Part shown: positions 1 to 64,000 of the stretch, piece after piece
How positions within the stretch are numbered: position 1 is the first letter of the stretch
Layout of the letters: each line of letters begins with the position of its first letter
Origin: Agilicoccus flavus
GTDB taxonomy: Bacteria > Actinomycetota > Actinomycetes > Actinomycetales > Dermatophilaceae
Length of the DNA: 64,000 bases
Assembly (NCBI RefSeq): GCF_014857905.1
Contig: NZ_JACYXE010000011.1
Coordinates: 94,100 to 158,099 of the forward strand
Direction of reading: 5' to 3'
Position numbers and translations under genes: made by a program
The notes under the pieces: model-generated
What the model saw: the letters and a program-made list of their open reading frames with translations, nothing else
Database searches by the model: none
What the model was told of the DNA's origin: nothing

Positions 1-399
1 GAGTTCTACCGCGTCGTCGAGGAGATCCCCGGCGTGGCCGACTCCCTCGTCGTCCACCTCGAGGACCCGGCAGGCGGCAACGGCGAACTGCTGTGCTTCG
101 TCGCGACCGAGCCGGGGCGCGCGCTCGACGACGACCTGCGCCGCGCGATCGGGACCGCCCTGCGCACGTCGCTGTCGCCCCGCCACATCCCCGACGAGAT
201 CGCCGAGCTGCCGGTCATCCCGCGCAACCTCACCGGCAAGAAGCTCGAGCTACCGGTCAAGCGGATCCTGCAGGGCACGCCGATCGAGCAGGTCGCCAGC
301 CCCGACGCGCTCGCCGTGCCCACGAGCCTCGACGCGGTCGTCGACCTCGCGCGGACCCGGTCGGCCGGTGCGGCCGGTCCGGCACGGGAGGCGCGATGA
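1..399 (+). CDS. Acetoacetyl-CoA synthetase-type acyl-CoA ligase, C-terminal part (5' end outside window)
   Basis: This is the last 132 residues of a gene that begins before the window; the frame is open from base 1. The visible part is the C-terminal lobe of an AMP-forming acyl-CoA ligase. It carries the stretch PRNLTGKKLELPVKRIL, which is typical of acetoacetyl-CoA synthetases and contains the lysine that closes over the adenylate. Such enzymes convert acetoacetate, ATP and CoA to acetoacetyl-CoA in the cytoplasm. The stop overlaps the next start (ATGA at 396-399), so the two are probably co-translated, which fits the neighbouring hydroxyacyl-CoA dehydrogenase. The family call rests on the C-terminus only; another short-chain acyl-CoA ligase is possible. 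Confidence 0.8.
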   Translation, partial: EFYRVVEEIPGVADSLVVHLEDPAGGNGELLCFVATEPGRALDDDLRRAIGTALRTSLSPRHIPDEIAELPVIPRNLTGKKLELPVKRILQGTPIEQVASPDALAVPTSLDAVVDLARTRSAGAAGPAREAR

Positions 400-1370
400 G
401 CACCGGATTCGTCGAACCGGCCGACCTCGCGACGATCGCCGTGGTCGGCACCGGGGCCCTCGGCGCGAGCTGGGTGAGCCTCGCGCTCGGCCGCGGCCAC
501 GACGTCGTCGCCGCCGACCCCGGGGAGGGGGCCGCGGAGCGCCTCACCGCGACGGTGCGGGCCCAGACCGGGGTGGCCCCGCCCGCGGACCGGTTCCGGT
601 TCACCGCCGACGCGGGCGAGGCCGCGGCCGCCGCCGACCTCGTGCTCGAGGCCGGCCCCGAGCGCCTCGACGTCAAGCGCGAGCTCTTCGCCGTCCTCGA
701 CGCGGCGGCGCGCCCCGACGTCCTCCTCGCGAGCAGCACGTCGGGACTGCTGCCCAGCTCGTTCCAGGACGCGTGCGCGCACCACCCCGAGCGGATGCTC
801 GTCGCGCACCCGTTCAACCCGCCGCACCTCATGCCGCTCGTCGAGATCGTCGGCGGAGCGGCCACCTCGGCGGAGGCGATCGCGGCCGCGATGGCGACGT
901 TCACCCACCTCGGGAAGCGGCCGATCCACCTGCACCGCGAGCTGCCCGGCCACGTCGCCAACCGCCTCCAGGCGGCGCTGTGGCGCGAGGCGTACCACCT
1001 CGTGGGCGAGGGCGCGGTGAGCGCCGCCGACCTCGACACGGCGATCGCCGCCGGACCCGGTCTGCGGTGGGCCCTGCTCGGGCCGTTCGCCACCCAGCAC
1101 CTCTCCGGCGGGCCGGGCGGGTTCGCGCACATCCTCGAGCACCTCGGTCCGCCCACGGAGAAGTGGTGGGACGACCTCGGCGACCCCCGGCTGACCCCGC
1201 AGCTCACCGCGGACCTCGTCGCCTCCGTCGACGCCGAGTTCGCCGGCGTCGACGAGGCCGACCTGCTCGCGCGGCGCGACGCCGCCCTCGCCGAGCTGCT
1301 CGCCCTCAAGGACCGCGCCGGGTTGACGGCCGGCGTCCGGGAGGACGCGACCCCCGAGCAGCCCCGCTGA
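396..1370 (+). CDS. 3-hydroxyacyl-CoA dehydrogenase family protein (lambda-crystallin / carnitine dehydrogenase-like)
   Basis: The product (324 aa) is a soluble NAD-dependent dehydrogenase of the 3-hydroxyacyl-CoA dehydrogenase superfamily. A Rossmann motif, GTGALG, lies at residues 18-23, the conserved HPFNPPH stretch at about 138-144, and the C-terminal helical dimerisation domain begins near GHVANRLQ. Its length and short C-terminal domain resemble the single-domain group that includes L-carnitine dehydrogenase and lambda-crystallin rather than long FadB/FadJ proteins. The ATG start overlaps the stop of the upstream acetoacetyl-CoA synthetase-like gene by four bases. A job linking a 3-hydroxy acid or 3-dehydro product to acetoacetate activation is plausible, but the substrate cannot be read from the sequence. 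Confidence 0.85.
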   Translation: MSTGFVEPADLATIAVVGTGALGASWVSLALGRGHDVVAADPGEGAAERLTATVRAQTGVAPPADRFRFTADAGEAAAAADLVLEAGPERLDVKRELFAVLDAAARPDVLLASSTSGLLPSSFQDACAHHPERMLVAHPFNPPHLMPLVEIVGGAATSAEAIAAAMATFTHLGKRPIHLHRELPGHVANRLQAALWREAYHLVGEGAVSAADLDTAIAAGPGLRWALLGPFATQHLSGGPGGFAHILEHLGPPTEKWWDDLGDPRLTPQLTADLVASVDAEFAGVDEADLLARRDAALAELLALKDRAGLTAGVREDATPEQPR

Positions 1371-1406
1371 CCGCCTCGTCCGGCCGACCTCGACAGGGAG
1401 CACGAC

Positions 1407-2978
1407 ATGCACGACATGGGACTGGGGTCGTGGCCGACGCGCCGCGCCCGGATGACGCCCGACGCGGTGGCCCTGACCCAGCACGGGCAGGACTGGACCT
1501 TCCGCGAGGTGGAGGAGCGGGCCACGCGGCTGGCCCACGCGCTGCGCGACCGCGGCGTCGGGCCCGGCGACCGGGTCGCCTACCTCGGGCTCAACTCGGT
1601 CCACTTCGTCGCGGTGATGTTCGCGGTCGCCAAGCTCGGCGCGATCACCGTGCCCCTCAACACGCGCCTCGCGCCGCCGGAGACGGCGTTCATCCTGCGC
1701 GACGCCGGCCCCCGCATCCTCGTCTGGGACGCGCCGTTCGCCTCGGTCGTCGCCTCCGCCGACGTGGCCGACCTCGGCCTCGACCTCGTCGCGGTGCACG
1801 ACGACGGGCCCGCGCCGCGCCTGGCGGAGCTGTACGCGGCGGGTTCGACGGAGCCCGTCGACGAGCCGGCCGGCCTCGACGACGTGTTCATGATCCAGTA
1901 CACCTCCGGCACGAGCGGGCGCCCCAAGGGCGTGCTGCTCACGCACGGCAACATCCACTGGAACGTGTACAACCTGCTCGTCGACCTCGACCTGACCAGC
2001 GCGGAGGTCGCCCTCGTCACCGCGCCGCTGTTCCACACCGCGGCCCTCAACCAGCTCTTCTTCCCGACGTTCCTCAAGGGCGGGCGCTCCCTCGTCGAGG
2101 AGAAGTGGAACCCCGCGCGGGCCCTCGAGCTCATCGAGTCCGAGCGCGTGACCTTCCTGTTCGGGGTGACGTCGATGTACCTCTCGCTCATGCAGGCGCC
2201 CGGCTGGGCGGAGGCGGACCTCTCGTCGATCAACGTGACGATGAGCGGGGGCGCTCCGATCCCCGAGAGCCTGCTGCGCGCGTGGCTCGACCGGGGGCAG
2301 ATGATCGTCCAGGGGTACGGTCTCACCGAGGCCTCGCCCGGGCTGACGATGCTGCGCAAGGCCGAGGGCGTCGCCAAGGTGGGCTCGGCCGGGACGCCGT
2401 GCTTCTTCGCCGACGTGCGGGTCGTCTCGCCGCTGCTCGAGGACGTCGGCGTCGGCGAGCCCGGCGAGGTGCTCGGCCAGGGACCCAACGTGTCGCCCGG
2501 GTACTGGCAGAACGAGTCGGCGACGGCGGCGGCGTTCGTCGAGCCGGGCTGGCTGCGCACCGGCGACCTCGCGCGCCTCGACGACGACGGGTTCCTCACC
2601 ATCGTCGACCGGGTCAAGGACATGATCATCAGCGGCGGCGAGAACATCTATCCCGCCGAGGTCGAGGCGGCCATCCACACCCACCCCGCCGTCGCCGAGG
2701 CGGCCGTCATCGGGGTGCCCGACGTGCGCTGGGGCGAGGTGGGGCGCGCGATCGTCTCCGTCCGCGAGGGCGCCTCGCTCAGCGAGGCCGAGCTGCTGGC
2801 CCACCTCGACGGGCGCATCGCCCGGTACAAGATCCCCGCCTCCGTGATCGTCCTCGCCGAGCTGCCGCACAACGCCTCCGGCAAGCTCGTCAAGGGCCCC
2901 CTGCGGGCCGCGTACGGCACGACCCCGTCCGACGCCGGACCCTCGACCGGACCCTCCACCTCGAAGGAGCCGTCATGA
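1407..2978 (+). CDS. AMP-dependent acyl-CoA synthetase
   Basis: A 523-residue class I adenylate-forming ligase that activates a carboxylic acid to its CoA thioester with ATP. The P-loop-like motif YTSGTSGRPKG is near residue 165, GYGLTEASP near 303, the TGDLARLDDDGF hinge region near 385, and the C-terminal catalytic lysine motif ASGKLVKG near 492. Length is normal for a medium- or long-chain or aromatic acyl-CoA ligase. It starts 36 bases after the dehydrogenase and its stop overlaps the ATG of the amidohydrolase (ATGA, 2975-2978), so it belongs to the same operon. The substrate is unknown; the following acyl-CoA dehydrogenase suggests the CoA ester is then oxidised. Confidence 0.9.
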   Translation: MHDMGLGSWPTRRARMTPDAVALTQHGQDWTFREVEERATRLAHALRDRGVGPGDRVAYLGLNSVHFVAVMFAVAKLGAITVPLNTRLAPPETAFILRDAGPRILVWDAPFASVVASADVADLGLDLVAVHDDGPAPRLAELYAAGSTEPVDEPAGLDDVFMIQYTSGTSGRPKGVLLTHGNIHWNVYNLLVDLDLTSAEVALVTAPLFHTAALNQLFFPTFLKGGRSLVEEKWNPARALELIESERVTFLFGVTSMYLSLMQAPGWAEADLSSINVTMSGGAPIPESLLRAWLDRGQMIVQGYGLTEASPGLTMLRKAEGVAKVGSAGTPCFFADVRVVSPLLEDVGVGEPGEVLGQGPNVSPGYWQNESATAAAFVEPGWLRTGDLARLDDDGFLTIVDRVKDMIISGGENIYPAEVEAAIHTHPAVAEAAVIGVPDVRWGEVGRAIVSVREGASLSEAELLAHLDGRIARYKIPASVIVLAELPHNASGKLVKGPLRAAYGTTPSDAGPSTGPSTSKEPS

Positions 2979-3877
2979 CCCGCTACGAGCCCGCCGTCGA
3001 CCTCGACGCGATCGACGCCATCGACGTGCACGTCCACGTCGAGACCGACGAGCACGGGCACCTGTCCCTCGACGACGAGCTCATGGCCGCCTCGGCCGCC
3101 TACTTCGCCTCGAGCGACAACCGCACGCCGACCGTGGAGTTCCTCGCCCAGCGCTACCGCGACGCGCGGATGGCCGCCGTCGTCTTCACCATCGACGCGC
3201 GCACGAGCATGGGCCGCGACCCGATCTCGAGCGAGGACATCGCCACCCGTTGCGCCGACCACGCCGACGTGCTCATCCCGTTCGGCTCGGTCGACCCGTG
3301 GCGCGGCCGGGCGGCGATCGAGCAGGCGCGCTCGCTCGTCACCGAGTACGGCGTCCGCGGCTTCAAGTTCCACCCGAGCGTGCAGGCGTTCGCGCCGAAC
3401 GAGGAGCGCTTCGAGCCGCTGTGGGCGGCGATCGAGGAGCTCGGGGTGCCGGCGCTGTTCCACACCGGCCAGAACGGCATCGGCGCGGGCCTGCCCGGCG
3501 GGCGCGGCATCAAGCTGCGCTACTCCGACCCGCTGCTGCTCGACGACGTCGCCGCCGACCATCCCGGGCTGACCGTCATCCTCGCCCACCCCTCGGTGCC
3601 GTGGCAGGCGCAGGCGATTTCGATGGCCACGCACAAGGCCAACGTGTTCATCGACCTGTCGGGCTGGTCGCCGAAGTACTTCCCGCCGGAGCTCGTCCGG
3701 GCCGCCGGCGGCCGGCTGCGCGACAAGGTGCTCTTCGGCTCCGACTACCCGCTCATCACCCCCGAGCGGTGGATGGCCGACTTCGCGACCCTCGGCATCA
3801 CGGAGGACCGCGTGCCCGGGATCGTCAAGGGCAACGCCGCCCGCGTGCTCGGCCTGGGGAGCGGGAACGGGTCATGA
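2975..3877 (+). CDS. Amidohydrolase family protein (ACMSD / gamma-resorcylate decarboxylase-like)
   Basis: A 300-residue TIM-barrel metal-dependent hydrolase or decarboxylase of the amidohydrolase-2 type. It has the N-terminal metal-binding HVHV pair near residues 17-20, a histidine-containing strand ending FKFHPS, a LAHPSVPW segment, and the C-terminal FGSDYP motif near 254-259 whose aspartate is the usual catalytic residue. Members cleave C-C or C-N bonds of (often aromatic-derived) carboxylates using one divalent metal. Start and stop both overlap neighbours (ATGA at 2975 and 3874), so it is locked into the acyl-CoA operon. Whether it decarboxylates or hydrolyses cannot be decided. Confidence 0.85.
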   Translation: MTRYEPAVDLDAIDAIDVHVHVETDEHGHLSLDDELMAASAAYFASSDNRTPTVEFLAQRYRDARMAAVVFTIDARTSMGRDPISSEDIATRCADHADVLIPFGSVDPWRGRAAIEQARSLVTEYGVRGFKFHPSVQAFAPNEERFEPLWAAIEELGVPALFHTGQNGIGAGLPGGRGIKLRYSDPLLLDDVAADHPGLTVILAHPSVPWQAQAISMATHKANVFIDLSGWSPKYFPPELVRAAGGRLRDKVLFGSDYPLITPERWMADFATLGITEDRVPGIVKGNAARVLGLGSGNGS

Positions 3878-5019
3878 GCCTCTTCCGGCTCGACGAGGAC
3901 CACGAGGCGCTGCGCGGGCTCGCTCGCGAGGTCGCCGCGGGCCGGCTCGCGCCGCGCGCCGCCCAGGTCGACGAGCTGGGCGAGTTCCCCGAGGCCTCGC
4001 TTGCGGCGCTCACCGCGGTCGGGCTGCACGCCATCGGCATCCCGGAGACCTACGGCGGCCAGGGCGGCGACCTGCTCGCCTCCGTCGTCGTCGCCGAGGA
4101 GGTGGCCCGCGCCTGCATGACGACCCAGCAGGTCAGCGGCGGCAACGAGCTGTTCGCCTGGCCGTTGCTGCTCGCCGCCTCGCCCGAGCTCGCGCGGCGC
4201 TACCTGCCGCGCATCGCGAGCGGGCAGGCCCTCGGGGCCTTCGCGTTGTCCGAGCCCGAGGCCGGCAGCGACGTCGCGGCGATGACGACGCGGGCGACCC
4301 GGTGCGACGAGGGCTGGCGGCTCAAGGGCACGAAGCGATGGGTCACCAACGCCGGCCGCGCCGACCTCTACGTCGTCTTCGCGGTGACCGACCCCGACGC
4401 GGGCGGGCGCGGCATCTCGGCGTTCGTCGTCGAATCCGGTGACGCCGGGCTGTCCTTCGGCGCGCCGGAGAAGAAGATGGGGCTCAAGGGATCGCCGACC
4501 GCGGAGGTCTACCTCGAGGACGTGACGATCCCCGCCGACCGAATCATCGGGGAGCCGGGTCAGGGGCTCAAGCTCGCGCTGGGCACCCTCGACCGCACCC
4601 GCGCCGTCGTCGCCGGCCAGGCCGTCGGCGTCGCGCAGGCCGCGCTCGACCACGCCGTGGCCTACGCCAAGGAGCGGCGCCAGTTCGGCCGCCCGATCGC
4701 CGACTTCCAGGGCGTGCAGTTCATGCTCGCCGACATGGAGGTCAAGATCCGCGCGGCGCGGTTGCTCGCCTACGCGGCGGCGGAGGAGGCCGAGTCCGCC
4801 GGCCCCGACATGAGCCTGGCCGGAGCGGCGGCCAAGTGCTTCGCCTCCGACACGGCGATGGCCGTGACGACCGACGCCGTGCAGATCCTCGGCGGTGCCG
4901 GCTACACCCGGGACTTCCCCGTCGAGCGCCTCATGCGCGACGCCAAGATCACGCAGATCTACGAGGGCACGAACCAGATCCAGCGCGTGGTGATCGCGCG
5001 GGCGCTGCTGGCCCGCTGA
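3874..5019 (+). CDS. Acyl-CoA dehydrogenase
   Basis: A 381-residue FAD-dependent acyl-CoA dehydrogenase of full family length. The substrate/FAD signature FALSEPEAGSD is near residues 122-132, RRQFGRPIADFQGVQFMLADM is the central helical signature, and the C-terminal YEGTNQIQ near 362 supplies the usual catalytic glutamate. It catalyses alpha,beta-desaturation of an acyl-CoA and passes electrons to ETF. The ATG overlaps the stop of the amidohydrolase by four bases. It is the last gene of this operon; the next gene is on the opposite strand. Chain-length or branched-chain preference cannot be told. Confidence 0.92.
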   Translation: MSLFRLDEDHEALRGLAREVAAGRLAPRAAQVDELGEFPEASLAALTAVGLHAIGIPETYGGQGGDLLASVVVAEEVARACMTTQQVSGGNELFAWPLLLAASPELARRYLPRIASGQALGAFALSEPEAGSDVAAMTTRATRCDEGWRLKGTKRWVTNAGRADLYVVFAVTDPDAGGRGISAFVVESGDAGLSFGAPEKKMGLKGSPTAEVYLEDVTIPADRIIGEPGQGLKLALGTLDRTRAVVAGQAVGVAQAALDHAVAYAKERRQFGRPIADFQGVQFMLADMEVKIRAARLLAYAAAEEAESAGPDMSLAGAAAKCFASDTAMAVTTDAVQILGGAGYTRDFPVERLMRDAKITQIYEGTNQIQRVVIARALLAR

Positions 5020-5032
5020 GGCCCGATCCGCG

Positions 5033-5638
5033 TCAGACGAGGGCGTAGAACCGGATGAGCACCGCCGCGCGGTCGGGACGCAGCGAGGTGAGCGTGCCGA
5101 CGAAGCGGCGCCGGTTGATCCAGTCGTGCGGGCCGGTGGGGGCGGTCATCTCGATGGTCGAGCGGGCGTAGCGATCCGGGCCGTCGCCGTGGATGAGCAC
5201 GTTGTTCAGCACCGAGATGTAGGCGCCGTCGTCGGTGCGCAGTTCGTACTGCGCGGACAGGAGGCGCACGCCGTCGGCGCGGACGAGCTGGCGGTCGGCG
5301 CCGCCCGGGACGACGGTGCCGGCGATGCGCGGCCCCGCGAAGCGGCCGCCGAGGATCGGCACGATCCGACGTTCTCCGAGAGGGCCGACCCCCATCGACT
5401 CCGCCTCGGCGACGTCGACGACAGCCGCGAACGCGAACTCCACCGCCGGGGCCGCGGCGGGGTGGGTGCGGACGAGGGCGTCGAACTCGGCCGGCGTCGG
5501 CGCGGGCGGGTGCCGCCGCGCGGCGTCGGTGGCTCCGGAGGCCGGGCGCGCGGCGCCTGCGCGTCCCGCGCCGGTGGCGACGGTCCCGAGGGCGGCGACG
5601 GCGGCGAGGCCACCGGTGAGTGCGGTGCGACGTTCCAT
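5033..5638 (-). CDS. Secreted DUF3237 domain protein with Tat-like signal
   Basis: The 201-residue product begins with a twin-arginine N-terminus (MERRTALTGG) and an alanine-rich hydrophobic stretch to about residue 30, consistent with export by Tat. The rest matches the DUF3237 (UPF0311) family: a PLGERRIVPILGGRFAGPR segment, the conserved GTVVPGGADRQLVRADG core and a LRTDDGAYISV strand. The family adopts a beta-barrel fold and has no assigned reaction that I know of. It ends convergently 13 bases after the acyl-CoA dehydrogenase. The start codon has a purine-rich site (AAGGAG) upstream. The secretion signal is seen; the function is not inferable. Confidence 0.8.
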   Translation of the reverse strand: MERRTALTGGLAAVAALGTVATGAGRAGAARPASGATDAARRHPPAPTPAEFDALVRTHPAAAPAVEFAFAAVVDVAEAESMGVGPLGERRIVPILGGRFAGPRIAGTVVPGGADRQLVRADGVRLLSAQYELRTDDGAYISVLNNVLIHGDGPDRYARSTIEMTAPTGPHDWINRRRFVGTLTSLRPDRAAVLIRFYALV

Positions 5639-5824
5639 GCCGGTCTCCTTCGTCGGCCCGTCCCGCGGATCGCAGGATTCCTGAAACTACTGTGAGGGGG
5701 CCTGGCGCACAAGGGCTTCCCGCAGTCCGGGCGGCGTTTACACGGGTCGGGGCGGCGGCCAGGATAAGGATTCCTGTCATCACCCCCGCCCCGATCCACT
5801 CCGCCTCACCGTCGAGGAGACCCC

Positions 5825-7240
5825 ATGGCCCCCGCGCTCCGCACCGCCGTCATCGGCGCCGCCGTCACCGCCCTCGTCGCGGCGACCGCCGCGCTGCCTG
5901 CCCACGCCGCGACGGGGGGTGGCGGCGATGTGCGTGCCGCCGCCGCCGGGGAGCCGCGCCACCTTCAGGGCCGGCTCGCGAACGGCGCGGCGTGGGCGAT
6001 CGACGTCCCCGCGGACTGGAACGGCGACCTCGTCCTGTTCAGCCACGGGTACCGCGGCGGCCCGGACAACCCGGTGCGGGACGTGAACTTCACGCCGACC
6101 TCGCAGGCCATGCAGGACCGCGGCTACGCGGTCGCGCAGTCGTCCTACGCCCGGCTCGGGTGGGCGTTGGGGACCGCGGTCGAGGACCAGCTCGGCACCT
6201 TGGCCGCGTTCCGGGACGAGGTCGGCGCGCCGCGACGCACCATCGCCCTGGGCCGGTCCATGGGCGGGCTCGTGAGCAGCCTCATCGCGGAGCGGCCCGG
6301 GTCGGGGGTCGACGCCGCGGTCTCGACGTGCGGCCTGCTCGGCGGGGGGCTCAACCTCAACAACTACCAGCTCGACGGCGCCCAGGCGGTGGCGTCGCTG
6401 CTGCTCCCCGGTGAGGACGTCCGGCTGACCAAATTCTCCTCCACACAGGAGGCCGCGGCGAACGCCGACCGTCTCGTCGCCGCCGTGAAGCGGGCGCAGA
6501 CCAGCCCGCAGGGGCGGGCCCGGATCTCGCTCGCCGCCGCCCTCATGAACATGCCGACGTGGTCGACCGACGTCTCGGCGAAGCCGCCCACCGACCCGGC
6601 GACGATCGAGCGCGCCGAGTACGACTACCTCGTGGGGACGCTCACGCTCGTCATGACCCGGCGGGTCGACATCCAGAACGTCGCGGGCGGAGACAGCAGT
6701 TGGAACGCGGGCGTCGACTGCGCCGCGATGTTCGCCCGCAGTGCCCGGCGCGACGACGTGGCGTCGCTGTACCGCGAGGCGGGCCTCGACCTGCGCGGCG
6801 ACCTCGCCACCATCACCCGCGACGCCCGCGTCACCGCCGACCCGCAGGCGGTGGCCTGGCTGGCGCGCACCTCGCACCCCACGGGCGCCCTGCGCATCCC
6901 GGTGCTGACGATGCACACCCTCGCCGACCCGGCCGCCCCCGTGGAGTACGTCGCGAACTACCGGAACAAGGTGCGCGCCGCCGGCGCCGGTGCGCTGCTG
7001 CGCGAGGCGTACGTCGAGCGCACGGGCCACTGCACGTTCACGGTCGCCGAGAACATCGCCGCGCTCGGGGCCGTGCAGCACCGCCTCGACACGGGCCGCT
7101 GGGGCAAGGCCGCCCAGCCCCGCGTGCTCCGGCGGGCGGCCGAGCGCACCGGCCTCGGGGAGGCGGCCTTCGTCGCGCACCGCCCGGCCCCGTTCGTCAA
7201 CGACCGCATCGACCGCCGCGCCCGCCCCGTCGTCCCCTGA
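5825..7240 (+). CDS. Secreted alpha/beta-hydrolase
   Basis: A 471-residue protein with a Sec-type signal peptide; an AHA-A cleavage site falls near residue 28. The mature part is an alpha/beta-hydrolase: a VLFSHGY oxyanion strand, the nucleophile elbow GRSMGG with serine about residue 145, and a C-terminal TGHC motif with the likely catalytic histidine near 401. It is probably an extracellular esterase or peptidase-like hydrolase; the substrate is unknown. An SD sequence (GAGGAG) sits just before the ATG. It stands alone, divergent from the DUF3237 gene and convergent with the reductase at 7479, and has its own 180-bp upstream region. Confidence 0.82.
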   Translation: MAPALRTAVIGAAVTALVAATAALPAHAATGGGGDVRAAAAGEPRHLQGRLANGAAWAIDVPADWNGDLVLFSHGYRGGPDNPVRDVNFTPTSQAMQDRGYAVAQSSYARLGWALGTAVEDQLGTLAAFRDEVGAPRRTIALGRSMGGLVSSLIAERPGSGVDAAVSTCGLLGGGLNLNNYQLDGAQAVASLLLPGEDVRLTKFSSTQEAAANADRLVAAVKRAQTSPQGRARISLAAALMNMPTWSTDVSAKPPTDPATIERAEYDYLVGTLTLVMTRRVDIQNVAGGDSSWNAGVDCAAMFARSARRDDVASLYREAGLDLRGDLATITRDARVTADPQAVAWLARTSHPTGALRIPVLTMHTLADPAAPVEYVANYRNKVRAAGAGALLREAYVERTGHCTFTVAENIAALGAVQHRLDTGRWGKAAQPRVLRRAAERTGLGEAAFVAHRPAPFVNDRIDRRARPVVP

Positions 7241-7478
7241 GTGGGGTCATCCGGCAGCGGCCTACATACGCCGGCCTCCCCGTGCCGGCCCGGGACGGCG
7301 CGCCCACCGGGAAGGTCACCGGTCGGCCCGGGAGCCTCGCGATCTCGACGCGCGGCCAGGACGCTCGGCGATCGCGCTCACACGTCACTCGATGAGTTCG
7401 ACGATGTCGTGTGCCGCGTGGCCCCGGCGCAACCGAGGGTGAGGCTCTGCCCGGTCGCCCACTCGGAGAGCCGCGGGC

Positions 7479-8519
7479 TCACGTCACCTCGATCGTCACC
7501 ACGGCGGGCTCGGAGGGTGGGGTCGGCGGGGCGTCGACGTCGCCGATCCGCGGGGTGTCGGCGGCGACGGCGCGGGAGACGCAGGCGCACAGGCGGGAGT
7601 CCTGCGCCTTCTCGTCGGCGGAGAGGAAGACGTCCCGGTGGTCGAGGCGGCCGTCGAGGTCGAGCACCGCTACCTGGCACAGGCCGCACTCGCCCTTGCG
7701 GCAGTCGAACATCATCTCGACGCCGGCGGCCTCGAGGGCCTCGAGCATCGTCGAGTTCGCGTCGACGCGGGTCTGCACCCCCAGGCGCGGGATGCGCACG
7801 ATGAAGTCCTGCGGGGCCCAGGCCCCCGAGTTGCCGAACGTCTCGAAGCGCAGGTTCGTCGCCGGCAGGCCACGGTTCTCCCAGCCGCGACGCACCGCGT
7901 CCATGAGGCGGATCGGCCCGCACAGGTACAGCTCGGTCGCCGCGGCCCGCGGGTCGGCGGCGATCGAGTCGAGCAGGGCGTCGACGTCGAGGCCGGTGCC
8001 CTCGTCGTCGACGTGCGCGCTCAGCCGGTCGCCGTGCGCGAGCGCGAGGGCGTCGAGGTAGGCCATCGCCGGACGGGTCCGGCCGACGTAGACGAGCTCG
8101 TAGTCGGCCCGCCGAGCGGCCAGGGTGCGTGCCATCCCCGCCACCGCGGTGATGCCGATGCCGCCCGCGAGCAGCACGTACCGCGCCGCGCCGACGCCGA
8201 GCGGGAAGTTCTGCAGCGGCTGGGTCGCCCGCAGGACCGCCCCCGGCGCGAGCGCGTGCATCGCGGCCGACCCGCCCCGGCTCGTCGCGGACAGGTGCAC
8301 CGACAGGGCGAGCTCCCGCCCGTCGTCGGAGGCGTCGACCACGGAGTAGGAGCGGGTGAGCACCCCCTCGCCCGACGGGATCTCGACGTCGACGTGCGCG
8401 CCGGCCCGCGCCGGTTGCGGCGCGTCGTACCGCAGCACGACCCGGCGGATGCGGTCGGCGACGTCGCGGGTGTCGACGACGGTGACGTCCTGCCAGCGCG
8501 GGGTGTGGTCCGCCGCCAT
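7479..8519 (-). CDS. Phthalate dioxygenase reductase / VanB-type ferredoxin reductase
   Basis: A 346-residue three-domain electron-transfer protein. An FMN/FAD-binding RSYS motif lies at 56-59, a nucleotide-binding AGGIGIT at 118-124, and a C-terminal plant-type [2Fe-2S] ferredoxin domain has the cysteine pattern FDCRKGECGLC near 271 plus a last cysteine near 308. This order is that of PDR/VanB reductases, which move electrons from NAD(P)H to a Rieske oxygenase. The partner oxygenase lies immediately upstream with one base between its stop and this ATG, so the pair is a two-component oxygenase operon. Substrate is not readable; VanAB-like O-demethylation of methoxybenzoates is one option. Confidence 0.9.
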   Translation of the reverse strand: MAADHTPRWQDVTVVDTRDVADRIRRVVLRYDAPQPARAGAHVDVEIPSGEGVLTRSYSVVDASDDGRELALSVHLSATSRGGSAAMHALAPGAVLRATQPLQNFPLGVGAARYVLLAGGIGITAVAGMARTLAARRADYELVYVGRTRPAMAYLDALALAHGDRLSAHVDDEGTGLDVDALLDSIAADPRAAATELYLCGPIRLMDAVRRGWENRGLPATNLRFETFGNSGAWAPQDFIVRIPRLGVQTRVDANSTMLEALEAAGVEMMFDCRKGECGLCQVAVLDLDGRLDHRDVFLSADEKAQDSRLCACVSRAVAADTPRIGDVDAPPTPPSEPAVVTIEVT

Positions 8520-8520
8520 G

Positions 8521-9642
8521 TCAGGCGCGCCCCTCGGCCGCCATCATCCGCTCGAGGATGCGCCGGGCCCACATGCCGCCCATGTCGATGTTGAGGCTGT
8601 AGAACTCGTGCCCCGGGTTGGCGTCGATCGCCTCCTGCTGGGCGATGAGCATCTCCTCGTCCTCGCCGAAGACGCCGTGCACACCCTCGCGGAGCTGGGT
8701 CGTGATGAGCTGGGAATCGAGCCGGTAGTTGCGCATGAACGCCCAGAAGTAGTGGCTCGTGCGGTCGGTCTCCGGGGTCATCGTGTTCATGACGTACCCG
8801 TTGACACCCTGGCTGCGGTCGCCTTCCGGGGCGCCGGTGCCGGCCTTGGCGACGCCCACGTCGATGCAGATCGTCGACGGCGCCTCGAAGTGGATGATCT
8901 GCCAGCGGTCGACCTTGCCCGAGAAGCCGGGGAACTTGTCGCGCATGTTCTTCAGCCAGAACGGCGGCGGGTCGATGTCGCGCATCCACCGCGTGACGGT
9001 GACGGTGCGCTCGTCGTGGATCGTCTCGAAGCTCGCCTCGCTCAGCTCCTCCTGCCCGATGGAGCTGGAGTGGACGAACTCCTCGTGGGTCAGGTCCATG
9101 AGGTTGTCGATGATGAGCTGGTAGTTGCACCCGGCGTCGATCGTCCGGCCGTCGCCGGCCCACTCGGGGCTGCTCATCTGGTGCATGTCGGGGATCGTCG
9201 CGGGGTCGGCGAGGTCGGGGTCGCCGAGCCACACCCAGACGTAGCGGTACCGCTCGACGGCCGGGTAGGCCGGGACGGTCGCGCTCGGGTTGAGGGTCTG
9301 CTGCGCCGGCATGTGCGTGCATCGCCCGGCCGCGTTGTAGCGCATGCCGTGGTACGGGCACTGGATCTCCTCGTCGCCGACGAGCCGGCCCTTGCTCAGC
9401 GGCGCGAGGCGGTGCCAGCACGCGTCGGCGAGGGCGGCGATCCGGCCGTCGCCCGTGCGGTAGAGCGCGAGCGGCCGGTCGCAGACGCGGCGGGCGAGGA
9501 TGCCCCGCGAGGTGACCTCGTGGTCCCAGGCCGCCACGTACCAGGCGTTGAGCGGGTAACCGAAGATCTTCGCGGTCGTGCGCGGGCCGGGAGCGGGCGC
9601 CGGGGCGCTCGCCTGTGCCGGGCGCGGTGCGGTCATCGTCAT
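8521..9642 (-). CDS. Rieske non-heme iron oxygenase, alpha subunit (VanA-like)
   Basis: A 373-residue aromatic-ring oxygenase or demethylase. Rieske ligands are visible as C75-x-H77 and C95-x2-H98, and the mononuclear iron motif D183-x2-H186-x4-H191 follows in the C-terminal domain. The frame is open further upstream, but the ATG at 9642 is preferred because GAAGGAG lies five bases before it and the Rieske domain then sits at the usual distance from the N-terminus. Electrons come from the reductase encoded directly downstream. The PadR gene starts 151 bases away on the other strand with a palindrome between them, so the pair is probably repressed by PadR and induced by an aromatic acid. Confidence 0.9.
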   Translation of the reverse strand: MTMTAPRPAQASAPAPAPGPRTTAKIFGYPLNAWYVAAWDHEVTSRGILARRVCDRPLALYRTGDGRIAALADACWHRLAPLSKGRLVGDEEIQCPYHGMRYNAAGRCTHMPAQQTLNPSATVPAYPAVERYRYVWVWLGDPDLADPATIPDMHQMSSPEWAGDGRTIDAGCNYQLIIDNLMDLTHEEFVHSSSIGQEELSEASFETIHDERTVTVTRWMRDIDPPPFWLKNMRDKFPGFSGKVDRWQIIHFEAPSTICIDVGVAKAGTGAPEGDRSQGVNGYVMNTMTPETDRTSHYFWAFMRNYRLDSQLITTQLREGVHGVFGEDEEMLIAQQEAIDANPGHEFYSLNIDMGGMWARRILERMMAAEGRA

Positions 9643-9700
9643 GGGGGACTCCTTCGTCGCCGGATGCCTGGACGCGGCGGGTCGCCTGCCGGCGTCGCCA

Positions 9701-9716
9701 CTATCTATGGAGATAG
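9701..9716. promoter_or_regulatory. Palindrome in the oxygenase-padR intergenic region, candidate PadR operator
   Basis: The sequence CTATCT-ATGG-AGATAG has perfect 6-bp arms. It is one of very few AT-rich stretches in the region and lies between the divergent Rieske oxygenase (start 9642) and padR-like (start 9794) genes. PadR-family regulators often bind short AT-rich palindromes in their own divergent promoter, so this is the best operator candidate. Binding is inference. Confidence 0.5.
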
Positions 9717-9793
9717 GTATTTCGTCCTCCGTCAGACTAGCGACGCCCGCCCTGATCCGACAAGACCCGACAAGACCCACGAAGGAGGCGCCG

Positions 9794-10387
9794 ATGAGCC
9801 TGCGGTACGCCCTCATCGCCCTGCTCACGGGGGCGCCGATGACGGGATACGAGGTCTCGAAGCGGTTCGGCGCGTCCGTCGGCCACGTCTGGCACGCCCC
9901 CGACAGCCAGATCTACCCGGAGCTGCGCCGGATGGAGGCCGACGGCCTCCTGCGGGGCACGCCCGTGCCGTGGGGGGCCAGCGGGACGAAGACCCGCTAC
10001 GACGTGACCCCCGCCGGGACCGAGGCCTTCGCGGAGTGGATCGAGGCGCCGCACCGCCCGGCGCCGATCCGCGACCCCGCCTACCTGCGCGCGGCCTACC
10101 TCGACCGCGCCGCCCCGGAGGCGGCCCGGGCGCAGCTGCGCGAGCTGCGCGCCTTCCACGCCGAGCAGCTCGCCGTGCTCGAGGCGACGCGGGCCTCACT
10201 GCTCGACCTGACCCACCCCGTCCTCGCGGCGCGCCTGTCCCGCCTGCCGGAGGAGAGCTGGGGGCGCGTCGTCGCGTTCCGCGTCTACGCCTACGACGGG
10301 ATGATCGCCCGCGAGCGCGCGATGCTCGACTGGGTCGAGGCGGGGTTCGACGTCGTCGCCGCCCACGACCCGGCCGCAGCGACGTAG
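9794..10387 (+). CDS. PadR family transcriptional regulator
   Basis: A 197-residue regulator. The N-terminal winged helix (residues about 1-80) shows the PadR pattern ALIALLTGAPMTGYEVSKRF followed by the wing GTKTRYDVTPAG; the C-terminal helical domain mediates dimerisation. The start at 9794 has AAGGAGG eight bases upstream, which decides it over longer in-frame options. It is divergent from the Rieske oxygenase/reductase operon and most likely represses it and itself through the palindrome at 9701-9716. PadR proteins typically respond to phenolic acids; the effector here is unknown. Confidence 0.9.
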   Translation: MSLRYALIALLTGAPMTGYEVSKRFGASVGHVWHAPDSQIYPELRRMEADGLLRGTPVPWGASGTKTRYDVTPAGTEAFAEWIEAPHRPAPIRDPAYLRAAYLDRAAPEAARAQLRELRAFHAEQLAVLEATRASLLDLTHPVLAARLSRLPEESWGRVVAFRVYAYDGMIARERAMLDWVEAGFDVVAAHDPAAAT

Positions 10388-10408
10388 CCGCCCCGGCTGC
10401 GCCGACGC

Positions 10409-11482
10409 TCACCGGGTGGCGTCGGCGGCGGTGAGGTCGCGGACGGCGGCCGCGATCGCCTCGGAGTACTCGCCGTTGACGGCGTGCGTGCCGTCGGGAA
10501 GGACGACGACGCGGGCCGCGGGCAGGACGCGCCGGGCCGTGGCCGACGCCTCCTGCGCATCGTGCATCGGTGAGCGCCCGCCGAGGACGACGAGGGCCGG
10601 CACGCGGATCGCGGCGAGGGCCGCCTCGTCGAGCCGCGCCGGCGGGGGCGTCGCGATCTGGTATCCCTGCATGCCGGCCTCGATCATCTGCGCGACGGGG
10701 TCGTCCTGTAACGGGGCGCCGCCCGCCGTCCACGAGGCGAAGTCGTCGCGCCACGCCTTGGGCAGCCACGGCACCGACGCGGGGATCGACCGCGCGATCA
10801 CCTCGAGCCGGAGGTCCGCGAAGACGAGGACGGGCTCGAGCAGGGTGAGGCTCGCCACGCGGGCCGGGCGACGGGTCGTGAGGTTCGCCGCGGTCCATCC
10901 TCCGAACGACATGCCCACGAGGTGCACGCGCGGTGCGACGGCGGCGATGGCCTCGTCGAGCCACGCGGCCTGGTCGGCGGCGTCGCGGATCGGCCGGTCC
11001 TGGATCGACCGGCCCGGCTCGCCGAGCAGATCGAGGGTCCACACGTCGCGGTCCGCCAGGAACGACGGCACGTCGTCCCCCCAGACCGGCGACCCCGACG
11101 CGCTGCCCGGCAACAGGAGCAGGGGGACGCCGCCGGGACGCGCGCCGGCGTACCGGTACAGGCGGACGACGCCGTAGGCGGTGCGCACGTCGCGGATCTC
11201 GGCCGGATCGGGGAGCCGGGCCAGGGCGCGGTCGTAGGCCGCCAGGTACCGGTCGCGGCCCTGGGCCGACCGGAAGTGCCCGACCGGCGCCGCCGTCACG
11301 TGAGTGGCGGCGAGCCAGAGCGCCAACGCGCCGGCCAGGGCGGCGACGAGCGCGAGGCGTGGGCGGCGACGCAGAGGGTGCCGCGCCGCGGCGACCGCGC
11401 CGGCCCGGGGTGGCGACGGCGCAACGGCCGCGCCGGCGGGCCTCGAGTGCGTGGGCGGGCGTCGTCGCGGTGTTCGGGTCAT
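10409..11482 (-). CDS. Membrane-anchored alpha/beta-hydrolase
   Basis: A 357-residue hydrolase with an arginine/proline-rich cytoplasmic N-terminus and one hydrophobic segment (RLALVAALAGALALWLAATHV, roughly residues 40-60), so it is probably anchored in or secreted through the membrane. The fold is clear: LLLLPGS oxyanion strand, nucleophile elbow GMSFGG, a late PALVVLGGRSP acid strand and DGTHAV histidine. The start was placed at 11482 because GGGAGG lies six bases upstream; the longer open frame has no ribosome site. It is convergent with padR and divergent from the TetR gene, which could control it. Substrate unknown. Confidence 0.82.
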   Translation of the reverse strand: MTRTPRRRPPTHSRPAGAAVAPSPPRAGAVAAARHPLRRRPRLALVAALAGALALWLAATHVTAAPVGHFRSAQGRDRYLAAYDRALARLPDPAEIRDVRTAYGVVRLYRYAGARPGGVPLLLLPGSASGSPVWGDDVPSFLADRDVWTLDLLGEPGRSIQDRPIRDAADQAAWLDEAIAAVAPRVHLVGMSFGGWTAANLTTRRPARVASLTLLEPVLVFADLRLEVIARSIPASVPWLPKAWRDDFASWTAGGAPLQDDPVAQMIEAGMQGYQIATPPPARLDEAALAAIRVPALVVLGGRSPMHDAQEASATARRVLPAARVVVLPDGTHAVNGEYSEAIAAAVRDLTAADATR

Positions 11483-11659
11483 TGTTCCTCCCTGCGTTGC
11501 AATACGATCGAACCGTAAACGCCTCCGCCGGGAAATGCAATGTCGTCGGGCCGCGCTCACTGCGGCTCGCGAGCTCGCCTCCGTTCGCCGCTCTGCGGTC
11601 GAATGGCAACATGGAGTGACGCGGAGGGCGGTGCGGCCGCCCAGGACGAGGGGAGCGCC

Positions 11660-12406
11660 GTGCCACGCCAGGTCGACCACGCGCAGCGCCGGAGCGAGAT
11701 CAGCCACGCCGTCTGGGCCGTCGTGGCCCGCAACGGCCTCGACGCCGTCAGCCTGCGCACGGTCGCGGCGGAGGCGGGGATCTCCGCGGGGCGGGTCCAG
11801 CACTACTTCGCCACCAAGGACGAGATGGTCCTCGAGGCCGCCCGCGAGATGGCTCGTGCCGCCGAGCTCGCCGCCCGCGGGCGCACCGGGCACGGACTCG
11901 GCGCGGACGGGCATGTCGGCCGACAGGATCCCGGTGAACGGGGAATCGAGCCCCTGCCCGGTGCCGACGCGGATGCCGGCCGGCGGCGGGATGTCGCGGG
12001 GGCCGGGCGAGGCGATCGCGCCGCGTCCGAGGGGGTGCGGGCGGCCGTGCGACGCGTCCTCACCGTCGGCATCCCCTGCGACGACGGGTCGCGGCTCGGG
12101 GCGTCGGTGTGGTTCGCGTTCGTCGCGAAGGCGGCGGTGTGGCCGGAGCTGGCGCGCGTCGTGGCGGGCGAGGTGGCCGGTGGCCGGGACTGGCTGCGCG
12201 TGGCCCTCGCCGACGCCCGGGCGGCCGGGGAGCTGACCGCGAACGACGTCGACGCCGACGCCGAGGCCGAGGCGCTGGCCGCCCTCGCCGACGGGCTCGT
12301 CGGCCGCGTCCTCGTCGGCGCGATCACCCCCGAGCGGGCGTTCGCGCTCCTCGACGCCCGCCTCGACGCGCTCTTCGGGCCGGGCGCCCCCGGTGGCGTG
12401 GCCTGA
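11660..12406 (+). CDS. TetR family transcriptional regulator
   Basis: A 248-residue TetR regulator. The N-terminal helix-turn-helix is clear: RRSEISHAVWAVVARNGLDAVSLRTVA then AGISAGRVQHYFATKDEMV. The GTG start at 11660 is preferred because GAGGGGAG lies directly upstream and the protein then begins the way family members usually do (VPRQVDHAQ). A longer in-frame start at 11603 exists without a good ribosome site. Residues about 75-115 form a glycine- and charge-rich insertion before the ligand-binding helices. It is divergent from the alpha/beta-hydrolase gene and is its likely regulator. A degraded copy of its last codons follows at 12467. Confidence 0.88.
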   Translation: MPRQVDHAQRRSEISHAVWAVVARNGLDAVSLRTVAAEAGISAGRVQHYFATKDEMVLEAAREMARAAELAARGRTGHGLGADGHVGRQDPGERGIEPLPGADADAGRRRDVAGAGRGDRAASEGVRAAVRRVLTVGIPCDDGSRLGASVWFAFVAKAAVWPELARVVAGEVAGGRDWLRVALADARAAGELTANDVDADAEAEALAALADGLVGRVLVGAITPERAFALLDARLDALFGPGAPGGVA

Positions 12407-12466
12407 CCCGTGCGGCCGTGGGCGTCACTCCGGGCGTGGGTGGGGCGCCGCGCCCTCCGGGTGGCG

Positions 12467-12520
12467 GACGCCCGCCTCGGCACGCTCTTCGGGCCCGACC
12501 CCCCGGACGGCGACGCCTGA
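12467..12520 (+). pseudogene. Duplicated remnant of the 3' end of the TetR gene
   Basis: The last 18 codons of the TetR gene (12353-12406, reading DARLDALFGPGAPGGVA-stop) reappear 114 bases downstream as DARLGTLFGPDPPDGDA-stop, also 54 bases long and ending in TGA; 44 of 54 bases agree by my alignment. No other part of the gene is clearly duplicated. It looks like an old local duplication or the scar of a lost second copy and is not expected to be expressed. Confidence 0.6.
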
Positions 12521-12636
12521 TCCACCGGCGGGTGGCCGAGCGCCTCCCCACCGGTCCCCGCTGTCGAGCCCTGTCGGCCGGCCCCGCGATCGCCCTGAAG
12601 ATCCCGTGGATCCGGCGTCTCGTGGCAACCGACGGG

Positions 12637-13614
12637 TCAGACGGCCAGCCCGAGGACGTCGAGCGTGTCGCGGTGGCGGCGCAGCCCCGCCTCGACCACC
12701 TGGGGGTGCTCGCCGTACCAGGCGAGTTGGGTCGCGGCGATCTCCGCCGCGGAGTGCGTGCGGCCCTCGTGGGTCCAGTCCTCACGCGGGGTGCCCGCGT
12801 AGTCGAGCGCGTCGAGGGTGGAGGCGGCCAGCGGGGCGGTCGTCGTCGCCAGGAGCACCCGGCCCGGGTCGGTCACCGCCGCCGGCACCCCGAGGCGCTC
12901 GAGTGCGAGCCGGGCCACCCCGATGAGGACGGGGTTGCCGGGGTGGTTGATCGTCCAGGCGCCCTCGCCCTGCGCGTCCTCGAAGAGCGGAAGGGCGTCG
13001 ACCGTGCCGTGATGCTCCTGGCGGACGGCGAGTTGCTCCCGGGTGATGCGATGCACCTCGCGCACCGCCGACCGGCTCGGCTCGGACAGGTCGGCCTCGC
13101 GCTCACCGCGCGCGGCCGCGGCCAGGACGCGCAGGTCGTGGTAGGGCACCCCGGGCGGGTCGCCGACCCCCGCTGCGCGCACGATCGCGTGCGTCGGCAT
13201 GAGCGCGGACCAACGCAGGACCGGCACCCGCGCCACGTGGGCCGAACCGGGCAGCAGCGCCTCGATCTGCGCGGTGCCGAGGGGTAGGTCCCGGTAGTCG
13301 TCGACGATCGGCTGCGTGACGAGGAACGACGTGCGCGCCACGAGGGCGTGGAAGGTGTCGACCTGCTCGGCCGTCAGCTCGAACACGGGCGGCACGCGGA
13401 CGGAGCGCACCTGGTCACCGAGCGCGCCCTGGCACAGGACGCGCAACGACTCGGCCTGGCAGTTGCCGTGCACGAGGAGCAGGGGACGGTCGTCGGGGCG
13501 GGCCTCGCGGGTCGCGACCTGCTCCCACCGCTCCGGGTCGGGCAGGCCGTTGTCCTCGATGGCGGGCACCGACCCGTCCGGGGCCGTCTCGGGGGTCTCG
13601 CGTGTCGACGTCAT
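12637..13614 (-). CDS. WcbI-like polysaccharide biosynthesis protein
   Basis: A 325-residue protein whose GNCQAESLR motif at residues 50-58 is the signature of the WcbI family, first described from a capsule locus of Burkholderia pseudomallei and shown to bind CoA. The family is proposed to acetylate or otherwise modify surface polysaccharide. The rest contains family-like segments LVTQPIVDDYRDLPLG and INHPGNPVL. Start at 13614 has GGAGGAGG four bases before the ATG, better than the ATG at 13638. No other capsule gene is adjacent, so the substrate and context are unclear. Confidence 0.75.
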   Translation of the reverse strand: MTSTRETPETAPDGSVPAIEDNGLPDPERWEQVATREARPDDRPLLLVHGNCQAESLRVLCQGALGDQVRSVRVPPVFELTAEQVDTFHALVARTSFLVTQPIVDDYRDLPLGTAQIEALLPGSAHVARVPVLRWSALMPTHAIVRAAGVGDPPGVPYHDLRVLAAAARGEREADLSEPSRSAVREVHRITREQLAVRQEHHGTVDALPLFEDAQGEGAWTINHPGNPVLIGVARLALERLGVPAAVTDPGRVLLATTTAPLAASTLDALDYAGTPREDWTHEGRTHSAAEIAATQLAWYGEHPQVVEAGLRRHRDTLDVLGLAV

Positions 13615-14168
13615 CGCGCCTCCTCCTGGGTCGTCCACCAGTGTGTCGTCGCGGCGCCGCCGACGCCCGTCGGCGGCAGGGGGGAGCGGATCTTCCAGGT
13701 CACCGTCGGCCTCGGTCGCCAGGCCGTCAACGCCGAGACCTCAGGCCCCTAAAGGAGGCCCGGGCGAGCGGCCGGAGGCCGGGGTGATGGGGAGGTGACG
13801 CAGTTGCGACGATGCCGGGGGTGGGCCTGGCGGTGGCCCGACCTGCTGACCTGCGCGGATGCGAGAGACGCGGCCGGGTGACGCGCTCTGCTGGGCCGCG
13901 CTGCCGTCCCTCCGTGCACCGACCCGGCCGGCTGACCCCGATCCGGGCCCGGCCGACCCGGGAAGCAAGCGAGCCCCCCCGTGTGTTCATCGACTGTGCG
14001 CAACGCGCTGCCGCCGCGCGGCGCACCGGCCGACGAGAATGGTGGAGAGCCTTGTCGGCGGATTCGAGCCGTCCCGGACCGGGAGCGACCTTCTCCGCGA
14101 CGACGACGACACCACCGGACGCCCGCGGCGTCCGCGCAGGCCGGGACCCGGCCGGAACCAGGAGCACC
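13615..14168. other. Intergenic region without recognisable gene
   Basis: This 554-bp gap separates the divergent WcbI-like and MFS genes. Open frames occur on both strands, but none has a ribosome site plus a recognisable protein. Only the GGAGG sites serving the two flanking starts are visible. No tRNA cloverleaf or strong hairpin was seen. Confidence 0.5.
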
Positions 14169-15608
14169 ATGACCGAGCCCCGTGCCATGACCGCCCGCGA
14201 CCGTACGACCATCCGCGTGCTCACCGCCGCGGCGTTCGTCGTCATCCTCAACGAGACGATCATGACGAACGCGATCCCCGTGCTCATCACGGTGCTCGAC
14301 ATCGACGCCCGGGCCGCGCAGTGGCTGTCCACCGGCTTCATGCTGACGATGGCCGTCGTCATCCCGACGACCGGCTGGCTGCTCGAGCGCCTCGGCGTGC
14401 GCCGCGCGTTCGCCCTCGCCATGGGTCTGTTCTGCGCGGGAACCCTGTTCGCGGCGCTCGCGCCGACCTTCCCGTTCCTGCTCGCGGCCCGCGTCGTCCA
14501 GGCGAGCGGCACGGCGATCATGATGCCGCTGCTCATGTCGACCGTCCTCACCCTCGTCCCGCCGAGCGAGCGCGGCCGCATGATGGGCAACGTGTCGCTG
14601 GCGATCTCGGTCGCGCCGGCCCTCGGCCCGGCGCTGTCGGGCGTCATCCTGCAGTTCGCCTCGTGGCGCTGGCTGTTCGGGATCGTCCTGCCGATCGCGG
14701 CGGGTATCGCGATCGTCGGCCTGCGCCTGCTCACCCTGAGCGAGCGCGGCCGGGTGGAGCGGCTCGACGCGATCTCGGTCGTGCTCACCGCCGTCGGCTT
14801 CGGCGGACTCGTCTACGGCCTCTCCCTGTTCGGTGAGGGCGCCGGCCACGGCCCCTCGCCGCTGCTCGTGTTCGGGATCGGCGTCGTGGGGGTCGCCCTG
14901 TTCGTCCTGCGTCAGCTGCGCCTCGTGCGGATCGGCGGCGACCCGCTGCTCGACCTGCGCGTGCTGCGCGACCGCGGGTACGTCGTCGCCGTCTCCCTCA
15001 TGGCGGTCGCGTTCATGGCGCTCATGGGAGTCATGATCCTGCTGCCCATGTACCTGCAGGGCGTGCGCGGCGAGAGCACGCTGCAGGCCGGCCTCGTGCT
15101 CATGCCGGGTGCGCTGCTCATGGGCTTCCTCGGCCCGCGCGTGGGCCGTCTCTACGACCGGCTCGGCGCGCGTCGACTCGTGCTCCCCGGGGCGCTGGTC
15201 CTGTGCGCCGCCCTGTGGGGGATGACCGCGGCGACGATCGGGGCGCCCTGGTGGGCGTTCCTCGCGCTGCACGTCGTCGCGAGCGTGGGCCTGGCGTTCA
15301 TCTTCACGCCCGTCTTCACCAGCGGCCTCGCGAGCCTGCCGTCGCACCTGTACGGCCACGGCTCGGCGCTGCTCGGCACGCTGCAGCAGGTGGCCGCCGG
15401 TGCCGGGACGGCCCTCGTCATCACCGTCATGTCCTCGCGCGCCGCGTCGCTCGAGGCCGCGGGTCAGGCGACCGTCCCCGCGCTCGCCGTGGGCGTGCAG
15501 TGGGGCTTCGCCGTGGGCGCGCTCCTCACCGTGATCGTCGTCGCGCTCGCCCCGTTCATGCGCACGCCCGCGGTCTCCGAGACGCGGGAGCCCATCGCGG
15601 TCCACTGA
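14169..15608 (+). CDS. MFS transporter, DHA2 (EmrB/QacA) family
   Basis: A 479-residue drug:proton antiporter of 14-helix DHA2 type. The first helix ends in NETIMTNAIPVLI, the region around QWLSTGFMLTMAVVIPTTGWLLERLGVRRAF holds the loop 2-3 motif, and motif C occurs as ALGPALSGVI in helix 5. It sits in the membrane and exports cationic or hydrophobic drugs, or a metabolite, with proton motive force. The ATG has GGAG five bases upstream; long upstream open frame is not coding-like. No regulator gene is adjacent, and the 550-bp upstream gap may hold its control sites. Confidence 0.9.
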   Translation: MTEPRAMTARDRTTIRVLTAAAFVVILNETIMTNAIPVLITVLDIDARAAQWLSTGFMLTMAVVIPTTGWLLERLGVRRAFALAMGLFCAGTLFAALAPTFPFLLAARVVQASGTAIMMPLLMSTVLTLVPPSERGRMMGNVSLAISVAPALGPALSGVILQFASWRWLFGIVLPIAAGIAIVGLRLLTLSERGRVERLDAISVVLTAVGFGGLVYGLSLFGEGAGHGPSPLLVFGIGVVGVALFVLRQLRLVRIGGDPLLDLRVLRDRGYVVAVSLMAVAFMALMGVMILLPMYLQGVRGESTLQAGLVLMPGALLMGFLGPRVGRLYDRLGARRLVLPGALVLCAALWGMTAATIGAPWWAFLALHVVASVGLAFIFTPVFTSGLASLPSHLYGHGSALLGTLQQVAAGAGTALVITVMSSRAASLEAAGQATVPALAVGVQWGFAVGALLTVIVVALAPFMRTPAVSETREPIAVH

Positions 15609-15746
15609 CCCCTCCGGCCCGCTCGGCGGCGGCCCCGTGCCCACCCGGGCCGGGGCAGTCCGGCATGTGGACATCCACCGGTGTTGTGGCGGGCGCCGGT
15701 TCGGTTCCCCGGTGGACGACCGTGCAGGTGACCGGCGGGTAGCGGG

Positions 15747-15752
15747 TAGTTT
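15747..15752 (+). promoter_or_regulatory. Candidate -10 element giving a leaderless transcript
   Basis: TAGTTT lies six bases before the GTG at 15759 and no Shine-Dalgarno sequence is present. The same arrangement (TAnnnT, 5-7 bases, start codon) occurs at 18879, 39303 and 56072, suggesting transcription begins at the start codon. Confidence 0.45.
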
Positions 15753-15758
15753 TCCGGC

Positions 15759-17396
15759 GTGGGGGACGAACGGGAGGAACGGGTGGGTGGCGCGCGCGTC
15801 ATCGCGTTCCCGAGCGGGCGGCGGCGCGGCGCATCGGCCGGCGTCGCGACACCCGTCGGCGCCGGGGAGCGTCGCCGGGCGGCACGCGGGGGACGCGGGG
15901 GCGCCGTGCACGAGCTCGACGCGCATCGAGATGAGCGGGCCGCGGCGCGCTCGGAGGACCACCGGGCCGGGGCATCGGAACCGGATCCGACGACGCCGGC
16001 GCAGGCCTCCACCGCCGGCGGGCCGGCACCGGCCCCCCGCGAGCCGGTGCCCGTGCCCTTCGACCGACGGGCCGAGGCCGCCACGTACCGGCTCCACGTC
16101 GCGCTGATGGGGTCCGACCCCGAGATCTGGCGCACCCTCGACGTCGCCCACGACCTCACGCTCGGCCCCGTCTTCGAGGCCACCCGCACGGCCATGGGCT
16201 GGAGCGGTTTCCTCCTGCACTTCTTCCGCGTCGAGGGTCGGGTGCGTGACGCGGTGCGCGGGCCGGCGGAACGGACGGAACTGACGTACTCGCCCGCCTA
16301 CGGCACGTGGCAGCGCGCCGGCCTCGACGAGAGCGGCGTGCGCCTCGACGAGGTGCTCGGGCGCGTCGGCGATCGCATCCGGCTCGCCGTCGTCGACGAC
16401 TTCGGCGACGAGTGGTGGCACGAGCTGCGGCTCGACGCCGTCCTGCCCGCCGACCCGACGCGCCGTGCCCGCTGCGTCGCGGGGGCCCGCGCGTGCCCGC
16501 CGGGCGACTCCGAGGGGATCGAGGACTACAACGAGGTCGTCGCCGTGTGGCGGCACGGGTGGCCCGGGCGCCGCTCCGCCACGGCGGCCCCGCCGGGGGT
16601 GGGATGGCCGCGTTCCCACGACCCCGACGCCTTCGACCTGGCCGGTGTCGACGAGGTGCTCCGCCACGTCGTGTCGGTACCGCAGACGCCCGTGCCGATG
16701 CGCGCCGACGTCTGCGACCGGCTCCGCGATCTGTGGTGGCGGTGCACCGACGACGGCCGCGCCGCCCTCGACGTCCTCGCGCACGACGCGGGCGCCCAGC
16801 GCACACCCGGGGAGGCCGACGTGCCGGGCGACGTCGCGGATCGCCTCGCCGACTGGATCGACGTCGTCCGCGCGGTGAACGACGGGTTCGCCCCCGCCAC
16901 GTCCGATCCGGACCGCGAGCTCGCGCGGGCCGTCGAGGCGCGGCGGGGCGGGCGTCCCCACCCGCCGGGCGGGGGGCCCGAACGGCTCGTCGCGCTCGCG
17001 TTCGCCGCCGGGTTGTTGCGGCGTCATCGCGGCCGCATCGTCACGACCGTCGCCGGCCGGCACGGCCTGACCCGCCCCGATCTGCTCTGGCGCCACCTCG
17101 CGACCCGCCCGTTGCGCCCGGCCACCCTCGCCGGCGACGCCGCCCTCGTGGGGGCGCTGCACGTCGCGGCCGGCCGGAGCCGGTCGGCGCTCCTGCCGCA
17201 CCGCATCCTCACCTCGGCCGGGCACACTGACGCCGAGGATCCGCTCTCGGTGGAGACGACCGAACGCGTCCTCTCCTCGCTGCGGGCCCCGCTCGCCTAC
17301 TGCGGGGGCGTCTCCGGGCCCGAACCCGGCGCGCCGCTCACCGACTCCGGGCGCCGGCTCTGCCGCCTCGTCGTGGGGGCGCCCCCGACCCGGTGA
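15759..17396 (+). CDS. Plasmid pRiA4b ORF-3-like domain protein
   Basis: A 545-residue soluble protein. Residues 1-108 are low-complexity and charged; residues about 110-275 match the plasmid pRiA4b ORF-3 family: YRLHVALMGSDPEIWRTLDV, then TAMGWSGFLLHFF, then DEWWHELRLDAVL and GIEDYNEVV. The C-terminal half (280-545) is an all-alpha, arginine-rich region without a family I recognise. The biochemical role of ORF-3 proteins is unknown. The GTG start is supported by the TAGTTT box six bases upstream (leaderless). The gene stands alone between the MFS gene and a convergent transpeptidase-like gene. Confidence 0.8.
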   Translation: MGDEREERVGGARVIAFPSGRRRGASAGVATPVGAGERRRAARGGRGGAVHELDAHRDERAAARSEDHRAGASEPDPTTPAQASTAGGPAPAPREPVPVPFDRRAEAATYRLHVALMGSDPEIWRTLDVAHDLTLGPVFEATRTAMGWSGFLLHFFRVEGRVRDAVRGPAERTELTYSPAYGTWQRAGLDESGVRLDEVLGRVGDRIRLAVVDDFGDEWWHELRLDAVLPADPTRRARCVAGARACPPGDSEGIEDYNEVVAVWRHGWPGRRSATAAPPGVGWPRSHDPDAFDLAGVDEVLRHVVSVPQTPVPMRADVCDRLRDLWWRCTDDGRAALDVLAHDAGAQRTPGEADVPGDVADRLADWIDVVRAVNDGFAPATSDPDRELARAVEARRGGRPHPPGGGPERLVALAFAAGLLRRHRGRIVTTVAGRHGLTRPDLLWRHLATRPLRPATLAGDAALVGALHVAAGRSRSALLPHRILTSAGHTDAEDPLSVETTERVLSSLRAPLAYCGGVSGPEPGAPLTDSGRRLCRLVVGAPPTR

Positions 17397-17652
17397 GGGC
17401 GTCGCGTTGACGGCTCACCGTCGAGGGGGCGTCCCCGACCCCGATGGAGGCGCCGCGCGGACGCCTCGGGCCTCTCGCCGTGGGGGGGCGACCGACCGGG
17501 TGTGGGCCGCACCCGATCTGGCCGGGACCGACCGCGAGGGGGCGGGCGAGGAGGGCGTGCGTCGGTGACGAAGACCTCCCCGTGTCGCCCCTCGGGGCCG
17601 CGAGTCCCGTTCGGGGCGCGACGCGCCCGGTCGAGACGCCGGACGGCGGTGG

Positions 17653-18477
17653 TCAGCGCAGGCGTTCGGAGGCGACGCCCATGACGACGACGTCGCCCGG
17701 GCGGCTCGCCCGGATCGTCGACGTGACGTACGAGCGGGGCACCGAGACGCAGCCGGCGGTCGGGCCGCCGGTGCTCGCGTGGAGGAAGATCGCCGACCCT
17801 CGGCCCTGCCGGATCGGGTCGGTGTTGTAGCGGATGAGCATCCCCTGCGCGTAGGCGCCGCGCACGTAGGAGTACATCGATTCGTCCGCGGCGCCGCAGC
17901 GTCCGCGGAAGTAGCGGTTGTACGTGCGCGCGCCGACGGTCGAGCCCCAGCACGAGGTGCGCCCCAGTGTGAGGTAGCCGAGGCGGCTGCCCGGGTCGGC
18001 CGCCCCGAAGGCGACGCCGAGACGGAAGGCGCCCGTGGGTGAGCGGCCGTCGCCCTCCCGCTTGGCGCCGACGGGGGCGAACCCGGCGCGCCCCACGCGG
18101 CCGGGCACCGACCACGCCCGCGCGTACGTCCCGTTCGCCCGCCGCACGCACCGCGTCACCGTGGCGGTCGACCGGCGGGGCGCGGTGGCCAGCGCGAACG
18201 TCACGGCGGCCGGGCGAGTGGTCAGACCCTTGACGCGGCCCGCGGCGATGCGGGCACACCGGTCCGCCGCCGAGGCCGCGGCACGGCGTGCCGTCGAGGA
18301 GGTGGTCGTCGAGGCACGGGTGGTCGAAGCCGGTACGGTCGTGGCCGGCGTGACGGCCGAGTGCGGGGCGACGCCTGCCGCCGGCGCCGCGACGGACGGG
18401 GCGGCCGGCCCCGCCGCGAGAGCGAGCGCGGCGACCAGGGCGGCGGCCGGCAGGGCGGCTCGGGTGAGGCGTGGCAT
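17653..18477 (-). CDS. Secreted L,D-transpeptidase (YkuD-fold) family protein
   Basis: A 274-residue exported protein. An N-terminal signal peptide ends near SVAAPAA (about residue 35), followed by a Thr/Ala/Ser-rich linker. The catalytic region has GDGRSPTGAFRLG, and H233 to C243 in FLHASTGGPTAGCVSV corresponds to the His...Gly-Cys pair of YkuD-type transpeptidases that cross-link peptidoglycan or attach proteins to it. The exact serine-histidine-glycine-cysteine box is altered, as in the YkuD-like subgroup with GDG-SP-TG motif. ATG at 18477 has GAGAGGGG upstream and places the signal peptide at the N-terminus. The enzyme should act outside the cytoplasmic membrane. Confidence 0.78.
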   Translation of the reverse strand: MPRLTRAALPAAALVAALALAAGPAAPSVAAPAAGVAPHSAVTPATTVPASTTRASTTTSSTARRAAASAADRCARIAAGRVKGLTTRPAAVTFALATAPRRSTATVTRCVRRANGTYARAWSVPGRVGRAGFAPVGAKREGDGRSPTGAFRLGVAFGAADPGSRLGYLTLGRTSCWGSTVGARTYNRYFRGRCGAADESMYSYVRGAYAQGMLIRYNTDPIRQGRGSAIFLHASTGGPTAGCVSVPRSYVTSTIRASRPGDVVVMGVASERLR

Positions 18478-18889
18478 GGACGGACCCCTCTCGTCGCGGC
18501 GCCGGGACGGCGCCCGAAATCCATGGAACCTCGGTTGGCCCGAAACGGACTCACCTGAGCCCCGGCGTGTCCCGCCGGGATCGACACCTGCCGAACGTGG
18601 GAATGTCGGCCGCAGCGCGGCGCATGGTCGGCGTCGCGGCACCCCGATGACCGGCGGGCCGAGCGTTGGCGCAGGCGCGTCGGTCGGGCTCGCCGGTCAC
18701 CCGACCGTGGCGGTGAGTGCCCCCACCCGGCCGAGGGCGGTGGAGGCGCTGGGCGCTGTGTGTGGGTGCGGGCGGGTGGGCGGCCCGGGGCGGGAGATCA
18801 GCATTCGCCGCCACCCCTGCCCGATCCGCCCGACCCGCCGATCCTCCGTGCTCCGGTGATCGGCCCCTGGTGACTGTCTATGCTGGACC
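18478..18889. other. Divergent intergenic region with a leaderless promoter at its right edge
   Basis: This 412-bp gap lies between the transpeptidase-like gene and the small lipoprotein gene. The only element I can support is TATGCT at 18879-18884, five bases before the lipoprotein ATG, a candidate -10 box giving a leaderless message. No gene, tRNA or strong hairpin was recognised in the rest. Confidence 0.5.
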
Positions 18890-19174
18890 ATGCCGAAGCG
18901 AGCGCTAGTGGTCCTGGTCTCGGCCCTGACGATCCTCGTGCCCGTCGCCGGATCGCTCTCCGCGTGCCAAGTCATCGACGAAAAGCCGTGCATGCCCGAT
19001 GAGTACCCGGCGCGCGCCAAGGGGGGCGGTGCGGCGTGCTTCCAGAACGGTCAGAGGCCGGACTCGCCGTACGAGACGTATCCGCCGGGGTACACGCCGA
19101 CCACCATCCCCATCGACAACCCAGCGCCTGATGCCACCGACTACGACCCGCCGTCGGAGCCCGCGTCGAGCTGA
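18890..19174 (+). CDS. Small lipoprotein, SCO0607-like
   Basis: A 94-residue protein with a lysine/arginine N-terminus, a hydrophobic signal and lipobox LSAC with the lipidated cysteine at residue 26. The mature part has two further cysteines and a pattern EYPARAKGGGAACF...YETYPPGYTPTT, which resembles small Streptomyces lipoproteins annotated as the SCO0607 family. It is probably anchored to the outer face of the membrane; function unknown. TATGCT five bases before the ATG and absence of an SD suggest leaderless translation. It sits about 100 bp from the IS3 element, beside an insertion hotspot. Confidence 0.75.
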   Translation: MPKRALVVLVSALTILVPVAGSLSACQVIDEKPCMPDEYPARAKGGGAACFQNGQRPDSPYETYPPGYTPTTIPIDNPAPDATDYDPPSEPASS

Positions 19175-19275
19175 GAGTGGAGTCCTGCCGAGCGGGTTCG
19201 CCCGGTACGACTGCGGCCCTCTCGAACGGCGCTGGCGTGCCATCACCTCGTAGCACGGACGCACTTCTGGCCGAC

Positions 19276-19302
19276 TGAATCGCCCCGGGTTTCGTGGAGG
19301 CT
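19276..19302 (+). repeat. Left terminal inverted repeat of the IS3 element
   Basis: Twenty-seven bases starting TGAATCGCCCCGGGT and ending GGAGGCT. It differs from the reverse complement of the right end (20631-20657) at three positions in its inner half. Confidence 0.9.
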
Positions 19303-19305
19303 GGG

Positions 19306-20280
19306 TTAGGTGGATCCGGCCTCGGTGAGGACCGGGTTCTGACGGTAGTGCTTCGCCGACTGAGATGCCCAGTAGTTGGCCTCGAGCTCGGCTGGTGGGA
19401 CGAGTCCGACCTCGCCGTGAAGTCGTCGGTGGTTGAACCAGTCGACGTACTCGGCGACGGCGATCTCGACGTCGCCGACGTTCTTCCAGCCGCCGACGGG
19501 CCGCATGATCGCGTTGCGGATGCACTCGAACTTGAACAGCGAGTTGAGCGCCTCGGCCATGGCAGTGTCGTAGCTATCGCCCTTCGACCCGACGGATGCG
19601 ACGGCCTCGGCCTCGGCGAGCCGTTCGGTGTATCGGATGGCTCGATACTGGACGCCTCTGTCGCTGTGGTGGATCAGGCTGTTGACGTCCTGGCCGGCGC
19701 GCTGCCGGGCCCACAGCCCCATGTCGAGGGCGTCGAGTGCGAGGTCGGTGCGTAGCGGCGTGGACACCTGCCAGCCGACGATCATCCGGCTGAACACGTC
19801 CAGGACGAACGCGACGTACGTCCAGCCCGAGTGGGTGCGTACGTAGGTCAGATCGGCCACCCACAGCTGGTTCGGCGCGGTCGCGATGAACTTCCGGTCG
19901 ACGAGGTCTTCGGGCCGCTCGGTCTGGGCACCGTCGCCGATGGTGGTCTTGCGGGTCTTCTCCCGCGGGATACCGCGCAGGCCGTCGGCCTTCATCAGCC
20001 GCTCGACGGTGCAGCGGGCAACGGTGACGCCCTCACGGCCCAGCTCAGCGTGGATCTTCCGGGCTCCGTAGACGCCGAGGTTGGCCTTGTGCGCGGTCCG
20101 AATGTCGGTGATCAGCTCAGCGTCACGGACCGCTCGTGCCGAAGGCGGCCGCTTCTGGGCGGCGTAGTAGGTGCTCGGGGCGATCTGCACGCCTGCGTCC
20201 TTCAAGACGCCGCAGATCGGCTCGACCCCGAACGCCTCGCGGTACTGGTCGACGTAGTCGACGGCCACCGCGGTGGGCAC
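19306..20280 (-). CDS. IS3-family transposase OrfB (DDE integrase core)
   Basis: A 324-residue transposase with the rve integrase core. The DDE residues are visible as D143 in LWVADLTYV, D207 in HHSDRGVQY and E243 in TAMAEALN. The N-terminal HTH_21 region carries the usual LGVYGARKIHAEL. The annotated GTG start at 20280 lies just after the orfA stop. The frame is -1 relative to orfA and stays open upstream through it, so the natural product is probably an OrfAB fusion made by ribosomal frameshifting. A T6C run inside orfA (plus-strand GAAAAAA near 20318) is a possible slip site. The protein cuts and joins the ends at 19276 and 20657. Confidence 0.93.
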   Translation of the reverse strand: MPTAVAVDYVDQYREAFGVEPICGVLKDAGVQIAPSTYYAAQKRPPSARAVRDAELITDIRTAHKANLGVYGARKIHAELGREGVTVARCTVERLMKADGLRGIPREKTRKTTIGDGAQTERPEDLVDRKFIATAPNQLWVADLTYVRTHSGWTYVAFVLDVFSRMIVGWQVSTPLRTDLALDALDMGLWARQRAGQDVNSLIHHSDRGVQYRAIRYTERLAEAEAVASVGSKGDSYDTAMAEALNSLFKFECIRNAIMRPVGGWKNVGDVEIAVAEYVDWFNHRRLHGEVGLVPPAELEANYWASQSAKHYRQNPVLTEAGST

Positions 20281-20282
20281 CT

Positions 20283-20602
20283 CTACCTGATCTTGCGGTC
20301 GAGCTCCGCGGCCGCGAAAAAAGCTGCGGACGTCTTCAGAATCTCGTTGGCCCGGCGCAGTTCACGGACTTCACGCTCAAGCTCGGCCAGCCGTTGCGCG
20401 TCATCGGTCGTGGTGCCCGGTCGAACACCGCCGTCGATCTCGGCCTGCCGGACCCAGGTCCGCAGCGCTTCGGGATGCACCCCAAGCTGGTCGGCGACCC
20501 CTTGATCGCCCCACGCGCGGACTCCGGGTCCTTCCGGGCGTCCATCGCCATCCGCGTCGCCCGCTGCTGGAGCTCAACGCTGTACTTCCTCGGTGCCGCC
20601 AT
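20283..20602 (-). pseudogene. IS3-family transposase OrfA, frameshifted
   Basis: The N-terminal part (MAAPRKYSVELQQRATRMAM...ARGAIK) reads in one frame from ATG 20602. The HTH and leucine-zipper part (VHPEALRTWVRQAEI...ELEREVRELRRANEILK) reads in another frame to the stop at 20283. The two join if one base is restored around 20497-20501, where the sequence gives AAGGGGTCGCCGAC instead of the expected AAGCGGGTCGCCGAC. Without OrfA DNA-binding function the element is probably immobile unless complemented. A sequencing error would give the same picture. Confidence 0.8.
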
Positions 20603-20630
20603 GACTCTCATCATCCTTCCCAGGATTCAG

Positions 20631-20657
20631 AGCCTCCATCAGACCCGGGGCGATTCA
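20631..20657 (-). repeat. Right terminal inverted repeat of the IS3 element
   Basis: The reverse complement starts TGAATCGCCCCGGGT, as at the left end. The next base outward begins the IS256-family remnant. Confidence 0.9.
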
Positions 20658-20974
20658 GGTCTTCGTCCGCGTTCCGTTGCGGGGGTTGCCGCTGCCACGC
20701 CCTGCGACGGCGTGCTTGTCATACCCCAGATGGGTCGACATCTCCTCATCGAGGGCGGCCTCGATCACGGACTTCGTCAGTGCTTTGAGCAGACCGTTCG
20801 GGCCCGTCAGCGCCACCACGGAGTCCTGGGCCTGACGGACCAGGCCGGTGATCACCGCAAGCTCGTCCTTCGACAGCTCACGATCCGCTCCCAGGGACGC
20901 CGGCTGCGTCGGCACCCCCGCCGCGGCGTTCTGCTGTTCCTCATTGGGTCCACGCCCACCAGTGTCTCGGTCAT
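20658..20974 (-). pseudogene. IS256-family (Mutator-type) transposase, N-terminal remnant
   Basis: On the minus strand a frame reads ELSKDELAVITGLVRQAQDS, LTGPNGLLKALTKSVIEAAL, then LGYDKHAVAGRGSGNPRNGTRTKT, the conserved N-terminal region of IS256-family transposases, and stops exactly at the IS3 right end. The catalytic DDE domain is absent from the window. The likely ATG at 20974 (MTETLVGVD) is out of frame with the rest, so the remnant also carries an upstream frameshift. It is a dead fragment. Confidence 0.85.
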
Positions 20975-21011
20975 GGAACGACCCTTCAGCTCCTGCAGGA
21001 GCACTCGGGCC

Positions 21012-21036
21012 GGTTACACCGTTTCTGCGACAGTCC
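21012..21036 (-). repeat. Probable terminal repeat of the IS256-family remnant
   Basis: Read on the minus strand, GGGACTGTCGCAGAAACGGT followed by GTAACC lies about 40 bases before the transposase start, and resembles the ends of actinobacterial IS256-family elements (GTCKCAGAAACGGTGTAA). The matching opposite end was not found in the window. Confidence 0.55.
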
Positions 21037-21212
21037 CGCTGCCCGGCCCCTCGGCCGGGCGCTTCGCGGACGAGACGATCGGCCGCCGCATGCGGTGCGC
21101 ACCCCCGGGGTGGCCGGCGCGTCGTGATCTGACAAGGTGGTGCCACTCTCACGGTCACGGTGGCCGACGCCGGAGGCGTCGCCGTCGACCGGCCGGACGA
21201 AAGGACCCACAC

Positions 21213-21941
21213 GTGGCCGAGCAGCTCGACCTCGAGACCGGATTCGACGAGGCGGCGCCGAGGTACGACCTCCTCGTCGCCCTCAACCCCGGCTACCACC
21301 ACCACCTGCGGGCCGGCGCCCGCGACCTCGTCGACCCTCTGGCCGCCGACGCCGGGGGCGCGTCCAGCCTCGTCGACCTCGGCTGCGGGTCGGGGGCCTC
21401 GACGATCGCACTCACCCTCGCCGCGCCCGGCGCCCGGGTCGTCGGCGTGGACGCCTCCTCCGGGATGCTCGCCCAGGCCCGCCGCAAGCCCTGGCCCGAC
21501 GGCGTCGAGTTCATCCACTCCGCGGCCCAGCGCTTCGACGCGGTGCTCGCGGACCGGGGGATCGGCGCGGTCGACGGCGTCTTCGCCGCCTACCTCCTGC
21601 GCAACGTGCCCGATCACCAGCGCGACGACGTCGTCACCGCGGTCGCCTCGGCCCTGCGCCCCGGCGGACGGTTCGTCACCCAGGAGTACTCGGTGGCCGG
21701 GCGGCCGCTCGCGATCGGCGTCTGGAGCCTCGTGTGCTGGCTCGTCGTCGTGCCCCTGTCGGTCATCGTGCGGGGCCACCCGCGCCTGTACCGCTACCTG
21801 TGGCGCAGCGTGCTCGACTTCGACTCCACCGCGGTCCTGGCCGACCGCTTCCGCCGCGCGGGCCTCGTCGACGTCCGCGTGAGCACCGTCGGCGGCTGGC
21901 AGCGGGGCATCCTGCACACCGTCAGCGGCCGTCGACCGTGA
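21213..21941 (+). CDS. crtT: Carotenoid-cluster SAM-dependent methyltransferase, CrtT-like
   Basis: A 242-residue class I methyltransferase with the SAM-binding motif VDLGCGSGAS at residues 54-63, a second motif around VVGVDASSGML and a hydrophobic segment (IGVWSLVCWLVVVPLSVIV, about 165-190) suggesting membrane association. The GTG at 21213 follows AAGGA; earlier in-frame starts run through IS remnants and are rejected. The stop overlaps the GTG of crtU (GTGA, 21938-21941). The order methyltransferase then crtU matches the crtY-crtT-crtU layout of Streptomyces isorenieratene loci; no crtY is adjacent here. The methylated substrate of CrtT proteins is not established as far as I know. Confidence 0.75.
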   Translation: MAEQLDLETGFDEAAPRYDLLVALNPGYHHHLRAGARDLVDPLAADAGGASSLVDLGCGSGASTIALTLAAPGARVVGVDASSGMLAQARRKPWPDGVEFIHSAAQRFDAVLADRGIGAVDGVFAAYLLRNVPDHQRDDVVTAVASALRPGGRFVTQEYSVAGRPLAIGVWSLVCWLVVVPLSVIVRGHPRLYRYLWRSVLDFDSTAVLADRFRRAGLVDVRVSTVGGWQRGILHTVSGRRP

Positions 21942-23500
21942 GCGCCGCCGAGCCCGGCGCCCGGTTCCCCGGCCGCGACCCCCGCGCCGTCCGCCACCCC
22001 GGCGCCCCGGGCGCCCGGCGCGTGGAGCAGGACCGTCACGTGGCCGTCGTCGGCGGCGGCATCGCGGGTCTGGCCGCGGCCGCCGGGCTCGCCGAGCGCG
22101 GGGTGCGCGTCACTCTCCTCGAGGCGTTGCCGCAGCTCGGCGGGCGCGTGGCCGCCTGGCCGGTCGGTCAGGGCGACGGCTCATCGTCCGCGCCACGGAC
22201 GATGAGCCGTGGCTTCCACGCCTTCTTTCGGCAGTACTACAATCTGCGCGCCCTGCTGCGGCGGGCCGACCCGGAACTGTCGCGGCTGCGACCGGTGCCC
22301 GACTACCCGCTCGTGCGCGCCGATGGGGTCCGCGACTCGTTCGCCGCCATCCCCCGCACGCCGCCGTGGAGCCTGATCGGGTTCGTCCGGCAGAGCCCGA
22401 CCTTCCCGCTGCGGGCGCTCGCGCGCGTGGACCTCCGGGCGGCCCTCGACCTCGTCGACGTCGACTACCCCGCCTCCTACCCCGCCTACGACGGGGTCAG
22501 CGCGCAGGACGTGCTCGACCGGCTCCGGTTCCCGCAGGACGCCCGCCACCTCGCGCTCGAGGTGTTCGCCCGCTCGTTCTTCGCGCACCCGAGCGAGTTC
22601 TCCGGTGGCGAGCTCGTCGCGATGTTCCACACGTACTTCACCGGCTCGGCCGAGGGCCTCCTCTTCGACGTGCCCGACGACGACTACGACACCGCCCTGT
22701 GGGGTCCGCTGGGCGGGTATCTCGCCGGGCTCGGGGTCCGGACGCGCACGTGGTCGGGCGTCGACCACGTCGACCTGACCGGGGAACGCGCCGCCGTGCA
22801 CGTCTCGGGCGAGCGGATGGAGGTCGACGGCGTCGTCCTCGCCACCGACCCCCGGACGACCCGCCGCCTCGTGGGGGAGGGCGCCGGGCTCGACGCGGCG
22901 TGGCGGGACCGCGTCCTCGCCGGCCGCAACGCCCCCCCGTTCGCGGTGAGCCGGCTGTGGCTCGATCGCCCTGTCGACCCGCGCCGCGAGGCATTCCTCG
23001 GGACCGCGGGCTACGAGCTGCTCGACAACGTCACCGTCCTCGAGCGCTTCGAGGCCGGCGCCGCGCGCTGGTCCGACACGCACGGCGGGTCGGTCGTCGA
23101 ACTGCACGGCTACGCCCTCGACCCGGACCGCGACCCCCGCGTGGCCGACCACGCCTGGGTGGCCGCCACCCTGCGGGACGAGCTCGCCGCCGTCTACCCC
23201 GAGACCGCGCAGGCGCAGACCCGGCACGAGGAGCTGCTCGTCCTCGACGACTGCGGCCTCGTCGGCACGTCGCCGTGGGCGGAGCGGCCGGGGGTGCGCA
23301 CCCCCGACCCGCGGCTCGTCCTCGCCGGCGACGCCGTGCGCACCGACCTGCCGGTCGCGCTCATGGAACGCGCCGCGACCACCGGCCTCGAGGCCGCCAA
23401 CGAGCTGCTGGGCGGGTGGGGCGCCGCGGGGCACGACCGCTGGAGCGTGCCCATGCGCGGGCTCTTGCGCCGCCTGCCCGGCCGGGGCCGGCGACGCTGA
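21938..23500 (+). CDS. crtU: Isorenieratene synthase-like carotene desaturase/methyltransferase, CrtU
   Basis: A 520-residue flavoprotein of the CrtI-like amine-oxidase fold with dinucleotide motif VVGGGIAGL at 38-46. The stretches MSRGFHAFFRQYYNLR, EGLLFDVPDD, SRLWLDRPV and DLPVALMERAATTG are characteristic of CrtU, the enzyme that desaturates and shifts a methyl group in beta-ionone rings to give aromatic phi end groups (isorenieratene). It is co-translated with the methyltransferase (GTGA overlap). It converges on a VOC gene and on the photolyase-crtI operon, so both strands of the locus serve carotenoid synthesis. Its own promoter must lie near the IS remnant at 21.0-21.2 kb. Confidence 0.82.
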   Translation: MSAAEPGARFPGRDPRAVRHPGAPGARRVEQDRHVAVVGGGIAGLAAAAGLAERGVRVTLLEALPQLGGRVAAWPVGQGDGSSSAPRTMSRGFHAFFRQYYNLRALLRRADPELSRLRPVPDYPLVRADGVRDSFAAIPRTPPWSLIGFVRQSPTFPLRALARVDLRAALDLVDVDYPASYPAYDGVSAQDVLDRLRFPQDARHLALEVFARSFFAHPSEFSGGELVAMFHTYFTGSAEGLLFDVPDDDYDTALWGPLGGYLAGLGVRTRTWSGVDHVDLTGERAAVHVSGERMEVDGVVLATDPRTTRRLVGEGAGLDAAWRDRVLAGRNAPPFAVSRLWLDRPVDPRREAFLGTAGYELLDNVTVLERFEAGAARWSDTHGGSVVELHGYALDPDRDPRVADHAWVAATLRDELAAVYPETAQAQTRHEELLVLDDCGLVGTSPWAERPGVRTPDPRLVLAGDAVRTDLPVALMERAATTGLEAANELLGGWGAAGHDRWSVPMRGLLRRLPGRGRRR

Positions 23501-23557
23501 GCCTCGCTGAGGGCTGCGCGGGCCGAGGTCGTCGTGACCTGTCGAGGGGCGACGGCA

Positions 23558-23971
23558 TCACTCGGGCGCGTGGCAGACGGCCTCCACGTTGACGCCGTCG
23601 GGGTCGTTCACGAACGCGCCGTAGTAGGTGGGGTGGTACTCGGCGCGCACGGCGGGGGCGTCGCGCGACGTGGCTCCGGCGGCGAGCGCCGCCTCGTGGA
23701 AGGCGCGGACGTCGTCCCGCGTGGGCACGGTGAACGCGACATGCGGGGGCGGGTCGGACGGGCGGCCCTGCACGAGCCAGAAGAACGGCTTGTGCTCCCA
23801 CCCGAAGCCGTGCATCCACGGGCCGTCGGGACCGGTCGCGCCGGGCGGGACGTCCATGAGGCTGACGATGCCGATTGACTCCAGGGCGGGTGCGTAGAAC
23901 GCGAGCGCGCGTTCCATATCGGAGACGACGATGTTGAGGTGATCGAGACGGGAGCCGGTGAAGTCGGGCAC
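23558..23971 (-). CDS. VOC (glyoxalase/bleomycin resistance) family protein
   Basis: A 137-residue single VOC module: RLDHLNIVVSDMERALAFYAPAL at the N-terminus and YYGAFVNDPDGVNVEAVCH at the C-terminus give the paired beta-alpha-beta-beta-beta units with metal-ligand-type His and Glu. Members are metal-dependent isomerases, dioxygenases or drug binders. The GTG at 23971 has GGAGG five bases upstream. It lies 80 bases downstream of the flavin monooxygenase on the same strand and might be the last gene of the carotenoid operon, though nothing ties it to carotenoids directly. Confidence 0.82.
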   Translation of the reverse strand: MPDFTGSRLDHLNIVVSDMERALAFYAPALESIGIVSLMDVPPGATGPDGPWMHGFGWEHKPFFWLVQGRPSDPPPHVAFTVPTRDDVRAFHEAALAAGATSRDAPAVRAEYHPTYYGAFVNDPDGVNVEAVCHAPE

Positions 23972-24051
23972 GGGAACCTCCGGGGCGGATCGGCGGTGGA
24001 CGCGCTTACTGTGCCCGGCCCAGCGGACGGATCCTGTCCGCTGACCCGTTC

Positions 24052-25254
24052 CTACGATCGGCGCAGCAGCGCCGCGGCCCGGCCGGCGAGCGACACGGCC
24101 CCCAGGGTCGCGGCGGTGGGGACCCGGCCCCGCAGGCGGCGCTGCCACGTCAACGGAGCCAACGACTCCGCGACGGCGGCGGGCGCGTAGCCGAGCATCT
24201 CGGCGTACGCGCGCTCGACCGCCTCGGGCACGGCCTCGGGCAGCGACTCCGTCTCCCGCAGGGCCCGGGCGAGGCCGCCGGCGTCTCGGATGGCCGTGCT
24301 ACCGCCCACGCCGCCCGTCGCGGGCATCGGGTGCACCGCGTCCCCGAGCACCGCGACCCGACCGGCCGAGCGCACCCAGTCCTCGCTCGGCGCCCAGAAC
24401 GGGAAGCTCGCCACCCCGTCCGGGTCGGAGGCCGCGACGAGGTCGCGCAACGGGGCGGCCCACCCCCGCAGCCGGCGCACGGCCTCGGTGCGCAGCTCGG
24501 CGCCGGTGGCCCCGCGCAGGTCGGCGCCGAAATGGCGCGGGGCGGCCGCGATGCTCCACAGCAGTTCCGGGCGATCGGGCCGGCTGCGGTCGAGGGTGAG
24601 GAACGCGCCGAGGCCGTCGGGACCCAGCGCGAACGCCGGCCCCGTGAGCAGCGGCGACGCGGCGCGAGGGCCGCCCCAGCCGGCGACGGCGTCGACGTCG
24701 ACGCCCGCCGTGCCCGCGATGGCGACGACGTCCACGGGGCGGCACGTCGCACCGCCCCGCAGCGGCCGCGCCACGCTCGAGCCCGTCCCGTCGGCGGCCA
24801 CGAGCAGGTCGAACCGGTCGCTGCGCCCGTCGGAGAACGACACGGTCACGCCGTCGCCGTCGGCGGCCCAGGCGGTCACCCGGGTGCCCCACCGCACCGC
24901 TCCCGCCTCCTGCGCGAGGACCTCCCGCAGCCTCGGCCGCGCGACGAGCAGCGCGGGCCCGTCGTCGACGGGCAGGACGATCCGCGCCCGCAGCCGCGCG
25001 TCGAGGACCGCGAACGTCCGCAGGGCACGCTCGTCCTCGCCGGCCCCGCGGAGCTCCCGCCACAGCCGCGGGGGCAGCGTCGCGGACAGCACGTCCACCG
25101 CGGGAGTCGTCAGGTGGATGCGGTACCCGCTCGTGTCGCCGGGTCCGGCGGAGGGGTCGACGAGCGTGACGTCCCAGCGCTCGTCGAGCGCGCAGGCGAG
25201 GGTCGCTCCGGCCAGGCCGGCGCCGGCGATGCAGACCCTCGCCCGAGGGCTCAC
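24052..25254 (-). CDS. FAD-dependent monooxygenase (PHBH fold) in the carotenoid operon
   Basis: A 400-residue group A flavin monooxygenase with GAGLAG at residues 11-16, the mid-region DLLVAADGTGSSVAR (DG-type motif near 155) and GDAVHPMPATGGVGGS at 304-319 which binds the FAD ribityl chain. It does not look like lycopene cyclase CrtY, whose motifs are absent. The GTG start at 25254 overlaps the stop of the CrtB-Rieske gene (GTGA), so it is the fifth gene of the operon. A role in hydroxylating the carotenoid, for example its aromatic end group, is inference from position only; related enzymes act on many aromatic compounds. Confidence 0.82.
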   Translation of the reverse strand: MSPRARVCIAGAGLAGATLACALDERWDVTLVDPSAGPGDTSGYRIHLTTPAVDVLSATLPPRLWRELRGAGEDERALRTFAVLDARLRARIVLPVDDGPALLVARPRLREVLAQEAGAVRWGTRVTAWAADGDGVTVSFSDGRSDRFDLLVAADGTGSSVARPLRGGATCRPVDVVAIAGTAGVDVDAVAGWGGPRAASPLLTGPAFALGPDGLGAFLTLDRSRPDRPELLWSIAAAPRHFGADLRGATGAELRTEAVRRLRGWAAPLRDLVAASDPDGVASFPFWAPSEDWVRSAGRVAVLGDAVHPMPATGGVGGSTAIRDAGGLARALRETESLPEAVPEAVERAYAEMLGYAPAAVAESLAPLTWQRRLRGRVPTAATLGAVSLAGRAAALLRRS

Positions 25255-27428
25255 CACGGCCCGCCGCCCTCGTCGCCGAGGCGGTCGGGCCGTTCCGTGC
25301 GCTCGGCGCGCCGCTCGATCCGGCGCGCACGCACGAGGTGCCGGCGCTCGGCGTACTCGAGGTCGTCGACCCACAGCTGTCGCTGGGTGCGTTCCATGAG
25401 GGGCCGGACGATCGGCGCGAGCCGCCGTGCGAGGGCGAAACCGGGCCGGGGGGAGTGGGCCACCGTCGCCTCGACCATCATCGTCAGCGGCCGCCCGTCG
25501 CAGTCCACCCCGAACGGCGTCGCGTGGGTCTCGACGACGCTGCCGGCGCCCTCGCCCTTCGTGATGTGCATCGCGATCGTGCGGGCGTCCGGGCACGTGA
25601 ACTCCGCCGTCACCGGCACGCCCCACGTCTTGTCGAGGCGGAAGGTCACGTCGGTGACGAGCCGGTCGTCGGTACTCGCCTCCTCGTCGACGACGAGGTG
25701 GCTGAACGCGTACGGGTGGAACCACGCGCCGTGCCACGGGTCGAGGCGGTTGGCGATGATGTCGGCCGGCTCGCAGCGCCCGGGGACGGCGATCACCGAC
25801 GCGATCGACGCCGCGGCCGGCGGGCGAGCGGTGAGGGTGGGCGCGTCGGCGGGCTCCTCGCCCGGGGTGGGCAGCCGCACCCACAGCAGCACCCCGTCGT
25901 CGAGCGCCGGGTAGGGGGACCACAGCCGGTCCCCGTCGGCGTTCAGGGCGAGCCCGTGCCACCGGCACAACAGGCTCGAACCGACGACGGTGCACCCGTG
26001 CAGGCTCGCGCCCATGTGCGGGCACTCGCCGGGCCCGGCCACGAAGCGCCCGTCGGCTCCCCGCCAGAGCACGACCTCGCGCCCGAGAACGGTGCGCACG
26101 ACCGACGTCGCCCCCACGTCGGTCGACGCGCCGACGACGTGCCACCCGCCCGGGTCGCGCTGCTGGGCGCGGCGCAGGGCCTTCGCGATCCGCGGCACGC
26201 TCGCCTGCCGCCACGTCGTGCGCAGGTGCGCCTCGTCGGGCTGCGGCATCCGCTTGATCGGGATGTCGGGGCGGGCGAGCACCCGCGCGAGGCGGGACCC
26301 GCCGCGCTCCTCTCGCACGTCGGGGTCGAACGCCGGGGCCGTCCCCGCCCCGCGGGCGAGCACGTCGGCGACAACGATGGCCTTGTCGGCCCGCGAGACC
26401 CGCTGCCGCTGCGAGAAGACGTCGTAGTCGGCCCGCTCGATGCGGGTGAGGATCTCGGAGTACATCCGGTGCGCGACGGCGACGCATCGCCCGGACGCAC
26501 CCGGCAGGAGGTCGATGCCCGGGCGCGCCTGTTCGTACAGCTCCCGGTTGCGGGCGATCTGCGCCGCGAGGAACGCGCGCCACGCCGGGGTCACCTCCCG
26601 CGACCACGGGTCGGCGCCGTACGCGGCGAGCTCGTCGGCGGGCAGGTAGACCCGGCCGCGATCGAGGTCCTCGCCCACGTCGCGGAGGAAGTTCGTCAGC
26701 TGGAACGCGAGCCCGAGGGCCCGCGCCGGGCCGCGGGCCGCCTCGCGGTCGGCCGGCTCGAGGACCGGCAGCATCATCTCGCCGATGACGGCCGCCGACC
26801 CCTCCATGTAACCGTCGCGCAGCTCGGCCCAGCTCGCCCATGAGTCGCGCGTGAGGTCGAGGCGCATCGCGCCGAAGAACCGGTCGAAGCAGTCGAGGGG
26901 GATGTCGCGGCGCGTGATCGTGTCGACGATCGCCGCCATGATCGGGTCGTCCACGCGCCCCGGGCCCGCGGCCAGGGAGTCGCGGAACCACGCCTCGAAC
27001 GCCTCGAGCCGCTGCTTCGGACCGACGCCGCGCACCGACGCGAGCAGCCGCGGGTCGAGGTCGTAGCCGTCGAGGCCGGGTCCGTCGTCGTGGGCCGCGT
27101 CGCGGGCGGCGATCGCGTCCCCGTCCGACCCCGGCGTCAACACGTGCGTCCCGTCGAGCAGACCGACCTTCTCGGGTTCGTCGACGATGTCGTCGGCGAG
27201 GCGGCACAGCGCGTACACGGCGTAGACGTCCCGGCGCTGCGCCGGCGCGAGGAGCTGCGTGCCCCACCAGTACGTCGTGCCGTGGGCCCGGGTGATGTCC
27301 GCGCACCGCTCGTACCCCACGCGCAGCCGCTCGGAGGCCACCCGCTCGCCGGCGGCGCCCTGGAGGGAACTCGTCGGCGTCGCCTCGGCGCGGCCCGGTC
27401 GCGTCCCGGGGAGAACCCGCAGACTCAT
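25251..27428 (-). CDS. crtB: Fusion of phytoene synthase (CrtB) and a Rieske non-heme iron oxygenase (DUF5914-like)
   Basis: One uninterrupted 725-residue frame. Residues about 30-370 are phytoene synthase: RLADDIVDE at 76-84 and NFLRDVGEDLDRGR at 246-259 are the two Asp-rich motifs that bind GGPP diphosphates. Residues about 405-725 are a Rieske oxygenase: [2Fe-2S] ligands C469-x-H471 and C488-x2-H491, then the mononuclear iron motif D563-x2-H566-x4-H571. The second half resembles stand-alone actinobacterial DUF5914 proteins found near crt genes. No ribosome site or likely start breaks the frame between domains. GAGGAG precedes the ATG, ten bases after the crtI stop. The first half condenses two GGPP to phytoene; the substrate of the oxygenase half is unknown. 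Confidence 0.88.
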   Translation of the reverse strand: MSLRVLPGTRPGRAEATPTSSLQGAAGERVASERLRVGYERCADITRAHGTTYWWGTQLLAPAQRRDVYAVYALCRLADDIVDEPEKVGLLDGTHVLTPGSDGDAIAARDAAHDDGPGLDGYDLDPRLLASVRGVGPKQRLEAFEAWFRDSLAAGPGRVDDPIMAAIVDTITRRDIPLDCFDRFFGAMRLDLTRDSWASWAELRDGYMEGSAAVIGEMMLPVLEPADREAARGPARALGLAFQLTNFLRDVGEDLDRGRVYLPADELAAYGADPWSREVTPAWRAFLAAQIARNRELYEQARPGIDLLPGASGRCVAVAHRMYSEILTRIERADYDVFSQRQRVSRADKAIVVADVLARGAGTAPAFDPDVREERGGSRLARVLARPDIPIKRMPQPDEAHLRTTWRQASVPRIAKALRRAQQRDPGGWHVVGASTDVGATSVVRTVLGREVVLWRGADGRFVAGPGECPHMGASLHGCTVVGSSLLCRWHGLALNADGDRLWSPYPALDDGVLLWVRLPTPGEEPADAPTLTARPPAAASIASVIAVPGRCEPADIIANRLDPWHGAWFHPYAFSHLVVDEEASTDDRLVTDVTFRLDKTWGVPVTAEFTCPDARTIAMHITKGEGAGSVVETHATPFGVDCDGRPLTMMVEATVAHSPRPGFALARRLAPIVRPLMERTQRQLWVDDLEYAERRHLVRARRIERRAERTERPDRLGDEGGGPW

Positions 27429-27438
27429 CGCACGCTCC

Positions 27439-28971
27439 TCACGCGTCGTACGCCGCGACCCGCGCGGCGGCCAGCTTTCCGGAGATCAGCACCATCGGGA
27501 CGCCGACGCCCGGCACGGTGCCCGAGCCCGCGAAGAACACGCCGGGCCGCCGCTTCTCGACGTTGGGCGGCCGGAACGGGCCCGTCTGCGCGAACGTGTG
27601 CGCGAGGGCGAACGGCGTGCCTGCCGCCATGCCCTGCGCCTCCCACTGCACGGGCCCGACGAACTCGTCGGTGACGACGTCGGTCGGGTAGCCCTCGGCG
27701 TCGAGGAACCCCAAGAGCCGCTCCTTCATCCGCGGCTCCTCCGCGGCCCAGTCGATGCGGCCGACGGCGAGGTTCGGCACCGGCTCGAGCACGTACAGCG
27801 TCGAGCACCCGTCGGGCGCCGCCTCCGTGTCGTGCAGCGAGTGCGCGGTGACGAGCCGCGACGGGTCGCTCATGAGCGTGCCCCGCTTCAGCAGGTCGTC
27901 GAAGGCGCCCTCCCACTCCGCTCCGAAGTGGATGTTGTGGTGGGCCGCCTGCGGCGGCAGCTCGCCGCGGACCCCGAGGTGCCAGACGACGGCCGACGGC
28001 GAGTAGTCGCCGCCGCGGACGCCCGCGACGCCGCGCGGCGGGGTGAGGTCGGGCAGCAGCCGTTCGTAGGCCACGGGCAGGTCGGGGGTGAGGACGACCG
28101 AGGCGGCCTCGATCCGCTCCCCGCCCTCGAGCTCGACGCCGGTGACCTCGCCCGACGCGGCGGTCGTCAGCCGCGACACGCCCTGCCCGTAGCGGAACTC
28201 GACCCCGGCCCGTTCGGCCGCGGCCGCCATCGCGGCCGGCACGGCGCGCATGCCGCCTGCCGGGAACCAGACCCCCTCGATGGAGTCCATGTACGTGATG
28301 ACCGCGTAGATCGCGAGCGCGTCGTTCGGCGCCAATCCGGCGTACATGGCCTGGAACGAGAAGAGGCGGTGCAGCCGTTCGTCGCGGAACCGCCGCGCGA
28401 TGGCGGGCCCCAGCCGGCCGAAGCCCCCGAGCCGCAGGAGCTCCGCCGCCGCCCGCGGACTGCGCAGCAGGTCGATCGGGGAGTCGAAGTTCGCGTCGAT
28501 GAAGTGCGGCATCTCGGCGATGTACAGCTTGCGCAGCCAGACGACGAACTCGTCGAAGGCGGCGGCGTCGAGGCTGCCGCTCTGGGCCGCGATCTCGGCG
28601 CGCATCGCCTCGTGGCCGTGCCGGACGTGCAGGGTCGATCCGTCCGCGAACCGGCCGCGGTAGGCGGGGTCGAGCAGCGTGAGGTCGAGCTCGTCGTGCA
28701 CGCGGGTGCCGACGGCCCGCATCGCCTCGTCGATGAGGTCGACCATGGTCAGCACGGTCGGGCCGGTGTCGAAGGTGAACCCGTCTCGGACGAGGACGCC
28801 GTTCCGGCCGCCGGGGCCGTCCTCGCGCTCGACGACGACGACCTCGCGGCCCTGGGCGCGCAGGTGGCAGGCGGCGGACAGGCCGGCGAGGCCGGCGCCC
28901 ACGACGACGACCGGGCGCCCTCGGCCGGATCGGTCGCCCCGGGCGGGCCCGGTCCGGTGCGTCGGGCTCAT
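27439..28971 (-). CDS. crtI: Phytoene desaturase
   Basis: A 510-residue CrtI-type desaturase: FAD dinucleotide motif VVVGAGLAGL around 23-31, the ERED...GGRNGVLVRDGFTFDTGPTV region, and the C-terminal FFAGSGTVPGVGVPMVL signature of bacterial phytoene desaturases. It converts phytoene to lycopene using FAD and an electron acceptor at the membrane. The ATG overlaps the idi stop (ATGA, 28968-28971) and the stop is ten bases before the CrtB-Rieske ATG, so expression is coupled with isoprenoid supply and phytoene synthesis. Confidence 0.93.
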   Translation of the reverse strand: MSPTHRTGPARGDRSGRGRPVVVVGAGLAGLSAACHLRAQGREVVVVEREDGPGGRNGVLVRDGFTFDTGPTVLTMVDLIDEAMRAVGTRVHDELDLTLLDPAYRGRFADGSTLHVRHGHEAMRAEIAAQSGSLDAAAFDEFVVWLRKLYIAEMPHFIDANFDSPIDLLRSPRAAAELLRLGGFGRLGPAIARRFRDERLHRLFSFQAMYAGLAPNDALAIYAVITYMDSIEGVWFPAGGMRAVPAAMAAAAERAGVEFRYGQGVSRLTTAASGEVTGVELEGGERIEAASVVLTPDLPVAYERLLPDLTPPRGVAGVRGGDYSPSAVVWHLGVRGELPPQAAHHNIHFGAEWEGAFDDLLKRGTLMSDPSRLVTAHSLHDTEAAPDGCSTLYVLEPVPNLAVGRIDWAAEEPRMKERLLGFLDAEGYPTDVVTDEFVGPVQWEAQGMAAGTPFALAHTFAQTGPFRPPNVEKRRPGVFFAGSGTVPGVGVPMVLISGKLAAARVAAYDA

Positions 28972-29654
28972 CGCGGCACCTCGTTGGGGTGGACGGCGCG
29001 CAGGCGGGCGCCGAGGGGGGTGGCCACGAGGCGGGCGTCGACGTGCGGCACCTGCAGGACGGACCACGGGCTGAACACGGCCGGCGTCGCGGCGACGGCC
29101 CGGGCGTAGTCGGCCCAGGGGATCCAGGAGTGCTCGACGACCTCGGCCGGGTCGGCCCGCACCGGGCCGCGCGCGGTGCCCACGTAGACCGGGCACACCT
29201 CGTTCTCGACGACGCCGCTCGCGTCCACCGCCCGGTAGCGGAAGTCGGGGACGACCGGGGTCACGTCCTGCACGTCGAGCCCCAGCTCCTCACGCACCCG
29301 CCGACGGACCGCGACGACCGGGTCCTCGTTCGGGCGGGGGTGCCCGCAGCAGGAGTTCGTCCACACGCCCGGCCACGTCTTCTTGCTCAGGGCGCGGCGC
29401 GTGATGAGCACCCGCCCCTCGTCGTCGAAGAGGTGGATCGAGAACGCGAGGTGCAAGGGGGTGTCGGAGCCGTGCACGGCCAGGCGCGGTGCGCGCCCGA
29501 TGGCGGTGCCGTCCTCGTCGAGGAGGACGACGTCGTCGTCGGTGCCGGAAACTGCCGTGGTGCCGGCGAGGTGGGTGGCGCCGGTGATGTCGGTGTCCGC
29601 GGTGGGCTGCGGGTCGGTCCGGGCGATGTCGGGGCGGGGGGCGGGTGCGGTCAT
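28968..29654 (-). CDS. idi: Isopentenyl-diphosphate delta-isomerase, type I
   Basis: A 228-residue Nudix-fold isomerase interconverting IPP and DMAPP. The catalytic cysteine lies in WTNSCCGHPRP (about C102-C103), the metal-binding histidines in HLAFSIHLF and GHP, and the Nudix-type glutamates in RRRVREELGL (about E122-E123). An N-terminal extension of about 40 Thr/Ala/Asp-rich residues is absent from shorter homologues; a later start is not excluded, but the ATG at 29654 overlaps the photolyase stop (ATGA), which favours it. The gene supplies precursor for the carotenoid genes downstream. Confidence 0.93.
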   Translation of the reverse strand: MTAPAPRPDIARTDPQPTADTDITGATHLAGTTAVSGTDDDVVLLDEDGTAIGRAPRLAVHGSDTPLHLAFSIHLFDDEGRVLITRRALSKKTWPGVWTNSCCGHPRPNEDPVVAVRRRVREELGLDVQDVTPVVPDFRYRAVDASGVVENEVCPVYVGTARGPVRADPAEVVEHSWIPWADYARAVAATPAVFSPWSVLQVPHVDARLVATPLGARLRAVHPNEVPR

Positions 29655-31018
29655 GCCGTGGCGGCCTCGTACCGGGCGAGCGTCTCGCGACGCTCCTCGG
29701 CGTGATCGACGATGGGTCGGGGATACCCGTGATCGTAGGCGCCGTCCGCGGTCCAGGGCTCGTGGACCGCCTTCCCGCGGACGTGCGCCAGCTCGGGGAC
29801 GTAGGTGCGGACGTAGTCGCCGTCCGGGTCGAACTTGTGCCCCTGCGTCACGGGGTTGAACACGCGGAAGTACGGCGAGGCGTCGGTGCCGGTGCCGGCG
29901 ACCCATTGCCAGCCGTGGTTGTTCGAGGCGAGATCGCCGTCGCGCAGGTGGTCGAGGAAGTGGCGCGCGCCGTGCGGCCACCAGATGTGCAGGTCCTTGG
30001 TGAGGAAGGACGCGACGACCATCCGCACCCGGTTGTGCACCCAGCCCCGGGTGAGGAGCTGGCGCATCCCGGCGTCGACGAAGGGGTAGCCCGTCGTGCC
30101 CGTGCACCACGCCTCGAGCGCCTCGCGGGCCGCGCCGTCGGTCTCCGGGTCGTCGTAGCGCAGCTGGGCGAGGGTGTCGCGGTAGTCGTGCCACGCCGAC
30201 CTCGGGTGGTGCCAGACGACGTCGGCGTAGAATTCGCGCCACGCGAGCTCGGTGACGAACTTCTGGGCCGACGTGCTCGCGCCGGCCTCGTGGGCGGCGA
30301 TGTCGGCGAGCATCGTGCGCGGGTGGATCGTGCCGTACTTGAGGTGCTCCGACATGCGGGACGTGACGTCGAGGTCGGCCCGGTCGCGCTCGGAGCCGTA
30401 CGTGGCGAGGTCCTCGTCGAGGAACTCGCGCCACCGGGTGAGCGCCGGCACGTCCTGCCCGGGCGCGTCGTCGATCTCCGGCAGCGCGTCCAGGCCCTCG
30501 GAGTCGACGCGGCGGCAGAAGCGCAGGCCTGCCGGAGCGCTCTCCGGGGCAGGCCAGCCGTGGTCGCGCCACGCCCGGGAGAACGGGGTGAACACCTGAT
30601 ACGGTGAGCCGCTCGTCGTGCGGACCTGACCGGGGGAGACGGCGTACGGGGTGCCGGCGGCGTGCATGGGCACGTCGCCCAGGGCATCATGGACGCGGCG
30701 CCCGCGGAGCCGGCCGTAGGGGGTCGACTCGCCGCTGACGTGCACGCTGCTCGCCCCGGCCTCTTGCACGACCCGGGGCACGACGGTGGCCGGATCGCCG
30801 CTGCGCACGACGAGCGAGCCGTCGTACTCCTCGTGCGCCTGGACGAGGGCCCAGCGCAGCGAGGCGAGCCGGGCGCGGCCCGCGCTCGCGAGCAGCGTGG
30901 GGTCGAGAACGAAGAGGGGAAGGACGTCCCCGCCGGTGGCGGCTTCGTGGGCGGCGTGAAGTGCGGGATGATCGTGCAAGCGGAGGTCTCGACGGAGCCA
31001 CAGCACTGTCGTCGCCAC
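29651..31018 (-). CDS. phrB: Deoxyribodipyrimidine photolyase
   Basis: A 455-residue class I CPD photolyase or cryptochrome family member. The N-terminal antenna-binding domain starts TTVLWLRRDLRLHDHPAL; the C-terminal FAD domain has ELAWREFYADVVWHHPR, YPFVDAGMRQL, GWVHNRVRMVVASFL and HFLDHLRDGDLASNNHGWQWVAGTG, including the DLASNN and WQW elements. It repairs UV dimers with blue light. GTG start at 31018 with AAGGA upstream. It is the first gene of the five-gene operon with idi, crtI, CrtB-Rieske and the flavin monooxygenase, a logical light-defence unit, and is divergent from a MarR regulator. Confidence 0.94.
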   Translation of the reverse strand: MATTVLWLRRDLRLHDHPALHAAHEAATGGDVLPLFVLDPTLLASAGRARLASLRWALVQAHEEYDGSLVVRSGDPATVVPRVVQEAGASSVHVSGESTPYGRLRGRRVHDALGDVPMHAAGTPYAVSPGQVRTTSGSPYQVFTPFSRAWRDHGWPAPESAPAGLRFCRRVDSEGLDALPEIDDAPGQDVPALTRWREFLDEDLATYGSERDRADLDVTSRMSEHLKYGTIHPRTMLADIAAHEAGASTSAQKFVTELAWREFYADVVWHHPRSAWHDYRDTLAQLRYDDPETDGAAREALEAWCTGTTGYPFVDAGMRQLLTRGWVHNRVRMVVASFLTKDLHIWWPHGARHFLDHLRDGDLASNNHGWQWVAGTGTDASPYFRVFNPVTQGHKFDPDGDYVRTYVPELAHVRGKAVHEPWTADGAYDHGYPRPIVDHAEERRETLARYEAATA

Positions 31019-31096
31019 CCGTGATTCCTTCCCCGATCGAGGGCGACGGTGTCACCATCGACGAAGGACTGCGGCCGCCCGGCGCAGTCGGCATCA

Positions 31097-31109
31097 TTCG
31101 ACCATCGAA
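31097..31109. promoter_or_regulatory. Palindrome between phrB and the MarR gene, candidate MarR operator
   Basis: TTCGA-CCA-TCGAA has perfect 5-bp arms and lies 16 bases before the marR ATG and about 80 bases before the phrB GTG. MarR regulators commonly bind short palindromes in the divergent promoter they share with their targets. Binding is inferred. Confidence 0.4.
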
Positions 31110-31124
31110 CGACAAGGTTGGCAA

Positions 31125-31619
31125 ATGGGGACCCCGAGCAAGACCTCGGCCGCGGTGGGTCATCCCGTCATCGAGCGCGTCCGCGCCCTGTCGGTCGAGA
31201 CGCAGAATTACGTCGACGCCGTCGCGCGCCGCCTCGGCCTGCACCGCTCCGACGTGGCCGCCATCGGCTCCCTCACCGCCGCGGAGCGCGCCGGTGAGAC
31301 CGTCACGCCCGGGGAGCTGGCCCGGCGCGCCCACCTGTCGGCCGCCGCGATCTCCGCCATGCTCGACCGCCTCGAGCGGGCGCACCACCTCCGTCGCGAC
31401 CGGCACGAGACCGACGGACGGCGCGTCGTCGTCGACCTGACGCCGTTGGCCCGCCGCACGAGCCGCACGATGTTCCGCCCGCTCCTCGACGCCCAGCAGG
31501 AGACCCTGACCGGGTACACCGCCGAGGAGCTCGACATCGCCGCCCGCGTCATGGCCGACCTCACCGAGGCCGCCCGCGTGGCGAGCGCCGGGTCGTTGCC
31601 CGAACCGCCGCGGGACTGA
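31125..31619 (+). CDS. MarR family transcriptional regulator of the carotenoid/photolyase operon
   Basis: A 164-residue MarR protein with winged helix: LGLHRSDVAAIGSL, GELARRAHLSAAAISAMLDRLERAHHLRRDRHETDGRRVVVDLT (recognition helix and wing), flanked by dimerisation helices. It is divergent from phrB with only 106 bases between starts. MarR-type repressors control carotenoid operons in other actinobacteria (CrtR in Corynebacterium, responsive to GGPP), so this protein probably represses phrB-idi-crtI-crtB and itself. No B12-binding photosensory domain is present, so any light response would be indirect. Confidence 0.88.
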   Translation: MGTPSKTSAAVGHPVIERVRALSVETQNYVDAVARRLGLHRSDVAAIGSLTAAERAGETVTPGELARRAHLSAAAISAMLDRLERAHHLRRDRHETDGRRVVVDLTPLARRTSRTMFRPLLDAQQETLTGYTAEELDIAARVMADLTEAARVASAGSLPEPPRD

Positions 31620-31881
31620 GCGGTTCTCACCGGCCGGCGTCCCCCGCCCCGACCGGCCCGAGCATGCGACGGCCCTGCTCGTCGACCCCGCTCGACGGGG
31701 GCGGCCCCGATGTGCGCGATCCCGGCATGAGGGCGCGGGGTACCGGGTAGGTCTTCCTACGACGGTCGAAGGATCGTCGTCGCACGCTTCCCGCGTGCGC
31801 CTCAGCCACCGGCCCGGGCCGGCCGGCGTGCCCCGGCGACGGGCGCCCGGCCACGCGGGCCGATCACGTCAGGAGTGACGC

Positions 31882-32361
31882 ATGACGGACAAGGACGGGG
31901 CCGCGAAGGTCACCGAGCTCATCAAGGGCCAGAAGGTCGCGATGCTCACGCACGTCGACGGCACGGGCCGGCTCGTCGCGCAGCCGATGGCCACGCAGGA
32001 CGTCGACTTCGGCGGCGACGTGTGGTTCATCGCCGAGCGCAACTCCGCGAAGGTCGCGGACCTGCGCGTCAACCCGAAGGTCAACGTCGCCTACTCGGGC
32101 AAGGGCACCTGGGTGTCGGTGGCCGGCACGGCGGAGGTCGTCGACGACGTCGACCGCCTCCGCGAGTACTGGGACTCGTTCACCGACGCGTGGATGCAGG
32201 GCGGGCCCGAGAACCCGAACAACATCCTCATCCACGTCGTCGCGGACACCGCGGAGTACTGGGACACCCCCGGCGGGGCCGTCACCCAGGTCGCGAACTT
32301 CGTCAAGGCCAAGGCGACGGGCAGCCGTATCGAGGGTGACAACGAGGTCGTCGACCTCTGA
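31882..32361 (+). CDS. Pyridoxamine 5'-phosphate oxidase-like general stress protein
   Basis: A 159-residue split-barrel flavin-binding protein of the general stress protein 26 type: VAMLTHVDGTGRLVAQPMATQ, DVWFIAERNSAKVADLRVNPKVNVAYS and WVSVAGTAEVVDD, then IHVVADTAEYWDTP. Members bind FMN or F420 and are induced in stationary phase; the reaction is generally unknown. AGGAG lies seven bases before the ATG. The upstream region contains two GGGTA motifs (31739-31748), reminiscent of stress sigma factor -10 boxes, without a clear -35. Confidence 0.85.
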   Translation: MTDKDGAAKVTELIKGQKVAMLTHVDGTGRLVAQPMATQDVDFGGDVWFIAERNSAKVADLRVNPKVNVAYSGKGTWVSVAGTAEVVDDVDRLREYWDSFTDAWMQGGPENPNNILIHVVADTAEYWDTPGGAVTQVANFVKAKATGSRIEGDNEVVDL

Positions 32362-32407
32362 GGTCGGCGCCGCAAGCGACGCCACGCGTGCCACGAGGCC
32401 GGGACCG

Positions 32408-33682
32408 ATGAGCCGTCTGCGCGGGATCGCGCTCGCGGCCGGTCTCGGCCTCGCGCTGCTCGCGGCGGCCCTCGACCAGAGCATCGTCGCGACCGCGCTG
32501 CCCACGATCGTCGACGACCTCGCCGGGGACGCGGCGGGTCAGGCCCTCGCCTGGGTGGCCACGTCGTACGTGCTCGCGGCGACGCTCGCGATGCCGGTCC
32601 ACGGCCGGATCGGCGATCGCTTCGGCCGACGCCGCGCGCTCGTGGGGGCGCTGGCGGTCTTCCTCGCCGGCTCGATCGGCGCGGCGCTCGCCCCGACCGT
32701 GGCCGCGCTCGTCGCGACGCGGTTCGTGCAGGGCCTCGGCGGGGGCGGCCTCCTCGTGCTCGTGCAGGCGTGCGTCGCGGACGTCGTGCCCGAGCGCTCG
32801 CGGGCGCCCTACCTCGCGGCCGTCGGCGCCGTGTTCGCGATGTCCTCCGTCGCGGGGCCACCCCTCGGCGGGTGGCTGGCCGAGGGGCCCGGGTGGCGCT
32901 GGGCGTTCTGGCTGAACGTCCCGATCGCGCTCGCGGGGCTGGCCGTCGTGCTCGCCGTGCTGGCGCCCGGCGCGCCGGCCCGGGCGAGCACGGACGACGC
33001 GCGTGGCGCACCGGGCGCACCCCGGGCGTGGTGGCGCCGGCGGAACGTGCGCCTGGCGATGGGCGGCGGGCTCGTGCTCGCCGTCGTCTTCTTCGGGGTC
33101 GTCGCGTACGTGCCCGCCTACCTGCAGTACGCGCTCGGGCTGTCGCCGTCCGCGGCCGGGCGGTGGATGCTCGTCCTCATGGGCGGCCTCGGGGTGGGCA
33201 CGCTCGCCGCCGCGGGCGTCGTCCGGGTGACCGGGCGGTACCGGAGGCTGCCCCTGCTGGGCGCGGGATTCGCCGCGGCGGGCCTGCTCGTCCTGTCGAC
33301 CGCGCCGCCCGATGCCGGGATGCCGCGCGTCGCGGCGGGGCTCGCGCTCGTCGGCCTCGGCATCGGCGTGACCTGGGACGTCCTGCTGCTCGCCGTGCAG
33401 GCCGACGCCCCCGCGGACCAGGTCGGGACCGCCACCGCGGCCTACGGGTTCGCCCGCGAGGTGGGGGTGACGATCGGGACCGCCCTCGTGGGAACGGTGT
33501 TCGCGTCGCGGGTCGCCGTTCTCGTCGGGACCGGTCGGCCGGCGGCCGACGACTACTCGCGCGCCTTCCTGCCCATTCTCGCGGCCGGGGTGCCGATCCT
33601 CGCGCTCGCGGCCGTGGCCTTCGCCTTCCTGGCACCGGTTCCGCTCGCCCGCCGAAGCACCGCACCGGCCGACCGGGAATGA
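32408..33682 (+). CDS. MFS transporter, DHA2-like
   Basis: A 424-residue multidrug-type exporter. Helix 1 carries AAALDQSIVATALPTIVDDL, motif A appears as GRIGDRFGRRRAL, and motif C as SSVAGPPLGGWLAEG. It is shorter than typical 14-helix members; about 12 helices can be counted. It lies immediately upstream of, and three bases apart from, a glycosyltransferase gene, which suggests a two-gene unit that modifies and exports a small molecule. The ATG at 32408 is chosen because upstream codons lack membrane character. Confidence 0.88.
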   Translation: MSRLRGIALAAGLGLALLAAALDQSIVATALPTIVDDLAGDAAGQALAWVATSYVLAATLAMPVHGRIGDRFGRRRALVGALAVFLAGSIGAALAPTVAALVATRFVQGLGGGGLLVLVQACVADVVPERSRAPYLAAVGAVFAMSSVAGPPLGGWLAEGPGWRWAFWLNVPIALAGLAVVLAVLAPGAPARASTDDARGAPGAPRAWWRRRNVRLAMGGGLVLAVVFFGVVAYVPAYLQYALGLSPSAAGRWMLVLMGGLGVGTLAAAGVVRVTGRYRRLPLLGAGFAAAGLLVLSTAPPDAGMPRVAAGLALVGLGIGVTWDVLLLAVQADAPADQVGTATAAYGFAREVGVTIGTALVGTVFASRVAVLVGTGRPAADDYSRAFLPILAAGVPILALAAVAFAFLAPVPLARRSTAPADRE

Positions 33683-33685
33683 TGC

Positions 33686-35023
33686 GTGGTGATGCGCCTC
33701 CTCGCCCCGACCCCGCCGCTGTTCGGCCACGTGCTCCCGACGGTGACGCTCGGGGCCGGCCTCGCGCGGCGCGGCCACGACGTCACCGTCCTCACCGGCG
33801 CGCGGTACGCCCAGGTGGTGCGCGACTGCGGGCTCACCTTCCGCCCGCTCCCGGCGGAGATCGACTACGACGACCGGGACCTGGGGGCGTTCCTCGCCGC
33901 CCGCCACGACCGCGCGCGGCGCCCCGCGCGCACCCGCCTGGCCGCCGCGCGCCGCGACATCATCGGCTTGTTCGTGGAGACCCTCGGGGAGCAGCACGCG
34001 GCCCTCGACGCGGAGCTCGCCGACGAGCCGGTCGACGCCGTGCTCGCGGACGGCTCGTTCCTCGGGGTGCTGCCGCTGGCCCGCCGGCCGCGGGCGCAGC
34101 GGGTCCCCGTCATGGCCGTGTCGGCGACGCCGCTGTCGGTGCGCAGCGTCGACTGCGCCCACTTCGGGTCCGGCCTGCAGCCCGGCGACTCGGCCTTCAC
34201 GCGGATGCGGAACCGGCAGATCGATTGGCTGCTGCGGCACGGGCCCCTCCGCCCGGTCCAGGAGGCGATGGACGCGGCGCTCGCGCCCTTCGGTGTCGCG
34301 CCCGGGACCGCCAACTACTTCGACCAGCTCCTCGCCACCGACCGCGCGTTCCACCTCGCCCCGGCGGGGCTGGAGTACCCGCGCCGCGACCGGCCCGACC
34401 TCGTCCGCTTCGTCGGGCCGCTGCGGTACGACGAGCCGACGGTGGAGCTGCCGGACTGGTGGCCGGAGGTGACGAGCGCGCGGCGCGTCGTCCACGTCAC
34501 CCAGGGCACCCTCGACACCCGCGACCCGACGAAGTTGCTCGTGCCCGCCGTCCGCGGCCTGGCGGGCGCCGACGCCCTCGTCGTCGTCTCGACCGGGCGT
34601 CGGCCGGTGGGGGACCTGCTCGCGCACCTGCCGGGCGGGTTGCCGGCGAACGTGCGGGTGGCCGAGTTCGTGCCGTACGACGCCCTGCTGCCGCACACCG
34701 ACGTCGTCGTCACCAACGGCGGGTTCGGCGGCGTGCAGCGGGCTCTCGCGCACGGGGTGCCGCTCGTCGTCGCGGGGGAGGGCGAGGACAAGCCGGAGGT
34801 CGCGGCGCGGGTCGCGTGGGCGGGGGTCGGCCTCGACCTGCGCACGGGTCGACCGTCGCCTCGGCGGATCGCCCGCGGGGTGGGCCGGGTCGTCGGCTCG
34901 GACCGCTTCGCCCGGGGCGCCGCCCGGCTGCGCGACGAGATCACCGCCCTCGGCGACCCGGTCGAGGCCGTCGACGCCGAGCTGCGCGCGGCCTGCGCGG
35001 ACCGGGGCGCCACCCGGCGCTGA
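33686..35023 (+). CDS. UDP-glycosyltransferase, MGT/GT1 family
   Basis: A 445-residue GT-B fold enzyme that transfers sugar from a nucleotide donor to a small acceptor. The N-terminal acceptor domain starts LLAPTPPLFGHVLPTVTLGAGLARRGHDV; the C-terminal donor domain has HVTQGTLDTRDP and NGGFGGVQRALAHGVPLVVAGEGEDKPE, matching macrolide- and flavonoid-type glycosyltransferases. Start codons GTG 33686, GTG 33689 and ATG 33692 are all possible; none has a clear SD, consistent with coupling to the MFS stop at 33682. Acceptor unknown; detoxification plus export by the MFS partner is a reasonable guess. Confidence 0.87.
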   Translation: MVMRLLAPTPPLFGHVLPTVTLGAGLARRGHDVTVLTGARYAQVVRDCGLTFRPLPAEIDYDDRDLGAFLAARHDRARRPARTRLAAARRDIIGLFVETLGEQHAALDAELADEPVDAVLADGSFLGVLPLARRPRAQRVPVMAVSATPLSVRSVDCAHFGSGLQPGDSAFTRMRNRQIDWLLRHGPLRPVQEAMDAALAPFGVAPGTANYFDQLLATDRAFHLAPAGLEYPRRDRPDLVRFVGPLRYDEPTVELPDWWPEVTSARRVVHVTQGTLDTRDPTKLLVPAVRGLAGADALVVVSTGRRPVGDLLAHLPGGLPANVRVAEFVPYDALLPHTDVVVTNGGFGGVQRALAHGVPLVVAGEGEDKPEVAARVAWAGVGLDLRTGRPSPRRIARGVGRVVGSDRFARGAARLRDEITALGDPVEAVDAELRAACADRGATRR

Positions 35024-35464
35024 CCGCGCCGCGTCACCACCCTGGCGCAGAGGTCGTGAGCCCGACGCCGGTCGGGTCGGACCGCCACGCGGGCCGCTGT
35101 CGACGACGGGGCACGCCCGCCCGAGACCGTCAGGGGCCCAGAAGCTGCGCGCGCCCGACGGTCGCACGACTCGCGCCCCGGCCGCAGCCGGGCTCGTCGT
35201 CGGCGCGACGACCGGTCACGTTGCCCCGTTGACGGTCTCGCGGGCGACGCCGCGCGGCGACTCGGGGGAGTGTCGGCCGACCGCCGCGATCACCCTCGGC
35301 ACTGCGGCCCCCGGACCGGACGAGCGCGCGGCCGCCGTTCGCGGGGCGTGACGACCGGGTGGGGTCGACGTCGCCGTTGCTGCGGTCGAACGGCTGCGGG
35401 CCCGCCCAGGACCGCGCCTTCGTCGCCCGGACGCAGCTCGGCGTCCTCGACCCGCCTACACCCG
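35024..35464. other. Intergenic region without recognisable gene
   Basis: A 441-bp gap between the convergent glycosyltransferase and DUF3817 genes. No protein-like frame with a start site, tRNA, or long hairpin was recognised. Confidence 0.5.
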
Positions 35465-35920
35465 TCAGTGGTTCGCGGCGGGCGGGCCGACGAGGAGCGC
35501 GACCCCCGTGAGGGCGAGGACGGCGACGACGCCGGTGAGCAGCGCCGCGCCGGGACGCGCCAGGCCGGCGGCGACGACCCGCTCGAGGCCACCGCGTGCC
35601 GCCTCCCGCGAGCGCAGGCGCCACGTCGCGGCGAGGGCTCCGCGACGCTCGGCCCACCGGTCGAAGGGGATGGTCGCAAACGGGGGGATCGCCGCGGCCA
35701 GCCCGAGGAGCGTGCGGCCGGCGCTCCAGCGCCCGTCGATCGCGACGACGATCGTGGTCAGGCAGTACGCGATGAAGACGACCCCGTGCACCATGCCGAA
35801 CACGCGCACCCCGAGATCCGTCGTCTGGGTGACGTACTTGAGGAACATGCCGGTCAGCAGCAGGAACCACGTCACCGCCTCCGCGATCGCGACGGAACGG
35901 AACAGGCGAAGCGGCGACAC
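35465..35920 (-). CDS. DUF3817 integral membrane protein
   Basis: A 151-residue membrane protein. The DUF3817 core is RLFRSVAIAEAVTWFLLLTGMFLKYVTQ followed by VRVFGMVHGVVFIAYCL, then two further helices and a C-terminal extra helix (ALLTGVVAVLALTGVALLV). The GTG at 35920 has GAGGAG seven bases upstream and puts the first helix near the N-terminus; the longer open frame upstream is low-complexity. Function of the family is unknown. Confidence 0.8.
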   Translation of the reverse strand: MSPLRLFRSVAIAEAVTWFLLLTGMFLKYVTQTTDLGVRVFGMVHGVVFIAYCLTTIVVAIDGRWSAGRTLLGLAAAIPPFATIPFDRWAERRGALAATWRLRSREAARGGLERVVAAGLARPGAALLTGVVAVLALTGVALLVGPPAANH

Positions 35921-36370
35921 GGACGGACTCCTCGGACGGCGGGAACAGCGGGCGGACCGCGGCGGACGACGACGGCCAGCGTACGGACCGCGGCTGAACG
36001 CCCCCTCGACGCGACGGGCCCCGGCCTCCTCGGCGCCGGGTTCGTGGGCCGGCCTCGGCGCGGGTGTCGAGACGGCGTGACGACGACGGCGCGCGTCCAC
36101 AGGCCGTGACGACGGGCCCGGGCCGGAGGGCCTCGTCGCCTCTCGGTCTCTCGCCGAGCTCGCGGGGCGTCGCGGGCCCGGTTGCCAGGACGCATCGCGT
36201 CGGTGCCCGGGGCCCGCGTGTCACGTGCGACCTCGGTCGTAGACGGGTCTCATCCTCCCGGCCGGGCGGGTCCTACCGGGGGCTGTTCCGCCGCGGTGGG
36301 TCTCGCGGGAGCGTGGTCGCATGAGCTCGCAGAGGTCGGCCCGAACCCGCCCCGCCCGCGCGGGTGCCCG
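35921..36370. other. Divergent intergenic region
   Basis: This 450-bp gap separates the DUF3817 gene from the DMT-type gene. GAGGAG for the DUF3817 start is at its left edge. No clear SD precedes the ATG at 36371. I see no further gene or RNA. Confidence 0.45.
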
Positions 36371-37660
36371 ATGAGCGCACTGGTCGCCGTCGCGCTCGCC
36401 GCTCTCGGCGCATGCGCCCTCGCGTGGTCGTCCGTGTTGCAGCACGCCGGCGTGGGGCGGACCGCCGCCGGCGGGCGGACCCTCGGGGCCGGGATGTTCG
36501 CGCGCCTCGTGCACGACCGTGTCTGGCTCGCCGGCGTCGCCCTGCTCGGGGTGGGCGTGGCGCTCCACGTCGCGGCCGTGGCCACCGCCCCGATCAGCCT
36601 CGTCCAGCCCGTGGGCGTCCTTGCCGTGCCGCTGACGGTGTTCCTCGGGGCGCGGCACGCCGCGTCGCGCGAACGGGTGGCCGGGCGGTACCGGGCCGCG
36701 TGGCTCACGGTCGCCGCGACGGTCGTGTTCGTCGCCGTGGCCGCGCCGTCCGCGGCGTCGCCCGTGCTGCTCGACCTCGCGACGATGCCCGCTGTGCTCG
36801 GCGCGGCTGCCCCGCTCGTCGTCGGTCTGGCCCTGCTCGGCGTCCGTGGTCCGCAGCGGTGGCGCGGCCCCGCCCTCGCGGCCGCGGCGGGCGTCGCGTT
36901 CGGGGTCGCGACCGCCCTCGTGCGGTGCATCGCCGTGCTCGTCGAGACCGACGGCCTCGCCGACCCGGCCCTCCTGGGGACCCTCGGCGGTGCCGCCGCC
37001 GCCGGGTACGCGGTCGGCGCGTGGTGCGTCCAGCAGGCGTACCTCGTCGGCCGCCCCGAGACGGTCATGGGCACCCTCACCGTCGTCGACCCCTTTGCGG
37101 CCGTCGCCGTCGGGATGCTCGCGCTGGGGGAGGGGGCCCGCCTCGGCCTCGACGACCGCATCGGCCTCGCCGGGGCGGGCGCCCTCGCCGTCCTCGGCAT
37201 CGCGCTGCTCTCGCGGCCCGGCGACCCGACCCCCGCCGACGACACCGGCGCCCCATCTCCGACCCGCGACGGCGGGGCCCGCGACCGTGCGGCCCACGAC
37301 GGCCGGATCGCCGAGCCGGTCGGGGGCGGTTCGGGCCCGCTCACCCACCGGATGGCGCGCGCGGTCGCCGGCGGCACGCCCCTGCCCGTCCGCCGCGCCG
37401 CCGGGCGTGACGTCGCAGCCGATCCTCGACCCGAGTTCGACCCTCGCCTCGGTCTCGACGACGATCGCCTGGGCTCCGACGATCGCCTGGGCTGCGACGA
37501 TCGCCTACGCTCCGACGATCGCCTGGGCTGCGACGATCGTCTGGGCTCCGACGATCGCCCGGCCTCCGACCATCACCCGGCCTCCGACCCGTCGTCCCCG
37601 CTCACGTTCGTCCCGTCCCCCCGACCGCGCCGCGGTCCCTCCGAGAGGTCGATGGCATGA
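36371..37660 (+). CDS. DMT/NIPA-like multi-helix membrane protein with repetitive acidic tail
   Basis: A 429-residue protein. Residues 1-290 form about nine hydrophobic helices in the pattern of DMT or NIPA-like transporters common in actinobacteria (SALVAVALAALGACALAWSSVLQHAGV at the start; APISLVQPVGVLAVPLTVFLGAR in helix 3). Residues about 300-429 are hydrophilic and contain seven copies of a six-residue unit DDRLGS/C encoded by the 18-bp repeat at 37463-37588. The substrate is unknown. The stop overlaps the ATG of the glycosyltransferase gene (ATGA, 37657), so the two are co-translated. ATG 36371 is chosen because the first helix begins there. Confidence 0.78.
   Translation: MSALVAVALAALGACALAWSSVLQHAGVGRTAAGGRTLGAGMFARLVHDRVWLAGVALLGVGVALHVAAVATAPISLVQPVGVLAVPLTVFLGARHAASRERVAGRYRAAWLTVAATVVFVAVAAPSAASPVLLDLATMPAVLGAAAPLVVGLALLGVRGPQRWRGPALAAAAGVAFGVATALVRCIAVLVETDGLADPALLGTLGGAAAAGYAVGAWCVQQAYLVGRPETVMGTLTVVDPFAAVAVGMLALGEGARLGLDDRIGLAGAGALAVLGIALLSRPGDPTPADDTGAPSPTRDGGARDRAAHDGRIAEPVGGGSGPLTHRMARAVAGGTPLPVRRAAGRDVAADPRPEFDPRLGLDDDRLGSDDRLGCDDRLRSDDRLGCDDRLGSDDRPASDHHPASDPSSPLTFVPSPRPRRGPSERSMA
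37463..37588 (+). repeat. 18-bp tandem repeat, seven copies, inside the membrane-protein gene
   Basis: The unit GATCGCCTGGGCTCCGAC repeats head to tail seven times (last two copies more diverged), each encoding six residues such as DRLGSD. Repeat length is a multiple of three, so copy-number change would keep the frame and alter only the length of the acidic cytosolic tail. Confidence 0.93.
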
Positions 37661-38835
37661 GGATCCTGATCGGCACCGACACCTTCACCCCCGACGTCAA
37701 CGGGGCGGCGGTGTTCACGGCGCGCCTGGCCGACGGCCTCGCCGAGCGCGGGCACGACGTCCACGTCGTCGCCCCGAGCACCGACCGCCGCTCCCGCGTC
37801 GTCGCCGGCGACGTCACCGAGCATCGCGTCGCCTCGCTGCGCTGGTCGCGGCGGCACCCGCTGCGCGTCGTCGACCCGGTTCGGGCCGACGCCGTCGTGG
37901 CGGCGGCCGTCGCCGACGTCGCCCCCGACGTCGTTCACGTGCAGGGGCACGTGCTCGTCGGGCGGCGGCTCCTGCGCCGCGCCGCGGCGGCGGGTGTGGC
38001 CAGTGTCGCGACGAACCACGTCATGCCCGAGAACATCGCCGCGCAGGTGCCGATCCCGGCGCGCTGGCAGGAACCGATGTGGGCGGCGGCCTACCGCGAC
38101 CTCGCGCGAGTGCTCGACGCCGCCGATGTCGTCACCGCCCCCACCCAGCGCGCCTGCGACCTGCTCGCCGAGCGCGCGGGCCTGCACCGGGCCCGGCCCA
38201 TCTCGTGCGGCATCGACGCGGCCCGCTTCGGCTCGCTGCGTCGCCACCGCCGTCCCGACGGGCCGGTGCGCCTGCTGTTCGTGGGCCGGCTCGAGAAGGA
38301 GAAGCGGATCGGGGAGCTCGTCGACGCCGTCGTCGGGCTTCCGGATCGGCTCGACGTGCGGCTCGACGTCGTCGGCGACGGGACCATGCGCCGCGCCTGG
38401 GCGGCCCGCGCCGCCGCCTCCGGGCGCCCCGACCGTTTCGACTTCCGCGGGCACGTCGGCGACGTCGAGCTGTTGCACGCCTACGCCGATGCCGACGTGT
38501 TCTGCATGCCCAGCACGGCCGAGCTGCAGAGCCTCGCGACGCTCGAGGCGATGTGCGCGGGCACCGCCGTCGTCGCCGCCGACGCGATGGCGCTCCCGCA
38601 CCTCGTCCGGCCCGGCGTGAACGGCGAGCTGTACCGGCCCGGCGACGTCGCGGAGCTCGGCGCGCACCTGACCACGCTGGTCGACGACACCCGTCGGCGC
38701 GACGCCTACGCGGCGGCCGGTCGCCTCATCGCGGAGGGGCACGGCCTCGCCGCGACGCTGCGCGCCTTCGAGGGCGTCTACGAGGAGGTGGTGGCCGCCC
38801 GCCGTCCGCACCGTCGCCTCGGGCTCGCCTCCTGA
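37657..38835 (+). CDS. Glycosyltransferase family 4 protein
   Basis: A 392-residue GT-B retaining glycosyltransferase. N-terminal domain MRILIGTDTFTPDVNGAAVF and HVQGHVLVGRRLL; C-terminal donor domain RLLFVGRLEKEKRI, the EX7E-like SLATLEAMCAGTAVVAADAMALPHLV with ELQSLATLE. It resembles the alpha-mannosyl- and digalactosyl-type transferases of actinobacteria that build glycolipids such as phosphatidylinositol mannosides or glycosylglycerolipids. It acts at the inner face of the membrane. It overlaps the DMT-like gene by four bases, so the membrane protein may handle its lipid product or substrate (inference). A strong hairpin follows. Confidence 0.87.
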   Translation: MRILIGTDTFTPDVNGAAVFTARLADGLAERGHDVHVVAPSTDRRSRVVAGDVTEHRVASLRWSRRHPLRVVDPVRADAVVAAAVADVAPDVVHVQGHVLVGRRLLRRAAAAGVASVATNHVMPENIAAQVPIPARWQEPMWAAAYRDLARVLDAADVVTAPTQRACDLLAERAGLHRARPISCGIDAARFGSLRRHRRPDGPVRLLFVGRLEKEKRIGELVDAVVGLPDRLDVRLDVVGDGTMRRAWAARAAASGRPDRFDFRGHVGDVELLHAYADADVFCMPSTAELQSLATLEAMCAGTAVVAADAMALPHLVRPGVNGELYRPGDVAELGAHLTTLVDDTRRRDAYAAAGRLIAEGHGLAATLRAFEGVYEEVVAARRPHRRLGLAS

Positions 38836-38855
38836 GCCGGGGCCCACGAACCGGT

Positions 38856-38888
38856 GGCGGGGCCCGCAGAGAGGGGGCGGGCCCCGCC
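38856..38888 (+). terminator. Hairpin terminator after the GT4 gene
   Basis: GGCGGGGCCCGC (38856-38867) and GCGGGCCCCGCC (38877-38888) form a perfect 12-bp GC stem with a nine-base loop, 21 bases after the stop. No T-run follows, as is common in actinobacteria. Confidence 0.7.
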
Positions 38889-39314
38889 GCCGTCACCACG
38901 CAGTCTGCGACCACCGCCGCCCGCCCTGCCGCGCCGGCGTCAACCGTCCCCGGCCACCGCGTCCGCCCGCCGCCCGGCCCGCGGCCCGGCAGACGCAAGG
39001 CACCCGGACCCTGGGCGCTTCACCCCCGGCTATCGGGTGCGGTTGCGTCACCGGCGGCGGTCGGCCCCCGGCTCGCGGTCCTGCCGCGCGTCGGACACTC
39101 TGCACGACGAACGCCCCGATGCCGCCGCCATGGCCGACCTGCTGGTCGACCTCGCCGCGCGGTGCGGGTCCACCCGTGGCCGCCCCGCACCGGCACCGGT
39201 GTACGCGCTCCCTCGGAGGGATCAAGTCGTCGTGGCCGGTCGATCCCTCGGGCGTGATCACGGCTCGACCGACGGCTGCAACGCCAAGCCCGGTGGCGTG
39301 CCTAGGCTGGTGAG
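38889..39314. other. Intergenic region before the MOSC gene
   Basis: About 430 bp after the terminator hairpin. No convincing gene: a 122-residue minus-strand frame (38893-39261) is open but Arg/Gly/Pro-rich without ribosome site. The right edge holds TAGGCT at 39303-39308. Confidence 0.5.
39303..39308 (+). promoter_or_regulatory. Candidate -10 element of the MOSC gene (leaderless)
   Basis: TAGGCT ends six bases before the ATG at 39315. GGTGAG between them could also act as a weak ribosome site. Confidence 0.45.
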
Positions 39315-39776
39315 ATGAGCGATGTCGTCGTCACCGCCATCCACGTCGCCAAGGGGCGGAGGCTGCCGACGCGATCCGTCCCCGCCGTCGAGGCCGAAGC
39401 CGGGCGGGGGCTCGTCGGTGACCGGTACCACGGCAGCAAGCACCGGCACGTGACGGTGCAGTCGGCGCCCCAGCTCGAGGAGGCGGCCGAGCGACTCGGC
39501 GCCCCGATCGCCCCGGGTTCGACGCGGCGCAACGTCACCCTGTCGGGCGGCGACATCCCCACCCGGCCCGGTGAGCGGATGCGCATCGGCGGGGTGGAGC
39601 TCGAGGTCGTGCGTGTCGCCGCCCCCTGCCGGATCCTCGACGACGAGATCGGCCCCGGCGCCGCGCGTGCCCTGCACGCCCGCGCCGGGACGGTGTTCCG
39701 GCTCCTGTCGTCCGGCACGATCCGCGTGGGCGACCCCGTCGACCTCGACGCCCCGCCCCCACCCGACGTCGCCTGA
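39315..39776 (+). CDS. MOSC domain-containing protein
   Basis: A 153-residue single MOSC domain: AVEAEAGRGLVGDRYHG at the N-terminus, PGSTRRNVTLSGGDI, and the cysteine motif VAAPCRILDDEIGPG, in which cysteine is the presumed sulfur or molybdenum-cofactor ligand. Stand-alone MOSC proteins such as YiiM reduce N-hydroxylated compounds with molybdenum cofactor; others are uncharacterised. It is monocistronic, convergent with the AlkZ-like gene, with an inverted repeat between them. Confidence 0.85.
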   Translation: MSDVVVTAIHVAKGRRLPTRSVPAVEAEAGRGLVGDRYHGSKHRHVTVQSAPQLEEAAERLGAPIAPGSTRRNVTLSGGDIPTRPGERMRIGGVELEVVRVAAPCRILDDEIGPGAARALHARAGTVFRLLSSGTIRVGDPVDLDAPPPPDVA

Positions 39777-39935
39777 CCGTCCGGTCATCCATTCGGGGCA
39801 GGGGGCGCTGCGAGCCATCGCCGGGGCGGCACGCTGCCGCTGCCGATGACGGACTGGCCGGCAGACCTCAACGGCTGGCACATCGGCGGCAACGTCTCGT
39901 CCGTACAGGCCGGTCGGGCCCGGTTCCGGCGAACG

Positions 39936-40038
39936 AAGAACCATTCGGGCCGGGTCGATGGGACCGTTCGCGGCGTCCGGCCCTGTGACCTGCGGTTGCT
40001 CCCGCAAGCCCCCGGTCGACCCGGCCCGAATGGTTCTT
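39936..40038. repeat. Long inverted repeat between convergent genes
   Basis: Two perfect 23-bp arms: AAGAACCATTCGGGCCGGGT then CGA at 39936-39958, and its exact reverse complement at 40016-40038, separated by 57 bp. It lies in the 321-bp gap between the MOSC gene and the AlkZ-like gene. The rest of the gap holds no gene. The arms are too far apart for a simple terminator; a REP-type element or MITE remnant, or a transcript end shared by both genes, is possible. Confidence 0.85.
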
Positions 40039-40097
40039 GCCGCGTCGTGCTCGCCGGCACCGCGCAGGAGAAGGGGTCGTCGTGGGGCGGACCTCTG

Positions 40098-41243
40098 TCA
40101 GGCGAGCCCGGCGAACTCCAGGCCGCGCGCGGCGGCCACGACCTCTCCCTGCGCGCGGGCGGCGTCGAGGAGGGCGGGGTCGGGGCGCTCCCACCAGGTC
40201 AGGCGCAGCGCGAGGCGCCCCTTGGCCGCGGTGGGCCGCCACGTCCCGAGTAGCTCGCCGCCGCACGCGAGAGCGCCGGGGCGTCCGAGGACCGGCCACA
40301 GCTCCTTGCCGCGTTCCTTCTGCGGGAGCAGCAGCTCGCGGTCCTTGGCGGCGGTGAACAGGTCCATGGGGCCGAGGAAGCGCAGGCGGTCGGGGTCGAG
40401 ATCCGGGTCTGCGGCATCGAGGGCGCCGGCGTCGGCGTCGAGGATCCAGGCGGCGGTGCCGTCGCGGTCGACCCCGACGACGTCGTCCGGCCACGCGTTC
40501 TTCAGGTCGGTCACGGGCGCGTCGAGGAAGGTCGCGACGTCCTTCGCGGTCGCAGGCCCGAGCAGGTGCAGGTAGGCCCGCACGACCTGCAGGTGCGCCG
40601 GCGCCGCGCCGGGGTCCTCGGCCGGGCCGACGCGGCCCTTCGGCCAGCCCGGGATCCGGCGGAGCACGGGCGGGCTCGTGCCCGGCTCGATCTCCAGGCC
40701 CGCGTGCAGCGGGGCGAGCCGGAACGCCATCTCGTGGGGGTGACGGGCCCCGCAGGGGCGGCAGTCGGCGAGGTAGGCGTCGTCGAGTTCGGGCGTGATC
40801 GCCGCCGACACGGTCCCCTTCGCGGCGGGCCGGCCCACCGCCTCGCGCTGGGCGCGCCCGAGCCGGCCCAGCGCCTCCCGCACCGGCACCCCGGCGGCCG
40901 CGAACGTCCGCCCCGCCGCCATGATCCGTTTCGCCGCGTCCTTCTCGGAGAACGGGGCGAGGGCGGTGGCGACGTCCGGGAGTTCGGCCCGCCGGTAGAG
41001 GTGCGGCGCCCCGCGCAGGGACCACACGAGCGCGGTGGCCTCGTCGAACCCGGCGAACGCCGCCCGCGCCTGTCTGACGTCGACTCCCCGCACGACCAGC
41101 GACAACGCCCCGGACGACCCCGGCCCGTCCTGCACCCCGAGGTCGAGCACCGGCGTGTCGAGGACGGGCACGGATCCCGGATCGGCGTCGAGCCCCTGGA
41201 CCAGCCACCGGTAGGCGAGCACCTGCCCCCGCGTCACCTTCAT
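40098..41243 (-). CDS. Winged-helix DNA-binding protein, AlkZ/YcaQ-like
   Basis: A 381-residue protein of the HTH_42 family that includes AlkZ and YcaQ DNA glycosylases, which unhook interstrand crosslinks or azinomycin adducts. The N-terminus KVTRGQVLAYRWLVQGLD, the central ATALVWSLRGAPHLYRRAEL, and the tandem winged-helix C-terminus ending LRLTWWERPDPALLDAARAQGEVVAA fit this family. Catalytic QΦQ/QΦD motif is not evident to me, so glycosylase activity is not assured. ATG at 41243 sits close to the family N-terminus. It lies 79 bases downstream of the nagK-like gene on the same strand. Confidence 0.75.
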   Translation of the reverse strand: MKVTRGQVLAYRWLVQGLDADPGSVPVLDTPVLDLGVQDGPGSSGALSLVVRGVDVRQARAAFAGFDEATALVWSLRGAPHLYRRAELPDVATALAPFSEKDAAKRIMAAGRTFAAAGVPVREALGRLGRAQREAVGRPAAKGTVSAAITPELDDAYLADCRPCGARHPHEMAFRLAPLHAGLEIEPGTSPPVLRRIPGWPKGRVGPAEDPGAAPAHLQVVRAYLHLLGPATAKDVATFLDAPVTDLKNAWPDDVVGVDRDGTAAWILDADAGALDAADPDLDPDRLRFLGPMDLFTAAKDRELLLPQKERGKELWPVLGRPGALACGGELLGTWRPTAAKGRLALRLTWWERPDPALLDAARAQGEVVAAARGLEFAGLA

Positions 41244-41322
41244 GGGGACAGTGTGCCGCGCCGACCGTCGCGTGGTGAGGTCACCGATCGGGGCCGCTGC
41301 CGCGACCTGGGCGGCCTGGCCC

Positions 41323-42240
41323 TCAGAGCCGCGGCGGGCGCAGGTCGAGGTCCAGGGAGTCGGCGGCGGCGACGCAGGCCCCGGCGACGGGATGGGCGGC
41401 GAAACCGGCGACCTCTACGCCCGCGGCGACGGCTTCGCGCAGCGGCCCCGCCGACAGCAGGCCGCCGGCGAGCACGACCGGGCCGGCGTCCGCGGTCCCG
41501 CCGGCCAGCTCGCCGACGGTGCGCAGCAGGGCGCGGGCGGCCTCGGCGACGATGTCGGCGGCGACCTCGTCGTCTCCGGCCCGGGCGAGGGCGACGGGTG
41601 CGAACCGGCCCCAGGCGGCGGGCGGCACGCCGTCCGTCGCGCGGACAAGATCCTGGCCGTCGGCGGGTCGCGAGGCGACGGCGGGGATGTCGAGCAGGTC
41701 GAGGACGGGTGTGGTGAGCGCAGTCGGACGACCCCCGTCGAGGTCGGCCGCCACGGCGCGCAGCACCCGCCGACCGATCCACACCCCCGACCCGGCGTCG
41801 CCGAGGAGCCAGCCGAGCCCGTCGCGCCTGGCGATCGGCTCCCAGCCCGCGAAGGGGACCGCGACGGCCCCGGTCCCGGCGAGCAGCAGGCGGCCCTTGG
41901 GACGGCGGGCCGCGCTGCGGTAGGCGATCTGCAGGTCGGGGACGACGATCGGGGCGGCGCCGATCCCGGCCGCGCGAGCGGCGCGGCGCACGAGCGCCTC
42001 GACCTCCGCGCGGCGCGCCTCGGTACCCGCGATCCCGACGCAGAGGGCATCGGGCGGCCCCGCTGCGGACCCCGCCAGGCAGTCCCGCAGGGCGGAGGCG
42101 ACGTTCGTCGCCGGATTCCCGACGGCCGAGCGCACGTTCGCGCCGGCGGCCCGCCCGCGTCCGAGGACCTCGCCGTGCTCGTCGCAGGCCACGGCCCTGG
42201 TCGAGGTGCCCCCCGCGTCCACTCCCACCAGCGTCGTCAT
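41323..42240 (-). CDS. nagK: N-acetylglucosamine kinase, BadF/BcrA ATPase family
   Basis: A 305-residue sugar kinase of the ASKHA superfamily. LVGVDAGGTSTRAVACDEHG is the phosphate-1 loop, VGIAGTEA and RLLLAGTGAVAV follow, DGLGWLLGDAGSGVWIG is the substrate-region signature of GlcNAc kinases, and PVVLAGGLLSAGPL the adenosine motif. It phosphorylates N-acetylglucosamine or a similar amino sugar. ATG 42240 was chosen since GGGGAGG is nine bases upstream; ATG 42249 would leave no spacing. nagB lies on the same strand 8.3 kb away, on the far side of the hut locus. Confidence 0.82.
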   Translation of the reverse strand: MTTLVGVDAGGTSTRAVACDEHGEVLGRGRAAGANVRSAVGNPATNVASALRDCLAGSAAGPPDALCVGIAGTEARRAEVEALVRRAARAAGIGAAPIVVPDLQIAYRSAARRPKGRLLLAGTGAVAVPFAGWEPIARRDGLGWLLGDAGSGVWIGRRVLRAVAADLDGGRPTALTTPVLDLLDIPAVASRPADGQDLVRATDGVPPAAWGRFAPVALARAGDDEVAADIVAEAARALLRTVGELAGGTADAGPVVLAGGLLSAGPLREAVAAGVEVAGFAAHPVAGACVAAADSLDLDLRPPRL

Positions 42241-42360
42241 CGAGCCCATCCTCCCCTGGACGATCGTGGAGGGCGGCGAGGGGATGCACGGGCTGTGGGC
42301 TGGAGTCCCTGGCCACCCCGATCATGGGCTGAGCGTCGGCGCCGCGGCGAGCCCACACAT

Positions 42361-42376
42361 GTCCCAGATGTGGGAC
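42361..42376. promoter_or_regulatory. Hut operator 1, upstream of hutH
   Basis: GTCCCAGATGTGGGAC, a palindrome with 6-bp arms, 54 bases before hutH. It matches the sites at 45104 and 48935 (consensus RTCCCRSATNTGGGAC). Its presence only at hut promoters suggests binding by the IclR protein at 48127. Confidence 0.7.
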
Positions 42377-42430
42377 GAACGCTGCGCCACGGGGTCGAAC
42401 CTGCGCCCCGGCGCGCGCTGCACTAAGGGT

Positions 42431-43996
42431 ATGACGACAGCAGCGCAATCGCAGACCGTCGAGGTGGGCACGCGCCCGCTGGGCATTGACGAGGTGGTCG
42501 CCGTCGCCAGACACGGCGCCGGCGTTCGCATCGCCGACGCGGCGTGGGCCGCCGTCGACCGCGGCCGGGCCATCGTCGACGCGCTGGCCGGCGACCAGGT
42601 CGCGCACTACGGGATCTCGACCGGGTTCGGCGCGCTGGCCACGCGGCATATCCCCACTGATCTCCGCACCCGCCTTCAGAGCTCGCTCATCCGCAGCCAC
42701 GCCGCCGGCACCGGGGCGCCGGTGGAGACCGAGGTCGTGCGGGCGCTCATGCTGCTCCGCCTGCAGACCCTGGCCACCGGCCACACCGGGGTGCACCGCG
42801 AAACCGCGGCCGCCTACGTAGCGCTCCTCGAGGCGGGCATCACCCCTGTCGTACACGAGTACGGCTCGCTCGGCTGCTCGGGCGACCTCGCACCATTGGC
42901 CCATTGCGCGCTGGCGGTGATGGGCGAGGGCGTGGTGCGCGACCGGGAGGGTCGCGAGATGCCCGCTGCTCAGGCACTCGCGGCCGCGGGGATCGAGCCG
43001 GTGGTGCCGGCCGAGAAGGAGGGCCTGGCCCTCATCAACGGGACCGACGGGATGCTGGGGATGCTCTGCCTGGCCGTCACCGACCTCCGCGCGCTGCTGC
43101 GCGCCGCCGATATCGCCGCGGCGATGAGCGTCGAGGGCCTGCTCGGCAGCGATGACGTGTTCGCCGCCGACCTGCAGGCCCTGCGACCCCAAGCCGGCCA
43201 AGCCGACTCCGCCGCCAACCTGAGGGCGCTGCTGCGCGGCAGCGGGATCCGCGACTCCCACCGGGATCCGCAGGCCTGCACCCGGGTGCAGGACGCCTAC
43301 TCGCTGCGGTGCGCTCCGCAGGTGGCAGGTGGGGCCCGCGACACTGCCGCGCACGCCGCGCAGGTGGCCGACGCCGAGCTCGCCTCGGTCGTCGACAACC
43401 CGGTGATCACCGACGACGGGCGGGTGGAGAGCAACGGCAACTTCCATGGCGCCCCGGTCGCGTACGTGCTCGACTTCCTCGCGATCGTCGCCGCCGACGT
43501 CGCGAGCATGAGCGAGCGGCGCACCGACCGGTTCCTCGACAAGGCCCGCAACAACGGACTGCCGCCGTTCCTTGCGGATGACCCCGGCGTGGACAGCGGG
43601 CACATGATCGCCCAGTACAGCCAGGCCGCGATCGTCTCCGAGCTCAAGCGCCTCGCCGCGCCTGCCAGCGTCGACTCGATCCCCAGCAGCGCCATGCAGG
43701 AGGACCACGTGTCGATGGGGTGGTCGGCGGCCCGCAAGCTGCGTCGCTCGCTCGACGGGCTGACCAGGGTGCTCGCCATCGAGGTGCTCACCGCCGCGCG
43801 CGGCATCGAGCTGCGCGCGCCTCTGCAGCCCTCGCCCGCGACGGGAGCTGTCGTCGGTGCCCTGCGCGGCGCGGGCTGGGAAGGCCCGGGTCCGGACCGC
43901 TGGCTGGCCCCCGAGATCGAGACCGCGGTGCGGCTGGTCGCCTCCGGTGCGGTCGTGCAGGTGGCCGAGCAGGCGATGGGGGAGCCATTGCGGTGA
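42431..43996 (+). CDS. hutH: Histidine ammonia-lyase
   Basis: A 521-residue MIO lyase that deaminates L-histidine to urocanate, first step of the Hut pathway. The autocatalytic triad reads C149-S150-G151 in LGCSGDLAPL, a cysteine variant of Ala-Ser-Gly. YGISTGFGALA, LINGTDGMLGMLCLA, QDAYSLRCAPQV and VSMGWSAARKL are family signatures. Some codons rare in the neighbourhood (ATT, AGA near the start) hint at a different history. It stands alone on the plus strand, controlled by the palindrome at 42361, and converges on hutG. Confidence 0.95.
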   Translation: MTTAAQSQTVEVGTRPLGIDEVVAVARHGAGVRIADAAWAAVDRGRAIVDALAGDQVAHYGISTGFGALATRHIPTDLRTRLQSSLIRSHAAGTGAPVETEVVRALMLLRLQTLATGHTGVHRETAAAYVALLEAGITPVVHEYGSLGCSGDLAPLAHCALAVMGEGVVRDREGREMPAAQALAAAGIEPVVPAEKEGLALINGTDGMLGMLCLAVTDLRALLRAADIAAAMSVEGLLGSDDVFAADLQALRPQAGQADSAANLRALLRGSGIRDSHRDPQACTRVQDAYSLRCAPQVAGGARDTAAHAAQVADAELASVVDNPVITDDGRVESNGNFHGAPVAYVLDFLAIVAADVASMSERRTDRFLDKARNNGLPPFLADDPGVDSGHMIAQYSQAAIVSELKRLAAPASVDSIPSSAMQEDHVSMGWSAARKLRRSLDGLTRVLAIEVLTAARGIELRAPLQPSPATGAVVGALRGAGWEGPGPDRWLAPEIETAVRLVASGAVVQVAEQAMGEPLR

Positions 43997-44013
43997 CTCG
44001 CGAACAGGGCCGG

Positions 44014-44047
44014 CGCACTCCCGCACCGGGCCCCTCGGGGGTGCGCG
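44014..44047. terminator. Possible bidirectional terminator between hutH and hutG
   Basis: GCGCAC-T-CCC and GGG-GGTGCGC flank a 14-base centre in the 54-bp gap between the convergent hutH and hutG stops. The stem has a bulge and no T-run. Confidence 0.35.
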
Positions 44048-44050
44048 CGC

Positions 44051-45028
44051 TCAGCCCTGCGGTGAGCGCTGCGGTAGGCAGCCCACCATCTCGTGGACGA
44101 GCCGGGCGGCCGTGCGCGCGGTGCGGCCGTCGATATCCCGCGGCGGGCACAGCTCGACGATGTCGACGAGCGCGAGCCGCCCGCTGAGCGCCACCCGCCG
44201 GCACACCTCGAGGATCACCTCGACCGGCACCCCGACAGCGGCGGGCGCGCTCACCCCGGGTGCTTGTGCGGCGGGCAGCACGTCGAGGTCGATCGAGAGA
44301 TGGACCGCGTCGACGCCGGCGACGAAGGCGTCGACGAATGCGGTGATCCGGTCCAGGTGGCGCGGCTGGCAGTTCCGGTCCAGCAGGTACCGCACCCCGA
44401 GCGTGTCCGCGGTGTCGAAGAGCGTGCGCGTGTTGGCGGCCTCGCTGATACCGACCACGCCGTAGCGCAGGGTGCGGCCTGCGGCCGCCTCGGCGCGGGC
44501 CATCTGCAGGAACGGCGTGCCGGAGGTCGGCCGGTCGGCCTCACGTAGGTCGAAGTGGGCGTCGAGGTTGAGCACCCCGACCCGGGCGTCGGCGCAGCGC
44601 GCGGACGCCGACCAGCCCAGGTAGCTTGCGTAGGCCGTCTCGTGACCGCCTCCGAGAGCGACGACGAGACGGTGGGCGTCGAGCGCGCCGGCCACCACCG
44701 CGCCGAATTCGCGCTGCCCGTCGGTGAGCACGTCCTCACCGCCGCCGGGCAGACCGACCGTGCCGAGGTCGACGACGACGTGGTCGGTGTGCACGGGCAG
44801 CGGGGCGAGAGCCCGACGTAGCTCGTCCGGAGCGACGGCGGCGCCGGGCCGACCGGCATTGCGACGCACGCCCTCGTCGGAGGCGAACCCCAGCAGGGCA
44901 ACGTCGCCCGGCTCGTCACGGGCACCGGCGCCGCCCATCCGTATCCGCTGGTGCCAGCGGACGTGTCCCGGGTCGTCTCCGTCGTTGCGGCCCGTCCAGA
45001 TCGAATGGTCGACGGGGGTTCTCGGCAT
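44051..45028 (-). CDS. hutG: Formimidoylglutamase
   Basis: A 325-residue ureohydrolase of the arginase fold that hydrolyses N-formimidoyl-L-glutamate to glutamate and formamide, the last Hut step. Binuclear manganese ligands are in GGGHETAYASYLG, NLDAHFDLRE and SIDLDVLPAAQAPGVSAPA. ATG 45028 is preceded by GAGGAG. It is divergent from hutU across the operator at 45104, so HutR probably controls both. Confidence 0.92.
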   Translation of the reverse strand: MPRTPVDHSIWTGRNDGDDPGHVRWHQRIRMGGAGARDEPGDVALLGFASDEGVRRNAGRPGAAVAPDELRRALAPLPVHTDHVVVDLGTVGLPGGGEDVLTDGQREFGAVVAGALDAHRLVVALGGGHETAYASYLGWSASARCADARVGVLNLDAHFDLREADRPTSGTPFLQMARAEAAAGRTLRYGVVGISEAANTRTLFDTADTLGVRYLLDRNCQPRHLDRITAFVDAFVAGVDAVHLSIDLDVLPAAQAPGVSAPAAVGVPVEVILEVCRRVALSGRLALVDIVELCPPRDIDGRTARTAARLVHEMVGCLPQRSPQG

Positions 45029-45103
45029 GGCTCCTCCTCTGGATCGCTCCATTCCATCGTGACCCGGCGCGGTGGTCGACGCGGGACGACGTCCGCCACC
45101 CGC

Positions 45104-45119
45104 GTCCCGCATATGGGAC
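45104..45119. promoter_or_regulatory. Hut operator 2, between hutG and hutU
   Basis: GTCCCGCATATGGGAC, 75 bases from the hutG start and 89 bases from hutU. Same consensus as the sites at 42361 and 48935; placed to control both divergent units. Confidence 0.7.
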
Positions 45120-45208
45120 GGCAACTGTCTCCGAGCCCCTGGCCGCGCGCCCCGCGGCCCGGTGTCATGGATGGCGGAACAGTTCACTGACCGACCCAAG
45201 GAGCGACG

Positions 45209-46900
45209 ATGGCCCTCCCCGGAGCCCGTGAAGTCCGCGCCCCCCGCGGCACCGACCTGACCGCCACGTCGTGGCAGACCGAGGCACCGCTGCGGATGCT
45301 CATGAACAACCTCGACCCTGAGGTGGCCGAGCGCCCCGACGACCTCGTCGTCTACGGTGGCACCGGCCGCGCCGCCCGATCCTGGGAGGCGTTCGACGCG
45401 ATCGTGCGCACCCTGCGCGGCATGGACGACGACGAGACCCTGCTCGTGCAGTCGGGCAAACCCGTCGGCGTGTTCCGCACGAACGTCTGGGCGCCGAGGG
45501 TTCTCATCGCCAACTCCAATCTCGTCGGCGACTGGGCGACGTGGCCGGAGTTCCGGAAGCTCGAGGCCGAGGGCCTGATGATGTACGGCCAGATGACCGC
45601 CGGCTCCTGGATCTACATCGCCACCCAGGGCATCCTGCAGGGCACCTACGAGACTTTTCACGCGGTCGCCGCCAAGCTGCACCGCGAGGGCCGGGCGAGC
45701 GAGCCCACGCTGGCCGGCACCCTGACCCTCACGGGCGGCTGCGGCGGCATGGGCGGCGCGCAGCCGCTGGCCGTCACCCTCAACGGCGGCGCCGTTCTCA
45801 TCGTCGACGTCGACAAGGCCCGGCTGGAGCGCCGCCGCGTCAAGCGCTATCTGGACGAGGTGCAGACCGACCTCGACGCCGCGCTGGCCTCGGTGCTCGC
45901 CGCCAAGAGTGAACGCCGCCCCCTGTCCGTGGGACTGGTGGGCAACGCCGCCGACGTCTTCCCCGAGATCCTGCGCCGCCGACGCGCCGGTGAACTCGTC
46001 GTCGACATCGTCACCGACCAGACCAGCGCGCACGACCCGCTCTCCTACCTACCGGTCGAGTACGCGATGGACGAGTGGGAGCGTGAGGCCCAGGCCGACC
46101 CCGAGGGCTTCACGAAGAAGGCCCGCGAGTCGATGGCCGCCCAGGTGCAGGCCATGGTCGAGTTCGGCGACGAGGGCGCCGAGGTGTTCGACTACGGCAA
46201 CTCGATCCGCGACGAGGCCCGGCACGCCGGCTACACCCGCGCGTTCGACTTCCCCGGGTTCGTGCCCGCCTACATCCGCCCGCTCTTCTGCGAGGGGCTC
46301 GGCCCGTTCCGCTGGGTCGCGCTCTCCGGCGACCCGCAGGACATCGCCGTGACGGACCAGGCCATCAAGGAGCTCTTCCCCGACAACGAGCACCTGCACC
46401 GCTGGATCGACGCGGCAGGGGAGTACGTGGAGTTCGAGGGCCTCCCCGCCCGCATCTGCTGGCTCGGCTACGGCGAACGCCACCAGGCCGGGTTGCTCTT
46501 CAACGACCTCGTGGCACGTGGAAAGGTCACGGCGCCCATCGTCATCGGCCGCGACCACCTCGACTCCGGGTCCGTCGCCTCGCCCTACCGGGAGACCGAG
46601 GCCATGGCCGACGGGTCCGACGCCATCGCCGACTGGCCTCTGCTCAACGCACTCATCGCGACGAGCTCGGGCGCGACGTGGGTCTCGATCCACCACGGCG
46701 GAGGAGTGGGGATCGGCCGGTCGATCCACGCCGGTCAGGTCGGCGTCGCGGACGGCACCGAACTGGCCGCCAAGAAGCTGACGCGACTGCTGACCAACGA
46801 CCCGGGCATGGGCGTTATCCGACACGCCGACGCCGGCTACGACCGGGCGGTCGAGGTCGCCCGCGAGCGCGGCGTGCGCATCCCGATGCGGGAGGGCTGA
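45209..46900 (+). CDS. hutU: Urocanate hydratase (urocanase)
   Basis: A 563-residue cytoplasmic enzyme adding water to urocanate to give imidazolone propionate, using NAD+ as an electrophile. Signatures include [23 protein letters not shown], the [13 protein letters not shown] nucleotide-binding loop, and [15 protein letters not shown] near the C-terminus with the catalytic Cys-type region, followed by [19 protein letters not shown]. Full family length. The stop shares one base with the hutI ATG (TGATG), so the two are co-translated. Confidence 0.96.
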
Positions 46901-48117
46901 TGGGCAGCGAACTCGTGACCGGCATCGGGGAATTGTGGGTCGCCGACCCGGACGCGCCCGAGCCCTTCGTCCTCGACGGCGCCCTTGTGCTCGCCGACGG
47001 GGTCGTCGCCTGGCTCGGCTCGGCCGATGCCGCGCCGGAGGCGGACCGGCACACCGACGTGGGCGGGCGGGCCGTGCTGCCTGGCTGGGTCGACAGCCAC
47101 TCCCACCTGGTGTTCGCCGGCGACCGGGCCGCCGAGTTCGCGGCCCGGATGGCGGGTGAGGCGTACGCGGCCGGCGGCATCGGCGTCACGACCGCGGCGA
47201 CGCGCGAGGCGAGCGATGCGGAATTGAGCGCGCTCGTCGCCGACCGGGTGCGGGACGCGGTGGCCGGCGGCACGACATACCTCGAGACCAAGACCGGCTA
47301 CGGGCTTTCGGTGCCGCAGGAGCAACGCGCCGCGCGCATCGCGGCGGGCCTCGTCGACGAGGCGACCTACCTGGGCGCGCATCTCGTGCCCGCCGGACCC
47401 GACGGGGAGCCGAGAGAGGCGGAGGCGTACGTCGACCTCGTGTGCGGCCCGATGCTCGCGGCGGTGGCTCCGCACGTGCGTTGGGCGGACGTGTTCTGCG
47501 AGGAGGGCGCGTTCACCCCCGAGCAGTCGCGTCGGGTGCTCACCGCGTGCCGCGACGCCGGGCTGGGGCTTCGGGTGCACGGCAACCAGCTCGGGCACAG
47601 CGGCGGCGTCGCGCTCGCGGTCGAGGTCGGCGCGGCCAGCGTCGACCACGTCAACTTCGTGACCGACTCCGACGTCGAAGCGCTGGCGGTGTCGCAGACG
47701 GTCGCGACGATCCTGCCGGCGTGCGACCTGTCGACCCGAGCGCCGCTCGCGCCCGCCCGCGCGCTGCTCGACGCGGGTGCCACGGTGGCCATCGCCTCGA
47801 ACTGCAACCCCGGGACGAGCTATACGACGTCGATGAACTTCTGCGTCGCCACCGCCGTGTTGCAGCAGCGGATGACCGTGCCGGAGGCCGTGCTCGCCGC
47901 CACCTACGGCGGCGCCCGCGCGCTGCGCCGCGACGTTCACACGGTCGCGGACGGGGGTGCGAGCACGGGCGACGCCCGCCCCCCGGTCGGAACCTTGCGC
48001 GTCGGGGCCCGCGCCGACCTGCATGTCCTCGACGCGCCGTCCGCGACGCACCTGGCCTACCGGCCCGGCATGCCGCTGACCTGGGGCGTCTGGCGCGCTG
48101 GCGTCCGCGAGGTCTGA
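46900..48117 (+). CDS. hutI: Imidazolonepropionase
   Basis: A 405-residue amidohydrolase opening the imidazolone ring to formimidoylglutamate. Zn ligands H67-x-H69 in DSHSHLVFAG, the substrate-region ETKTGYGLS, HGNQLGHSGGV, VDHVNF and NCNPGTSYTTSM all match HutI. It starts inside the hutU stop and ends nine bases before the IclR gene, forming hutU-hutI-hutR. Confidence 0.95.
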   Translation: MGSELVTGIGELWVADPDAPEPFVLDGALVLADGVVAWLGSADAAPEADRHTDVGGRAVLPGWVDSHSHLVFAGDRAAEFAARMAGEAYAAGGIGVTTAATREASDAELSALVADRVRDAVAGGTTYLETKTGYGLSVPQEQRAARIAAGLVDEATYLGAHLVPAGPDGEPREAEAYVDLVCGPMLAAVAPHVRWADVFCEEGAFTPEQSRRVLTACRDAGLGLRVHGNQLGHSGGVALAVEVGAASVDHVNFVTDSDVEALAVSQTVATILPACDLSTRAPLAPARALLDAGATVAIASNCNPGTSYTTSMNFCVATAVLQQRMTVPEAVLAATYGGARALRRDVHTVADGGASTGDARPPVGTLRVGARADLHVLDAPSATHLAYRPGMPLTWGVWRAGVREV

Positions 48118-48126
48118 GGGCTCCGC

Positions 48127-48903
48127 ATGAGTGAGGATCGGCGGATGGACACCAGCCCGGCCGTCGCCCACGCCCTGGGCATCCTCGGCGCGCTCGCCGC
48201 GGGTGCCGGGCCGCAGTCGGCGGCGGCGCTCGGCCGGGCCGTCGGGGTGCCGCGGAGCACGACGTACCGGATCCTGACCACGATGACCGATTCCGGCTAC
48301 GTCGTGCACGTGCCGGGAGCCGGGTACGCCCTGGGCCCCGCGGCCCGCGAGCTGGCCTGGGCCTATCAGCGGCAGGCGCCGCTGCAGCGCGTGGCCGGCC
48401 CGTTGCTGAGCGAGCTCGCAGACCGGGTAGGGCACAACGCCCACTTCAGCATGCTGCAGGGCAACGACGTGCTCTACGTCATCGAGGAACGCGTCAAGGG
48501 CCGCCCCTGGCTCGTCACGGACGTCGGGGTGCGGCTGCCCGCCGAGCTGACAGCCAGCGGCCACGCGATGCTGGCGCACCTCAGCTCGGCCCAGATCAGC
48601 GCGCTCTATCCCGCCAAGAACGTGTTGGCCGACCGCGGCACCGACGGGCCGACCACGGTGAGTCAGCTGCGCCGCCGCCTGGCCTACGTGCGCGCGGCGG
48701 GTTTCGCCACGGAGTCGCAACTGGTCACGGCGGGCCTGGACTCGGTGGCCGTCGCGGTCGTCGACCGCGTGGGGCACCCGCTCGCGGCCGTCGCCGTGAC
48801 GTACCCGACGCAGACTCCCCAGGCCGAGGTCGCGCAGATTCTCGAGCGCGTACGCCGGACAGTGGCCGCGATCGGCGCCCGTCTGGACCGGCGACCCGCG
48901 TAG
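48127..48903 (+). CDS. IclR family transcriptional regulator of the hut genes
   Basis: A 258-residue regulator. The winged helix is residues about 10-75 (AHALGILGALAAG, LGRAVGVPRSTTYRILTTMTDSGYVV); the effector domain has LPAELTASGHAMLAHL and GLDSVAVAVVDRVGHPLAAVAVTYP. It is the last gene of the hutU-hutI-hutR operon. Corynebacterium uses an IclR-type HutR, so a role as hut regulator is likely; the palindromes at 42361, 45104 and 48935 are its presumed sites. The ligand is presumably histidine or urocanate. Confidence 0.88.
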   Translation: MSEDRRMDTSPAVAHALGILGALAAGAGPQSAAALGRAVGVPRSTTYRILTTMTDSGYVVHVPGAGYALGPAARELAWAYQRQAPLQRVAGPLLSELADRVGHNAHFSMLQGNDVLYVIEERVKGRPWLVTDVGVRLPAELTASGHAMLAHLSSAQISALYPAKNVLADRGTDGPTTVSQLRRRLAYVRAAGFATESQLVTAGLDSVAVAVVDRVGHPLAAVAVTYPTQTPQAEVAQILERVRRTVAAIGARLDRRPA

Positions 48904-48934
48904 ACCGGGAGGGCATGGCCCGCTCGCCTCGGAT

Positions 48935-48950
48935 ATCCCGGATCTGGGAC
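48935..48950. promoter_or_regulatory. Hut operator 3, upstream of the YjiH-family transporter gene
   Basis: ATCCCGGATCTGGGAC, one mismatch from the arm consensus. It lies 32 bases after the regulator's stop and 211 bases before the transporter GTG, bringing the transporter into the hut regulon. Confidence 0.65.
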
Positions 48951-49161
48951 GCCTCGTCCGCCTCGGGGCATTGTGCGGTACCCGGGAGACCGGTGCAATG
49001 GAGAAGTCCACGTCGTCGGCGCCGCTCGACCGGGCGCGCCCACCCCCGGACGGCCCCGAGCGGGTCGCGGCCCCGACCGCTCCGCGCACGAAACCGCCTT
49101 GAACGACCCACCACAGCCTGCCCACGACCCCCTCGCCCCCTTCAGATGCAAGGAGTGACCC

Positions 49162-50478
49162 GTGAACAGCCAGACCAGTGCCGCGAGCCCACCCCCCGCC
49201 CGGATGTGGAAGTTCTTCGTGCTGTCGGCGATCGGCATCGTCATGTTCTTCGTCCCGGTCACGATCGCAGGCCGTGACACCATCCCACTCGACCACATCG
49301 TCTCCGGGGTGCGCGCGGCTGTGCCCGGCGTCCTGCCCTGGTACGCCCTCGCGCTGATCGCCGCCGGTGCCGCCCATCCCTTCGTCACCGGACGCTGGCG
49401 GCGCACCGCGACGGACATCGTCTTCTCGTTCGCGCGCCTGGTCGGTCTCGTCGTCGGGGTCATGCTCGTGTTCGGCATCGGCCCGGACTGGTTGTTCGCG
49501 AAGGAGATGGGCCCGTTCCTGCTCAACGCCCTCGTGATCCCCGTCGGGCTGCTCGTGCCGATCGGCGCGGTGTTCCTCGCCCTGCTCGTCGGGTACGGGC
49601 TCATGGAGTTCATCGGCGTGATCGTGCGGCCGTTCATGAAGCCGGTCTTCCGCACCCCTGGCCGCTCCGCGATCGACGCGGTGGCCAGCTTCGTCGGCTC
49701 CTACTCGCTGGCGCTGCTCATCACCAACCGGGTCTACCTCGAGGGCAAGTACACGCGGCGCGAGGCCATGGTCATCGCCACCGGCTTCTCGACCGTGTCC
49801 GCGACGTTCATGATCGTGGTCGCCGACGCCCTCGACCTCATGGGGCACTGGACCCTGTACTTCTGGTCGACGCTGCTCATCACGTTCGTGGTCACGGCGA
49901 TCACCGTGCGCATCTGGCCCCTGTCGGGCGAACCGGACGAGTACGCCCCGGACGTGACCCCGCAGCCCGAGGAAGATGTCCAGGGCAGCCGAATCGCCGC
50001 GGCCTGGCGGGCCGCCCGGGCGACGGTGGCCGCCGACCCGGGGGTGGCCCGCACCATCGCGTCGACCTTCAAGGACGGGATCGTCATGGCGATGGCCATC
50101 CTGCCCTCGATCCTGTCGATCGGGTTGCTCGGGCTCGTCCTCGCCGAGTACACCCCGCTGTTCGACGTCATGGCCTACCTGTTCTACCCGGTCACGGCGC
50201 TGCTGCAGATCCCCGAGCCGATGCTCGTCGCCAAAGCGGCAGCGCTCGGGGTCGCAGAGATGTTCCTGCCGGCGGCGCTCGTCGCCGGTTCGGCGCCGGC
50301 GGTCAAGTACGTGGTCGCGGTCGTCTGCGTCTCGCAGATCATCTTCTTCTCCGCGATGGTGCCCAGCCTGGTCGGCACCCAGATCCCCGTGTCCATCCCC
50401 CGACTGATCGGGCTGTGGTTCGTCCGCGTGGTGCTCAGCCTGGTGCTCACCATCCCCCTGGCCCACGTGCTCTTCTGA
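49162..50478 (+). CDS. YjiH-family membrane protein, candidate histidine or urocanate transporter
   Basis: A 438-residue protein with about ten hydrophobic helices and the nucleoside-recognition (Gate) domain pattern: AIGIVMFFVPVTIAGRDTIPLDHIV, GRSAIDAVASFVGSYSLALLITNRVYLEGKYTRREAMVIATGFSTVSATFMIVVADAL, and MLVAKAAALGVAEMFLPAALV in the second half. YjiH proteins have no agreed substrate that I know of. The GTG follows AAGGAGTG. The upstream hut-type palindrome at 48935 and its place directly after the hut regulator suggest it imports a substrate of this pathway. Confidence 0.8.
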   Translation: MNSQTSAASPPPARMWKFFVLSAIGIVMFFVPVTIAGRDTIPLDHIVSGVRAAVPGVLPWYALALIAAGAAHPFVTGRWRRTATDIVFSFARLVGLVVGVMLVFGIGPDWLFAKEMGPFLLNALVIPVGLLVPIGAVFLALLVGYGLMEFIGVIVRPFMKPVFRTPGRSAIDAVASFVGSYSLALLITNRVYLEGKYTRREAMVIATGFSTVSATFMIVVADALDLMGHWTLYFWSTLLITFVVTAITVRIWPLSGEPDEYAPDVTPQPEEDVQGSRIAAAWRAARATVAADPGVARTIASTFKDGIVMAMAILPSILSIGLLGLVLAEYTPLFDVMAYLFYPVTALLQIPEPMLVAKAAALGVAEMFLPAALVAGSAPAVKYVVAVVCVSQIIFFSAMVPSLVGTQIPVSIPRLIGLWFVRVVLSLVLTIPLAHVLF

Positions 50479-50514
50479 CCACACCGGACGCGTGGGCGCG
50501 AGCGACCCCGCGGG

Positions 50515-51300
50515 TCAGAGCCCCTGCCACGCCGGCTTGGCGGCCCAGGCCTCGCGGACGTAGGAGCCGAGCTGGAGGCGGGAGGCGGCGGCGTCGTCGA
50601 GCAGGACGGTGACGTGGGGGTGCATCTGGAGGATCGTCGCGGGCCAGAGGGCCGAGATCGCGCCCTCGACGAGGTGGTGGACGGCCTCGGCCTTGCCGCG
50701 GCCCGTGGCGACGAGCACGAGGTGGCGGGCCTCCATGATCGTGCCGACGCCCTGGGTGAGGCAGTGGCGCGGGACGGCCTCGGGGTCGTCGTCGAAGAAC
50801 CGGGCGTTGTCGGCGCGCGTCTGCGCCGTGAGCGTCTTGATGCGGGTGCGGGAGGCGAGGCTCGACCCGGGCTCGTTGAAGGCGATGTGGCCGTCGCTGC
50901 CGATGCCGAGGAGCTGGACGTCGATGCCGCCGGCGTCGGCGATGGCGCGCTCGTAGGCCGCGCACTCGGCGGGCAGGTCGGCGGCCGAGCCGTCGGGCCC
51001 GTGCACCCGCGCGGGGTCGACGTCGAGGCGCGCGACGACGTCCCGGTCGATCTCGCTGCGGTAGCGCCGCGGGTCGCCGGGGGGCAGGCCCACGTACTCG
51101 TCGAGCATGAACACGTTCGCGGCCGCGAAGCTCAGCTCGCCCGCGGCCACCCGCCGCCCCAGCTCGGCGTACACAGGCTGCGGGCTGGAGCCCGTGGCCA
51201 CCCCGATCGCCGGTCGCTCCCGCACCCGCAGGGCCGCGGCGACCGCGTCGGCCCCGAGTCGCCCCAGTTCCTGCGGCCGGCTCGTGACGATGACCTCCAT
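50515..51300 (-). CDS. nagB: Glucosamine-6-phosphate deaminase
   Basis: A 261-residue NagB-fold deaminase converting glucosamine-6-phosphate to fructose-6-phosphate and ammonia. IGVATGSSPQPVYAEL binds phosphate, VFMLDEYVGLP carries the catalytic aspartate, and LGIGSDGHIAFNEPG the active-site histidine and glutamate region. ATG 51300 follows GAGGA. On the same strand, nagK is encoded downstream but 8.3 kb away with the hut locus between, and hut genes end 36 bases from the nagB stop. Confidence 0.94.
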   Translation of the reverse strand: MEVIVTSRPQELGRLGADAVAAALRVRERPAIGVATGSSPQPVYAELGRRVAAGELSFAAANVFMLDEYVGLPPGDPRRYRSEIDRDVVARLDVDPARVHGPDGSAADLPAECAAYERAIADAGGIDVQLLGIGSDGHIAFNEPGSSLASRTRIKTLTAQTRADNARFFDDDPEAVPRHCLTQGVGTIMEARHLVLVATGRGKAEAVHHLVEGAISALWPATILQMHPHVTVLLDDAAASRLQLGSYVREAWAAKPAWQGL

Positions 51301-51414
51301 GCCCGCCATCCTCGCGCAGGTCCGTCGCCGGGGCACGCGGGTCCGCCGCGCGTGGGTCGCCCCGGCGGTAGCCTTGGGCCACCAGCACGCCCGAGCTCTC
51401 GAAAGGCGATCCCG

Positions 51415-52710
51415 ATGCGCGAGGCCGGCCCCTCCCCCGACGGACCCGACGGATCCGATCGCCCACGCGATCCCGAGCGTCCCGATCGAGGTGACGTCGG
51501 GGCCGCGGAGTCGGCGGCGCCCGCCCCGCTGAAGACGCGGGAGATCCTCCTCGGCGCGATCTTCCTCATGGCGACGAGCGCGATCGGGCCGGGCTTCATC
51601 ACCCAGACGACGACGTTCACCGTCCAGCTCGGCGTCGCGTTCGCGTTCGCCATCGTCGTGTCGATCCTCGTCGACATCGCCGTGCAGATGAACGTGTGGC
51701 GCGTCATCGGGGTCTCGGGGATGCGCGCGCAGGAGATCGCCAACGCGACGATCCCCGGTGCGGGCTGGGTGCTGGCGGCGCTCGTGGTCCTCGGCGGCCT
51801 CGTCTTCAACATCGGCAACATCGCGGGGACGGGCCTCGGGCTCGACGCGCTCGCCGGCCTCGACCCGAGGATCGGCGGGCTGATCTCGGCGGTCATCGCC
51901 GTCGCGATCTTCCTCGTCAAGCGGGCGGGTGCGGCCCTCGACCGGATCGTCGTCGTCCTCGGCTTCCTCATGATCGTGCTCACGGCGTTCGTCGCGTTCA
52001 CGACGAACCCGCCCGTCGGGCGGGCGCTGACCAACGTCGTCCTCCCCGAGCGCATCGACGCGCTCGCGATCACGACGCTCATCGGCGGCACCGTCGGCGG
52101 GTACATCACCTACGCCGGCGCGCACCGCATGCTCGACGCGAAGATGACCGGGCCGGACCACGCCCGCGACGTCGCGCGCAGCTCGGTCGTCGCGGTCGTC
52201 GTCACCGGGATCATGCGGATCCTGCTCTTCCTCGCGATCCTCGGCGTCGTCGCGACGGGCGCGAAGCTCGACCCGACCAACCAGGCCGCGAGCGCGTTCC
52301 AGGCCGCCGCGGGACAGGTCGGCCTGCGCGTGTTCGGGATCATCCTCTGGGCGGCGGCGATCACGTCGGTCATCGGGGCGTCGTACACGTCGGTCTCGTT
52401 CCTCACGTCGACCCGCACCCCGGCGCGGACGCGCAACCTGCTCACGGTCGGGTTCATCGTCGTGTGCACCGTGCTCTACCTCGTCCTCGGCAAGGCGCCG
52501 ACGACCCTGCTCGTCTTCGCGGGCGCGTTCAACGGGGTCGTCCTGCCGCTCGGGTTCACGGCGATCATCGCGGCGATCCTCTTCCGGCCCGCCCTGCTGC
52601 GCGGGTACGTCTACCCGACGTGGCTCAAGGTCGCCGGCGTCGCCGCGTGGCTGCTCACGCTGTACCTCGGGTGGTTGTCGCTGTCGGGCCTGTCGAAGCT
52701 GTGGAGCTGA
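51415..52710 (+). CDS. NRAMP-family transporter of the 5-oxoprolinase locus (YcsG-like)
   Basis: A 431-residue membrane protein with a polar N-terminal 38 residues and about 11 helices. GPGFITQTTTFTVQLG replaces the metal-binding DPGN motif of true NRAMP manganese/iron carriers, so divalent metal transport is doubtful. YcsG of Bacillus subtilis, of the same superfamily, sits beside pxpA as here. It probably imports 5-oxoproline or a related compound (inference). TAGCCT at 51369-51374 may be its -10 box. pxpA follows after 48 bases. Confidence 0.84.
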   Translation: MREAGPSPDGPDGSDRPRDPERPDRGDVGAAESAAPAPLKTREILLGAIFLMATSAIGPGFITQTTTFTVQLGVAFAFAIVVSILVDIAVQMNVWRVIGVSGMRAQEIANATIPGAGWVLAALVVLGGLVFNIGNIAGTGLGLDALAGLDPRIGGLISAVIAVAIFLVKRAGAALDRIVVVLGFLMIVLTAFVAFTTNPPVGRALTNVVLPERIDALAITTLIGGTVGGYITYAGAHRMLDAKMTGPDHARDVARSSVVAVVVTGIMRILLFLAILGVVATGAKLDPTNQAASAFQAAAGQVGLRVFGIILWAAAITSVIGASYTSVSFLTSTRTPARTRNLLTVGFIVVCTVLYLVLGKAPTTLLVFAGAFNGVVLPLGFTAIIAAILFRPALLRGYVYPTWLKVAGVAAWLLTLYLGWLSLSGLSKLWS

Positions 52711-52758
52711 GGCGGCGCACGGGTTGTCGGCACGCACGCCTGGAGGCAGGGTGGGGCC

Positions 52759-53517
52759 ATGATGTGCATTGACCTCAACTCCGACCTCGGCGAGGCCTTC
52801 GGCTCGTGGACCATGGGCGACGACGAGGCGATGCTCGACGTCGTGAGCAGCGCGAACGTCGCGTGCGGCTTCCATGCGGGTGACCCGAGCGTCGCGCGCC
52901 GGACGTGCGCCGAGGCCGCCCGCCGGGGGGTCACGGTGGGTGCGCACGTCGCCTACCGCGACCTGCCGGGGTTCGGGCGACGCTTCATCGACGTCGACCC
53001 CACCGAGCTCGTCGCCGACGTGCTCTACCAGATCGGGGCGCTCGACGCGATGGCCCGGGCCGCGCGCACGTCGGTGCGCTACGTCAAGCCCCACGGCGCC
53101 CTCTACAACACGATCGTCCACCACGAGAAGCAGGCCGCGGCCGTCGTCGAGGCGATCCGCGAGTACGACGACTCCCTCGTGCTCATGGGTCTGCCGGGGG
53201 CGCTGTCCCTGCAGCTCGCCGAGAAGGCGGGCCTGCCCACGGTCGTCGAGGCGTTCGCCGACCGCGGGTACCTGCCCGACGGCACGCTCGCCCCGCGGCG
53301 CGAGCCCGGCGCGGTGCTGCACGACCCCGTGCAGGTGGCCGACCGCATGGTCCGGCTCGTGCGCGACGGGACGCTCGAGGCGGTCGACGGCTCGCAGCTG
53401 CGCATCGGGGCGCACTCGATCTGCACGCACGGCGACTCCCCGGGTGCGGTCGAGATGGCGCGGGCCGTGCGCGAGCGACTCCTCGGTGCCGGCGTGCAGA
53501 TCCGGGCGTTCGCCTGA
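52759..53517 (+). CDS. pxpA: 5-oxoprolinase subunit PxpA (LamB/YcsF family)
   Basis: A 252-residue subunit of the ATP-dependent 5-oxoprolinase PxpABC, which opens 5-oxo-L-proline to glutamate. Conserved [50 protein letters not shown] and [10 protein letters not shown] mark the family. Its last base is shared with the pxpB ATG (TGATG), giving fixed stoichiometry of the complex. Confidence 0.95.
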
Positions 53518-54209
53518 TGCGCGTCCACCGGCTGGGGGACGTCGGGATCCTCGCGGAACCCGGCGACCTCGACCGCGTGCTCGCCCTCGACGCCCTCGTG
53601 CGGGCCCGGCGCGAGGCGGGCGACCCCGGTCTCGTCGACGTCGTGGACGTGGTCCCCGCCGCCCGCACCCTCATGCTCTCGGCCGACGCGGGCGCCGACC
53701 TGTCGGCCCTCGCAGCGTCCGTGCGCGCCCTCGCCGCCGGCCCCGAACCCGGCGCGGCGAGCGACCCGGAGCGGTCCGGACCGGGCCACGACGCCGGCGA
53801 GCCCGTCCGGATCGAGGTCCGCTACGACGGCGACGACCTCGAGGACGTCGCGCGGCTCGCCGGGCTCGAACCGGCGCAGGTCGTCGCCGCGCACACGGGC
53901 ACGACGTGGCGCGCGGCGTTCGGCGGCTTCGCGCCCGGCTTTTTCTACCTCATGCCACACGAGCACGGAGATCCGCCCGGGGACGGCCCCACCCTGCCCT
54001 CGCTGCCGCGCCGCGACGAGCCCCGCACCAAGGTCCCGGCCGGCGCGGTCGGCCTCGCGGGCGAGTTCAGCGCCGTGTACCCGCGCGCCTCGCCGGGCGG
54101 ATGGCAGCTGATCGGCCGCACGGACGCCGTCATGTGGGACGTCGACCGCGACCCACCGGCGCTGCTCGCGCCCGGCGCGCTCGTCCGCTTCGTCGAGGTG
54201 ACGTCGTGA
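53517..54209 (+). CDS. pxpB: 5-oxoprolinase subunit PxpB (KipI family)
   Basis: A 230-residue AHS1/cyclophilin-like protein: RVHRLGDVGILAEPGD at the start, VRYDGDDLEDVARLAGL, FGGFAPGFFYLM and KVPAGAVGLAGEFSAVYPRASPGGWQLIGRT. With PxpC it activates 5-oxoproline by phosphorylation before PxpA acts. Its stop overlaps the pxpC GTG (GTGA). The short insertion around residues 75-98 is Gly/Pro-rich. Confidence 0.94.
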   Translation: MRVHRLGDVGILAEPGDLDRVLALDALVRARREAGDPGLVDVVDVVPAARTLMLSADAGADLSALAASVRALAAGPEPGAASDPERSGPGHDAGEPVRIEVRYDGDDLEDVARLAGLEPAQVVAAHTGTTWRAAFGGFAPGFFYLMPHEHGDPPGDGPTLPSLPRRDEPRTKVPAGAVGLAGEFSAVYPRASPGGWQLIGRTDAVMWDVDRDPPALLAPGALVRFVEVTS

Positions 54210-55066
54210 GCGCCGCCGGGTGGACGGTGCGCGCCACCGGCCCCCGCGCCCTCGTGCAGGACCTCGGCCGCCCGGGCCTGGCGCACCTCGGCGTCGGCCG
54301 GTCCGGCGCCGCCGACCGCCGTGCGCACCGCCTCGGCCAGCGGCTGCTGCGCAACGACGAGACCGCCGCGAGCATCGAGGTGACGTTCGGCGGCTTCGAG
54401 GCGGAGGTCGGCGCCGACGTGCTCGTCGCCGTCACCGGCGCGCCGGCGGTCGTCACGGTGGACGGTGCGCCCGTCGGGTACGCCGCCCCCGTGCGGGTCC
54501 CGGCGGGGTCGGTGCTCGCCGTCGGGGTGCCCGAACGCGGGCTGCGCACCTACGTCAGCGTCCGCGGCGGGTTCGCCGTGGACCCCGTCCTCGGCTCGCG
54601 CGCCACCGACCTGCTCTCGGGCGTCGGCCCGCCCCCGCTGGCCGAGGGGGACGTCCTGCCGATCGGTGCCGCTCCCACCGACTTCCCGTACCTCGACGTC
54701 GCGCCGGTGCCCGCCCCGCCCGACGACGTCGTCCTGCGGGTGGCGCCGGGCCCGCGCCTCGACTGGCTCGCCGACCCGGGCGAACTGTGGACGGAGTGGA
54801 CCGTCTCGGGCCGCAGCGACCGCGTCGGTCTCCGGCTCGAGGGGCGGACGCTGCGCCGCGTCGCCGAGCGGGAGCGCGACGAGCTGCCCAGCGAGGGCGT
54901 CGTCCGCGGCTCGATCCAGGTGCCCCCGGGCGGAGAGCCCGTCCTCTTCCTCGCCGATCACCCCGTGACCGGGGGCTACCCCGTGGCCGGGGTCGTCCTC
55001 GACGCGGACACCGACCTCGCCGCGCAGGCCCGGCCGGGGCAGCGCGTGCGCCTCGTGCGCGCCTGA
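54206..55066 (+). CDS. pxpC: 5-oxoprolinase subunit PxpC (KipA family)
   Basis: A 286-residue AHS2 family subunit: TGPRALVQDLGRPGLAHLGVGRSGAADRRAHRL at the N-terminus, RGLRTYVSVRGGFAVDPVLGSRATDLLSGVG in the middle, and LADHPVTGGYPVAGVV near the C-terminus. It completes the PxpABC complex. GTG start within the pxpB stop. It converges on the LysR gene after 33 bases. Confidence 0.94.
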   Translation: MSAAGWTVRATGPRALVQDLGRPGLAHLGVGRSGAADRRAHRLGQRLLRNDETAASIEVTFGGFEAEVGADVLVAVTGAPAVVTVDGAPVGYAAPVRVPAGSVLAVGVPERGLRTYVSVRGGFAVDPVLGSRATDLLSGVGPPPLAEGDVLPIGAAPTDFPYLDVAPVPAPPDDVVLRVAPGPRLDWLADPGELWTEWTVSGRSDRVGLRLEGRTLRRVAERERDELPSEGVVRGSIQVPPGGEPVLFLADHPVTGGYPVAGVVLDADTDLAAQARPGQRVRLVRA

Positions 55067-55099
55067 GCGCCCGCGGGGCTGCCTGGCTCCAGCGGCCGC

Positions 55100-56011
55100 T
55101 CACTCGGGCGGTGGGGGGCGCAGGTGGACCCGGGCCGCCTCCGTGACGAGGGTCGTCAGGCGGGCGAGCGTGGGGGAGTCGATGCGCCAGCGGTGCCAGA
55201 ACAGCGGCACGTCGATGTCGTCGGCCCCCGCGATCCGCACGAGGGAGCCGTCGGCGAGCGGCCGGCGCACCTGCGGCAGCGGGATCGCACCCCACCCGAG
55301 ACCGCAGAGCGCGGACGCGAGGAAATCGGCGTTCGAGGGCACGTGATGGGCGGGCGGGTCGGCGTCCGGGTGCCCGGCGCGGCGCAGGAGCTCGTACTGC
55401 AGGTCGTCGTCGGGGCCGAACCGGAGCATGGGGATCGAGGGGAGGTCGTCGGCGCGGGCCGAGCCCAGCCCGAGGCGAGCGAGCAGATCGGGTGAGATGA
55501 CGGGCACGTACGGCATGACCCCGAGCGGGGTCGCCGAACACCCCTGGATGGGGTGGGGGTCGACGCTCACGGCGGCCATGACGTCGCCCGCCCGCAGCAG
55601 GTCGGCCGTGCGGGTCTCGTCCTCGACGCGCAGGTCGAGCAGGAGGGCGCCCTCGGCGGCCACGTCGGCGACGACCTCCGAGAACCACGTGCCGAGCGTG
55701 TCGGCGTTGACGGCGACCGACACCCGGATCAACCCCGGCGCCCCCGCCCCGTCGGACCGGGCGAGCGCGTCGAGGCACTCGGCCTGGAGCAGCGTCGTCT
55801 GCCGCGCGAGACGCAGCACCGTATCGCCGTCGGTGGTGGGCGTGACGGGCCGGCTCCGGCGCACGAGCGCCCGGCCGAGGTGCCGCTCCAGCCCCGAGAT
55901 GCGCTGGCTCAGCGCCGAGGGCGTCACCCGCAGCCGGGCCGCGGCCTGCTCGAACGAGCCGGCGTCGCACACCGCCGCCAGGGCCTCGAGCTGCAGGCTG
56001 CTGAGCATCAT
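55100..56011 (-). CDS. LysR family regulator, ArgP/LysG type
   Basis: A 303-residue LysR regulator. Winged helix: LSSLQLEALAAVCDAGSFEQAAARLRVTPSALSQRISGLERHLGRALVRR; effector domain typical of ArgP/LysG, the activators of amino-acid exporters such as LysE/ArgO. Two adjacent ATG codons (56011, 56008) may start it; no SD is present and an AGGCT-type -10 (plus-strand AGCCTA at 56020-56025) suggests a leaderless message. It is divergent from the DMT exporter gene, its probable target. Confidence 0.88.
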   Translation of the reverse strand: MMLSSLQLEALAAVCDAGSFEQAAARLRVTPSALSQRISGLERHLGRALVRRSRPVTPTTDGDTVLRLARQTTLLQAECLDALARSDGAGAPGLIRVSVAVNADTLGTWFSEVVADVAAEGALLLDLRVEDETRTADLLRAGDVMAAVSVDPHPIQGCSATPLGVMPYVPVISPDLLARLGLGSARADDLPSIPMLRFGPDDDLQYELLRRAGHPDADPPAHHVPSNADFLASALCGLGWGAIPLPQVRRPLADGSLVRIAGADDIDVPLFWHRWRIDSPTLARLTTLVTEAARVHLRPPPPE

Positions 56012-56071
56012 GTTGAGGAAGCCTAAGCCTTGCCCGATAACCCTCGCTCGACTGATCTGACCTCGGGTCCG

Positions 56072-56077
56072 TACCGT
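56072..56077 (+). promoter_or_regulatory. Candidate -10 element of the DMT transporter (leaderless)
   Basis: TACCGT ends seven bases before ATG 56085. This spacing, repeated at other leaderless candidates, favours 56085 over GTG 56079 as the start. Confidence 0.4.
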
Positions 56078-56084
56078 CGTGGAC

Positions 56085-57122
56085 ATGCAGACGACACACG
56101 CGACGGACACGACGGCGGGGGCGGGCACGAGCAGCGGTGCGCCGCGCCGCGCCGGCCGCCTCGTCGGCGAGGGCGGCCTGGCCACCCTCGCGCTCGTGCT
56201 CGTCACCGCCGTGTGGGGCTCGTCGTTCTTCCTCATCCACGACCTCGTGGGCACGCTGCCGCCGGACGACCTGTCCGCGGTACGGTTCGCGATCGCCGCC
56301 GTGGCGATGCTCGGCGTCTTCGGCCGGCACCTGCGCGGACTTCGGCGGGCGGACGTCGTGGCGGCGCTCCTCATCGGCGTCGTGTACGGCCTCGCGCAGA
56401 TCCTCCAGACGTACGGCCTCGCCCACACGGAGGCCTCGACCTCGGGCTTCCTCACCGGGCTGTGCGTCGTGCTCACCCCCCTCATCGCGCTCGTGCTGTG
56501 GCGCGAGCGGCTGCCGGGAGCGACGTGGGCGGCCGTGGGGCTGTCGGTGCTGGGGCTCGCGGTGCTGTGCTTCGGCGGCGGCGCGGGCATCGGCGGCCTC
56601 GGGCCGGGCGAGCTGCTCACCCTCGCCTCCGCCGTCGCGTACGCGCTGCAGATCGTCGGGATGAGCAGGTACGTCGAGCCCGCGCGGGCGAACGGCATGG
56701 CCGTCGTCATGATGCTCGGGGTCGCCCTGACCTGCGGGGTCGGCGGCGTCGCCGACGGGCGGGTGGAGCTGCCCGCCGACTCCGGCGCCTGGCTCGCGGT
56801 GGTGTGGATGGCGCTGTTCGCCGGCGCCCTGGCGATGTGGGCCCAGGCGTGGGCGCAGGCCCGGATGCCCGCGACCCGGGCCGCCATCGTCATGACCCTC
56901 GAGCCGGTGTTCGCCGCGACCTTCGCCCTGCTCTGGGGCGGCGAGACGCTCACCGGCCGGCTCCTGGTCGGCGGCGGCCTCATCCTCTCGGCGATGCTCG
57001 TGGCCGAGCTCGTCGGTGCCCGCGCGCAGGAGTCGCACGAGGACGCTGCCGTCGACGTCACCGCCGACGACGCCACCGCCGATTCCGGCGCCGTCGCCCC
57101 GGCCGACCCGGCCCGGGCGTAG
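56085..57122 (+). CDS. EamA/DMT family exporter
   Basis: A 345-residue ten-helix permease with two EamA repeats: LALVLVTAVWGSSFFLIHDLVGTL and AYALQIVGMSRYVEP begin the halves; each ends with a conserved helix (STSGFLTGLCVVLTPLIALVLWRERL; MPATRAAIVMTLEPVFAATFALLWGGETL). Such proteins export amino acids or related metabolites. It is divergent from the ArgP/LysG-type LysR gene. The C-terminal 35 residues are Asp/Ala-rich. GTG 56079 is an alternative start two codons earlier. Confidence 0.88.
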   Translation: MQTTHATDTTAGAGTSSGAPRRAGRLVGEGGLATLALVLVTAVWGSSFFLIHDLVGTLPPDDLSAVRFAIAAVAMLGVFGRHLRGLRRADVVAALLIGVVYGLAQILQTYGLAHTEASTSGFLTGLCVVLTPLIALVLWRERLPGATWAAVGLSVLGLAVLCFGGGAGIGGLGPGELLTLASAVAYALQIVGMSRYVEPARANGMAVVMMLGVALTCGVGGVADGRVELPADSGAWLAVVWMALFAGALAMWAQAWAQARMPATRAAIVMTLEPVFAATFALLWGGETLTGRLLVGGGLILSAMLVAELVGARAQESHEDAAVDVTADDATADSGAVAPADPARA

Positions 57123-57144
57123 GGCCCCGCAACGGCCCGGGGCC
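57123..57144 (+). terminator. Possible hairpin terminator after the DMT gene
   Basis: GGCCCCG (57123-57129) and CGGGGCC (57138-57144) form a 7-bp GC stem directly after the stop. Confidence 0.35.
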
Positions 57145-57194
57145 CCGGGGTGTCTGCGAACCTGGAGGCCCGACCTCGCAGGCAGGAGCCGACG

Positions 57195-57980
57195 ATGCCC
57201 GACGAGCCCTCCTCCAGGACCCCTGCCCAGGCGCGGGCCCTGTTCCGCGACGGCCTCGTCACCCCGACGTCCGGGTGGGCGGCCGGCTACGCGCAGGCCA
57301 ACCTCGTGTCGCTGCCCCGCGACCTCGCCTACGCGTTCCTCCTCTTCGCCCAGCGCAACCCCAAGCCGTGCCCGGTCCTCGACGTCCTCGACGCCGGCGA
57401 GGTGTCCGGGCCGATGCTCGCGGGCGACGTGCGCACCGACATCCCCCTCTACCGGGTCTTCGTCGACGGCGAGCTCGTGGCCGAGGTGCCCGACGCGCGG
57501 GAGTACTGGCGCGACGACCTCGTGAGCTTCCTGATCGGCTGCTCCTTCACGTTCGAGCACCCGATGCGGGCGGCGGGGGTGCCGCTGCGGCACGTCGAGC
57601 AGGGCTGCAACGTCCCGATGTACGCCACGTCGCGGGCCTGCCGCCCGGCCGGGAGCCTGCGCGGCCCGCTCGTCGTGTCGATGCGGCCGATCCCCGCCGA
57701 CCGGGTGGCCGACGCGGTCCGCATCACGTCGCGGTACCCGGCCGTCCACGGGGCGCCGGTGCACGTCGGGGACCCGGCGGCCCTCGGGATCACCGACCTG
57801 GACCGGCCCGACTTCGGCGACCCGGTGACCGTGCGCGACGGGGAGATCCCCGTGTTCTGGGCCTGCGGGGTCACGCCGCAGGCCGCGGTCATGGCCTCCC
57901 GGCCGCCGTTCGCGATCACCCACGCGCCGGGGCACATGCTCATCACCGACGCCCCCGACGCCGACTTCCAGGTGCCCTGA
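57195..57980 (+). CDS. DUF1445 putative hydro-lyase (YcsI-like)
   Basis: A 261-residue protein of the D-glutamate cyclase-like/DUF1445 family: [52 protein letters not shown] and [33 protein letters not shown] is seven bases before the ATG. In B. subtilis the homologue YcsI lies with ycsF (pxpA), ycsG and kipI/kipA, so its place here next to pxpABC and an NRAMP gene is a conserved association. The human relative converts D-glutamate to 5-oxo-D-proline; this protein may act on a related compound. Confidence 0.87.
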
Positions 57981-57998
57981 GCCCCGCGGCGGGGCGGC

Positions 57999-58040
57999 GG
58001 TGACGGTGACGGTGACGGTGGCGGTGTCGGTGTCGGTGAC
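57999..58040 (+). repeat. Hexanucleotide tandem repeat directly upstream of the PIG-L gene
   Basis: Seven six-base units GGTGAC/GGTGGC/GGTGTC run to three bases before ATG 58044. It fills almost the whole gap to the upstream gene and replaces the ribosome-binding region. Confidence 0.85.
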
Positions 58041-58043
58041 ACG

Positions 58044-58868
58044 ATGGTGGCTGTGTCGACCATCGTCTATCTCCACGCCCACCCCGACGACGAGGCCTCG
58101 CAGACCTCCGGCCAGATGACCCTCGCCTCGCGCGCGGGGCACCGGGTCGTCGTCGTGTACGCCACGAACGGCGACCACGGCGAGGTGCCCGACGACCTGG
58201 TCCCCGGCGAGACCCTCGTGGCGCGGCGGCGGGGTGAGGCGCAGGAGTCGGCCACGGTCACGGGGGCCGCCCGCGTCGCCTGGCTCGACTACGCCGACTC
58301 CGGCATGACCGGCTGGGATCAGAACGCCGACGAGACGTGCTTCCACGCCGCCGACCTCGACGAGGCCGCCGGGAGGCTCGCGGCGATCCTCGACGAGGAG
58401 GACGCGGATGTCCTCGTGGGCTACGACTGGCACGGCGGGTACGGCCACCCCGACCACGTCAAGGTCCACCGCGTGGCCCACCGCGCCGCGGAACTCGCCG
58501 CGCGTCGGCCCCGGCTCCTCGAGTCGACGATGAACCGGGACGCGTTGCGCCGCAGCGCCGCCGCCGCGAAGGAGGCCGGCCTCGAGGGTGTCATGGGGGA
58601 CTTCGACCCCGACGGCCCGATGGACGACGGCAACCCGATGGGCCTGCCGGAGGACGAGATCCACTGGGCGGTCGACGTCTCCTCCGTCGTCGACGCCAAG
58701 CGCGCCGCGCTCGCCTGCCACCGCAGCCAGAAGACCGACATCGAGGGATTCCTCGCGATCCCGGAGGACGCGTACGCGCTCGCCTTCGGCGTCGAGTTCC
58801 TCGCCGAACCGGGCGGGACCGGTCCGATGCGCGTGGGGTGGCCGTTCGGCGAACCCACCCCGGGCTGA
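58044..58868 (+). CDS. PIG-L family deacetylase
   Basis: A 274-residue zinc-dependent N-deacetylase of the GlcNAc-PI de-N-acetylase family, which includes MshB and Mca of mycothiol metabolism. AHPDDE at residues 12-17 gives the Zn and catalytic Asp, and HGGYGHPDHVKVH near 130 the third Zn histidine. The insertion around 165-205 is Asp/Gly-rich. The substrate could be a mycothiol-type conjugate or another N-acetyl sugar. ATG 58044 or GTG 58056 could start it; there is no SD, only the hexamer repeat. Confidence 0.86.
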   Translation: MVAVSTIVYLHAHPDDEASQTSGQMTLASRAGHRVVVVYATNGDHGEVPDDLVPGETLVARRRGEAQESATVTGAARVAWLDYADSGMTGWDQNADETCFHAADLDEAAGRLAAILDEEDADVLVGYDWHGGYGHPDHVKVHRVAHRAAELAARRPRLLESTMNRDALRRSAAAAKEAGLEGVMGDFDPDGPMDDGNPMGLPEDEIHWAVDVSSVVDAKRAALACHRSQKTDIEGFLAIPEDAYALAFGVEFLAEPGGTGPMRVGWPFGEPTPG

Positions 58869-58873
58869 GCTCG

Positions 58874-58889
58874 TCGGATGCCCATCCGA
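58874..58889. terminator. Short palindrome after the PIG-L gene
   Basis: TCGGATG-CC-CATCCGA has 7-bp arms and lies five bases after the stop. It may be a short terminator or an operator for the CPBP gene 60 bases further on. Confidence 0.35.
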
Positions 58890-58948
58890 GTGCTTCGAAC
58901 ATCGAAAGAGCGTAGGGTCGTGCCCGGTCCGAGTCGGGAGGGGATGTC

Positions 58949-59782
58949 GTGAGGTCACCGGTGGCGGAACTGCGCGCCTTCTTCACCGCGGCGCTCGTCG
59001 ACCCCGTCCCGCGCGACCATCTGCAGTCCGACGCGGCCGTGCGCCGCCGGCGCGTCGTCGCCGTCGTCACGCTCATCGTGGGCTCGGTGATCCTCTCCTA
59101 CTCGCTGCGCATCCCGCCCGGCGACCCGCGGTTCTACACCTGGACCATCGTTCTCGCCGCCGTGTGGACGATCGGCGCCTTCGCCTCCGGGCCCCTGCAC
59201 CTCGGGCACGCGTGGACCCGATCGGGCCGGGTGGGCGAGTCGGGCGAGGTGGAGAGGCGCACGGCGACCCCGGCGGACGCAGCGACCCCGGCGGACGCGG
59301 CGACCTCGGCGGACGCAGCGACGACGGCGGGTGACGCCGAGGTGGCCCGCCCCTTCGTCCAGTCGCTCGCGCTCGCGGCGCTCGTCATCGCCGTCTTCAT
59401 CGCGGGGGCGCTCGTCGTGGGCCGCATCCCCTTCCTCGCCGACTCCGTCGACGAGCTGCTCGATCACGCCCGCGTCGGGTCGTTCGCCGTGGTCACCGTC
59501 ATCACCCTCGTCAACGGGGTGGCCGAGGAGCTGTTCTTCCGCGGGGCCCTGTTCGCGGCCGTCGGGCGGCGCCACGCGGTGGCGGTGACGACCGTCGTGT
59601 ACGCCCTCACCACCGTCGGCACGGGGGTGCCGCTGCTCGTCGTCGCGGCCGTCGTCCTCGGCCTGCTCGCTGCGCTGCAGCGGCGGGTCACCGGGGGCGT
59701 GCTCGGGCCGATCATCCTCCACGTGACCTGGTCGGCGGCGATGCTCGCCGTCCTCCCTCCCCTTCTCGACCTCGTGAGGTGA
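58949..59782 (+). CDS. CPBP family intramembrane metalloprotease
   Basis: A 277-residue membrane protein of the CAAX protease/bacteriocin-processing (Abi) family. Motif 1 is E193-E194-x3-R198 in EELFFRG, and a later helix carries the Zn histidine in IILHVTWSA. Helices fill residues 38-58, 65-82 and 125 to the C-terminus. Residues about 103-123 are an Ala/Thr/Asp repeat (TPADAA units, about 15 bp each). GTG at 58949 follows GGGAGGGG. The stop is one base before the next ATG, so they form one unit. Confidence 0.86.
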   Translation: MRSPVAELRAFFTAALVDPVPRDHLQSDAAVRRRRVVAVVTLIVGSVILSYSLRIPPGDPRFYTWTIVLAAVWTIGAFASGPLHLGHAWTRSGRVGESGEVERRTATPADAATPADAATSADAATTAGDAEVARPFVQSLALAALVIAVFIAGALVVGRIPFLADSVDELLDHARVGSFAVVTVITLVNGVAEELFFRGALFAAVGRRHAVAVTTVVYALTTVGTGVPLLVVAAVVLGLLAALQRRVTGGVLGPIILHVTWSAAMLAVLPPLLDLVR

Positions 59783-59783
59783 C

Positions 59784-60809
59784 ATGTCCTCCACCGTCCT
59801 GCTCACCGGCGTCACCGGTTACATCGGCGCCCAGCTCGTCGAGCCCCTGCTCAAGCGCGGCTACACCGTCCGCGCCCTGACCCGCTCGGCGGGCAAGCTC
59901 GCGGACGCCCCGTGGGCCGACCGCGTCGAGGTCGTGGAGGGCGACGCGACGAAGGACGCCGACCTCGACCGCGCGCTGGACGGCGTCGACGTCGCCTACT
60001 ACCTGCTGCACTCCATGGACGGCGAGGGCGACTTCCGCGCGCGCGACCGCCGCCTCGCGCAGCAGTTCACCGACGCCGCGGCGCGGGCCGGGGTCGGCCG
60101 CATCGTCTACCTCGGCGGGCTGCACCCGCGCGACGAGGAGCTGTCCGAGCACCTCGCCTCCCGCAAGGAGGTCGGGGAGGTGTTCCTCGCCGGACCCGTC
60201 CCCGCGGCCTGCCTGCAGGCGGCCGTCATCCTCGGCGACGGGTCGGCCTCGTTCGACATGCTGCGCTACCTCACCGAGCGGTTGCCGGCCATGGTGGCGC
60301 CGCGCTGGCTGCGCAACCGGATCCAGCCCATCGCCGTCGACGACGCCGTCTTCTACCTCGTCGGCGCGGCCGAGCTCCCGCCGGAGGTCGACCGCACGTT
60401 CGACATCGGCGGCCCCGAGGTGCTCACGTACGCCGACATGATGCAGCGGTTCGCCAAGGTGACGGGCCGGCGGCCGCGGATCGTCGTCACCCTGCCGGTG
60501 CTCACGCCGGGTCTCGCGAGCCACTGGGTCGGGTTCGTCACGCCGGTCTCGGCGGGGGTGGCCAAGCCGCTCGTCGGCAGCCTCATCCACGAGGTCGTCC
60601 GCAGCGAGACCGACCTCGACGGGTACACCGGGCTGCCGGAGGGCGGGCTCACGGGGTTCGACGACGCCGTGCGCGCGGCCATGCGCCACGCCGAGCCGTC
60701 GCCTGGCCCCGGCGGTGTGGCGGTCGGTGGCGTCGTCCTCGGCGCGGCCGCCGCGGCCGGGGCGGTGGCGGGGGTCCTCGACGCGGTCCGCTCCCGCCGG
60801 AAGAGCTGA
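59784..60809 (+). CDS. NAD(P)-binding SDR-type protein (NmrA/epimerase-like)
   Basis: A 341-residue atypical short-chain dehydrogenase-like protein with the Rossmann motif LLTGVTGYIGAQLV near residues 5-18, LTRSAGKLADAPW, VEVVEGDATKDADL and VAYYLLHSM, and a later FDIGGPEVLTYADMM. It resembles DUF2867/complex-I NDUFA9-like NAD(P)H-binding proteins. The C-terminal 30 residues contain an Ala/Gly/Val helix that may touch the membrane. It is coupled to the CPBP gene upstream. Confidence 0.85.
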   Translation: MSSTVLLTGVTGYIGAQLVEPLLKRGYTVRALTRSAGKLADAPWADRVEVVEGDATKDADLDRALDGVDVAYYLLHSMDGEGDFRARDRRLAQQFTDAAARAGVGRIVYLGGLHPRDEELSEHLASRKEVGEVFLAGPVPAACLQAAVILGDGSASFDMLRYLTERLPAMVAPRWLRNRIQPIAVDDAVFYLVGAAELPPEVDRTFDIGGPEVLTYADMMQRFAKVTGRRPRIVVTLPVLTPGLASHWVGFVTPVSAGVAKPLVGSLIHEVVRSETDLDGYTGLPEGGLTGFDDAVRAAMRHAEPSPGPGGVAVGGVVLGAAAAAGAVAGVLDAVRSRRKS

Positions 60810-60838
60810 CCCGCACTCCCGACCGCCCCTGAACGCCC

Positions 60839-60874
60839 GGACGCCGACCCCCCCTCGCGGGTGGGTCGGCGTCC
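60839..60874. terminator. Bidirectional hairpin terminator
   Basis: GGACGCCGACCC (60839-60850) pairs with GGGTCGGCGTCC (60863-60874), a perfect 12-bp stem with a 12-base loop, between the convergent SDR gene and the gene at 60902. Confidence 0.75.
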
Positions 60875-60901
60875 TCGTGCTGCGCGCGACAGGTCGGCGG
60901 T

Positions 60902-61300
60902 TCAGCCCTCGCCGTCGAGGAGGCGCTGGTCGGCGCGCTCGTCCTCGTGCAGATCCTCGTTCGAGACGTGCGTGTGGGCGGACCGGGCGATGCGGTCGGC
61001 GATCTTCTCCAGTTCGACCGGGGGGATCTCGATGCCGGACTCGCCCATGAGGCGCCCGAGGTGCTCGTGGACGGCCTCGACGTCGGTGCCGTGGCCCGCG
61101 AGGGACACGCGCTCGACGGACGCCTGGAAGTTGCGGGCCGCCTCGACGCCGTGACGGTCGATGAAGGCCTGGTTGACGAAGATCTCGCTGTCGCGTTCGC
61201 CCGCTCCGCCCGTCGACTCGAGCCGCGGTGCGCCCTCGGCGGAGTCGCCGGCCGGGCTGTCGTGGTCGGGGCCGCGCTCGTGTCGGCTCTTCTCGCTCAT
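60902..61300 (-). CDS. Small acidic protein of unknown function
   Basis: A 132-residue soluble protein I do not recognise. The first 38 residues are polar and disordered (Glu/Ser/Gly-rich); from DSEIFVNQAFIDRHGVEAARNFQASVERVSLAG onward it is predicted mostly helical and ends in an acidic tail HVSNEDLHEDERADQRLLDGEG. GAGGA lies seven bases before ATG 61300, and a terminator hairpin follows the stop, so it looks like a true monocistronic gene. No signal peptide or catalytic motif. Confidence 0.7.
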   Translation of the reverse strand: MSEKSRHERGPDHDSPAGDSAEGAPRLESTGGAGERDSEIFVNQAFIDRHGVEAARNFQASVERVSLAGHGTDVEAVHEHLGRLMGESGIEIPPVELEKIADRIARSAHTHVSNEDLHEDERADQRLLDGEG

Positions 61301-61562
61301 GTCCGTCCTCGTTCCGGGTCGGGGGGCGTCCGGTGCGATGCCCTGTGGATTCCCAGTATCCCCAGCGGCGGCCACCGGGGCGCGCCGGGCGGGGCGCGTC
61401 GTCGCGGCGGGCCCGCCGGGCGGTCCGTCCGACCGGTCAGCGGCTCCTTGCCCGGGGTGCGTCGGCGCGAGGGCGCGGACCCGACCGTGCGATCGCGCGG
61501 CGCGGGCCGCCGCGCCCAGAGGGGTGGTGCGCTCAGAGGGGTGATGCGCGCAGAAGGGGACG

Positions 61563-62591
61563 TCAGAGGGTGACGTCCCGGTGCCACGACTGCGTGACGT
61601 ACGACGTCTCCCAGCCGAGCGAGCGGTACAGGCCGTCGGCCCCGGTGGGTGAGTCGTCGTCGACCTCGAGGCCGATCCGGTTGCGTCCGCGCTCGGCGGC
61701 GTCGGAGATCGCCGTGTTCAGCAGGGCCTTGGCGACGCCGCGCCCGCGGGCGACCCGATCCACCCCGATGTAGTCGACGTAGCTGCCGGCGACCCCGTCG
61801 GCGTCGGGCGCGAGGACGGACCCGACGAGGGCGCCGCCCGCCACCTCGCGGCCGTCGACGTCGATGACGGCGAGCCACCACTGGTCCCAGGCGTGCCCGG
61901 GATCCTCCTGGAGGCGGTGGACGAACTCGGGGAAGCTCTCGCGGTAGGAGTTGAAGTGGTCGGCGAACGACTCCTCGAGGACCTGGTGGATCGCCTGGAC
62001 GTCGCGCGCCAGCGGGAGGCCGTTCGTCCGGCGCCGCACCCGGCGGACCCGGACCCCGGGCCGGGGAGGCGTCAGCACCCCGGGGTGGTGCTCGTCGCCG
62101 GTGACGGGTCGACTCATCTGCAGCCAGGTGCGCGTGTGGCGGTAGCCGGCCGCCGCCAGCCACCGCTGCTGCCGCGCGTCGGCGGCGAACGCGCCCGTGT
62201 CGATCTGCGTCCCGGGGAGTCGGCGCCGGCGCGGCACGACGAGCGACACCCGCTCGACCCACGCGAAGAGCGCGGACGCCACGGCGTCCTCGACGTCGAG
62301 ACCGGGTTCGACCGTGACGTGCACGAGGGTGCGGCCGGCGGCCCGGTCGTGGACGGCTGCCCACGCGCGCACCACCTCCGCCGGGTCGACGGCCACGACC
62401 TGGCGCCGCGTCCACGAGCCGGCGAGCGTCACCTCGGAGACGACCGTGGCCACGTCCGGGGACGCCGAGCCGGTGGCGGCCCGGTGCACGTCGGCGCGGA
62501 GCTCGGCCAGCACGGCCAGGTCGCGTTCGTCCGGCTCGCGCATGAGCCAGCCGTCGGGCAGGGCGGTCTCGTCCGGGAAGGTGTCGGGCAT
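61563..62591 (-). CDS. GNAT family N-acetyltransferase with tandem domains
   Basis: A 342-residue protein. The C-terminal half (about 190-335) is a GNAT domain with the acetyl-CoA pyrophosphate motif GVDRVARGRGVAKALL and the final strand ADGLYRSLGWE. The N-terminal half looks like a degenerate second GNAT module, as in mycothiol synthase-like enzymes, without its own motif A. ATG is 105 bases from the divergent DUF2382 gene. Substrate unknown. Confidence 0.85.
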   Translation of the reverse strand: MPDTFPDETALPDGWLMREPDERDLAVLAELRADVHRAATGSASPDVATVVSEVTLAGSWTRRQVVAVDPAEVVRAWAAVHDRAAGRTLVHVTVEPGLDVEDAVASALFAWVERVSLVVPRRRRLPGTQIDTGAFAADARQQRWLAAAGYRHTRTWLQMSRPVTGDEHHPGVLTPPRPGVRVRRVRRRTNGLPLARDVQAIHQVLEESFADHFNSYRESFPEFVHRLQEDPGHAWDQWWLAVIDVDGREVAGGALVGSVLAPDADGVAGSYVDYIGVDRVARGRGVAKALLNTAISDAAERGRNRIGLEVDDDSPTGADGLYRSLGWETSYVTQSWHRDVTL

Positions 62592-62695
62592 GGGCCCATG
62601 ATGTCGCGCTCGAGGCCCGAGCCGGGTCGTGAGGTTCGGGGTGGGAGTGTCCGGGTAGTGGCAACCGCAATAGGCCCACCTCGAGAGGACACACC

Positions 62696-63445
62696 ATGGA
62701 CACCACCGCGGGCACGCCCCGACCGGGCTTCGGCGACGACCGGGACGAGCGAGACGACCGCCGGTCCGCCGGATCCGACGACTCGATGCTCCTGCGCGAG
62801 GAGCGCCTGAACGTCCGCACGGTGCGCGAGGAGGCGGGTCGCGTCCGCCTCCGCAAGCGCATCGTCGAGGAGGAGCGCACGCTGACCGTCGTCGTGCAGC
62901 GCGAGGAGGTCGACATCCTCGAGGACGACGCCGACCCGCGGGGGGCCGGTCCGGCCTCGGGACGCGAGGCCGACCGGGAGCGTGGGGTGGGCTCGGCTCG
63001 CACCCGCGGAGCAGACGACCCGGCCGCGGCCGCCCAGGCCGAGTACTCGCGTGCCGCCGCGATGACGGGCTTCACCCCCGACGCCGCGGGCATGCCCCTC
63101 CCGATGGAGGCCACCGCGGGCGGCGTGGACGACGGCGCGCAGGCGGGCGTTCACGGCGGCGGGCACGAGGCCGGGCGCGGCGACGGGCACCGCACGGGGC
63201 GCGGCGACGGACGCGCCGGCGTCGACGGCACCGACGACGCGGCCGAGATCGTCCTCTACGAGCAGCGCCCGGTCGTCACGCTCGAGTGGGTGCCGGTCGA
63301 GCGCGTGCGGCTCGAGCGACGCACCGTCGTCGAGGAGGAGACCTTCTCCGGCGAGGTGCGACGCGAGGAGGTCGACGTCGACATCGACGACGCCAGCGGC
63401 CCGGGTCGCGCCCCCGGCGACGACCGCCTCCCGCCCACCGCCTGA
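62696..63445 (+). CDS. DUF2382 (YsnF/AvaK) domain stress protein
   Basis: A 249-residue acidic protein with two YsnF/AvaK modules: SMLLREERLNVRTVREEAGRVRLRKRIVEEE...VVVQREEVDI near 30-80, and VLYEQRPVVTLEWVPVERVRLERRTVVEEETFSGEVRREEVDVDI near 185-240, joined by a Gly/His/Asp-rich linker. AvaK-like domains occur in general stress proteins of B. subtilis and cyanobacteria. GAGAGGACACACC precedes the ATG. A GGGTAG at 62654-62659 upstream resembles a stress-sigma -10 box. Confidence 0.85.
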   Translation: MDTTAGTPRPGFGDDRDERDDRRSAGSDDSMLLREERLNVRTVREEAGRVRLRKRIVEEERTLTVVVQREEVDILEDDADPRGAGPASGREADRERGVGSARTRGADDPAAAAQAEYSRAAAMTGFTPDAAGMPLPMEATAGGVDDGAQAGVHGGGHEAGRGDGHRTGRGDGRAGVDGTDDAAEIVLYEQRPVVTLEWVPVERVRLERRTVVEEETFSGEVRREEVDVDIDDASGPGRAPGDDRLPPTA

Positions 63446-63589
63446 CGCGAGGCCGCTGCGCCGGGCCCGATGGATTCGGCCGCCGCGGGCCGGCGAGACG
63501 TCCCGACGTCCCGACGTCCCGGCGCCCAGGTGCAGGCTGCGGCCGCAGCTCCTCGAACCACGCGCGGACGACTGTGTCTCGCTCGTGAT

Positions 63590-64000
63590 GGTGGCCGCGT
63601 CCGACTGCACCGGCGCACCGTCACCTTTGCCGCTGGTATGGGCGGTCGCTCTCCGGCTCCGGTGTACTCGCGAGTTCGTGTGCCGTCGCCGCAGATGCTG
63701 CTGGTCGCGCTCCGGTGCACTCGCGCTCCGGTGCACTCGCGCTCCGGTGTACTGGCGAGCGGGCGGGCTGTCGGTGCGGGTGCTGGTGGTCGCGTTCGGG
63801 TGTACTGGCGAGCGGGCGGGCTGTCGGTGCGGGTGCTGGTGGTCGCGTTCGGGTGCACTCGCGAGCTCGCGTGCCGTCGCCGCAGCGTTGGCCGACCCGT
63901 CCGCAGGGCAGACGTTTCCCCCGGATGTCCCCGGCCGCTGGTGCTGCTCGTCCCGCTCGGGCACAGTTGCAAGCTCGCGCGACGTCGCCGCTCAGAACGA
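63590..64000. repeat. Intergenic array of 53-bp and 16-bp repeats running to the window edge
   Basis: A motif SGGTGYACTSGCG recurs six times, with GGT at 63661, 63714, 63730, 63746, 63799 and 63852: spacings 53, 16, 16, 53 and 53 bases. Flanks (GCTGSTGGTCGCGYTC before, GAG after) are shared by most copies; two 53-bp units (63747-63852) are identical. Weaker copies occur near 63604 and 63960. No gene is recognisable from 63446 to the end of the window. Confidence 0.85.

What the first reader, a model, noticed from the sequence alone, without database searches (positions are those of the whole stretch)
25251..27428. Phytoene synthase fused to a Rieske non-heme iron oxygenase in one 725-residue protein
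Both halves keep complete active-site motifs: two Asp-rich motifs in the CrtB half, and C-x-H/C-x2-H plus D-x2-H-x4-H in the oxygenase half. The frame is unbroken and no internal start is evident. A condensing enzyme and a terpenoid oxygenase joined in one chain implies either direct channelling of a carotenoid intermediate or fixed stoichiometry. DUF5914-like Rieske proteins near crt genes have, as far as I know, no demonstrated reaction.
Basis: partly seen in the sequence, partly recalled or inferred. Interest (0 to 1): 0.72.

Follow-up and report, generated by a model that had tools for sequence, protein, structure and literature searches.

The report
First-and-last carotenoid enzyme fusion (CrtB–CrtV)
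One bacterial gene joins a predicted phytoene synthase, which would start carotenoid synthesis, to a predicted Rieske-type iron oxygenase that likely hydroxylates the finished aromatic pigment; the same fusion recurs across actinobacteria, and sampled genomes that have the predicted aromatic-ring enzyme but lack this oxygenase carry a P450 gene that probably does the same job.

Summary
Window 25251-27428 (-) is one open 725-codon gene: a phytoene synthase-like half (CrtB), a linker predicted to be flexible, then a Rieske oxygenase with DUF5914, with all catalytic motifs intact. It is not a one-off: 77 of 120 listed relatives (window included) have the same three domains, and fused and separate states interchange at least 5 times on the tree. 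The Rieske half is CrtV of Streptomyces isorenieratene clusters, where crtB and crtV overlap by 4 nt. CrtV follows crtU (aromatic-ring formation), not crtB: all 36 CrtV genomes of 149 have CrtU; 0 of 22 with crtB-like genes but no CrtU have CrtV. The 8 CrtU genomes without CrtV carry one P450 family, in 7 near crtU; 0 of 55 CrtV loci hold it and 0 of 80 P450 loci hold CrtV. Its loci include Brevibacterium aurantiacum ATCC 9175; isorenieratene hydroxylation in that species is attributed in print to a P450. So the fusion most likely joins the first and last enzymes of hydroxy-aryl-carotenoid synthesis; direct channelling is unlikely. CrtV's reaction was proposed in 2018; I found no demonstration.

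The parts
25251..27428 (-). crtB-crtV fusion gene, 725 aa
   Evidence: ORF; Pfam; 10 nt after the crtI stop with AGGAG before the ATG
26349..27428 (-). CrtB (phytoene synthase-like) half, residues 1-360; Asp-rich motifs D79/D80/D83 and D250/D254; extra loop 86-135, largely of low model confidence
   Evidence: best solved relative CrtM-like 8is6 (Foldseek E 1e-14)
26244..26348 (-). linker, residues 361-395
   Evidence: mean pLDDT 66, 45 and 56 for residues 361-390 in blocks of ten; length of the matching stretch 11-142, median 28, across 78 fusions
25908..26144 (-). Rieske [2Fe-2S] domain, residues 429-507, ligands C469, H471, C488, H491
   Evidence: PF00355; ligands in 77 of 78 fusions
25323..25865 (-). 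DUF5914 (PF19299) catalytic domain, residues 522-702; D563, H566, H571 and D688/D689 as predicted iron site
27439..28971 (-). crtI-like phytoene desaturase
   Evidence: TIGR02734 469.6 bits, cut-off 238.1; start placed at the ATGA overlap with idi
28968..29654 (-). idi, isopentenyl diphosphate isomerase-like (NUDIX)
   Evidence: PF00293; ATGA overlap with phr
29651..31018 (-). DNA photolyase
   Evidence: PF03441 and PF00875
31125..31619 (+). MarR-family regulator, divergent
   Evidence: PF12802/PF01047
24052..25254 (-). FAD-dependent monooxygenase, start overlaps the fusion's stop (GTGA)
   Evidence: PF01494; overlap; no relative in the 54 other CrtV stretches or the 80 P450 stretches
23558..23971 (-). 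glyoxalase/VOC-family protein
   Evidence: PF00903
21938..23500 (+). crtU-like FAD enzyme (desaturase/methyltransferase type), convergent with the fusion operon
   Evidence: PF01593, HpnE-like but under that model's cut-off; partner of CrtV throughout the family; 53-59% identical to the CrtU of family codes f5 and f6
21213..21941 (+). crtT-like SAM methyltransferase (start uncertain), 4-nt overlap with crtU
   Evidence: PF01209/PF13649; overlap

Best explanation
The gene at 25251-27428 (-) is a natural fusion of crtB (predicted phytoene synthase) with crtV (a predicted Rieske non-heme iron oxygenase with DUF5914) that likely hydroxylates the aromatic end rings of isorenieratene, so one chain would carry both the first and the last enzyme of hydroxy-aryl-carotenoid synthesis. 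Shown by sequence: one open frame, both sets of active-site residues, recurrence of the fusion, genomic dependence of CrtV on crtU, and near-exclusion between CrtV and one crtU-linked P450 family. Inferred: the CrtB half condenses two GGPP to phytoene; CrtI, the unlinked CrtY-like cyclase and CrtU convert it through lycopene and beta-carotene to isorenieratene; the CrtV half, fed electrons by a reductase or ferredoxin encoded elsewhere, adds a hydroxyl to each ring (position 3, by analogy with the S. argillaceus products and the Brevibacterium pigments); CrtT would then methylate it. The fusion probably arose and broke several times because the separate genes mostly overlap by 4 nt (ATGA/GTGA), so one small indel can join them; it would tether the two enzymes or fix their ratio rather than pass an intermediate between them.
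Against: No biochemical test exists here; gene presence does not fix the reaction or ring position. Two genomes (G006, G055) hold both CrtV and the P450, in different loci. The P450 of G020 reads with two in-frame stops and lies away from crtU. 24 of 80 P450 stretches show no crtU. A more distant P450 relative (43-54% identity) is in 12 further family genomes, 8 of them CrtV genomes, the window's own among these (its frame has one stop); I fetched six of those eight places and found no crt gene beside them, but a pigment role of that P450 is not excluded. Two phylum genomes with a weaker CrtU match (G350 44%, G467 34%) have neither CrtV nor the P450; I left them out of the CrtU count as more distant relatives. 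crtT was not found in 11 of 55 CrtV stretches, some of them cut by contig ends, so methylation is not universal. The CrtB half does not reach the NCBIfam phytoene-synthase cut-offs, nor does the CrtB of the S. griseofuscus cluster. crtY and crtE are not in the cluster; candidates lie on other contigs. Relatives share ancestry, so the Fisher values overstate independence.
Confidence: 0.68

Rival explanations
1. Direct channelling: the oxygenase half acts on phytoene or another early acyclic intermediate handed over from the CrtB half.
For: The two domains share one chain and crtB and crtV are often adjacent (21 of 51 loci) or fused (5 of 51).
Against: CrtV is absent from all 22 crtB-like-positive genomes that lack CrtU; in 21 of 51 loci crtB is on the other strand (13) or 2.5-3.2 kb away with crtT and crtU between (8); the linker ranges from 11 to 142 residues.
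Confidence: 0.06
2. CrtV oxidises a methyl group of the aromatic ring (to alcohol, aldehyde or acid), as CruH does in synechoxanthin synthesis, rather than hydroxylating ring carbon 3.
For: [quoted passage not shown] dicamba-type Rieske monooxygenases attack methyl groups (established knowledge), and that is the best fold match.
Against: The S. argillaceus cluster made 3-hydroxy and 3,3'-dihydroxy leprotene, identified by dereplication, and the crtU-linked P450 that replaces CrtV occurs in Brevibacterium species whose reported pigments include the 3-hydroxy and 3,3'-dihydroxy forms. Relation to CruH by sequence was not tested.
Confidence: 0.13
3. The fusion is a neutral by-product of overlapping genes, without any functional gain from tethering (compatible with the best explanation of what CrtV does).
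For: 16 of 21 separate adjacent pairs overlap by 4 nt; fused and separate states both occur within one genus code, g14; CrtB is also fused to IDI (28 of 120 rows) and to a CrtI-like domain (P0103).
Against: The fused state is shared by groups such as the Nocardioides rows of the trees, with both active sites intact; but those rows were taken from the search for fusions, so separate forms there may have been missed.
Confidence: 0.4
4. Assembly or sequencing artefact joining two overlapping genes.
For: Many relatives are separate, overlapping genes.
Against: 76 other listed proteins with the same fusion; constant GC3 and no ribosome-binding site at the joint.
Confidence: 0.01

Closest known systems
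Streptomyces isorenieratene clusters crtEIBV / crtYTU (S. argillaceus crta in print; S. griseus and S. coelicolor named there or)
   Same: Same gene set and local order on the crtI-crtB-crtV side, with crtU and crtT on the other strand; same DUF5914 oxygenase.
   Different: In the Streptomyces-type loci read here crtB and crtV are two genes, mostly overlapping; in the window they are one. In the window crtE and crtY are not in the cluster, and photolyase, idi, an FAD monooxygenase and a glyoxalase-type gene are.
CrtB-DUF5914 fusions already in databases (Mobilicoccus, Nocardioides, Enemella, Granulicoccus, Streptomyces paromomycinus, Nocardiopsis, Sphaerimonospora)
   Same: Same three-domain architecture.
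   Different: The window's copy has a longer loop at residues 86-135 (50 residues against a median of 9 in 78 fusions); in the three other fused loci read with crtT downstream (L060, L068, L074) the gene order differs.
P450 isorenieratene hydroxylase of Brevibacterium aurantiacum (Dufosse and de Echanove 2005, seen only as cited in PMC12096840)
   Same: Likely the same reaction; a P450 gene lies near crtU in that strain (L179).
   Different: Unrelated protein (heme P450, not Rieske); never in the same stretch as CrtV here. That the gene near crtU is the enzyme of the 2005 paper is inferred.
CruH of cyanobacterial synechoxanthin synthesis
   Same: A Rieske protein acting on an aryl carotenoid (passages).
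   Different: Oxidises ring methyl groups of a chi-ring carotenoid; sequence relation to DUF5914 not tested.
Dicamba O-demethylase (DdmC), guaiacol demethylase 7qwt, KshA
   Same: Rieske monooxygenase fold and ligand set.
   Different: 16-18% identity; no carotenoid role known to me.

Membership tests
Squalene/phytoene synthase (CrtB) | PF00494 above the curated cut-off | tested here: met
   208.9 bits against 26
Squalene/phytoene synthase (CrtB) | two Asp-rich motifs | tested here: met
   D79, D80, D83 and D250, D254 in 78 of 78 fusions
Squalene/phytoene synthase (CrtB) | NCBIfam 15-cis-phytoene synthase equivalog cut-offs | tested here: not met
   NF045686 147.2 of 550, NF045921 103.8 of 500, NF042419 89.6 of 480; the CrtB beside crtI in S. 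griseofuscus also fails, so the models do not seem to cover this branch; called CrtB-like on fold family and context, not as a proven member
Squalene/phytoene synthase (CrtB) | makes phytoene from GGPP | not testable with these tools
   needs an assay
Rieske non-heme iron oxygenase | PF00355 and the C-x-H / C-x2-H cluster ligands | tested here: met
Rieske non-heme iron oxygenase | bridging Asp plus two-His-one-carboxylate iron site | tested here: met
   D563-x2-H566-x4-H571 and D688/D689 conserved; that one of D688/D689 is the third ligand is inferred from the spacing recalled for DdmC
Rieske non-heme iron oxygenase | oxygenase alpha-subunit fold | tested here: met
Rieske non-heme iron oxygenase | reductase/ferredoxin partner and trimeric state | not testable with these tools
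   no reductase among the ten neighbour genes scanned, which does not exclude one elsewhere; assembly state not modelled
CrtV of isorenieratene clusters | PF19299 + Rieske protein beside crtB or crtU in a crtI/B/U cluster | tested here: met
   crtU in 53 of 55 CrtV stretches
CrtV of isorenieratene clusters | hydroxylates isorenieratene | not testable with these tools
   proposed in PMC5993118; genomic support here only
CruH | sequence relation to CruH | not tested
   no identified CruH sequence was fetched

The most novel reading that the evidence does not exclude
DUF5914/CrtV is the Rieske-type isorenieratene 3-hydroxylase of actinobacteria, interchangeable with an unrelated crtU-linked P450, and it has been fused repeatedly to phytoene synthase so that the entry and exit enzymes of phenolic aryl-carotenoid synthesis sit in one chain; in the window a coupled flavin monooxygenase would oxidise the phenolic ring further.
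Probability: 0.5. Interest if true: 0.65.

Novelty: new variant of a known kind. Interest (0 to 1): 0.55.

Why it matters
If right, it supplies a function for DUF5914, a family whose members are labelled 'DUF5914 domain-containing protein' or 'putative methylesterase' in the records I saw. It gives a pair of unrelated enzymes (Rieske and P450) that appear to replace each other for one step of a pigment pathway, a ready test of non-orthologous displacement. It also shows a pathway's first and last enzymes fused more than once, which argues against the usual reading that fused enzymes pass an intermediate between neighbouring steps. 3,3'-Dihydroxyleprotene is cited as superior in preventing photo-oxidative damage (PMC5993118 passage), so a Rieske hydroxylase for it would be a useful tool.

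Tried and rejected
Channelling of phytoene into the oxygenase: rejected on co-occurrence with crtU rather than crtB. Artefact: rejected. Internal start for a separate CrtV: no candidate with a ribosome-binding sequence. Single origin of the fusion: not supported (a single change in 0% of 200 bootstrap trees; its bootstrap had not quite settled). The quick tree with 92 rows gave 13 changes, at least 5 forced, but included 11 database proteins whose separate state I could not check against DNA and one locus at a contig end (L070); I rebuilt with 66 rows, leaving out those, near-duplicates, the short locus L088 and the long-branched fused row L080, and using 21 of the 77 split fusions from the search. 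A link to cyanobacterial CruH: the Leptolyngbya plasmid hits match only the Rieske domain (24% of the query), so no relation is claimed. Composition-based ORF picks contain spurious frames and were used only to notice the P450 genes, which were then checked by tblastn and, for one of them, Pfam. One of three protein searches, the viral collections and the RNA tools were not used.

Limits: some genome searches score only the best first-look candidates per genome (10-11, 3-4), so absences can be false. The P450- and CrtV-selected locus sets are each biased to their query; the P450 scan kept the best 80 of 91 relatives. P450 counts use >=55% identity over most of the length: 9 of the 21 family genomes with any match at 1e-20. 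CrtU counts in the phylum use >=53% identity: 19 of 21 matching genomes. Of 115 crtU-bearing stretches, 49 had CrtV, 63 the P450, none both and 3 neither; the 3 are, by the fetched set, L119, L120 and L121, the last two from genomes whose CrtV lies on another contig. Structure models used 83 (A1) and 60 (A2) of the proteins found.
Full report
The observation. Window 25251-27428 on the minus strand is a single open frame of 725 codons beginning with ATG. Pfam finds SQS_PSY, Rieske and DUF5914, all above the curated cut-offs. Third-position GC is 0.90-1.00 throughout, AGGAG lies just before the ATG, and none of the start-like codons around the joint has a ribosome-binding sequence at the usual distance. 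The gene begins 10 nt after crtI. Upstream, phr/idi and idi/crtI overlap by 4 nt, and downstream an FAD monooxygenase starts inside the fusion's stop codon, so this looks like one tightly packed operon with a divergent MarR gene. Facing it are crtT- and crtU-like genes. A CrtY-like lycopene cyclase (Pfam above cut-off, NCBIfam family model below its cut-off) lies on another contig, and two polyprenyl synthases that could serve as CrtE lie elsewhere.

The fusion is common. Of 120 listed relatives of the whole protein (251 hits in all), 77, window included, have all three domains; named ones come from Mobilicoccus, Nocardioides, Enemella, Granulicoccus, Nocardiopsis, Sphaerimonospora and Streptomyces among others. 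In 78 proteins of 607 aa or more taken from that list the CrtB aspartates are kept in 78 and the Rieske and iron-site residues in 77; the linker stretch is 11 to 142 residues long, median 28. In the AlphaFold model both halves are confident, residues 99-129 and 372-385 are not, and pTM is 0.64, so the relative placement of the halves is unknown. CrtB is also fused to IDI in 28 of the 120 rows and to a CrtI-like domain in one.

Fused and separate states. In 51 loci with DUF5914 (50 fetched plus the window), crtB and the oxygenase gene are fused in 5, adjacent but separate in 21, on the same strand 2.5-3.2 kb apart in 8, on opposite strands in 13, and crtB is not in the stretch in 4. In 16 of the 21 adjacent pairs a crtV start codon overlaps the crtB stop by 4 nt, in 2 more by 1 nt; three of the four plasmid clusters fetched have both genes annotated, and all three show the 4-nt overlap. 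On a tree of 66 oxygenase sequences the fused label needs 8 changes, at least 5 of them forced by well supported branches, and no bootstrap tree of 200 gets by with one. I read this as repeated fusion, and perhaps fission, of overlapping genes.

CrtV follows crtU. In 149 genomes of the window's family, DUF5914 is in 36 and CrtU in 43; all 36 are among the 43. CrtB-like genes are in 63 (the weakest at 40-46% identity may be other synthases); 22 of these lack CrtU and none of the 22 has CrtV. In a phylum sample of 396, CrtV is in 18, all with CrtU at 53% identity or more, and one further genome has such a CrtU without CrtV; two more genomes match CrtU at only 44% and 34%, have neither CrtV nor the P450, and are left out as more distant relatives. 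CrtU was present in 53 of 55 CrtV stretches; the other two genomes carry it on another contig.

A P450 takes its place. The 7 CrtU-positive, CrtV-negative family genomes all have a P450 at 55% identity or more to that of L116; in 6 it lies in the crtU stretch, in the seventh (G020) it is elsewhere and reads with two stops. The phylum genome without CrtV has the P450 at 73% identity, 2 bases from the crtU match. Among 36 CrtV family genomes only G006 and G055, of one genus code, also have this P450, away from the crtV locus. A scan of named genomes gave 80 P450 loci (of 91 relatives): 56 contain crtU, none contains CrtV; none of 55 CrtV stretches contains the P450. On a quick CrtU tree of 89 rows (thinned from 115), the two labels swap 4 times, at least 3 of them forced; the window's own CrtU and that of L080 sit within a clade of 36 rows of which 34 are P450-type. 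Against a simple picture, 12 further family genomes, 8 of them CrtV genomes and one of these the window's own, have a more distant P450 relative (43-54% identity); at the six places fetched no crt gene lies beside it. The P450 loci include Brevibacterium linens ATCC 9172 and B. aurantiacum ATCC 9175. A review passage says that in B. [quoted passage not shown] I did not see the 2005 paper). That this P450 is the enzyme in question is inferred from its place near crtU.

Mechanism. The simplest account is that CrtV and this P450 are alternative hydroxylases of the CrtU product. It fits the S. argillaceus cluster, which in S. albus yielded 3-hydroxy- and 3,3'-dihydroxyleprotene and methylated forms, with CrtaV proposed as hydroxylase and CrtaT as methyltransferase, and it fits the report that crtT and crtV are dispensable for isorenieratene itself in S. 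griseus. crtT accompanies CrtV in 44 of 55 stretches, and the P450 in 23 of the 56 crtU-containing P450 stretches, as one would expect if both oxygenases make a methylatable phenol. The fusion then unites the first committed and a terminal enzyme; at least CrtI, CrtY and CrtU would act between them, so passing an intermediate straight across the chain is unlikely.

Novelty. The word DUF5914 occurs in no paper of the library; no paper joins Rieske with crtU, Streptomyces, hydroxylase and carotenoid; the word crtV occurs with isorenieratene, or with Streptomyces and carotenoid, in one (PMC5993118 writes crtaV and was found through); the search for phytoene synthase, Rieske, fusion and carotenoid found six papers, none about this by title; of 19 papers that name hydroxylated isorenieratene I looked at passages of two. 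The function was proposed in 2018; the fusion as such, the crtU dependence and the P450 exchange I did not find in print, within that open-licence library and these searches only.

Noticed in passing
window 24052-25254 (-): An FAD-dependent aromatic-hydroxylase-like monooxygenase starts in a GTGA overlap with the fusion's stop and has no relative in the 54 other CrtV stretches or 80 P450 stretches; it might oxidise the phenolic carotenoid further.
   Followed up: partly
window 23558-23971 (-): A glyoxalase/VOC-type gene follows the FAD monooxygenase; no match to it was kept in the 50 other CrtV loci.
   Followed up: no
window 21938-23500 (+): The window's CrtU falls inside the P450-type clade of CrtU although the genome has CrtV (quick tree): the cluster looks like a mosaic.
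   Followed up: partly
window 19306-20280 (-): An IS3-type transposase-like ORF (by eye, not scanned) sits near crtT, and the lycopene cyclase is unlinked on another contig (L055 7853-9139); an insertion or rearrangement may have split the cluster.
   Followed up: no
window about 27024-27173, residues 86-135 of the fusion: A 50-residue loop in the CrtB half, against a median of 9 residues in 78 fusions, mostly of low model confidence.
   Followed up: no
P0089-P0120: CrtB-IDI fusions are frequent (28 of 120 listed rows) and a CrtI-like/CrtB fusion exists (P0103): CrtB joins with several operon neighbours.
   Followed up: no
L122 and L070 (G055): One genome carries two crtU loci, one with CrtV and one with the P450.
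   Followed up: partly
L205 about 8044-9309 (-), G000:C26: The window's genome holds a more distant P450 relative (43% identity, one stop in the frame), not beside crt genes; relatives of it occur in 7 other CrtV genomes.
   Followed up: partly
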